Virus record (IMG/VR): IMGVR_UViG_3300037584_002109
Coordinates: 1 to 28,195 of that record
Origin: a virus
Reading direction: 5' to 3' (one strand)
DNA length: 28,195 nt
Shown here piece by piece: positions 1-28,195 of this stretch. The number at the start of each line of letters is the position of its first letter. Positions within the stretch are counted from its first letter, which is position 1. The notes beneath the pieces are model-generated. The model did not search any database and was not told the origin of the DNA. It saw only the letters and a list, made by a program, of their open reading frames with translations. A program made the position numbers and the translations under genes.

Positions 1-47
1 AACCTACTCCAACACCATATACCGTAACACAGTTCCCATATAATCAT
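1..47 (-). CDS. Partial ORF at window edge, unknown
   Basis: An ATG at 47-45 opens a frame that runs off the window edge with no stop and gives about 15 Trp/Cys-rich residues beginning MIIWELCYGIWCW. The start overlaps the stop of the preceding 23-codon ORF as ATGA, the coupling used throughout the window. That coupling is the only support, so the gene and its function cannot be judged from this fragment. Confidence 0.35.
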   Translation of the reverse strand, partial: MIIWELCYGIWCWSR

Positions 48-115
48 TCATCATCCCATTCTTTGAACATCTCTTCTAAACATCGGATAAACATAGCACT
101 ATTCGTTTTACTCAT
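44..115 (-). CDS. Tiny ORF (23 aa) opening the next transcription unit
   Basis: This 23-residue frame (starting MSKTNSAMFIRCLEEMFKEW) is the first ATG after the T-tract terminator and after a TATA-like box about 31 bases upstream. It ends in an ATGA overlap with the next frame. The position fits a leader cistron of a separate operon. Its product is unknown. It could equally be an untranslated leader, but promoter placement and start/stop coupling favour translation. Confidence 0.45.
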   Translation of the reverse strand: MSKTNSAMFIRCLEEMFKEWDDE

Positions 116-116
116 A

Positions 117-131
117 GTGTAGTTTCTACAC
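117..131. repeat. Perfect 6-bp inverted repeat between TATA box and start codon
   Basis: The sequence GTGTAG-TTT-CTACAC is a perfect palindrome with a 3-base spacer. It sits one base upstream of the ATG of the 23-aa ORF, where the transcription start predicted from the TATA box would fall. It could be a repressor operator overlapping the start site, or a 5'-end RNA hairpin that hides the start codon region. Both roles are inferred. Confidence 0.5.
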
Positions 132-140
132 CAACAAGTA

Positions 141-150
141 AAAATAAATT
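141..150 (-). promoter_or_regulatory. TATA-like promoter for the unit downstream of the terminator
   Basis: Read on the minus strand this is AATTTATTTT, an archaeal TATA-like element centred about 31 bases upstream of the ATG at 115. Archaeal initiation usually occurs about 25-27 bases downstream of the TATA centre, so the leader would be only a few bases. It lies just past the terminator, where a new unit needs a promoter. The upstream BRE is not clear. Confidence 0.45.
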
Positions 151-175
151 CCGACTTTATGTGAACAGGAAACTC

Positions 176-209
176 AAAAAAAACGCAAAAAAAATTTTGC
201 CAAAAAAAA
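176..209 (-). terminator. Three consecutive T8 tracts: archaeal-type terminator
   Basis: On the minus strand there are three runs of eight T (at 202-209, 187-194 and 176-183) separated by 3-7 other bases. Archaeal RNA polymerase terminates at U-rich tracts without needing a hairpin. The tracts lie about 25 bases past the last minus-strand gene and before a new promoter, so they mark the end of the long replication operon. Confidence 0.75.
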
Positions 210-232
210 GGGCGTTGGGTCAGACAATGATT

Positions 233-373
233 TTACTCATTATCCGACCACAACGCTTTACATTCTCTACATTGCCAAATATGAAGGGTTTCTGAAGACC
301 CAACAACCTTACCGTGTATTCTTCTAGGGATTGTTTCCCTTGAACAAAGAAAGCATATTTTAGCGAGTGCCAC
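233..373 (-). CDS. Small zinc-ribbon protein (46 aa, GTG start)
   Basis: The frame translates to about 46 residues with two CxxC knuckles, CFLC near residues 7-10 and CREC near residues 35-38, the spacing of a zinc ribbon. There is no ATG. The best starts are GTG at 373 or GTG at 382, both overlapping the end of the membrane-protein ORF. The Cys pairs in this frame argue for a real protein. Specific function is unknown. It is the last gene before the terminator. Confidence 0.5.
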   Translation of the reverse strand: MALAKICFLCSRETIPRRIHGKVVGSSETLHIWQCRECKALWSDNE

Positions 374-518
374 TGCGACCACTTTCTTCTTCAATCAATT
401 TCTCCATGTATTCTTCGATACTGGATTCGGTATATTTGCTGTTACCGAACGCAGCAAAGAATAATAGAGAAATTATCATGACAAAGACAATCCAGCCCAA
501 CCATTCCCAAGGACTCAT
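360..518 (-). CDS. Small single-pass membrane protein (52 aa)
   Basis: The ATG follows directly after the TAA of the exonuclease gene (TAAATG). The product has a Trp-rich N-terminus, one hydrophobic helix at about residues 8-24 (WIVFVMIISLLFFAAF), and a charged C-terminal tail rich in Glu. The topology suggests a small viral membrane protein with a cytoplasmic tail. No family is recognised. The start is fixed by the neighbouring stop. Confidence 0.6.
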   Translation of the reverse strand: MSPWEWLGWIVFVMIISLLFFAAFGNSKYTESSIEEYMEKLIEEESGRSGTR

Positions 519-1112
519 TTACCACATCACCTCCAATTCCTTCATTTGTTCTTCTTCTATTGAAAATCCTTTTATGATATTATTTTCCTTCCCATGAATC
601 CATAGGTCGTAAACTAACTCACAATCCTTCAAACAGTAGTCTGCAACTTCTGTGAACTTACCTGCTTTCCATACCATAGGTGCATCAGAACTGTCCATCA
701 ACTTATCTGCTCCAAGAGTGTTCTGAACTAGATTGGAAAGACTGTATCTTTCACCGTGTTCCTTGTTCAGTATCCTACTGGTATCTATGTATGCTTTCTT
801 ATCCAAGTATTCCTTAATACAGTAGATGTCCATTGAATTCTTGAGTACCGCTAAGTCGAATGAGACTATATTGTGTCCTAACAATACACCATCATTTTGC
901 CTATGTTCATCTAGGTCAAACTTGAGTTGAGAAAGTGGTTTTACTGCTACATTGGATTTTCTGATGGAGCCTATTGGCTCATCGATGTAGACAGTTCCTT
1001 GTCTTCCATCCCATGTACAGACAGTCGAAACTTGAAACATATGCGTGTTTCCCCAACCCCCGATTTCATGGGAGTAGTTTTTCGTTTCTATGTCTAAGGC
1101 TAGAACATTCAT
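519..1112 (-). CDS. DEDD-family 3'-5' exonuclease
   Basis: This 197-aa protein carries the three motifs of the DnaQ/RNase D-like DEDD superfamily: ExoI as LALDIET (residues 4-10), ExoII as GHNIVSFDLAVL (around residue 80), and ExoIII as YCLKDCELVYD (around residue 160). The Tyr four residues before the last Asp suggests the DEDDy subgroup. It likely removes nucleotides from 3' ends during viral replication or repair. The split polymerase has its own exonuclease domain, so this is an additional enzyme. Its ATG overlaps the stop of the upstream 83-aa gene as ATGA. Confidence 0.8.
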   Translation of the reverse strand: MNVLALDIETKNYSHEIGGWGNTHMFQVSTVCTWDGRQGTVYIDEPIGSIRKSNVAVKPLSQLKFDLDEHRQNDGVLLGHNIVSFDLAVLKNSMDIYCIKEYLDKKAYIDTSRILNKEHGERYSLSNLVQNTLGADKLMDSSDAPMVWKAGKFTEVADYCLKDCELVYDLWIHGKENNIIKGFSIEEEQMKELEVMW

Positions 1113-1360
1113 TCTTTGTCACTATCCCCTGTCCAAAGATTTGCAAGTTTCTTAGCCTGAGCCTCTGCTGGATTAGGTGCAACGATTAGGTTTGGCTTGA
1201 CCATCCATGCTACTAGGTGTTCTCCACCGCCAACTGTTATCATTGTCGATAGATACCATCCATCTTTCCCATATGTATTCAGGGACTCATTTATTATTTT
1301 CGGGCCATCACTAACGTTGAACACCAAAAACTGATGCTCATATGTATCTTTTTTACTCAT
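1109..1360 (-). CDS. DUF4177-like small protein
   Basis: The protein has 83 residues. Its first half reads YEHQFLVFNV, then INESLNTYGKDGWYLSTMI, then VAWMVKP. This is the pattern of DUF4177-type proteins: a beta strand, a 'lN..G.dGWel' helix-turn, and a final strand. The family has no established biochemical role and is common in phages and archaea. The gene overlaps the helicase end by 8 bases and the exonuclease start by 4. Family assignment is from pattern only. Confidence 0.55.
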   Translation of the reverse strand: MSKKDTYEHQFLVFNVSDGPKIINESLNTYGKDGWYLSTMITVGGGEHLVAWMVKPNLIVAPNPAEAQAKKLANLWTGDSDKE

Positions 1361-2828
1361 TTTTCTTTTCCTCCTTTTTCATTCTCACATATGCCCGAAC
1401 ACCGATTTTCTTGTCCTCAAACATATCTGAAATCTCCTTGTACTGTCTGTATACTGTTGCCTGTCCTTTTTTCGTTTCTTCTCTGACTTTTTCTAGTAGT
1501 AGTGCTTTATTCACCCAACCATCATCGTCTTTCTTCAACAACTTTCTGTATGCAGTTTTAAACGCATTTACATTCACTCGCTCATGCAATGCATGAGTTT
1601 TCACCTTTAAGGCTACATCCAGCCACGATACCAGCGATTTATAGCATTGTCGAATAAGTGAAGAGGCTTGTCGTGCATGTCTTTCTGTGACTATATACCT
1701 ATTTTCCTTATCAGGAATATTGGGTGCTTCAGCGATACAGCACAGTATTGAGAGCCTAGTCATTGTCTGATTTAGCCTAGTAATAAAATTACCAGCAATC
1801 TCAAACACTTCGGGTCTACTGTTGGAAACATAGTTCCTCATCTTGATTGATTCATTCTTCAGTGCGTCATTGTATCCTCTGCCGAACCTTATCGTCCTAA
1901 GCGAATCCCCACCTGCATCTTCGTATCTTTCCTTGAGACAGTCGTAGATTACAGAGAAATTGCTGGCGAACTTCTTGATTGGTGCATCTCTAGGTTTGAT
2001 TGTGCCGACTTCATCTAGAACCTTCTCCCTCAACTCATCTTGAACTTCTTGTGGAACTTCCTTGATGTAGATGAGTGTTCTTTGCACTACACCCTTTTCT
2101 GCTATGACATTTGTTAGCATCTTAGGAATGTAGGTGGTAGCATAGATACTGCGTTGACATCTACATTCAATCATATCACCATCACGAAGTTTCTTCCTGA
2201 TAATCCAGTTCTCACCATGTAGCGTGTTCATGAACTTATTCAGGTACATGATTACATTCTCCTTGTGTTGAGATTGCTTGAAGACGCCTGAGTATTCAAA
2301 CTCGTCATATGCGACTAATCCACTTCCCTCAAACCCACCATCGATTTGAGTTGGTACATCTTCATAGGTCACATTCCCTTCCCCATCATCAACTGCTTCT
2401 CTTTCTATTTTCATAGAACCAATCAACGCTGCATCTGTAGTATCGTCAACAGAAAACACATCGAAATTGGTATTGTACTTTGCATTCAGAATCCTGAAGG
2501 TCTCATTTGCTACAGGGCCGAAGAAGTTGTACATCTCTGTCTTTCCAGTACCTGAAGTCTGCATCCAAATGAATTGTATTCTAGTGTCATCGACCCTCCT
2601 ACCGCTAGGTATTGCAACCATATCTTTGCATATCTGTCCTAATATTACGAAGAACCCGATTGCAGCAGGTATCTCATTGTATTTCGATACATCAACTGCA
2701 CTCTTCACAAACTGCTCCACTATCTTAGGCAGTGTGCTGTTCACTGGTTGTAAGGGAGCAGATACTTCTGCAAGTCCTTCATAATACAATCTATCTTCAT
2801 CATCATAACTATATTCATCTTCACTCAT
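1353..2828 (-). CDS. P-loop ATPase, putative replicative helicase (DUF3987/D5-like)
   Basis: This 491-aa protein has an acidic N-terminus and a Walker A-like TSGTGKT (residues 91-97) after a hydrophobic strand. Walker B-like LVAYDEFE lies at 171-178, a sensor-like strand (SIYATTYIP) follows, and a GVVQRTLIYI segment resembles the arginine-containing region of DUF3987/viral primase-helicase ATPases. The last 80 residues look like a winged helix (WVNKALLLEKV...ATVYRQYKEI). It sits beside primase, polymerase and clamp genes and is the only helicase candidate in the window. A role in unwinding is inferred. MCM and DnaB signatures are absent. Confidence 0.6.
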   Translation of the reverse strand: MSEDEYSYDDEDRLYYEGLAEVSAPLQPVNSTLPKIVEQFVKSAVDVSKYNEIPAAIGFFVILGQICKDMVAIPSGRRVDDTRIQFIWMQTSGTGKTEMYNFFGPVANETFRILNAKYNTNFDVFSVDDTTDAALIGSMKIEREAVDDGEGNVTYEDVPTQIDGGFEGSGLVAYDEFEYSGVFKQSQHKENVIMYLNKFMNTLHGENWIIRKKLRDGDMIECRCQRSIYATTYIPKMLTNVIAEKGVVQRTLIYIKEVPQEVQDELREKVLDEVGTIKPRDAPIKKFASNFSVIYDCLKERYEDAGGDSLRTIRFGRGYNDALKNESIKMRNYVSNSRPEVFEIAGNFITRLNQTMTRLSILCCIAEAPNIPDKENRYIVTERHARQASSLIRQCYKSLVSWLDVALKVKTHALHERVNVNAFKTAYRKLLKKDDDGWVNKALLLEKVREETKKGQATVYRQYKEISDMFEDKKIGVRAYVRMKKEEKKNE

Positions 2829-3527
2829 TTATATCACCATTTTATCTTCGGTATTTAGCACATCAATAAGACGCTTGGCAGTTACTTTACCAAACCCATC
2901 TAACTCACTAATTTCCTCTACAGAGGCTTCTCCTAACTCCATGATAGACCCGAATTTATCTATCAGGAGTTTTGCTTTCTTTGGGCTTATGCCCTTAATT
3001 GTACATAGTACATCAATTCTTAAATCACTTGTTGCTATTCTCTTTCTAACAAGAGAAGGCATGTGTATCTCTCTATCTATTGGTTGCATCTTGCATATGA
3101 CAGAAATCAACCTTGCTGCTTTCCTAGCATCGTTTACCCAAATGATACTACAATCTGTATCCAGTATTATCTTACCAAATGCTCCATCGAACTTGTTCTT
3201 CAACATCCTTGCTTGATTAGTTTGATTCTTTGTCATCTTGACATACGAAACATAATTTTCAAATGCATCAGTGAATGAACCGTACACGATAACTACATTG
3301 TTCAGATAGGTGGCATCCATGTTATCTATCTGATTCCACAGTCTCTTGTTGATTATGGACTGTAAGAAATCGAAAGATGATTTGGCTTCTATGCATACAT
3401 TTGCGAATACATAGTCACCAACATCCAACCATTGCTTCTCATATGGTATGTTCATCTGTGAGCAGTTTTCTATGACATGCTTAGTCAACTCTGAGTTTTC
3501 TCTACTGTCTATTCTAAGCACTTCCAT
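2829..3527 (-). CDS. ERCC4/XPF-family structure-specific nuclease with HhH domain
   Basis: Starting at the ATG at 3527, preceded by a good GGAGGT six bases away, the product has 232 residues. The nuclease core shows IDSREN (6-11), VGDYVF (36-41) and IEAKSSFD (46-53), a variant of the XPF/Mus81 'GD...ERK...D' active site in which the Arg is Ala. The C-terminus (about 170-225) holds tandem helix-hairpin-helix units (IKGISPKKAKLLIDKFG and LDGFGKVTAKRLIDVL). XPF-type enzymes cut branched or flap DNA, so it probably processes replication or recombination intermediates. It lacks the helicase domain of archaeal Hef. It overlaps the primase end by 14 bases. Confidence 0.85.
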   Translation of the reverse strand: MEVLRIDSRENSELTKHVIENCSQMNIPYEKQWLDVGDYVFANVCIEAKSSFDFLQSIINKRLWNQIDNMDATYLNNVVIVYGSFTDAFENYVSYVKMTKNQTNQARMLKNKFDGAFGKIILDTDCSIIWVNDARKAARLISVICKMQPIDREIHMPSLVRKRIATSDLRIDVLCTIKGISPKKAKLLIDKFGSIMELGEASVEEISELDGFGKVTAKRLIDVLNTEDKMVI

Positions 3528-4530
3528 CGTAATACCTCCAACATTTTCCAATACAGTATCCTTGCGGGATAAGGACATTGCTACAACTCGGTGCATTGTA
3601 TCCTTTATCTACAATACCCTTGACATATTTAGTAGTGGTTCTGCCATCCCAATCCAACCAAATGTCATCCTTAGATGCAATGGTCTCTAGTTCTTCCATG
3701 ATAGCAGCAGTTATCTGTTCGTTCTGCTCTACTGTGGTATTCCTGTTTCCTAAACTAAGCAGGTCTCTATACCACTGCACTAGATAGACTCTAGCATAGT
3801 GACTAGGATTCTCGACTGTGATTGCATTATGCAAGCAAGGAAGTATTGGTAATCTTCCAATCGGCGTTGGTATATCGACTTCTTCATCTGACATCTCAAT
3901 AGGTTTCATCTCAGGAAAGACAGCGAGTTTAGTCCCGTTGGAACTCTGTATTTTTCTTGGTGATTTAGCCAAGTTTAGAATGTACTCCAACGGGTGCATC
4001 AAGTCTTCTATAAGAAGGGGAATACAGTAGTAAGGATTACCATTCTCATCTGAACTACTTAGATTCATAGAGTTAGGTATTCTTCTCAACCTATTAGTTT
4101 GGATACCCGTTCTATCAAGCGTATCAATACCATTACTGATTTCGGAATAATACTGCTGAATGCTTCGGATATCATCTACTGGTTCTCCATAAACAAAGAC
4201 ATGGAAGCCTTTCCCGCTAAAATACATTTTGAACACAATGTCTTTTTTAATCAACTCAGAGACTACCTCTGTCAAATCATAATATGCATTATCCAGTGGC
4301 TCATCGTGTGCATCGAAATCTAAGAATGCCCTGTCTAGGATGACAGAGTAATCTAGTTTGATTCCATTCACAAACTCATCGAAGTCATAGACTGTCGTAT
4401 AGCAGTTCATCTTCCCATTGAAGGAATTGAACCAACTTAGAAATTCACTCTTCGTCTTCACTACTCTTCTTTTCATTTGCGGTGCGTTTCTTAGATGACT
4501 TCCCGCCCACACTTCTCTTGGCATTTTCAT
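3514..4530 (-). CDS. Fused archaeal-type primase: PriS catalytic domain + PriL Fe-S C-terminal domain
   Basis: The start at 4530 is chosen for the strong AAGGAGGT eight bases upstream; it gives 338 residues and an 86-base overlap with the previous gene. The N-terminal half is an archaeo-eukaryotic primase fold with catalytic FLDFDAHD (Asp 71, 73), SGKGFHV (105-111) and the third motif LRRIPNSMN. The C-terminal ~120 residues resemble the PriL iron-sulfur domain: LPC (Cys 232), PSC (316), YC (326) and KC (330) supply four cysteines. It should make primers for the viral polymerase and may bind a 4Fe-4S cluster. Archaeal hosts normally keep PriS and PriL as separate genes. Confidence 0.8.
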   Translation of the reverse strand: MKMPREVWAGSHLRNAPQMKRRVVKTKSEFLSWFNSFNGKMNCYTTVYDFDEFVNGIKLDYSVILDRAFLDFDAHDEPLDNAYYDLTEVVSELIKKDIVFKMYFSGKGFHVFVYGEPVDDIRSIQQYYSEISNGIDTLDRTGIQTNRLRRIPNSMNLSSSDENGNPYYCIPLLIEDLMHPLEYILNLAKSPRKIQSSNGTKLAVFPEMKPIEMSDEEVDIPTPIGRLPILPCLHNAITVENPSHYARVYLVQWYRDLLSLGNRNTTVEQNEQITAAIMEELETIASKDDIWLDWDGRTTTKYVKGIVDKGYNAPSCSNVLIPQGYCIGKCWRYYDGSA

Positions 4531-4819
4531 TTTTATTAACCTCCTTAAACGAGACTTTCGCTTCAAGTAATTCTACTCTAACGATTTCTGCTATTTTTAT
4601 TCTTAATTCTGTCATTACTGTATTCATGTATATCTGACCGAATGGTGTTCTCTCTTCAGCAAACACATCTGTCTCCCATACCATCTTCAGTTTATCAGTA
4701 GTAGGCATCTTCTCATACAATGTCTCTGCTAGATTGTTTACTGTCTCAGATACATTCGCAATCTCTGAGAAAGACCATACCTTTTGATTCAATTCTTCTT
4801 TTACCATTTTATCTATCAT
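4445..4819 (-). CDS. Unknown protein with Lys/Ser-rich basic tail
   Basis: This 124-aa protein is predicted mostly helical over residues 1-90, followed by a disordered Lys/Ser/Asn-rich tail ending in an acidic SSEDEE. A GAGAGGT motif lies six bases upstream of the ATG. The tail is encoded in DNA that also encodes the primase N-terminus in another frame. No family is recognised. The position beside primase suggests a replication accessory, but this is inference from location only. Confidence 0.65.
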   Translation of the reverse strand: MIDKMVKEELNQKVWSFSEIANVSETVNNLAETLYEKMPTTDKLKMVWETDVFAEERTPFGQIYMNTVMTELRIKIAEIVRVELLEAKVSFKEVNKNENAKRSVGGKSSKKRTANEKKSSEDEE

Positions 4820-4874
4820 TCTTATACCTCTCTCTATATTCTTTTCTTCTTCTAAAGTATTCTTCCCATTTCAT
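4809..4874 (-). CDS. Possible micro-ORF (21 aa), Arg/Glu/Tyr-rich
   Basis: The ATG overlaps the stop of the nuclease gene (TGATG), and the frame gives 21 charged residues beginning MKWEEYFRRRKEYRERY. It fills the only gap between two genes and carries the ribosome site of the next one. It may be a real coupled micro-protein or just a translated spacer. Confidence 0.25.
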   Translation of the reverse strand: MKWEEYFRRRKEYRERYKNDR

Positions 4875-5746
4875 CAGAACCAACTCTCTGTGTTAGCGGC
4901 ATCGCATATTCCGAAGAAACTACAATTAGAGCAGGTCTTTGCAAAATACTTTGTTGGGAATATTCCCGTCTCATAGGAATGAATCATCTCTGCTATTCCT
5001 TTCTTGACCGCAGTGATACTACTCTTCTTCGCCTCTTCGATGTAAATGTAGTTTGCAGCAGGATAATACCAAGCCCAATGAGAGATTGGTATATCAGGGT
5101 CTAGTCCCATATCAATGAGTTTGTCATTAGGAGTATGCTCAAACAGTATCTTGTAAAATGCCATCTCCTTTCTCATCATGGTTTTCTTCCAATCTTTCCA
5201 ACCGCCAGTCTTCAATTCCATCGGTATGTACTTATCACCCTCTTGAAACATCCTATCGATTATGCCTTGTAGATGAACAACATAATCTCTCTGCAACGAA
5301 TACTTAGGGTTCTCATCCTTGTGGATTGTAAACTTAGCATCTAACATCACTTCATTGATGACGGGTAAAAACTGGTCAGTGGTGTTATCGTTGACTGCTT
5401 CCATGAATCTGTTTGCTTCAAAAATAGACATTGCTTCATACATCTCGGTGTAGTCATCTATAGGATGCAGACTCATACAGTAGTTGACCAGTTCGTTGTG
5501 TGATAGGTTCTCTGCCTTCTTAATGTCGAAAGCGTTGAAGAAAGCCTCTCTAGAATTATGGATTATACTTCCCTTAATCATAACATCTGTTGTTTCTATT
5601 GGAAGCCGTTCCTTGTATTGAAACTCATATCTCTTGGGACACCATTGGTATGAGCCAAGAGACGATTTTGATATTTTCAATATTGGTGCTTCTTCATTCC
5701 CGTATGTTTCGGGTTGCCATTGGTATGTGTATTCATTCTGACTCAT
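4874..5746 (-). CDS. Cas4/RecB-like PD-(D/E)XK nuclease with Fe-S cysteines
   Basis: The product has 290 residues. Its N-terminus has SYQWCPKRYEFQY (Cys 36) and GSIIHNSREAF (His 63). The core has GIIDRMF (Asp 164) followed by PMELKTG (Glu 177, Lys 179). The C-terminus has CSNCSFFGIC (Cys 272, 275, 281). This order matches Cas4/AddB-like RecB-family nucleases, where one N-terminal and three C-terminal cysteines hold a 4Fe-4S cluster around the PD-(D/E)XK site. It likely resects or trims DNA ends during viral recombination or repair. There is no Cas1/Cas2 or CRISPR array nearby. The start has GGTGAT nine bases upstream. Confidence 0.85.
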   Translation of the reverse strand: MSQNEYTYQWQPETYGNEEAPILKISKSSLGSYQWCPKRYEFQYKERLPIETTDVMIKGSIIHNSREAFFNAFDIKKAENLSHNELVNYCMSLHPIDDYTEMYEAMSIFEANRFMEAVNDNTTDQFLPVINEVMLDAKFTIHKDENPKYSLQRDYVVHLQGIIDRMFQEGDKYIPMELKTGGWKDWKKTMMRKEMAFYKILFEHTPNDKLIDMGLDPDIPISHWAWYYPAANYIYIEEAKKSSITAVKKGIAEMIHSYETGIFPTKYFAKTCSNCSFFGICDAANTESWF

Positions 5747-5876
5747 CTGCTATCACCTGTTTTTTATTTATTAGACCTGTAAACCATTCTTTCGTTTTAT
5801 AGTAATGTCCTGCTAATATGCTTATCCTACGCTTGTTACTCCAAGAGAGGCTGTTGTATAGTGTTTTCAGAACCAT
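5733..5876 (-). CDS. Possible small basic protein (47 aa)
   Basis: The frame starts at an ATG inside the last codons of the polymerase C-terminal gene and ends overlapping the ATG of the nuclease gene, so it exactly fills the 120-base gap. It reads MVLKTLYNSLSWSNKRRISI... and is basic and aromatic. Gap-filling coupling supports it. No family is recognised, and the same stretch contains a TATA-like sequence, so it could be leader DNA instead. Confidence 0.35.
   Translation of the reverse strand: MVLKTLYNSLSWSNKRRISILAGHYYKTKEWFTGLINKKQVIADESE
5795..5801 (-). promoter_or_regulatory. Possible TATA box upstream of the nuclease gene
   Basis: On the minus strand this reads TATAAAA, centred 52 bases before the ATG of the Cas4-like nuclease. 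A start site about 26 bases downstream would leave a leader of about 26 bases that includes the GGTGAT ribosome site. The stretch may also be coding, so this is a weak candidate for an internal promoter. Confidence 0.25.
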
Positions 5877-6748
5877 TCATCTAGCCCCCGTTGATTTCTG
5901 TCTTTAGTTATCTGATTCAAGTCCCATTCCATTGCTCTGAATACAGGCTCTGCTTTCTTGACTACAGAATCTGCATAGTGTTGCCAATCAGGAGTGAAGC
6001 CGTCGAAGTCTTCCTTCAGTAAGAACGAAACGTAGTTTGGCGTTACTGCCTTATCGATAATCGGATTGATATAAGTTTGATTACAGTTCTTTATCCTTAG
6101 AAAAAGATACGAGTCATCTATTGACTGATAGCCCATACTGTGACTAAACAGAACACCTTCTACACCTGAACCAACCGTTGGTCTCTTATCACCAAGAGTC
6201 TTGAATGATTTAGGCGCACCACAACAGGGCGTCTCCATCAAATCAAACATCGAACTGGTCTGACGACAGTTGTTGCACACTACTTGGAATCTCTCTTCCC
6301 TGTATCGGCTTCTTTTGAGTATGTCTACTATTGGTAATCTTCCATTCACGACCTCATTGTACTTTTCATTCAGGTAGTCTACAATCTCATTCTCTGATTT
6401 GTTCTCAACCCACATGTTGAGTACATTCAATTGCACATCTTTAGCCAATTGAGTGTTGGAAACACGCTTTGCAGTGAATCCTGTCATAACGAACTCTTCT
6501 TTATCTAGAAAATCTCCGTCTTTCCAAGTAATTAGACCGGCATTTCTGTTTTTTGTTGCTCCAACGCCCAATGTTCGGAAGTATTTCTCAAACTCTAGAG
6601 TCACAGGATGTTCTTTTAGCCCCATTACATTAGGAAAGAGTTCTCTAACATGTTCATTCAGTATTTTAAGAGCCTTTTCAGCAGTCTCTATGCTGTTATC
6701 CTCGACATCGACGTAAATCGAATCAGTATGACCATAAACTACCTTCAT
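5867..6748 (-). CDS. DNA polymerase B, C-terminal fragment (motif C, thumb, PIP box)
   Basis: This 293-aa protein begins almost directly at polymerase motif C: VVYGHTDSIYVDV starts at residue 3, with the catalytic Asp at 9 and the usual first Asp replaced by His 7. It continues through a palm/thumb region (TGFTAKRVSNTQLAKDV...) and a zinc-finger-like CNNC...CCG element near residues 168-186. It ends in QRGLDEWF (286-293), a near-perfect PIP box for clamp binding. It lacks the exonuclease domain and motifs A and B, which lie in the gene at 6951-8615. Both parts must assemble to form one active polymerase. Its start overlaps the intervening cistron as ATGA. Confidence 0.88.
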   Translation of the reverse strand: MKVVYGHTDSIYVDVEDNSIETAEKALKILNEHVRELFPNVMGLKEHPVTLEFEKYFRTLGVGATKNRNAGLITWKDGDFLDKEEFVMTGFTAKRVSNTQLAKDVQLNVLNMWVENKSENEIVDYLNEKYNEVVNGRLPIVDILKRSRYREERFQVVCNNCRQTSSMFDLMETPCCGAPKSFKTLGDKRPTVGSGVEGVLFSHSMGYQSIDDSYLFLRIKNCNQTYINPIIDKAVTPNYVSFLLKEDFDGFTPDWQHYADSVVKKAEPVFRAMEWDLNQITKDRNQRGLDEWF

Positions 6749-6951
6749 ATTACATTCACATCCTGTAAAAGCGAGAACAAACCGTAAACGAATACAGAAA
6801 CGAACAGAACCTTACTTGAAATGCTCAATAACTTCCTCGCATCCTTTAATATCTGATTCATAGCCTCCTTTCTCAACTCAGACTCTGATTTCTCAGGTGT
6901 TTTCCCTTTCTCACTCTTTAAAAATTCAATATTTGCACTTTTTATTGGCAT
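6745..6951 (-). CDS. Small membrane protein encoded between the two polymerase pieces
   Basis: The ATG at 6951 overlaps the stop of the N-terminal polymerase gene (TGATG), giving 68 residues. The first half is charged and helical (KSEKGKTPEKSESELRKEAM). The second half contains one hydrophobic segment (VLFVSVFVYGLFSLL). It shows no intein, homing-endonuclease or polymerase motif. It sits exactly where PolB is split between motifs B and C. No function is recognised, and its role in polymerase assembly, if any, is unknown. Confidence 0.65.
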   Translation of the reverse strand: MPIKSANIEFLKSEKGKTPEKSESELRKEAMNQILKDARKLLSISSKVLFVSVFVYGLFSLLQDVNVI

Positions 6952-8615
6952 CACAGTTCCCTCACTTTAAACGCAGCAGCCCTGATTGCTTCTCTAGCAC
7001 TAGCAGTTATACTAGCAGCCAAATCAACATCAGCCCAACCGAATCCTTGGTATGCGATGATACCATAGAATGAAGCCATCAGTCTTTTGACAGCAAGTTG
7101 ATTGTTGTTCCACTTTGCGTATTCACTTTTACTTTCACTTTCTTTCATCTTCACTTTGTATTCGTTCCTCAACTCTTTGAGTTCTAGAACTGCTTTTGGT
7201 AGCAACCCTAGTTCATTCGTCTTGTAATATCTCATGTCACTGTCCTTTACTTCAGAGAAGTCCTTTGGTGTTCTCAGATTTACACCAAATTCTGTTGGTG
7301 CTTCTGACTTGGTTTCCCAAGAGATATTTCTTGCAATCATCATGCTTGGATATAGACCAGCAAAGTCGAATGCTGCAACACCCAAATGCAGGCCGTTCGT
7401 ACCCTCGCTGAGAGGGTCATAGACCATTGCCCCATCATAGTCCACCCTGTCACCTTTCCTACCCGTAGGGGCTTTCCATGAAGCATTTCTCATGAAGTAT
7501 ATTCCACCCATGTTGCTAGCATAGAAGCAAGCGTCGAATGGTGCTTTTAGTAAAAGTTGTAAAGAGATGATGGCTTCAGTTGTGAAGTTCTCATCGTCTA
7601 TCCTCTTGATTAGTTCTACATCTTTCAAAGCATAATCTAGATAGGTCTCTGTGTCTTCTTGCCAACCTCTCCTGAAGAATTCATTCTTATCAGGAAATTT
7701 CTCACTGACTAACTTCTTTTCTCCAAGCACATGCTCTGATACATAATCCAAGGATAGTGATGGTAGTGTTCCCTTCTGAGCATCATTCCACTGTCTCTCA
7801 AACGCTAAGTCTAGAGGTACACAGATTCTACCCTTGATTGGTTGTGCTATTGGAGAGTAGTTTTCTATCTGCTTCTTCTTAAGAATACGACTACCCTGAC
7901 TGATAGACCATTCAACACCTGTGAGTTCTTGAACAGGCGATAGTAGTCTTGGGTCGATGCCATTGACATCTAATCTCTCAATTAATTTAGGAACATCGAA
8001 CTTCCAACCAAACCATGAGATAAGCATATCCGGGTCTTTCTCTGTAATCATTAGAATGAACCTCTCAAGTATAGTTCTCTCAGATTCTTCTGAGTCAGGT
8101 TGCCAAGTAAGAGTGTAATACTCGTCATCAAAGTTATCGTAAACAACAATAGCAGTAATAGCACCATCATGCTCTCCACCTTGCATCCACTCCATATCCC
8201 AATACCACTTACGCATTCGATATTGTGGCATCTCTGTAATCTCATCAACGGCATAGCGGTAGTGATGTCTCACATCTGCCTCATAGGTGTTGATTCCCCT
8301 GTTGTGGAAATTAGTACGAATCTTACTAATCATCTTCCCTGATTTGGTATAGCGAGTCTTGTATGGCGTCCAAGTCACCTTCAATAGTCTCTGCCCGTCA
8401 AGATTAACCCAATCTCCTTCTTCATAGAAGAGATTTACGAAGAATGGTTTTGACCTACCCTCCTGTAGAACAATCTTGTCTTTCAGAGCATGGTTTCTGT
8501 TTTCGATGAAGAAGTAAGGGGAGAACTCCGAGAAAGAAATATTCCTATCCTTTCTGTTCTCTTCCTCATCTCTCCAACGTAGAAGAATACCCTCTTCAGT
8601 ATTTGCTATTATCAT
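6951..8615 (-). CDS. DNA polymerase B, N-terminal fragment (exonuclease, motifs A and B)
   Basis: This 554-aa protein carries the proofreading domain and the first part of the polymerase domain of family B. ExoI is WDMEWM (Asp 140, Glu 142), ExoII GWKFDVPKL (Asp 207) and ExoIII YALKDVEL (Tyr 328, Asp 332). Motif A is DFAGLYPSMM (Asp 417) and motif B KRLMASFYG (510-518). The protein stops about 36 residues after motif B, so motif C and the thumb are absent; they are encoded at 5867-6748. The normal stop and overlapping start of the next cistron argue for a true gene split. The start has AGGTGAT upstream and follows the clamp gene by four bases. Confidence 0.92.
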   Translation of the reverse strand: MIIANTEEGILLRWRDEEENRKDRNISFSEFSPYFFIENRNHALKDKIVLQEGRSKPFFVNLFYEEGDWVNLDGQRLLKVTWTPYKTRYTKSGKMISKIRTNFHNRGINTYEADVRHHYRYAVDEITEMPQYRMRKWYWDMEWMQGGEHDGAITAIVVYDNFDDEYYTLTWQPDSEESERTILERFILMITEKDPDMLISWFGWKFDVPKLIERLDVNGIDPRLLSPVQELTGVEWSISQGSRILKKKQIENYSPIAQPIKGRICVPLDLAFERQWNDAQKGTLPSLSLDYVSEHVLGEKKLVSEKFPDKNEFFRRGWQEDTETYLDYALKDVELIKRIDDENFTTEAIISLQLLLKAPFDACFYASNMGGIYFMRNASWKAPTGRKGDRVDYDGAMVYDPLSEGTNGLHLGVAAFDFAGLYPSMMIARNISWETKSEAPTEFGVNLRTPKDFSEVKDSDMRYYKTNELGLLPKAVLELKELRNEYKVKMKESESKSEYAKWNNNQLAVKRLMASFYGIIAYQGFGWADVDLAASITASAREAIRAAAFKVREL

Positions 8616-8619
8616 AATA

Positions 8620-9381
8620 TCACCTAGTTAAGTATGGGGCTTTGATTAATACTCTATCTGTTCCCTGCCAAATGACAGGGGATTCATCTCTGAGATAGAT
8701 AGTTACAGGCACAGAGCCACGAAAGAACTTGTGGAACTGTCCAGTCACTTCCACTGTTGCTGATTCACCGTTCATAGATGTTGTAGAGACTATGACATCC
8801 ACCTTGTCGATGTCAGACCTTCTACTTGAGACGGTGAAGTGTCGATTATCTGTGTCTAACAGATATTTTGCGTTGTTGATTACATCGCATGTTTTGATTG
8901 CATCAGCAAGTATAGTCGAACCTGTTGTAATCACAGACTCGAATGATACTTTACTCCAAACGGGGTTCTCCGGTGTTATGGTGAATCCCTGAATCCTTGC
9001 AATCATAGATATGTTTGGATGGCTTACAACCAACGGAAGACCGGCTTTCTTTCCACCACCTTCGTCATGAAGAATGATGTGGTCTCCTACCTTGAGTGTA
9101 ATCCTGTCTCCTGTGAATGTCTTGAGATACTTGAGCATCCTCTCAATCTCGACTACAAACATACTTCTCTCATCGGTGACAGACAGTATTGGAACGGTTA
9201 TTCTGCAAATGGTTTGATTATCTGCATTGTACAGGTTCATTTGGTTATCGCTTATCACTTCCAATTCTGCGTAGTTTGTCAATTGACTGTTCTTCGCTGT
9301 GTCTCCGTTGTGATACTTTCCCTTCATCCACACATCTTCTAGTGCATTCATTAGTGTTTTATTGTCTATTTCTATTCTCAT
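8620..9381 (-). CDS. Sliding clamp (PCNA-like)
   Basis: The 253-aa length is that of a two-domain PCNA monomer, which trimerises into a ring. The C-terminal segment (FHKFFRGSVPVTIYLRDES, then VIWQGTDRVLIKAPYL) follows the PCNA ending in which a strand with 'P' precedes a final 'LAP'-like tail. The central YLKTFTGDRITLKVGDH and earlier 'NADNQTICRITV' are also clamp-like. It should tether the split polymerase and other PIP-box proteins. It is divergent, so the call rests on length, ending and context next to PolB and the clamp loader. A full GGAGG lies seven bases before the ATG, and a strong hairpin precedes it. Confidence 0.75.
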   Translation of the reverse strand: MRIEIDNKTLMNALEDVWMKGKYHNGDTAKNSQLTNYAELEVISDNQMNLYNADNQTICRITVPILSVTDERSMFVVEIERMLKYLKTFTGDRITLKVGDHIILHDEGGGKKAGLPLVVSHPNISMIARIQGFTITPENPVWSKVSFESVITTGSTILADAIKTCDVINNAKYLLDTDNRHFTVSSRRSDIDKVDVIVSTTSMNGESATVEVTGQFHKFFRGSVPVTIYLRDESPVIWQGTDRVLIKAPYLTR

Positions 9382-9401
9382 ATTTATTCCTCCTTCGTAG
9401 T

Positions 9402-9435
9402 GTAGATGGGATGGGTGTTACCCCACCCCACCTAC
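9402..9435 (-). promoter_or_regulatory. Strong RNA hairpin in the leader of the clamp gene
   Basis: The 62-base gap between the RecA-like and clamp genes contains a 34-base GC-rich stem-loop: a 14-bp stem closing a 6-base loop. Two of the 14 pairs are G-U when transcribed from the minus strand but A-C mismatches on the other strand, so the structure makes sense only in the operon's own RNA. No T tract follows and a strong GGAGG comes after it. An mRNA processing or stability element fits better than a terminator. Confidence 0.65.
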
Positions 9436-9443
9436 GTTCACGT

Positions 9444-10307
9444 TCAAAGTTCTCCTGCTTTTATTTCAGGAAAACCGTTCCAGTCTACCTTCCCATCTTC
9501 GATGGTTAAGACCTTCAATCTCTTGCCTATCATCTCAGGCTTCCTAGCACTTGCCTCTACCATAGCGGTGAAGGTTGCACCATTCTTCCTGATGTCTCTA
9601 GACATCCTGACTGTTGCGGTAAAGATGTCCTCTGTTGTTGAATGCCAGTTAGCCTCAACGCCAACAGGGTTTGGATTACCAGCATACTTGTCCTTAGAAT
9701 GAGCAATCACTATTCGATGACATTGCATCTCTAGTATCTGCTTGTGCAAGAAGTTCTTGTAAGGAGTGTTTCTATCACCCCAAACATACGGTGGTTGCTT
9801 GATTACAGTGTCAGCATCCATACCATGCTTCTCACGCATCTTAGTCTCACAAACATCTGTCAGTAGTTTGTCTGCCCCGTCCACGATGACTGCCTTCAGT
9901 TTACCTTCCTCTAACAACTCCAATGCCATTTGATAGAACGCTCTCGCATTATCCATAGTCTCATCGAAATCAACTAGACTTCCATCCTTCCTGACTATCG
10001 GGTTATACACAATTAGATTCTCCACGTTACCGTAGTGATTCCTCTTAACGTCTATTGCTCTGTTGTCGAAGTCGAATACTAGAACTTTCATATCGTTCTT
10101 GATATCTTCTTCCGTCAACAAATCCATAGCCGTTGCCGATTTAGCAGACTTGGGTTCTCCCCAAATACCGAGACACAGGAATGACTTGTTGTTCTCCTGT
10201 GCTTGCTTTATCTGCTCAAGCATAGCCCTCTTGCGAAGAGCATATTTGCCTTCATCAGATTCTTTCGTTGTTACTGCCTTTGTCTTATCTGTTGTTGTCC
10301 AACTCAT
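9444..10307 (-). CDS. RecA/RadA-fold ATPase (Sak4/RadB-like)
   Basis: The ATG at 10307, preceded by GGTGAT, gives 287 residues. A P-loop variant GEPKSAKS (50-57) follows the strand FLCLGIW, LVFDFDNRA comes next, and Walker B is AVIVDGADKLL (139-149). Short single-domain RecA-fold proteins of this shape include phage Sak4 and archaeal RadB. They help strand annealing or recombination together with an ssDNA-binding protein. The second Gly of the usual GxxGxGK is Ala here. The location between the ssDNA-binding candidate and the clamp supports a replication/recombination role. The exact subfamily is uncertain. Confidence 0.72.
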   Translation of the reverse strand: MSWTTTDKTKAVTTKESDEGKYALRKRAMLEQIKQAQENNKSFLCLGIWGEPKSAKSATAMDLLTEEDIKNDMKVLVFDFDNRAIDVKRNHYGNVENLIVYNPIVRKDGSLVDFDETMDNARAFYQMALELLEEGKLKAVIVDGADKLLTDVCETKMREKHGMDADTVIKQPPYVWGDRNTPYKNFLHKQILEMQCHRIVIAHSKDKYAGNPNPVGVEANWHSTTEDIFTATVRMSRDIRKNGATFTAMVEASARKPEMIGKRLKVLTIEDGKVDWNGFPEIKAGEL

Positions 10308-10557
10308 ATCTATCACCATTCTTATATTCATCAGGGCTAAATGTAATGCCCATCCATTGTTTTAGTAAATCATTAAGTTCTGTAAGAGATAGTTTGACCC
10401 TTACATCCTTGTTCTTAAAGTGAAACTTCGTCCAATAGTCTCCGGTGTCGGGATTGTACTTCCAAGTTAGGAAGTCTACGCTATCCATGAGGAAGGCAAA
10501 ACTTCTCCCATGAATAACGAGACTCCCGTTGGAATCAGCACTCATACTGTATTCCAT
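10285..10557 (-). CDS. Unknown 90-aa protein
   Basis: The ATG at 10557 follows GAGGTG six bases away and gives about 90 residues. It looks beta-rich at the start (GSLVIHGRSFAFLM, TKFHFKNKDVRVKLSLTEL) with a helical end. It has no cysteines and no recognised motif. It overlaps the RecA-like start by 23 bases and follows the ssDNA-binding candidate by 10 bases, so a role with that module is possible but unproven. Confidence 0.6.
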   Translation of the reverse strand: MEYSMSADSNGSLVIHGRSFAFLMDSVDFLTWKYNPDTGDYWTKFHFKNKDVRVKLSLTELNDLLKQWMGITFSPDEYKNGDRYELDNNR

Positions 10558-10567
10558 GTTAAGCACC

Positions 10568-11800
10568 TCAATCAAAGAACCAATCTTCTGACTCTTCTAC
10601 GAAGTCTACATTCTCAGGACTACCGCCTCTAGCATTAATGACATAGAGACCGTTTACATTGATGCTTGCTGGCCTGATGTTTCCATCAGGGTCTACGCCT
10701 TGGGATGTTCTACCCACAACTATCACTTGAGAACCTATACCGAAATCGATGTTAATGTTCTCAGGAATCCAGCAGGTTGTGCCGCTCCATCCATCGTTAT
10801 CGAAATCGAAGTCAGTGTTCAAGTCATCTAGATTTAGAATCCTGTTGCCGTTAGCAGTGGGCGTAGCGTTGATGCTGTTGACGGTTCCATCTGTGAAGAC
10901 GAATCTATCATCCCAATTTGCCTTGTTCTGAGAAACCTGATGATACCTATCAAGGTCAATCAGAGGACTGTAGTTTCCTCCGCAGTATTCCATAACTGCA
11001 TCTTGTATTATGATGCTGTTGACATCCTTCTTCATCTCAGAATCATCAGGTAGGTCTACGTTGTAGACCAATGACTCAAGAGTTTGACCTGCTCCACCAT
11101 GAATCATATCATCACGATTTGAATTAGGTATCACATCGAAGTGAATAAACTCAAAGGTCTTTGGCTCAAAATCCTTGGCAAACTGCTTCTTGTAGGAGAA
11201 GAAATACTTTCCCATATTACCATCTACTTCACCGACGAAGACGCCCTTTCTCTGATACTCGGATGCAGGCTGTGGCTTACCGTAGTTCTTGTTCCAGTCA
11301 CCCTGTCGAGTGTCAAGCGGTACAATGAATCTACCACTGTCAACCTCTACATTGTTATCAGGCAAGTTCTTCATATGCTTGACAATCTCATCACCATCTC
11401 GCATCATCCTTGCTTCGTATCCGTCACCGTCTTCAGTAAAGACAGCGACTCTTCCGAGAGAGTAAGTCATATCACTGTCTCTCATGTACTCGTTCGTTAG
11501 TCTTTCACGGCTTCGTGCAGACATATCCATAGCAGGGTTGAGGGAGACAAAGAAGCCGAATGCTTTCTTGTATAGACTGTTACTACCTGATGTAGAGGTC
11601 GTCTGTGTGCCTTGTCTCTTCAGTGCATTGCGAGAATTACTGAAGAACTGTCTCCAAAGACTTCGGGCTAACAAGCCCTCCGTTTCTACGTTGACATTGT
11701 TCTTGGAACATATTTCCTCAAACTTAGCCATCGCATCGTCTAGGGACATCCCTAGCAGTTCTGCTGCTTTTTCAATTTCATTCTTTATTTCATCATTCAT
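10568..11800 (-). CDS. Putative ssDNA-binding protein with acidic C-terminal tail
   Basis: The product has about 410 residues. An N-terminal helical bundle (about 1-60) is followed by a Ser/Thr linker (GTQTTSTSGSNS), a long beta-rich region, and a C-terminal OB-like segment (IGSQVIVVGRTSQG...INVNGLYVINA). It ends in VEESEDWFFD. An acidic tail closed by bulky aromatics is the hallmark of SSB and T4 gp32-type proteins, which use it to recruit partners. The position between clamp loader and RecA-like ATPase fits. No diagnostic sequence signature was seen, so the function is inferred. The start at 11800 has GGAGG nine bases upstream; ATG at 11806 is possible. Confidence 0.5.
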   Translation of the reverse strand: MNDEIKNEIEKAAELLGMSLDDAMAKFEEICSKNNVNVETEGLLARSLWRQFFSNSRNALKRQGTQTTSTSGSNSLYKKAFGFFVSLNPAMDMSARSRERLTNEYMRDSDMTYSLGRVAVFTEDGDGYEARMMRDGDEIVKHMKNLPDNNVEVDSGRFIVPLDTRQGDWNKNYGKPQPASEYQRKGVFVGEVDGNMGKYFFSYKKQFAKDFEPKTFEFIHFDVIPNSNRDDMIHGGAGQTLESLVYNVDLPDDSEMKKDVNSIIIQDAVMEYCGGNYSPLIDLDRYHQVSQNKANWDDRFVFTDGTVNSINATPTANGNRILNLDDLNTDFDFDNDGWSGTTCWIPENINIDFGIGSQVIVVGRTSQGVDPDGNIRPASINVNGLYVINARGGSPENVDFVEESEDWFFD

Positions 11801-12047
11801 TTTCATTTTCCTCCTTTGTTTTCATTTTCTTTCTTTCGTGTTTTAATTCCACTAATCCTTCTGTCAGCATGACTATGCCACACAATATCCAAAAGAAATT
11901 GGAATCTACGCTGATTAAATTTAGCGTGTTTAATGTAGGCAGTACAATCAGCAATGCACCGCCTAACGCTATTATCTCATACCGAAGTAGTAGATGTTTG
12001 ATATCTTCAATATCCACTACGCCGTCTTTGTTCAAATCCATTTTCAT
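11793..12047 (-). CDS. EF-hand/dockerin-like motif protein with two membrane segments
   Basis: This protein of about 84 residues opens with MKMDLNKDGVVDIEDIKHLL, a DxNxDGxxDxxD calcium-binding loop of EF-hand/dockerin type. Two hydrophobic segments follow (EIIALGGALLIVLP and FFWILCGIVMLTEGLV) and then a Lys/Glu-rich tail. It is probably a small membrane protein with a calcium-responsive cytoplasmic or external head. No named family is recognised. The GAGG upstream of the ATG at 12047 supports this start; ATG at 12053 is the alternative. Confidence 0.6.
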   Translation of the reverse strand: MKMDLNKDGVVDIEDIKHLLLRYEIIALGGALLIVLPTLNTLNLISVDSNFFWILCGIVMLTEGLVELKHERKKMKTKEENENE

Positions 12048-12061
12048 ATTCATACCTCATT

Positions 12062-12139
12062 TTAAAATCTCCTTCTAGGTGAATCCATCCACTTTATTAT
12101 TTGTCTCAATATTACTATACCTATAACAAACTCAATCAT
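12062..12139 (-). CDS. Possible micro-ORF (25 aa), hydrophobic
   Basis: The ATG overlaps the clamp-loader stop (TGATG). The frame reads MIEFVIGIVILRQIIKWMDS followed by a basic end, a short membrane-helix-like peptide. It spans almost the whole gap and contains a GGAG near its end. It is too short to be sure; it could simply be spacer. Confidence 0.3.
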   Translation of the reverse strand: MIEFVIGIVILRQIIKWMDSPRRRF

Positions 12140-13050
12140 CAAATCATCTGTCCTATCATCCAAGAAGCAAGTAGTTTTGGAGTCATATTGCTGCTTCTCC
12201 ACTCTGCTTCTCCGACTACCCTAAGTAATTTGAACTTCTTGGCGGCTGGCATATCTGTCTTAACTATGACATCGTGCATATTAACACATATTGTTCTCAT
12301 GTCAACCGAATTATACAACAAATCATGCACCTTACCTAAACAATTATCATATTTATTTTCATCAATCATTTGCAATATTTCAGTATAGGGTTCTAAGTTC
12401 TTGTCAATCTGACTCAATAGCGAAGACTTGCTGTAGATTGCAGCCTGCAATTCAGTAAGTCCTCGTCTCATATCCCCATGAAGGGAGCCTATGAAGATTT
12501 CCAAGTCATCGCTAGATACATGGCTAACTCCCTCATTTTCTAATACTCTCGTCAATAGAAGATGCATAGTCTGTGGTCGCAATCTATCGAATCTGTAATT
12601 AGCGCACCTCGATTGAAGTGGATGTATTATCCTGTGTCTGTCATTGCAAGTGATAATGAATCTACAATTGTCCGAGTATCTTTCCATCATCCTCTTCAAT
12701 GCATTCTGCGCATCCTTGGTCATACCATCCATCTCATCAAGAAGTATAATCTTGAAAGGTACGTCACCAATCTTCTTCGTGGAAGCAATGTCCTTGATTT
12801 GGTTCCTGACTGTCTCTAGTCTTCTGTCGTCTGATGCGTTGATTTCAAAGAAGTTGCTTGGCTTGTCATCCTTCAGAATATCATTTGCCAGTGCGATACC
12901 AGCAGCAGTCTTACCTACACCTGCCACACCGTACAATAGAACATTGGGCATATTTCCTTGTGATACCCAACTCTCTGCATCAATCGTGAAGTTATATTGT
13001 CCGACTATATCAGCAATCTTCTTTGGTCTATATTTCTCTGTCCATAACAT
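12139..13050 (-). CDS. rfcS: Clamp loader small subunit (RFC small)
   Basis: From the ATG at 13050 (GAGGA six bases upstream) the 303-aa product opens with the canonical LWTEKYRPKKIADIVGQ. It has Walker A GVAGVGKT (41-48), Walker B IILLDEMD (101-108), sensor 1 ITCN, and the arginine-finger SRC motif (QSRCANYRF). These are the RFC box motifs of an active AAA+ clamp loader ATPase. It should open and load the viral PCNA-like ring. The gene directly follows a degenerate large-like subunit. It is slightly shorter than cellular archaeal RFC small subunits (about 320 residues). Confidence 0.95.
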   Translation of the reverse strand: MLWTEKYRPKKIADIVGQYNFTIDAESWVSQGNMPNVLLYGVAGVGKTAAGIALANDILKDDKPSNFFEINASDDRRLETVRNQIKDIASTKKIGDVPFKIILLDEMDGMTKDAQNALKRMMERYSDNCRFIITCNDRHRIIHPLQSRCANYRFDRLRPQTMHLLLTRVLENEGVSHVSSDDLEIFIGSLHGDMRRGLTELQAAIYSKSSLLSQIDKNLEPYTEILQMIDENKYDNCLGKVHDLLYNSVDMRTICVNMHDVIVKTDMPAAKKFKLLRVVGEAEWRSSNMTPKLLASWMIGQMI

Positions 13051-13065
13051 TTTCATTCCTCATTC

Positions 13066-13920
13066 TTAATCTAACCACTTTGACAGTGTGGTAACTGGTT
13101 GTACTGGTGTTGTCTTCTTTCTCCTTGTTTTCTCACCGAGACCTAACGTGCGCGTGTGTAGCGAACTTAGGGTTTCTCTACAATAGTCTTGAAAATCAGG
13201 GTTTTTCATTAAGTCTTTCAAAAGATAAACTTGAGAATCCCGCATTTTTAACCTTCGTAGAATTTTCGGTATTTCAGAATACTTCTTTCTTTGTGGTGGT
13301 GTCATCTTCCTTTGCATTCTCCCGTCGTGAGAGTAAGCAAGCATTTCGTAGAAGTATGATTTATTCCACCTTCTCTTTACCTTGGAATCAAGGAACATCA
13401 ATTTGTTGGGATGTATGTTCGGTGCTAGCCAAGATATGAATTGAACGTCAGCAGGTTCGCTGATTTTCAGGGTGTTCATGATAATCTCCCTATCGGGATT
13501 ACGCAGATAGTCTCCAACCAGTGTGAAGATATCTACATCATAGTTGTGCGGCTCATCAGAACGTGGTGCTAACTCCTTGATTTCATCGACATCTAGTTTC
13601 TTGCCACGCTTCAACTTACATAGATTGAACAGTTTCTTCGGCACATCCTTCTGATTGATGGATGTAAGAACCACTTGACCTCTGTATTCTAGGATAGTCC
13701 TCCTGATTAAATCGACATTCGGTTTGTAATTACACTCACGAATGATGATACCGACATCTGCTGATAGGCTGTAGTTGTCCTCTATGTCAAACTCATTTGC
13801 ATATCGAACAATAGGCTCATCAGATACAAGTGCCATTGCCTTGTTCAGTTTGTCTGTTCCGTCTTTACCTACTATTATTATCGCTCTATTCTTATTTTCA
13901 TTTATTTTCAATAGACTCAT
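13066..13920 (-). CDS. Degenerate clamp-loader large-like subunit (RFC-L-like)
   Basis: The 284-residue protein shows the layout of an AAA domain with decayed motifs: AIIIVGKDGTDKL (13-25) aligns with a Walker A but ends in Lys-Leu, VGIIIREC (56-63) with a Walker B lacking Asp-Glu, and VVLTSIN (83-89) with sensor 1. The extreme C-terminus TTLSKWLD resembles the PIP box that ends archaeal RFC large subunits, after a Lys/Arg-rich linker. It sits just upstream of the RFC small gene. It is probably a non-hydrolysing clamp-loader partner, analogous to T4 gp62. The call is inference from pattern and position, since overall similarity is weak. Confidence 0.55.
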   Translation of the reverse strand: MSLLKINENKNRAIIIVGKDGTDKLNKAMALVSDEPIVRYANEFDIEDNYSLSADVGIIIRECNYKPNVDLIRRTILEYRGQVVLTSINQKDVPKKLFNLCKLKRGKKLDVDEIKELAPRSDEPHNYDVDIFTLVGDYLRNPDREIIMNTLKISEPADVQFISWLAPNIHPNKLMFLDSKVKRRWNKSYFYEMLAYSHDGRMQRKMTPPQRKKYSEIPKILRRLKMRDSQVYLLKDLMKNPDFQDYCRETLSSLHTRTLGLGEKTRRKKTTPVQPVTTLSKWLD

Positions 13921-14212
13921 TTACAGTCCTCACTTCCATTATTTCTTCATAGGATTCTCCACAAACCCCACAGTCAACTAGAATCACAAACCACTTTAGG
14001 TCGCCTTCATAGTTTACACCTGCTTCATATGCAAATGTCTTGCTTCCACATTCTCTACATCCATCATTCACGCGCTGTAGCACATGATGCCGTATGATAT
14101 CATCATCAGTTATGTGCTGCTGTTCAGGTTTCAGGAATGTAACTGATAACTCACAGACGGTACAGAGGGATTTCTCTGTCTCTCTGAGATTGCATCTGGG
14201 ACATAACATCAT
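13898..14212 (-). CDS. Double zinc-knuckle protein
   Basis: This 104-aa protein has two CxxC pairs near the N-terminus (CPRC at 4-7, CTVC at 17-20) and two more in the second half (CRECGS and CGVCGES), separated by a helical linker. This gives two independent zinc ribbons. Zinc ribbons of this type bind nucleic acid or partner proteins. The start overlaps the previous stop (ATATGATG) and the end overlaps the clamp-loader large-like gene. No named family. Confidence 0.65.
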   Translation of the reverse strand: MMLCPRCNLRETEKSLCTVCELSVTFLKPEQQHITDDDIIRHHVLQRVNDGCRECGSKTFAYEAGVNYEGDLKWFVILVDCGVCGESYEEIMEVRTVNESIENK

Positions 14213-14604
14213 ATCAGCCCCTTCATCTTTAGTATCTTATCAAGTCCTTCAGCAGTAAGATGCTCCTTTCTCTTGACGATTTTCAGACACGTTCTGAAAG
14301 ATTCCCAATCACCGTTCTCGATTAGTTTCTCATTCATCATATCCAGCAGCAGAGTAAGGTTCTCCAAACCACTGATAACTAGTATCGGTTTTGGTCTTCC
14401 GCTATGCTCCTTAGATTTGTAGTTCGATTCAATCTCATGTTGTAGCAATGAACGATTGATACCCCATAGAAACACATCTCTTCCCCTGATGCAGACTCTC
14501 AATCTAACCCGATATCCTAACTTGGACTTCGGACTACTGACGATATTCACTTCAGGGTTGGCAAGGGAAATCAAGATACCATCAAGATTTTCCTTACTGT
14601 ACAC
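14209..14604 (-). CDS. Unknown protein, possibly a degenerate LAGLIDADG-like half domain
   Basis: The product has 131 residues. The central part has a beta-rich stretch (YRVRLRVCIRGRDVFLWG), then SGRPKPILVISGLENLTLLLDMM. This recalls the second half of a LAGLIDADG nuclease fold, followed by a helical end with 'H.T..GLDKIL'. A clear LAGLIDADG motif with catalytic acidic residues is not visible, so any activity is doubtful. It lies between ligase and a zinc protein in the replication module. It may be a remnant domesticated for another use. Confidence 0.5.
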   Translation of the reverse strand: MYSKENLDGILISLANPEVNIVSSPKSKLGYRVRLRVCIRGRDVFLWGINRSLLQHEIESNYKSKEHSGRPKPILVISGLENLTLLLDMMNEKLIENGDWESFRTCLKIVKRKEHLTAEGLDKILKMKGLI

Positions 14605-14625
14605 ATGTCTCCGATACTAGGATAG

Positions 14626-16152
14626 TCAATATATGTTGCTACACATATCCTCTACGTCTTGAATTGTGTTAGAATCTACGGGGTACTTATCATCCCTGAT
14701 TCTGACTATTCTAGGAAATCGCATACCATATGTGCCATCCTTGTTCTTGGTTATCGCATCACAGGTAACTTCCAGTACCACTCTTGGCAGGAAGAAGTAT
14801 TTGTTATTGGTATAACTGTCTACGATTCTCTTCAATCTAACTGATAGTTCATCCATCTCAGCATCAGATATTCCTGAACCCACTTTTCCAATCTCCGTGT
14901 ATCCTGACTCGCTTCTGACTGATACACCGTAAGTAGCAATCATGCCTGCTTTCTTGCCATTCCCAAACTCACCCGAAGTTATAGTAACATCAAGTTCTAT
15001 TCTAGGTGGTTTGAATTTCAAGAGCGATGTTGTTCTCTTCGATTGGTAAACAGCATCCAAGTCCTTTATCATAACACCTTCAAAACCTGCATTGATAGCA
15101 ACATTGTATGCTGCTTCGACATTACCATGAGTGAATGACTGCGCGATATATTCTGATGGTATTGATTCCTCTAGATAATCTAGCCTATCGCTGTAGGTGT
15201 CATCTAGCAATGATTGTCCGTTGTACATGAGACAATCGAAAACTGCTAACTTCACAGGACAATTCGCTATTGCCTTTTGCTTGTCCTTTGAGTGTACTCT
15301 TGTAGCGAGCGATTGGTGTTTAGCAGGACTGCCTTCGGAATCCACAGGATATATCTCAGCATCTAATATTATCCCGTTACCCCATTGAGACATTAACTCA
15401 ACAACATCCGAATATTGGTCAGTCACTATCTTTCCCTTGCGATTGAATATAATCGTGCTACCGTAATCACGATGAATCTGATATCTATTTCCATCGTACT
15501 TGATATCCATGATATACCTCTCAGGTAATTTACCTAGATACTTCTTGGCAAGCATGGGCTTCACATAATTACCATGCACTAATTGTGGTGGCTCAATGTT
15601 GTTCTCTAGATAGTGAATCAATCCAGTCAGTGAGTGACTGACAGAATGCTTCTTCACATCCTCTTGATAGTAATCAGCCATCGCCTTTTCAACAGTGCTT
15701 CTGTTTACTCCGTTTCTCGGTGTTCTCAACCAATAGCGGATAAACCACTTTACTTCCATAGCAGACATAGCACCGATGGCATCAGATATCTGCGTGAAGG
15801 CATCTGAGTTTATCGTAGAGCAATCTAACTCCAACAACCTGTGAAACTCTGTTACGCTTATGTTTGAATCAGGTCTGTTTGCGGATAGGAACTCTTTCAT
15901 CCCCTCTCCTAAGTCCATCCACCTATATGCAGAGTCCTCTATCTCATCTTCAAATACATCGAATATCTTAGCAAGCCATTTGATGGCCTTCTTTTCCCCA
16001 ATGTTATTCTGAGCATACTCTAATGCGAGTATGCTGATTACGTCTTTTCTATCACTGAAATGCGATAGAGAAGAGTGAATTAGAAATCTCTTCCTTGTTG
16101 GTGTTTCATTCTCTAGTGACTCACACATCCTGCTGAATCTTATCATTGTCAT
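14626..16152 (-). CDS. lig: ATP-dependent DNA ligase
   Basis: The 508-aa product has an N-terminal helical DNA-binding domain (about 1-190). The nucleotidyltransferase core begins with the active-site motif KYDGNRYQIH (adenylated Lys 218), followed by DAEIYPVD, FDCLMYNG, EGVMIKDLD (motif IV) and LLKFKPP (motif V). An OB-fold domain with 'FPRIVRIRDDK' (motif VI) closes the protein. This domain order is that of archaeal/eukaryotic ligase I-type enzymes. It seals nicks during viral replication. An AGGA six bases before the ATG supports the start; the gene overlaps the upstream PC4-like gene by 32 bases. Confidence 0.95.
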   Translation of the reverse strand: MTMIRFSRMCESLENETPTRKRFLIHSSLSHFSDRKDVISILALEYAQNNIGEKKAIKWLAKIFDVFEDEIEDSAYRWMDLGEGMKEFLSANRPDSNISVTEFHRLLELDCSTINSDAFTQISDAIGAMSAMEVKWFIRYWLRTPRNGVNRSTVEKAMADYYQEDVKKHSVSHSLTGLIHYLENNIEPPQLVHGNYVKPMLAKKYLGKLPERYIMDIKYDGNRYQIHRDYGSTIIFNRKGKIVTDQYSDVVELMSQWGNGIILDAEIYPVDSEGSPAKHQSLATRVHSKDKQKAIANCPVKLAVFDCLMYNGQSLLDDTYSDRLDYLEESIPSEYIAQSFTHGNVEAAYNVAINAGFEGVMIKDLDAVYQSKRTTSLLKFKPPRIELDVTITSGEFGNGKKAGMIATYGVSVRSESGYTEIGKVGSGISDAEMDELSVRLKRIVDSYTNNKYFFLPRVVLEVTCDAITKNKDGTYGMRFPRIVRIRDDKYPVDSNTIQDVEDMCSNIY

Positions 16153-16354
16153 TTTTATTCCTCATTATCTTATCTAGTGCCTTATAGACATCTTCCATTT
16201 CTTTCATATTCATTCTAACACCCTTCTTCGTAGGTGTTCCGTTAGAATGCCAGCGAATGTCAACTATGTCAACATTCCAATAATTGCCAGTTCTAACTAT
16301 CAATTCGTCACTCCCATTCCTTGGGACTCTCACTATTATCTTATCATCCTTCAA
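16121..16354 (-). CDS. PC4/Sub1-like ssDNA-binding or transcription coactivator protein
   Basis: The segment YWNVDIVDIRWHSNG then TPTKKGVRMNMKEMEDV resembles the PC4 fold, where a beta strand ending 'IDIREYW', a loop, and 'KPGKKGISL' plus a helix form the ssDNA-binding unit. PC4-like proteins bind single strands and tune transcription or repair. The start is uncertain: the longest ATG frame begins at 16420 but overlaps the previous gene by 77 bases. TTG 16354 (AAGGGTGG upstream), GTG 16363 or GTG 16330 are better. The assignment rests on motif similarity only. Confidence 0.5.
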   Translation of the reverse strand: MKDDKIIVRVPRNGSDELIVRTGNYWNVDIVDIRWHSNGTPTKKGVRMNMKEMEDVYKALDKIMRNKNDNDKIQQDV

Positions 16355-16742
16355 GCCAACCACCCTTAAACTGCTGCAAGTTCTTCCACGATTTGAAGTA
16401 TCGGGGAGACTCTTGCTCATCTACTCTATGTACCACCCACACGACGCCACCGAGACTACTTATCTTAACCAACTCATATGTTTTTCCTCCTACCTCAAAC
16501 ATATCCTCTGTCTGAACATCAGGAACTAACCCGAATTTTTGTGATAGTTCGTTGGCAATCTCATCCATGTGTTCAGCGATATACTGAACAATTAGATGGC
16601 GTTGTATCGGTACTTTGGCATCGACGGTAACTTTGATTTTACCATGCATCTCACAGACTCTGCACTTGTTACCCTCACAGATAGGACATGGTATCTCAGC
16701 AGGAAGCGGAGCAGGAAAACGAATAGTCACTGCTTTCTTCAT
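16344..16742 (-). CDS. Zinc-binding protein with CxxC-x4-CxxC
   Basis: This 132-aa protein starts at the ATG overlapping the lipoprotein stop (ATGA). Close to the N-terminus it has IPCPICEGNKCRVCEMHGK, a compact CxxC-x4-CxxC metal site of DnaJ/rubredoxin-like kind. The remainder is an alpha/beta region with helix RHLIVQYIAEHMDEIANEL and strands GGKTYELVKISSL and VVWVVHRV. No family is recognised. It may be a small regulator or a substrate adaptor. Translation appears coupled to the lipoprotein gene. Confidence 0.65.
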   Translation of the reverse strand: MKKAVTIRFPAPLPAEIPCPICEGNKCRVCEMHGKIKVTVDAKVPIQRHLIVQYIAEHMDEIANELSQKFGLVPDVQTEDMFEVGGKTYELVKISSLGGVVWVVHRVDEQESPRYFKSWKNLQQFKGGWLEG

Positions 16743-17200
16743 TGTCTGCCATCCCATACTCTGTAAACCACTTCGTAGTCAACTGTGACATTGAATGGGA
16801 AGGCTGCAAAGTGTAGGGTTGCATTACCGAATTCAGGTGCGAAACCGCTTGACCAATAATGCTGTCCTTGAACTAAATAACCCTGCATGTCCACCCAACT
16901 GTAATTGTTGAATATAACGGAGTTGTTCGTGACCTCAAAGGATAGATGTGTTATGTTATACATGAATGATTGAAGTTCAATCGCTCCGTGACTAGCGTTG
17001 ACATCCAGCCAAATTGTCGGGGCATGTATCAGCGTTTCATTCGTTGAGTTATCCATAATCAATGTGAACTCACCTGTAAGAGTCATCCAGTCAGAGTCAT
17101 TGGTCTGCCCGTCAAACTCATCTTCAGGCGGGTCGGGTAGTGCTTCAGTACATCCTGCTAGTAAAGCACCTACTATCATAAGCGTCATTATTCGGTTCAT
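16739..17200 (-). CDS. Secreted lipoprotein, heavily sequon-bearing
   Basis: The 153-aa protein begins MNRIMTLMIVGALLAGC, a signal peptide with a lipobox (LAGC, Cys 17) for lipid anchoring outside the membrane. The mature part starts with an acidic spacer and is beta-rich. It contains nine N-x-S/T sequons (NDS, NST, NET, NAS, NIT, NNS, NYS, NAT, NVT), which in archaea suggests N-glycosylation. A TATA-like box about 26 bases before the ATG gives it a private, apparently leaderless promoter. It may act on the host surface, for example in superinfection exclusion or virion attachment; that is inference. No family recognised. Confidence 0.8.
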   Translation of the reverse strand: MNRIMTLMIVGALLAGCTEALPDPPEDEFDGQTNDSDWMTLTGEFTLIMDNSTNETLIHAPTIWLDVNASHGAIELQSFMYNITHLSFEVTNNSVIFNNYSWVDMQGYLVQGQHYWSSGFAPEFGNATLHFAAFPFNVTVDYEVVYRVWDGRQ

Positions 17201-17222
17201 GCTTCTCGCAAGTACAGGAAGG

Positions 17223-17230
17223 ATAAATAT
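17223..17230 (-). promoter_or_regulatory. TATA-like promoter of the lipoprotein gene
   Basis: On the minus strand it reads ATATTTAT, centred 26-27 bases before the ATG of the lipoprotein gene. This is the spacing expected when transcription starts at the start codon, i.e. a leaderless mRNA. No Shine-Dalgarno-like motif lies before that ATG, unlike most genes here. It lies in one of the few noncoding gaps. Confidence 0.55.
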
Positions 17231-17241
17231 GTTGCTACATT

Positions 17242-17328
17242 CTATTGGAAGATGCAGCCGAACTCTTCTAGAGTCGTTTGTCTCTCACCAAATGTAACAC
17301 CGAATTCACTCAACTTAGTCTGTCTCAT
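17242..17328 (-). CDS. Micro-ORF (28 aa)
   Basis: The start overlaps the previous stop as ATGA and is preceded by GGAGGGTGA. The frame ends just before the lipoprotein promoter. It translates as MRQTKLSEFGVTFGERQTTL plus eight residues, with repeated 'EFG' turns. The strong ribosome site supports translation. No function can be given. Confidence 0.45.
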   Translation of the reverse strand: MRQTKLSEFGVTFGERQTTLEEFGCIFQ

Positions 17329-17453
17329 TCTTCACCCTCCATCATTCCTGTAAATGCCAAGCCTGTTAACAACTTGGTCTGTAGTTCTAACAGTAGTATA
17401 ATCTCATCGAGTTTTCTTTCCACTGCTACTTCATGCCTATTGAATCTCTTCAT
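17325..17453 (-). CDS. Small helical protein (42 aa)
   Basis: This is a 42-codon frame with ATGA overlaps at both ends. It reads MKRFNRHEVAVERKLDEIIL followed by a leucine-rich helix (LLELQTKLLTG) and an acidic end. It is a probable amphipathic or coiled-coil helix that could dimerise. Coupling on both sides supports it as a real gene. Function is unknown. Confidence 0.5.
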   Translation of the reverse strand: MKRFNRHEVAVERKLDEIILLLELQTKLLTGLAFTGMMEGEE

Positions 17454-17680
17454 GCTTTCACCACCGATTTAGGGAAGAATACGTCTTCCCAAACTGTCAG
17501 TTCTGCTTCAGTCATCTTGGTAGTGAAGATAGTTCCGCTACGCAGATGTATCTCCACATCAAACGTATTCCTCTTCAACATGCCTTCAGGTACTTCGACT
17601 ACTGAATAAGCAGATACCTCTGCCATATTCAATGTCGTATTCCCTGCCGTTGTCGCCAGTTTGTAGAATTTATCTTTCAT
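17450..17680 (-). CDS. Unknown 76-aa protein
   Basis: The product is 76 residues and mostly beta-strand, for example SAYSVVEVP, FDVEIHLRSGTIFTTKM, with a short helix TEAELTVWEDVFF. The pattern resembles a small barrel or sandwich that senses or binds something, but no family is recognised. It has ATGA overlaps with both neighbours in the group downstream of the JAMM protease gene. Confidence 0.6.
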   Translation of the reverse strand: MKDKFYKLATTAGNTTLNMAEVSAYSVVEVPEGMLKRNTFDVEIHLRSGTIFTTKMTEAELTVWEDVFFPKSVVKA

Positions 17681-17871
17681 TCTTCATCACCTATCTCAAT
17701 TATATCCATCATTTCCTTCTGCGCAAAACCGTACTTAACATCCATTCCGAATCCTATCTCATGCATTATCTGCATCATAGTTACTATTCTCTCTTGGATG
17801 TGGTGCGGTGGGTCACAAGGTTCCCCATCAACATCGTATTGAATTGCTAGTGTCCAAAATTTCTTACTCAT
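17677..17871 (-). CDS. Unknown 64-aa protein
   Basis: The product begins MSKKFWTLAIQYDVDGEPCD, has a central helix (HIQERIVTMMQIMHEIGFG) and an acidic C-terminus. A strand-helix-strand ferredoxin-like unit is possible. It follows the JAMM protease gene with an ATGA overlap. No motif is recognised. Confidence 0.6.
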   Translation of the reverse strand: MSKKFWTLAIQYDVDGEPCDPPHHIQERIVTMMQIMHEIGFGMDVKYGFAQKEMMDIIEIGDEE

Positions 17872-18419
17872 TCTTCTTCACCATCCAATACATCTTCTGC
17901 TACCTTCACCCAATCAGGTTTCTCAACAGGCTCTTGTTGGTAAATACCGTAGTATACCTTCTTCGCTATTTCTGAATTACAGTCATAGGCAATGAATTGA
18001 TTATCACCTAGAACTGTTGCACTCTCCATCATACCCTTCCATGAATGGATAGTTCCCCAATCAGTACCACTGAAGAAAGCCTGTCCGAATGGATGTGTGT
18101 GTATCCAGCATTTCAATGGTAACTTCATACCACCTAATTGCCCTTCTTGGTCTTTGAAACTAACAAACCCAAATGTTCCAACGCTGATATACAAGTCATC
18201 TTTGGCATCAACAATAACCTGAACCTCTCTTGGCGAATCAAATGCCTCAAGAGACTTGTTCCATATCACTGTGTAGAATGCCTCAGTCTGAGGGTCGGGA
18301 AATGGATAGGCGAACTCGATTTGCTCAAACACAGTCTTGATGTCCTCTTTCCAACTTTCATCCTTAATCTCTAATCCCTTTATTCCATTATTATCATATT
18401 CTGTTTCATCTGTTTTCAT
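17868..18419 (-). CDS. JAMM/MPN+ (JAB) metalloprotease
   Basis: This 183-aa protein carries the zinc protease signature HTHPFGQAFFSGTD: His 107, His 109, Ser 117 and Asp 120 form HxH-x10-D with the conserved S-x-x-D. Strands precede it (VQVIVDAKDDLYISV, FGFVSF), as in the JAB fold, and the usual upstream Glu may be Glu 46. JAMM enzymes remove ubiquitin or ubiquitin-like proteins, or trim their C-terminus to expose Gly-Gly. An E1-like gene at 19333-19941 and a GGC-ending beta-grasp gene at 24514-24714 lie in the same operon, so a role with them is attractive. A phage-tail JAB role is less likely, as no NlpC or tail gene is adjacent. Confidence 0.85.
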   Translation of the reverse strand: MKTDETEYDNNGIKGLEIKDESWKEDIKTVFEQIEFAYPFPDPQTEAFYTVIWNKSLEAFDSPREVQVIVDAKDDLYISVGTFGFVSFKDQEGQLGGMKLPLKCWIHTHPFGQAFFSGTDWGTIHSWKGMMESATVLGDNQFIAYDCNSEIAKKVYYGIYQQEPVEKPDWVKVAEDVLDGEEE

Positions 18420-18662
18420 TTATATTCCTCCCATTTGTGTTACTCTTTTATCCTGCTCATTCTCAAACTCATGATATGCTCTATGACCTGCGATGAACCC
18501 GCCTGCGTGTCTCTTGGTTCCCAAGAACTCTTCACCGCAAACAGGACATACAACCTTCACAATCTCTGCTCGCTTGTAATATCCATCTGTGGAAATTATG
18601 GTTATAATCTCCCCAATATCTTCTTCTGATAAGTCATCTATGTTTTCATCCTCTTTACTCAT
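18420..18662 (-). CDS. C2H2-type zinc-finger protein (80 aa)
   Basis: An acidic N-terminus (residues 1-20) is followed by strands ITIISTDG and a CPVCGEEFLGTKRHAGGFIAGH stretch with CxxC and two His, fitting a C2H2-like finger, then a charged tail. It may bind DNA or protein. It sits one base upstream of the JAMM protease gene (TAAATG). Confidence 0.65.
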   Translation of the reverse strand: MSKEDENIDDLSEEDIGEIITIISTDGYYKRAEIVKVVCPVCGEEFLGTKRHAGGFIAGHRAYHEFENEQDKRVTQMGGI

Positions 18663-18666
18663 TCTT

Positions 18667-18945
18667 TCACCTCATATATTGTCGAAGGCTTTTGATTCGC
18701 CTTGGTGCGACCAATCGAGGTTCTTCAACTATAACCTCTGTCTCTTCTATTTCGTTCTGTACTTGTTTGATGTCCATTCCCTTTTGCAAGGGGAGAAGTA
18801 CACTCCTTCTATACTGTTCCTTCCACATGGCCTGAACGCAGCCGTCACAGAACTCAGCAGTCTCTGCCTTACTCTTGGTGATAGGCTCTGCTATCGCTCC
18901 GCATAGCGTCTTGCCGAGAAGTAAGAAATGAATTACCTCACTCAT
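18667..18945 (-). CDS. Small zinc-binding protein (HxnC...CxxC)
   Basis: The 92-aa product has HFLLLGKTLCG at 6-16 and EFCDGCVQAMWKEQ at about 32-45. The His/Cys...CxxC spacing is typical of a small zinc site common in phage and actinobacterial proteins. A long helical, Glu-rich part and a basic tail (RRIKSLRQYMR) follow. No specific function. The ATG overlaps the upstream stop. Confidence 0.6.
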   Translation of the reverse strand: MSEVIHFLLLGKTLCGAIAEPITKSKAETAEFCDGCVQAMWKEQYRRSVLLPLQKGMDIKQVQNEIEETEVIVEEPRLVAPRRIKSLRQYMR

Positions 18946-19172
18946 TCTCCCTTCTCCTTGTAGGCAGGATGCTTCTTCGGCAACCTGTGCAGTCTTCTTA
19001 CAATCATGTTGTTCACTAGATTGGATACTGAGTCAGCACCATCTGCGAATCTCTTGCTTGCAACATCATCACCTGAAGGACACATTCTATCTTCTAATTC
19101 TGTTAAGTCTATTCTATCCATTATATATTTCAATACTTCATATTCAACGTGTATCTTTGAACTCGCTCTCAT
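18942..19172 (-). CDS. Unknown 76-aa helical protein
   Basis: The product starts MRASSKIHVEYEVLKYIMDR and is predicted largely helical with a basic C-terminus (RRLHRLPKKHPAYKEKGE). A single Cys is present, so no zinc site. It lies between the Cys-rich 55-aa gene and a zinc protein with 4-base overlaps on both sides. No family recognised. Confidence 0.6.
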   Translation of the reverse strand: MRASSKIHVEYEVLKYIMDRIDLTELEDRMCPSGDDVASKRFADGADSVSNLVNNMIVRRLHRLPKKHPAYKEKGE

Positions 19173-19336
19173 TCTTCTTCACCTCTACATTTTACGCATG
19201 ATAGATTCTGTTTACATCTACCACAAATTACTCTTGCTTTTGCTAGTGGCAGAAATGCACCTGCACTACTCGCTTCACCTAGAAAGGTCTCAAGCGGATA
19301 GTGACAGGCACATTCCTTGCAGTCGCATTTACTCAT
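19169..19336 (-). CDS. Cys-rich small protein (55 aa), possible two-zinc module
   Basis: Translation gives 55 residues with CDCKECAC near 4-11 and CGRCKQNLSCVKC near 38-50, eight Cys in total, a dense treble-clef or RING-like arrangement. It overlaps the E1-like gene stop (ATGA) and the next start, so it is tightly coupled to the E1. A partner role in the modification pathway, for instance as an E3-like adaptor, is speculative. Confidence 0.6.
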   Translation of the reverse strand: MSKCDCKECACHYPLETFLGEASSAGAFLPLAKARVICGRCKQNLSCVKCRGEEE

Positions 19337-19941
19337 ACTTGCAACACCATCTTATCTACAACGTCATCGTTGTTGTTAAACCACTTCTGTATCCACTGTG
19401 TCGCAATACCAGCAATGGCTATGTTCATGCAATCCACTCCTTGGGGAGTGCCATCCCATTCTCCTGATTGGCAGGAGAAGGAACCCTCGTCACCAGCGAG
19501 AAATGCATCCATCATCTTAGGGTCAATGAGGTACGAGATTAACGCGCCTGTTCGTCCTTGCGCTCTCAAATCAACCCACTTAATCTTAGCATCAGAGCCA
19601 AAGCCCTGCCGATATAGTATACGCCTGACCGCTAGATTGTCTGCACAGCAGATAACCAAGTCGTAGCCAATCATCTGCTTCTCAATCAGAACGTGATATG
19701 GCTCATCTGATACAGAGCCGCCTGCAACCGTGTTGTAGTTCCTATCTGATAGACACTCAACTTTCTTCTCACCTATATCAGACTCAAAGAAGTTCTGATA
19801 GGTGAGATTCTTTCTCTCAACACTATCTTCATCGAAGATTGTTATTCTATATCCTAGCCTTTGGAGGAATTGAGTTAGGAAACTACCTATTCCACCTGCT
19901 CCTATTATCATTACATTTCTATTCATTCTTTTCATTTTCAT
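19333..19941 (-). CDS. E1/ThiF-like adenylyltransferase
   Basis: The ATG at 19941, with GTGAT upstream, gives 202 residues. MIIGAGGIGSFLTQFL (11-26) is the nucleotide-binding loop, and TIFDEDSVERKNLTYQ includes the Asp that holds ATP ribose. SDIGEKKVECL supplies the conserved Lys (59-60) and CCADNLAVRR the C-x-D-N motif (Asp 101). Two Cys (157 and 171) could form the thioester or a zinc site. ThiF/E1 enzymes adenylate the C-terminal Gly of a ubiquitin-like protein. The conserved Arg of 'NRQ' appears as Tyr 48 (NLTYQ). It lacks the C-terminal Ub-fold of eukaryotic E1. The neighbouring JAMM gene supports a conjugation or sulfur-transfer pathway. Confidence 0.85.
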   Translation of the reverse strand: MKMKRMNRNVMIIGAGGIGSFLTQFLQRLGYRITIFDEDSVERKNLTYQNFFESDIGEKKVECLSDRNYNTVAGGSVSDEPYHVLIEKQMIGYDLVICCADNLAVRRILYRQGFGSDAKIKWVDLRAQGRTGALISYLIDPKMMDAFLAGDEGSFSCQSGEWDGTPQGVDCMNIAIAGIATQWIQKWFNNNDDVVDKMVLQV

Positions 19942-20173
19942 ATTTATCACTCATTTCTATTATTCTCATATCTATTTGTTGCTGTTGATAGTGATGCCAC
20001 GCATCGACTATCTCATGTGTTATTCCATCCATCGTCGCACCGACGACTGAGATTGCATCTTCCAGAACAGTTCTCCTGACGACGTTCTTCAACTGCGGCA
20101 GGCTTTCATATTCTTCAATAAATTTACTGAAGTGGATTTGCATTCTTTTCAATGTGTTAATTACTTCTTCCAT
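19919..20173 (-). CDS. Unknown 84-aa helical protein upstream of E1
   Basis: From ATG 20173 (AAGTGAT upstream) the product starts MEEVINTLKRMQIHFSKFIE and is predicted all-helical with Gln-rich and charged ends. No motif is recognised. It overlaps the E1-like start by about 23 bases, so the two are co-translated and may be partners; that is inference. Confidence 0.55.
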   Translation of the reverse strand: MEEVINTLKRMQIHFSKFIEEYESLPQLKNVVRRTVLEDAISVVGATMDGITHEIVDAWHHYQQQQIDMRIIEMSDKYENEKNE

Positions 20174-20177
20174 ACTA

Positions 20178-21062
20178 TCACTTCCATGTTCCATGTACAA
20201 ACTCTGCTACTTTCATATTCAACAAGTCTTTCTTGTCTATGCCAAACCACTCACAAATTTCAGTTAACGATGCTCTTATCCCCATGATGGAACAGTTGCC
20301 TGATGCCTTGCGAATCAGTTCTTGTGTATGGTGTCTTTCATCTTCCATGACGGAAACCGCCCAGATAATAGCGCAAATCTTGTTTGGTGTAAACCTAACA
20401 GCGATTAAATCACAGTATCGATTTACAAAATCAATCATGATGAGAGTGTTGTGTCTGTAATTGCTAGACACGTTATCCAATTTATCCAAGACGGTTGACG
20501 CTACTTGATTTGGGTTTATCGTAGATAGGATGTGTGACTTACGGAAATGCTTGGCTACTCTCTTACCGTATCTAGAGATGTATTTTCTCTCAACCATGCA
20601 GAAGTCACTATGCTTAGTGAGATTCATGGGTATCCCTGACTCCTTGATGATGTAGTAAGTCAAGGACGCTGACCTGTGTTCGACGGGTATACCATTGAAT
20701 ACACGCTCGCTGTTCAGCGAACGTAGATATGACCTAACCAACTCGACGTTCTTGAATGAGTAGTTAGACAATATCATCATACATTGATTGACTGTTCTGA
20801 TGTCTGTCTCTGAGTCATTGCTTGCCCATTTATTGTGCTTCTTCATCCTGAACATCTGATTGGAGTCAGTCTCCATGATGATAGAACCCAATCTGCCCTT
20901 AGTAGGTTCACGTAGTCTCTTCCCGTTGTAGTCCACGCCTCTAACTGATTCCTCAAATGGCCTGACTACATGGACTAAACCACAATCATCACACACATTC
21001 TCACCTAGATGGTCATCGAAGGTGAATGAGGTACACCTGCATTCTGCACATACGCTGTTCAT
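20178..21062 (-). CDS. tfb: Archaeal transcription initiation factor B (TFB)-like protein
   Basis: The 294-aa product has an N-terminal zinc ribbon (CAEC at 5-8, CDDC at 24-27). A B-reader-like segment around GRLGSIIMETDSN corresponds to the 'GL.T.I' region of TFB. Two helical repeats of about 90 residues each (cyclin folds) follow, including IDFVNRYCDLIAVRFTPNKI. TFB recruits RNA polymerase to TATA-bound TBP. A viral TFB could redirect host polymerase to viral promoters such as those proposed at 141-150 and 17223-17230. It starts with an ATGA overlap to the unknown 412-aa gene. Divergence suggests altered promoter choice. Confidence 0.85.
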   Translation of the reverse strand: MNSVCAECRCTSFTFDDHLGENVCDDCGLVHVVRPFEESVRGVDYNGKRLREPTKGRLGSIIMETDSNQMFRMKKHNKWASNDSETDIRTVNQCMMILSNYSFKNVELVRSYLRSLNSERVFNGIPVEHRSASLTYYIIKESGIPMNLTKHSDFCMVERKYISRYGKRVAKHFRKSHILSTINPNQVASTVLDKLDNVSSNYRHNTLIMIDFVNRYCDLIAVRFTPNKICAIIWAVSVMEDERHHTQELIRKASGNCSIMGIRASLTEICEWFGIDKKDLLNMKVAEFVHGTWK

Positions 21063-22297
21063 CTTCTTTCACCTCTCATGTTGGGTTTCCCTTGATATTT
21101 CGCCTTCTCAACTAATCTCTTGTTCAGTCTATATCTAGTAGACTTGATTTCACGCAGAGTCGATACCATTTGCAATGCCATTTTATCATTCTTCAACAGC
21201 ATTGCTCTTGTTGCTATTTGGTCTCCAACCACATTCTTGCCATTTATGTCATCGATGCAGAATGGACCGCTTATCTTCCCATCATTACCATAGAACACCG
21301 AACTACATCTCTGAGTACCGGAAGTGTAGCCGTTTGGATAAACCAGCCAATCTCCAAGTTCTCCATGAACACATAATCCAAAATCAAGGGTTTTTGATAG
21401 TCCACCTAATTTATCAGGTTGGAAAACAGGACTATTTACATTCACAAGAGTAATCGCATCATAAGTAGAATCCATATTCTGAAGAAGTTCAAACGCTCGC
21501 TCTTCCACAATGACATCGGTTCTGTTCTGAAGAAGCCAAGCAGTCATCAATTGTAACTCTGATTCAGAAGCATGACTTCCGAACATATTGAACCAAAGGT
21601 TGGATGGGCTGATGTTAGCCCACTTCTTGGAGCGTGAAGCACCGTTCCTGTAACAGTCGATGAATACATTAGCATCGTTTAGATTGGTTGATGCCCATAC
21701 ATTCTCCGAAATCTCAAAGGCAATATCTTCCTTACCGATTAACTTGGTATTGATTTTCACCTTGATTTGTCTGCCGTCCTTGTAGAACCAGTAAGGTGTT
21801 CTGTTTTCCAGTGCATGTAGGACGTTACCTGAGTATGTGATGTTTCTTTCAATATACTCGACCATGTTTCTGCGACTTCTGTTCTGCGCTCCATAGGCAA
21901 TTACCTTTGCAAGTGCAATCGCAACATCCTTCTGATTCTTCTTAACGCCATTCATATACCACTTGCTACCGTCTTTTCGCAAAACGATAGAAGCATCACC
22001 ATCCTTGTACCTGAATGTGAAATAGGACATCTCACTAGAAAGAGCGTTGGATGAAGTATCCAAGTGCATGAAACTCCTGTGCATCTGCTCTGATAGAGTG
22101 TTCCAATATCCTTCCGAGTGATATTTCCTGTTACCCATTCTGTAGCAGGCTATCTCTATTTCACCATAACGATTCATTCTTCTGTTGTTCCTTCGATTGA
22201 AGTCAGGATTATTGGTCTTGAATAGAAAGGAGGATGTCATATCCCTCTGACTTCTATAGTCCGTTCTCATTCGTGGTAGTTGTACTTTCATTTTCAT
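21059..22297 (-). CDS. Large protein of unknown function (412 aa)
   Basis: ATG 22297 preceded by GGTGAT is the best start and overlaps the previous gene by 44 bases. The N-terminus is Arg-rich (RMRTDYRSQRDMTSS, RRNNRRMNRYG). The body mixes helices and strands with aromatic-rich motifs (YWNTLSEQMHRSFMH; NVWASTNLNDANVFIDCYRN; GELGDWLVYPNGYTSGTQRC) and the C-terminus is basic. It contains Cys but no clear zinc or catalytic pattern. It lies between RNR and TFB and is not recognised. Confidence 0.7.
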   Translation of the reverse strand: MKMKVQLPRMRTDYRSQRDMTSSFLFKTNNPDFNRRNNRRMNRYGEIEIACYRMGNRKYHSEGYWNTLSEQMHRSFMHLDTSSNALSSEMSYFTFRYKDGDASIVLRKDGSKWYMNGVKKNQKDVAIALAKVIAYGAQNRSRRNMVEYIERNITYSGNVLHALENRTPYWFYKDGRQIKVKINTKLIGKEDIAFEISENVWASTNLNDANVFIDCYRNGASRSKKWANISPSNLWFNMFGSHASESELQLMTAWLLQNRTDVIVEERAFELLQNMDSTYDAITLVNVNSPVFQPDKLGGLSKTLDFGLCVHGELGDWLVYPNGYTSGTQRCSSVFYGNDGKISGPFCIDDINGKNVVGDQIATRAMLLKNDKMALQMVSTLREIKSTRYRLNKRLVEKAKYQGKPNMRGERR

Positions 22298-22541
22298 TAA
22301 TATCACCATTTCTTTTATTGTATAATTTCAAGTCGTATATCGAATACAACTCATCTTTCGTTAGTGTACTATATCCCTCGCGGATATAATATCTAATAGC
22401 ATTGAGTATGAAAGTGGATGGAAACCTTCTAGGATTGGCCCTAGTATTGCGATACATATTGGATATTCTTGCCTTTGCACCAGCATTGATTAGACTAGAT
22501 ACAATTTCATCCTCAATTTCTAATATTTGCTTTCTATTCAT
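22254..22541 (-). CDS. Unknown 95-aa basic protein with flexible tail
   Basis: The first 60 residues form a helical basic region (MNRKQILEIEDEIVSSLI, ANPRRFPSTFILNAIRYYIR) that could be a small DNA-binding domain of helix-turn-helix type. The C-terminus is an Asn/Thr/Glu-rich tail (NENESTTTTNENG). The ATG overlaps the RNR stop (ATGA). DNA binding is inferred from charge and shape only. Confidence 0.6.
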   Translation of the reverse strand: MNRKQILEIEDEIVSSLINAGAKARISNMYRNTRANPRRFPSTFILNAIRYYIREGYSTLTKDELYSIYDLKLYNKRNGDINENESTTTTNENGL

Positions 22542-24427
22542 ATTTCACAGACTCCGCCTGCACAAGCAAGTTCGCCTTGCAGGTCAGTGTTGTCTTCTAA
22601 CTCAACGACTTCTGTTAGATTAACCTCAGTCAGAAGTTTTAGCATGGTCTCGTACTGCTTCTTACCTATCGGTTCGTGTGGTGCTTGTTTGTACACCCCA
22701 CCGTCGAAAGGTAGCACAGAAAGACCGTTGTAGAAGTCTCTGTTCTTCCACATCCAGTTCCTTACGTCATCCCATTCATCCTCACGGATGTTGACAGTTG
22801 CAGAAACATTGTGAGTGTTGACACCTCGATTGTGTCCTGTTACAACCCAATCGACTGATACTCTCTTTACTCTCTCCAACATCTCCAATGCTGATTCATC
22901 TCTTGTTATCGAATTACCAGCAGGTGTCTTCTGAGGTATGGAGATGATAGCCTGATTCGGATTGTGGTAGTCGTCCTCCACTAAATCAGGGAACTTGGTT
23001 ATCAGGTAATCATAGATTGCCTCTGTCTTCAACACCCTGATTCTCCTGATGTAGTATTCAGACCACCAAGCATGGATGCCTGATGATGTTCCCATGACTA
23101 GACTGGTGGTTCCAGCAGGTTTGACGCATGTTATTCTCGCTGCCGTTTTGATGCCCAACGCGGTTGAGAAATACTCATTTGTGCTTCTTGCTTTGTTAGC
23201 AGCAGCCTCCATGTCTAAGTTTAGAACACTACCACTTGCTATTCCAGTCATTGACACTCCTAGCAGTGCGTCTTTCTCGGATGTCTTCTTCCATACTTCC
23301 CTAAGATAGTGGAAGTCGGTATATGACGCTTGTAGTGTTCCTAAGAAAGTAGCATGTTCCACTCTCTTGTTCAACTCTGCTTGATTTGACACATCTGATA
23401 CATTCACTTCTGTCAAGTTACAGAATTGATATGGTCTAAGGGCAATCTCACAACAAGGGTTGGTTCCCCAATCCTTGTCATTCGTGAAATAGAATCCCGG
23501 TTCTCCTGAACCTGAGTCTTGAACTCTCTTCCATAGATTGTTGAAGAAGTCCCTCTTGATTCTGTGTCGTAGTAGTACGACTGAGTTGTTTGCTCTTGCT
23601 CTCTGTGGGTTCTTCTCCCAAAAGTGTCCTGACTTCGATGTTATCATGTCATCGTCATCAGCACTGAACAAACTGATTAGTGCTGCTCTGCGAATACCGC
23701 CTGCCAACACTGCATCTGCAATGTAGCAAACGATATCGTGTGCTTCCAATGTGGTTAGTTTGTCTCCATTATCCTTGTTTGCAAGTATGCCTTCGACCTT
23801 AACTAGACATTCCTTCAGGGGTTGTGGGCCGGGTGCTTTACCACCACTAGTCTTCAACAACGCACCTTTCGGTCTGATGTCTGAGTAATCGAATCTAACT
23901 GTAGTTGCCCTCTTACCGATGTAAGACTCAAACAGAACCTTGACTGCATCTGCCCATCCTTCGATTGAATCTGCAATCAGATGTCTGTAAGTTCTCTTAG
24001 GGTTAGGTAGTCTAATCTCAGGTAACTTGTCAACATGATGACGTTGAACCGAGTAACCTACACCTGTTCCACCGAGCAATAGGAACATTGCCTCTGAGAA
24101 CGAGAGATAATGGTCAATAGGCATGTAAGCACAATTGTACACACGATTAGGTGATAGTTCAATCGGCTTTCCTGCGAATTGCATTGACCTCATTGACGGT
24201 AGTATCTTCTTGGGGATAACATAGTTGTCGTATGTTTCGTGAATCTTATTCTTGAGAGTTTCAACTACATCATCCGATAGTTCTCTCTTAGTTATTGAAT
24301 CTAAATGCATTTGCCTGTTTCTCTGACAAATCTCTTCCCATGTTTCTTTTCTCTTATCTGCTTCTTTCCACTTTGCATACTTCATATGTACAGTGATATC
24401 TGATAGTATTTCTTGTTGTATTTCCAT
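22538..24427 (-). CDS. nrdJ: B12-dependent class II ribonucleotide reductase, monomeric type
   Basis: The ATG at 24427 lies behind AGGAG and gives 629 residues. Features include the N-terminal Cys in YNCAYMP, the active-site NPCCEIALRPYQFCNLTEVN holding the radical Cys and catalytic Glu, and a C-terminal redox Cys pair (ACAGGVCEI). The lack of a small radical subunit or glycyl-radical end fits the monomeric adenosylcobalamin enzyme that reduces ribonucleoside triphosphates. It supplies dNTPs for replication; host B12 is required. At 629 residues it is somewhat shorter than the Lactobacillus enzyme (739). Its upstream gap holds a 7-bp hairpin. Confidence 0.92.
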   Translation of the reverse strand: MEIQQEILSDITVHMKYAKWKEADKRKETWEEICQRNRQMHLDSITKRELSDDVVETLKNKIHETYDNYVIPKKILPSMRSMQFAGKPIELSPNRVYNCAYMPIDHYLSFSEAMFLLLGGTGVGYSVQRHHVDKLPEIRLPNPKRTYRHLIADSIEGWADAVKVLFESYIGKRATTVRFDYSDIRPKGALLKTSGGKAPGPQPLKECLVKVEGILANKDNGDKLTTLEAHDIVCYIADAVLAGGIRRAALISLFSADDDDMITSKSGHFWEKNPQRARANNSVVLLRHRIKRDFFNNLWKRVQDSGSGEPGFYFTNDKDWGTNPCCEIALRPYQFCNLTEVNVSDVSNQAELNKRVEHATFLGTLQASYTDFHYLREVWKKTSEKDALLGVSMTGIASGSVLNLDMEAAANKARSTNEYFSTALGIKTAARITCVKPAGTTSLVMGTSSGIHAWWSEYYIRRIRVLKTEAIYDYLITKFPDLVEDDYHNPNQAIISIPQKTPAGNSITRDESALEMLERVKRVSVDWVVTGHNRGVNTHNVSATVNIREDEWDDVRNWMWKNRDFYNGLSVLPFDGGVYKQAPHEPIGKKQYETMLKLLTEVNLTEVVELEDNTDLQGELACAGGVCEI

Positions 24428-24448
24428 TTTCTCATCTCCTATGATTGG

Positions 24449-24469
24449 AAGTAGGCTTTGCACCTACTT
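24449..24469 (-). promoter_or_regulatory. 7-bp hairpin in the RNR leader
   Basis: AAGTAGG and CCTACTT are perfect complements around a 7-base loop, 22 bases before the RNR ATG and beyond its AGGAG. No T tract follows. It may shield or time translation of RNR, or be a processing site. It is too small to be a B12 riboswitch. The ~86-base gap between the Ubl gene and RNR otherwise shows no gene or TATA box. Confidence 0.5.
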
Positions 24470-24513
24470 GACAGTCAATCTAACTACTGCTAAGACTTGG
24501 GTTGCGTGTTAAT

Positions 24514-24714
24514 CTAACATCCGCCAACTACTGCTTGTTGTAGGCGAACTTCGTTGACGGTCTCCCAATCAACGTCGGGGATATTCTCCCTGAGAACCAT
24601 GTCTCCGTCAATGAACACCCAATGTGTCGGATGGTCATTTATCTGCTCAAGAGCAGAGACTTGGTTTACTTCCATTTCTGTGTGGCCTGTTTCGTTTGCT
24701 ATTATCAATTTCAT
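24514..24714 (-). CDS. Beta-grasp ubiquitin-like protein with C-terminal Gly-Gly-Cys
   Basis: The 66-aa product has the layout of a Ubl/ThiS/MoaD fold: strand MKLIIANET, strand TEMEVNQVS, helix ALEQINDH, strand HWVFIDGDMVLREN, loop, and a final strand NEVRLQQAVVGG. It ends AVVGGC, i.e. Gly64-Gly65 plus one extra Cys. Ubl proteins need an exposed Gly-Gly tail, and a single extra residue would have to be removed by a protease such as the JAMM enzyme at 17868. The E1-like gene completes the set. It could serve conjugation or sulfur carriage. A GGAGG seven bases before the ATG predicts strong translation. The fold call is from sequence pattern. Confidence 0.6.
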   Translation of the reverse strand: MKLIIANETGHTEMEVNQVSALEQINDHPTHWVFIDGDMVLRENIPDVDWETVNEVRLQQAVVGGC

Positions 24715-24730
24715 ATTTTTTCCTCCATTT

Positions 24731-24952
24731 TTATTCTGTTGTTCTTTGTGTTTGTACTTCTTGAAGCCTTCCGGTCAAGATGTTGATGGTCTGCTCGTAG
24801 TGTCTGCACAGCGCAATATAGTTGTTTGCTGTGTTAACTAGAGTCTGAATGTTCGCATTGTTCTGAACGAGCAACTGCTCAAGTTCTGCTATGCGGGTAT
24901 CCTTCTCATCCACCTTCTCTTCGGCTTTCTTTGTTTCCTTTTTTGTTGTCAT
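24731..24952 (-). CDS. Coiled-coil protein (73 aa)
   Basis: A Lys/Glu-rich start (TKKETKKAEEKVDEKDTRIA) precedes a heptad-like helix (IAELEQLLVQNNANIQTL, ALCRHYEQTINILTGRLQEV). It is likely an oligomerising coiled coil. It has an ATGA overlap with the 372-aa gene and lies upstream of the Ubl gene by 16 bases. No catalytic motif. Confidence 0.65.
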   Translation of the reverse strand: MTTKKETKKAEEKVDEKDTRIAELEQLLVQNNANIQTLVNTANNYIALCRHYEQTINILTGRLQEVQTQRTTE

Positions 24953-26067
24953 TGTTTTTCCTCCTTTAGTTCATCTATTAATGAAGATACATTTCCTTTC
25001 GTTAAATCAGAAATGTCTCCATCATAGCCCAAAGCCCGCAGGTAATTCACCTGACGTTCAGTTGGCTTATCATTATAACGTTCATAGATTGATTTTACTT
25101 TATCAACTTGGCGTTCTGAGAGGTGTCTCCTTCTCAGAATGCGACCCTCCATGTCAGTCAGGAATCTCTTCTCCCAATTGTTCGATGCCATTTCGACAGA
25201 GAATACAGGGATGTCGAAATACTCACAGGATTCCCTGAATTCATACCCCTGCTTCTCACGAAGAACGCTGTTTCTTATGGCTGCTTGCTTTCGATATTCC
25301 TCGTTCTTCAGTTTCTGACTCTCGATGTTCTCATCCTCTTCAGCAACAGTTGCTTTATGCCTCTCAAGTAATGCATCGAAGATAGTCATGTCATTCATAA
25401 GTTTCTCATTAGGGAAACCCTTCGTGTGAATCTGAGCCTTCGGGTTATCAGGATGATTCCATCGCCAAACGATAGAAGCCATCTCGTAATCCATAGTGCC
25501 AAACACTCCCTTGCCCTTCTTGCGAATCTTAGTCTCAGGGATAGTAATCCCTAGTGTTTTGTCAAAGACATATCTTCCACTCCTGCGAACGTTGATTCTC
25601 AAATCTAGTTCCTTGACCCTGTTGAACAGGTCAGTGAAATCCTCACCATTCGCTCTCCACCAAGCATCTTTCATCAATGCAGAAACACGGACATCAATCC
25701 ATTCCTGAATCATTTTCTCAGTGATTGACTGAGCATCCATTCCTGTCTCTTCTACGATTGCTCTGAGAATCATGTAGGAGTTGATGTGGTCTGAACCAAC
25801 ACACTCTCTAGCACCAGTCTCAGTATTATGAATCTCGAAATGATACACTATTCGATGTGTGCATAAGCACTGGTTAGGATGATTCGATGCCCAATCGGGT
25901 CTTGGAGTCCCAATACCCTGCCACCAAACTTCTCCTGTTGCAATCCACTCATGCTTCGCATCATCATAGTTATCCGAGATAGAAAGGTCAGTCATATTCT
26001 CCTTCAGTTTCTTATCCCATCTGCCGTTTCCTAATTCTTTCTTTGCTGTAATATACTCATTATCCAT
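24949..26067 (-). CDS. Unknown 372-aa protein with phage-type Cys/His segment
   Basis: The ATG at 26067, with GGTGA upstream, is preferred over GTG 26076. The first third contains NQCLCTHRIVYHFEIHN then ECVGSDHI, a pattern seen in many phage proteins as 'C.CgH.I.y.....N..tg....vGs', possibly a metal-binding domain. The middle is helical and charged. The end has two repeated 'ERQV..L' helix units (LSERQVDKVKSIYERY; PTERQVNYLRALGYDG) and LTKGNVSSLIDEL, the latter like the C-terminal repeat of phage recombination or single-strand-binding accessory proteins. Function is unknown. Confidence 0.65.
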   Translation of the reverse strand: MDNEYITAKKELGNGRWDKKLKENMTDLSISDNYDDAKHEWIATGEVWWQGIGTPRPDWASNHPNQCLCTHRIVYHFEIHNTETGARECVGSDHINSYMILRAIVEETGMDAQSITEKMIQEWIDVRVSALMKDAWWRANGEDFTDLFNRVKELDLRINVRRSGRYVFDKTLGITIPETKIRKKGKGVFGTMDYEMASIVWRWNHPDNPKAQIHTKGFPNEKLMNDMTIFDALLERHKATVAEEDENIESQKLKNEEYRKQAAIRNSVLREKQGYEFRESCEYFDIPVFSVEMASNNWEKRFLTDMEGRILRRRHLSERQVDKVKSIYERYNDKPTERQVNYLRALGYDGDISDLTKGNVSSLIDELKEEKQ

Positions 26068-26068
26068 T

Positions 26069-26194
26069 TTATTCACCTACATATGTTTCTTTGGAACATG
26101 TCTTGCAGAAGACGCCTCTTCCAACGAAGGACTTCCATAAAACTCCCATCCTTCCACAATTCGCGCATCTTCCAATATCTCTATTCATGCTCAT
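26069..26194 (-). CDS. Tiny zinc-ribbon protein (41 aa)
   Basis: The frame translates to about 41 residues with CANC (10-13) and CKTC (31-34) separated by a GVLWKSFVGRGVF strand pair, a textbook minimal zinc ribbon. It starts inside the end of the preceding gene (ATG 26194 or 26188), and its stop lies two bases before the next ATG. Function is unknown; ribbons this small usually bind nucleic acid or partner proteins. Confidence 0.6.
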   Translation of the reverse strand: MSMNRDIGRCANCGRMGVLWKSFVGRGVFCKTCSKETYVGE

Positions 26195-26429
26195 CAGTTC
26201 TATCCATCATCTCGTAACCTCTCTGCTCTGCTAAGAAAGCAGTGAGAAGTTCGTTTATCTTACCAAACAGTGCTTCTGCACAACCGCCTATCGTCTTACG
26301 ATGCAATGATAGCCAAATCCTGTGTTCTGCATTCAGAACCACTTTCGGCATATCGGTATCATCCATCGTTATTATTATCGGCGGCATCGTCGGGTCATTC
26401 ACTAATCTAAATTCAACTACATTTTCCAT
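26181..26429 (-). CDS. Unknown 82-aa protein
   Basis: Start ATG 26429 has GGTGA four bases upstream (ATG 26444 is possible but its ribosome site is too close). It opens with strands VVEFRLVND and PPIIITMDD, then a helical region (AEHRIWLSLHRKTIGG, AEALFGKINELLTAFLAEQ). Its alpha-beta layout is of unknown function. Confidence 0.6.
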   Translation of the reverse strand: MENVVEFRLVNDPTMPPIIITMDDTDMPKVVLNAEHRIWLSLHRKTIGGCAEALFGKINELLTAFLAEQRGYEMMDRTDEHE

Positions 26430-26433
26430 ATTA

Positions 26434-26613
26434 TCACCATTCATATCCTTGTCTCTTAGTCTCTTCTAGCATTCGCAGAGACTTATCATGTCCAGCCCTC
26501 AAAAACACTCTTTGCCAGTGTGCGGGGTCTTTCATGATGTCCGGCTTCTTGCCGAAGAATGCATCTTTCATGTCTTTCATTTTTATTCTCATTATTTCTA
26601 TTACTTCTTTCAT
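26434..26613 (-). CDS. Small charged protein (59 aa)
   Basis: The 59-aa frame MKEVIEIMRIKMKDMKDAFF... is Lys/Met-rich and helical, with HWQRVFLRAGHDKSLRM in the second half. Its start overlaps the upstream stop (ATGA) and its stop lies just before the next ribosome site. This gap-filling arrangement supports it. Function unknown. Confidence 0.55.
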   Translation of the reverse strand: MKEVIEIMRIKMKDMKDAFFGKKPDIMKDPAHWQRVFLRAGHDKSLRMLEETKRQGYEW

Positions 26614-26903
26614 TTCTTATACCTCCCATCGAATTCGTCTTTGGGAATCAACGCTTGAAGCAAACCACCAATCAATTTTGGGATTGCCATCAAGATTCGC
26701 TCTACTCTCTTCTTCTTCAGTATCTCAAGATACACACGTTCCTTTCTCCAAAGGACATTGATGTTTGGCGTTCCTGCCAAATCTATTATGCTCTCATATG
26801 TTTCACCATACGACATCGCAGCAGCATCAAGAGTACAATTAGTCAAATCGTCATACTCATCTTCAAGGGCTTTCCGCCCCCATATTCTCATTATTATATT
26901 CAT
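26610..26903 (-). CDS. Unknown 97-aa protein
   Basis: ATG 26903 behind AAAGGTGA is a better start than GTG 26912, although it overlaps the upstream gene by 41 bases. The protein is helical with acidic N-terminal (ALEDEYDDL) and basic, Leu/Ile-rich C-terminal (RVERILMAIPKLIGGLLQAL) parts, the latter possibly amphipathic. No family recognised. Confidence 0.55.
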   Translation of the reverse strand: MNIIMRIWGRKALEDEYDDLTNCTLDAAAMSYGETYESIIDLAGTPNINVLWRKERVYLEILKKKRVERILMAIPKLIGGLLQALIPKDEFDGRYKK

Positions 26904-27153
26904 ATTGTTCACCTTTGTTCTTATGCTTGAATCTCTTAATCATGTCATTCAAGTTGTTCTTAGTTGTGGCAGTCATAAACTTCTGACCACCACGAAGGAA
27001 TATCAGGATGCTGAAGAACTTCTCAATGTGGTCGTGTTCTCTGTTCCTGAATCTGTCCATCAATGGGTCATCCTCATCCAATGGTCTCCAAGTGAATGCT
27101 TGCATCTCTTCAACAGAGACAATACCATTGGTGAATCGGATATACCCTTTCAT
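26863..27153 (-). CDS. Unknown 96-aa protein
   Basis: It begins MKGYIRFTNGIVSVEEMQAF and includes HIEKFFSILIFLRGGQKF, a mixed alpha/beta pattern with a basic Asn-rich C-terminus. Its start overlaps the tiny zinc protein's stop (ATGA). No motif is recognised. Confidence 0.6.
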   Translation of the reverse strand: MKGYIRFTNGIVSVEEMQAFTWRPLDEDDPLMDRFRNREHDHIEKFFSILIFLRGGQKFMTATTKNNLNDMIKRFKHKNKGEQYEYNNENMGAESP

Positions 27154-27317
27154 TCTTCTTCAATTCCGTGTAATGCCAACCACTCACTGTAAGTCGGTTC
27201 ACACTGACACAGACAAGGGACGGGTTCTTTCTCACCATATGCGGTTTGTAAAACTGCCGTTCCCGTTCCATTGCATATACTGCATATGCTTTCTCTAATT
27301 ATTCTAATCGCCTTCAT
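27150..27317 (-). CDS. Tiny DnaJ-type zinc protein (55 aa)
   Basis: The frame gives 55 residues with CSICNGTGTA at 12-21, a perfect CxxCxGxG DnaJ-type half finger, and CLCQC at 35-39. It overlaps both neighbours by 4 bases. DnaJ central domains bind two zincs with four such motifs; here one and a partial second are present, so it could be a single-site mini-finger. Function unknown. Confidence 0.65.
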   Translation of the reverse strand: MKAIRIIRESICSICNGTGTAVLQTAYGEKEPVPCLCQCEPTYSEWLALHGIEEE

Positions 27318-27883
27318 ATCAATCCCCACTTGACTAGGATTGCGTCGTTGATTCTTTTTTCCTCAAGCGACATCTTGAGGTAATGGTCTTGAGGCCACCA
27401 TTCAGGCTCTTGCGTCTTCCAAGTAGCGAATCGCCACTTGTCGTGGATGTAATACTGTCTGTACTTTTCGATAGTTGACATCTTATCGAATCCATCAACC
27501 AATCTGCACTTCATGTTCTCTGAAATAGCGATTGCAAACGGAGTCAGTGCATCATCAGGCAGAAGTCTCTCTGCCTCATCCATCTGACAGGAATACTCGT
27601 TCATCAGAATTTCGACCTTGTGGGTCTTGCCATACCTGTTGGTATATTCGCTGCACAAGGCATAGGCATGTTCACGCAACCACTGAAAGTTCTGCTTCGT
27701 CTCCCTCGCCCAAATGGTGGAGGGGTGATTCAACATCACAGGCTTCCAACCTGCTTCCAAACCGAGATGGTCTAGAATAGTGAACAGCATCTGCAAACTC
27801 TCAGTTGGCATCTTCACCACATGTTTGTCCAGCATCATCTTCGCTGAAGTTCTAGGTGAATCATCTAGTGTGAATATGTTCAT
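27314..27883 (-). CDS. Conserved marine-phage-family protein of unknown function
   Basis: This 189-aa protein begins MNIFTLDDSPRTSAKMMLDK followed by HVVKMPTESLQM, the signature start of a family I recognise from many phages (typically 'MNIF.ld.dp..aA....DKHVVKM..Es.Q.L'). The middle NHPSTIWARETKQNFQWLREH and the end KYRQYYIHDKWRFATW fit the same family. Its biochemical function is not established as far as I know. Its presence is a strong hint of viral origin. Confidence 0.7.
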   Translation of the reverse strand: MNIFTLDDSPRTSAKMMLDKHVVKMPTESLQMLFTILDHLGLEAGWKPVMLNHPSTIWARETKQNFQWLREHAYALCSEYTNRYGKTHKVEILMNEYSCQMDEAERLLPDDALTPFAIAISENMKCRLVDGFDKMSTIEKYRQYYIHDKWRFATWKTQEPEWWPQDHYLKMSLEEKRINDAILVKWGLI

Positions 27884-28195
27884 TCCTCTTCACCTCTGTC
27901 ATTCCTCAAACTCTTTCGCAGTCTCTTGACCACAATGGCATCCACCTTGTCCTTGAAGTAATCAGACTTCATCTCCTTCCTCAAGACAGAGCCGACTACC
28001 CTCTTGTTGGAGGTGATGCTATCTACTATCTTCTCAAGCCTCGCAACCTGAGCCTCCAAGTCTGAAATCCTCTTCCTCTCGATGTTCTCGACGTTCATCT
28101 TATGCATAACCCATTGGCGCATACTGTCGTTGTTGCCACCTTGAGCATACTTGTTAGTGCTATACACCAGTGGTGTGTGACCTTGCAGATGACTA
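27880..28195 (-). CDS. Coiled-coil protein, probably 5'-truncated by the window edge
   Basis: The frame is open to the edge of the window; the first internal start is GTG 28167. The C-terminal part contains a heptad-like helix (IERKRISDLEAQVARLEKIV) and a basic tail (KRLRKSLRNDRGEEE). It ends in an ATGA overlap with the next gene. It is likely an oligomerising, possibly DNA-binding, protein. The true start is not visible. Confidence 0.55.
   Translation of the reverse strand, partial: SHLQGHTPLVYSTNKYAQGGNNDSMRQWVMHKMNVENIERKRISDLEAQVARLEKIVDSITSNKRVVGSVLRKEMKSDYFKDKVDAIVVKRLRKSLRNDRGEEE

Follow-up and report, generated by a model that had tools for sequence, protein, structure and literature searches.

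Sets that combine a ubiquitin-like protein (Ubl), an E1-like enzyme and a JAMM (JAB) metalloprotease are already known from archaeal cells and bacterial mobile elements, and Ubl-JAB pairs are known from phage tail modules. In archaea, SAMP1 and HvJAMM1 provide a protein modification that a JAMM enzyme reverses (PMC4443979), and in Caldiarchaeum subterraneum a single JAMM, CsRpn11, both trims the ubiquitin precursor after its Gly-Gly and removes ubiquitin from proteins (PMC6043591). On bacterial plasmids, the PRTRC system (row 6d in Iyer et al. 2006) comprises a ubiquitin-like protein, a JAB protein, E1-like and E2-like proteins and a helical protein. The literature searched contains no description of Ubl-E1-JAMM as fixed core genes in a lineage of viruses, nor of the set in magroviruses; the main magrovirus papers lie outside that search, and single genes may have been annotated there earlier. 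Here we describe such a set from widespread ocean viruses with a resemblance to those known from marine archaea, and it suggests that these archaeal ocean viruses run their own protein-tagging system.

The window (the whole stretch of DNA analysed, 28,195 nucleotides) is part of the genome of a tailed, magrovirus-like virus of archaea, and all its substantial genes lie on the minus strand. It encodes a split family-B DNA polymerase (PolB), an RFC-like AAA ATPase, an ATP-dependent ligase, ERCC4 and PD-(D/E)XK nucleases, a TFIIB-like factor and a B12-dependent ribonucleotide reductase, and its best-covered PolB matches among phage records are haloarchaeal tailed viruses. Split PolB, an RFC-like clamp loader, ligase, TFB, a genome of 90-110 kb and kinship with haloarchaeal tailed viruses are traits of Magrovirales, and the ICTV profiles of Aoguangviridae and Apasviridae describe a replication block of this type in magroviruses of Poseidoniales (PMC10768690, PMC12999244). 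The gene content of the window agrees with these profiles, compared by profile description rather than with reference genomes. We infer that the virus belongs to Magrovirales and has an archaeal host. The Ubl-E1-JAMM block also occurs on a contig of 184,733 bases (L318), nearly twice the stated Magrovirales genome size, which may be a larger relative or an assembly artefact.

The Ubl gene (24514..24714, minus strand) is preceded by a Shine-Dalgarno sequence, GGAGGA, at 24721..24726 on the same strand, and encodes 66 aa ending in Val-Gly-Gly-Cys. We found no credible sequence match for the protein in Pfam, PHROGs or NCBIfam. Its AlphaFold model has the order b-b-a-b-b-a-b (pLDDT 82.7, pTM 0.62) and leaves the Gly-Gly tail disordered; structural comparison places it nearest to MoaD (Z 5.5), SAMP2 bound to JAMM1 (5.1) and TtuB (5.1), together with a bacterial Ubl from an E1-E2-Ubl complex (Z 5.0). 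The scores of about 5 are modest, as one would expect of a protein with only 66 residues; the best neighbours have the ubiquitin fold throughout, and it is on this consistent list, rather than on the Z score, that the case for the modelled fold rests. Hence, the model and its neighbours agree with the beta-grasp fold proposed for this protein in the first-pass annotation.

Corroborating the Ubl assignment, each of the 93 distinct homologues keeps the C-terminal Gly-Gly (as VGG in 86 and in other forms in 7), within a family whose sequence signature is NETGHT...INDHPTHW...VGG. After the Gly-Gly there is no residue in 7 proteins, one in 41, two in 44 and seven in one, so that 92/93 have a tail of 0-2 residues, and the identity of these residues is free (Y, C, SL, Q, SQ, NQ, NC, L, RF and others). 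A tail that is short but free in identity is the pattern expected if a protease removes it, in line with the trimming suggested earlier. The terminal Cys, to which the annotation had drawn attention, proved to be incidental: it is one tail residue among many, Tyr is commoner, and some homologues stop exactly at Gly-Gly. The Gly-Gly is written by 13 different codon pairs among 101 distinct DNA sequences, which argues for selection at the protein level; we therefore rejected the idea that it is a by-product of a Shine-Dalgarno sequence, for which there is also no close downstream start. The Ubl, E1 and JAMM genes all evolve under purifying selection (dN/dS 0.04-0.12). A cellular origin of the Ubl was likewise rejected, as a genome scan gave only two contigs from a flavobacterial MAG and one spurious match. 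The two contigs (L221 and L222), which are binned in the MAG of Altibacter sp. EAC109, are virus-like, and L222 also carries the conserved neighbour family 1 (see below); they are probably contamination by misbinned virus.

The E1-like/ThiF adenylyltransferase (19333..19950, minus strand, 205 aa) matches Pfam PF00899 with E=3e-18 and 66 bits (cut-off 28.1); translation probably begins a few codons after the listed GTG. Its best NCBIfam match is PRTRC_ThiF (1e-14), and its profile matches in the PDB are UBA5, MoeB, Uba4, Cap2 and ThiF. Invariant in 79/79 distinct E1s are the GxGGIG loop, D40 and D42 (DxD), N48, Q52, K63, C101, C102, D104, R109 and C160, so that the GxGxxG, DxD, Lys and catalytic Asp typical of the E1/ThiF/MoeB superfamily are all in place. 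C160 follows the adenylation core and falls in the same alignment column as the Cys conserved among PRTRC ThiF proteins, making it the likely thioester Cys, as judged from sequence. The protein carries neither a rhodanese domain nor the extra domains of dedicated ubiquitin E1s.

The JAMM/MPN+ metalloprotease (17868..18419, minus strand, 183 aa, HTHP..AFFSGTD) is weak in Pfam (Prok-JAB 0.017), and a profile of its family (62 sequences) matches AMSH-LP/STAMBP in the PDB with E=9e-6 and also CsRpn11, across the active site. The AlphaFold model (pLDDT 88.8) superposes best on Pyrococcus JAMM1 (Z 9.2, rmsd 3.2, 108 residues), followed by Cap3, AMSH, Rpn11 and CsRpn11 (CsRpn11:Ub Z 8.1); the fold is thus nearest to JAMMs that cleave Ubls. 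We found E65, H107, T108, H109, P110, S117 and D120 invariant in 87/87 distinct JAMMs; the site H107, H109 and D120 is thus as intact as first read, and the invariance and position of E65 point to it as the catalytic Glu. The end of the gene, GAAGAAGAATGAGTAAG, extends into the next gene, and the protein has a conserved ending, ...EEE, which is probably a by-product of the overlapping Shine-Dalgarno sequence. Such acidic endings are common (ORFs at window positions 17868, 19169, 27150 and 27880 and many in relatives) and in general look like by-products of this kind.

The three genes, which lie on one strand within 7 kb of the window as first described, were then considered in related viruses by searching whole viral records with one profile per family. 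The Ubl and the E1 were each found in 44 of 45 magrovirus-like records, and the JAMM in 43. One 66-kb record (G009) lacks all three; it starts about 4 kb before the polymerase gene, short of the expected position of the block. Another (G045) lacks only the JAMM, and it stops about 0.4 kb past the E1. Hence, the gaps are due to contig ends. All three genes are also found in 15/16 records chosen by the polymerase alone, so their co-occurrence is independent of selecting records by these genes. None of the three was found in the haloarchaeal tailed viruses HVTV-1, VOLN27B and HGTV-1, and a search of INPHARED gave no Ubl or JAMM match and three weak ThiF matches. The order Ubl, E1, JAMM on one strand is kept in 95/95 distinct loci; these loci were selected for having all three genes, so only order and strand count as evidence. 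E1 and JAMM are separated by -9 to 2010 bases, with the genes abutting or overlapping in 6/95 loci. Apparently, Ubl-E1-JAMM is a single-copy core set of this virus group. The three points that the first-pass annotation had named as possible refutations (Ubl fold, Gly-Gly in homologues, and the three genes together in related genomes) all came out in its favour.

Since any lineage's core genes co-occur, the three could be functionally unrelated and share only the kinship of their viruses; the Ubl and JAMM might, for example, help to build the virion or tail, as happens in lambda, and the ThiF protein might act separately. Tail modules of the lambda type do have a Ubl-JAB pair without an E1 (PMC1779556). 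Vertical inheritance indeed accounts for part of the co-occurrence in related viruses. However, 22/79 loci lack the reductase that otherwise adjoins the Ubl in the block and still keep the set, which gives the co-occurrence more weight than vertical inheritance alone would. In addition, the set is surrounded by genes for replication and transcription (PolB, RFC, ligase, TFIIB-like and RNR) and does not lie in a tail module, its E1 is intact, and its free-standing Ubl keeps a universal Gly-Gly and a tail that can be cut. We consider three unrelated genes very improbable.

Instead, the viruses are, in our judgement, fairly likely to have a reversible ubiquitin-like modification system of their own, for which we infer trimming, activation, conjugation and deconjugation. 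The JAMM would cut off the 0-2 residues past Gly-Gly to give the mature Ubl, whose terminal Gly would be adenylated by the ThiF-type E1 through its Gly-rich ATP loop, K63 and D104. The Ubl would probably be held on C160 of the E1 as a thioester and might then be attached to lysine residues, either of host proteins or of viral proteins that act in replication or transcription. The E1 could make this transfer directly, as happens in archaeal SAMPylation, or an unrecognised transfer protein could take part; with its invariant C351, family 1 is the first candidate for that role. Finally, the JAMM would take the tag off again. Counting against this reading are the missing extra domains of the E1 and the negative searches for the E2 families UQ_con and Prok-E2_D.

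ThiS, TtuB and the Ubls of quinolobactin and PDTC synthesis act as sulfur carriers. Sulfur carriage is the main rival to a tagging system because archaeal Ubls can do both (PMC2948915). The JAMM would expose the Gly-Gly, the E1 would adenylate it, a host sulfurtransferase would form the thiocarboxylate, and the Ubl would deliver sulfur for tRNA thiolation or a cofactor during infection. The size and layout of the viral Ubl are ThiS-like, TtuB and MoaD are among its best structural matches, a link to tRNA thiolation is known for archaeal Ubls of the ThiS family (PMC2948915), and operons of JAB, E1 and ThiS/MoaD proteins are known for sulfur-containing siderophores (PMC1779556). However, classical ThiS and MoaD operons never have a JAB protein (PMC1779556), the viral E1 is without a rhodanese domain, and rhodanese (PF00581), cysteine-desulfurase-type aminotransferase (PF00266) and the PP-loop thiolase ATP_bind_3 (PF01171) were each found in 0/36 large viral records, with the control profiles positive in 13-14 of 14 genomes. 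Host enzymes could supply these steps, so the missing viral partners do no more than lower the probability of sulfur carriage; we regard it as unlikely, with a chance that is still appreciable.

A further proposal is that the set counters host defence or hijacks the host SAMP system, the viral JAMM stripping host Ubl tags that restrict the virus and the viral Ubl and E1 competing with those tags. In bacteria, phages can be restricted by Ubl conjugation, and the many deSAMPylases of Borg elements have been interpreted as possible counter-defence (PMC12660748). A virus that merely strips host tags would not need its own Ubl and E1. Counter-defence genes are usually patchy and fast-evolving, whereas this set is single-copy, found wherever a record spans its position, and under purifying selection (dN/dS 0.04-0.12). 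A single-copy, universal set makes counter-defence less likely, and we hold it to be improbable. Since the set is never missing where a record covers its place, we think that it serves the basic virus cycle, by controlling proteins or their turnover as the virus replicates, and is not an optional counter-defence. Of the three functions that the first-pass annotation had left side by side, tagging is the one we favour, and the context speaks against both a self-contained sulfur pathway and a patchy anti-defence accessory. If the viral proteins do conjugate, Archaea would have a reversible protein-tagging cycle that is run by a virus. Such a cycle would offer a compact model of how ubiquitin evolved at an early stage and a concrete way to study the control that uncultured viruses exert over archaea that are among the most abundant in the sea.

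Between the Ubl and E1 genes lies family 1, a conserved protein of 416 aa in the window (21059..22309, minus strand), which occupies this place in 79/79 distinct loci; the TFIIB-like gene is there in 76/79. Although its members diverge quickly, with 22-69% identity to the copy in the window, family 1 has an invariant Cys, C351 (GPFCIDD in the window), within 'GPICIDN...SSxGDQ...ND', reminiscent of the E2 motif 'GxICLD'. A family 1 profile had no match in the PDB, nor did a Pfam scan of 47 members give one. With hhalign against five E2s, the best match lay on the Cys motif with a score of 18.2, which was equalled by 2/100 column shuffles; as a positive control, PRTRC_B against E2 scored 33.2, with 0/100 shuffles as high. 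The family 1 alignments were not significant against PRTRC_B or against the E2 reference sequences. Known E2 families were also not found: UQ_con in 0/36 viral records, and Prok-E2_D (PF14460, PRTRC protein B) in 0/25 at E<=10, with plasmid controls positive. As an unproven lead from sequence comparison, family 1 is a candidate E2-like transfer enzyme or a substrate. A complete viral cascade, in which Ubl, E1 and JAMM would be joined by family 1 as a new E2-like protein acting through C351, as the universal core of a whole archaeal virus order and tagging replication or transcription proteins, is a speculative extension that we consider rather doubtful.

The small zinc proteins between E1 and JAMM had been suggested as adaptors. 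They include a C2H2-like protein of family 15 (18420..18662, minus strand), which is present in 35/79 loci, and families 24 and 28 in 22/79 and 14/79 loci, respectively; a small Cys-rich, zinc-binding-like protein (19169..19336, minus strand) is not conserved across the group. We rejected these proteins as E3 adaptors or core parts, as they are lineage-specific and as several lineages leave no space for them, with E1 and JAMM genes that abut or overlap. The description of the locus as one operon is likewise not supported, with about 10 ORFs, the E1 among them, separating Ubl from JAMM in the window and a structured RNA leader following the Ubl gene.

This leader (window 24420-24513, minus strand) runs from the Ubl stop to the start of the B12-dependent ribonucleotide reductase (window 22538-24463, minus strand), and is found at the same place in L101-L116. 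Its features are an invariant GTCTTA and two hairpins that show compensatory changes; the Shine-Dalgarno sequence would be masked by a third pairing. The listed GTG start of the reductase is probably too early, and a conserved Shine-Dalgarno sequence and ATG past the leader mark the likely start. The leader has no Rfam match, even at E=1, and could be a new cis-regulatory RNA or riboswitch.

Among the systems compared, PRTRC shares the E1 type (best NCBIfam match PRTRC_ThiF, with a common Cys and W-D-L region), the JAMM active-site pattern AFFSxxD and the close placement of Ubl, E1 and JAMM. However, the viral E1 scores 54.4 bits against a PRTRC_ThiF cut-off of 144.75 (TIGR03736), the viral records have no Prok-E2_D (0/25), and neither the PRTRC ParB nor proteins D-F were seen. 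The viral Ubl ends in Gly-Gly and a free tail, whereas the PRTRC protein C compared ends in GTKG, and the viral set is hosted by archaeal viruses.

The SAMP system (SAMP1/2, UbaA and HvJAMM1/Pyrococcus JAMM1) similarly has a free-standing beta-grasp Ubl with Gly-Gly, one E1 and one JAMM, and the viral models lie closest to Pyrococcus JAMM1 and near SAMP2. SAMPs are cellular, whereas the viral Ubl has its own signature, a trimmable tail and a fixed linkage to E1 and JAMM, and the viral E1 scores 41 bits against the UbaA cut-off of 450 (NF047750). The Ub-E1-E2-RING-Rpn11 operon of C. subterraneum shares a JAMM of the AMSH/Rpn11 type; it differs in being cellular and in having a recognised E2 and RING, a true ubiquitin-like sequence and a 9-residue precursor tail.

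Borgs resemble the viruses in carrying JAMM enzymes (deSAMPylases) and, in Lilac Borg, a SAMP on an archaeal extrachromosomal element. In contrast, their reported E1 is in the host genome, and their JAMMs are multicopy and diversified rather than part of a single-copy virus core set (PMC12660748). The tail proteins I (Ubl) and K (JAB and NlpC) of lambda and T1 likewise place a phage Ubl with a conserved C-terminal Gly beside a JAB domain, though in a tail module, with the Ubl fused to another domain and without an E1 (PMC1779556). With an E1 far below the PRTRC and UbaA cut-offs, no Prok-E2_D and a Ubl signature of its own, the viral set therefore stands outside each of the definitions tested.
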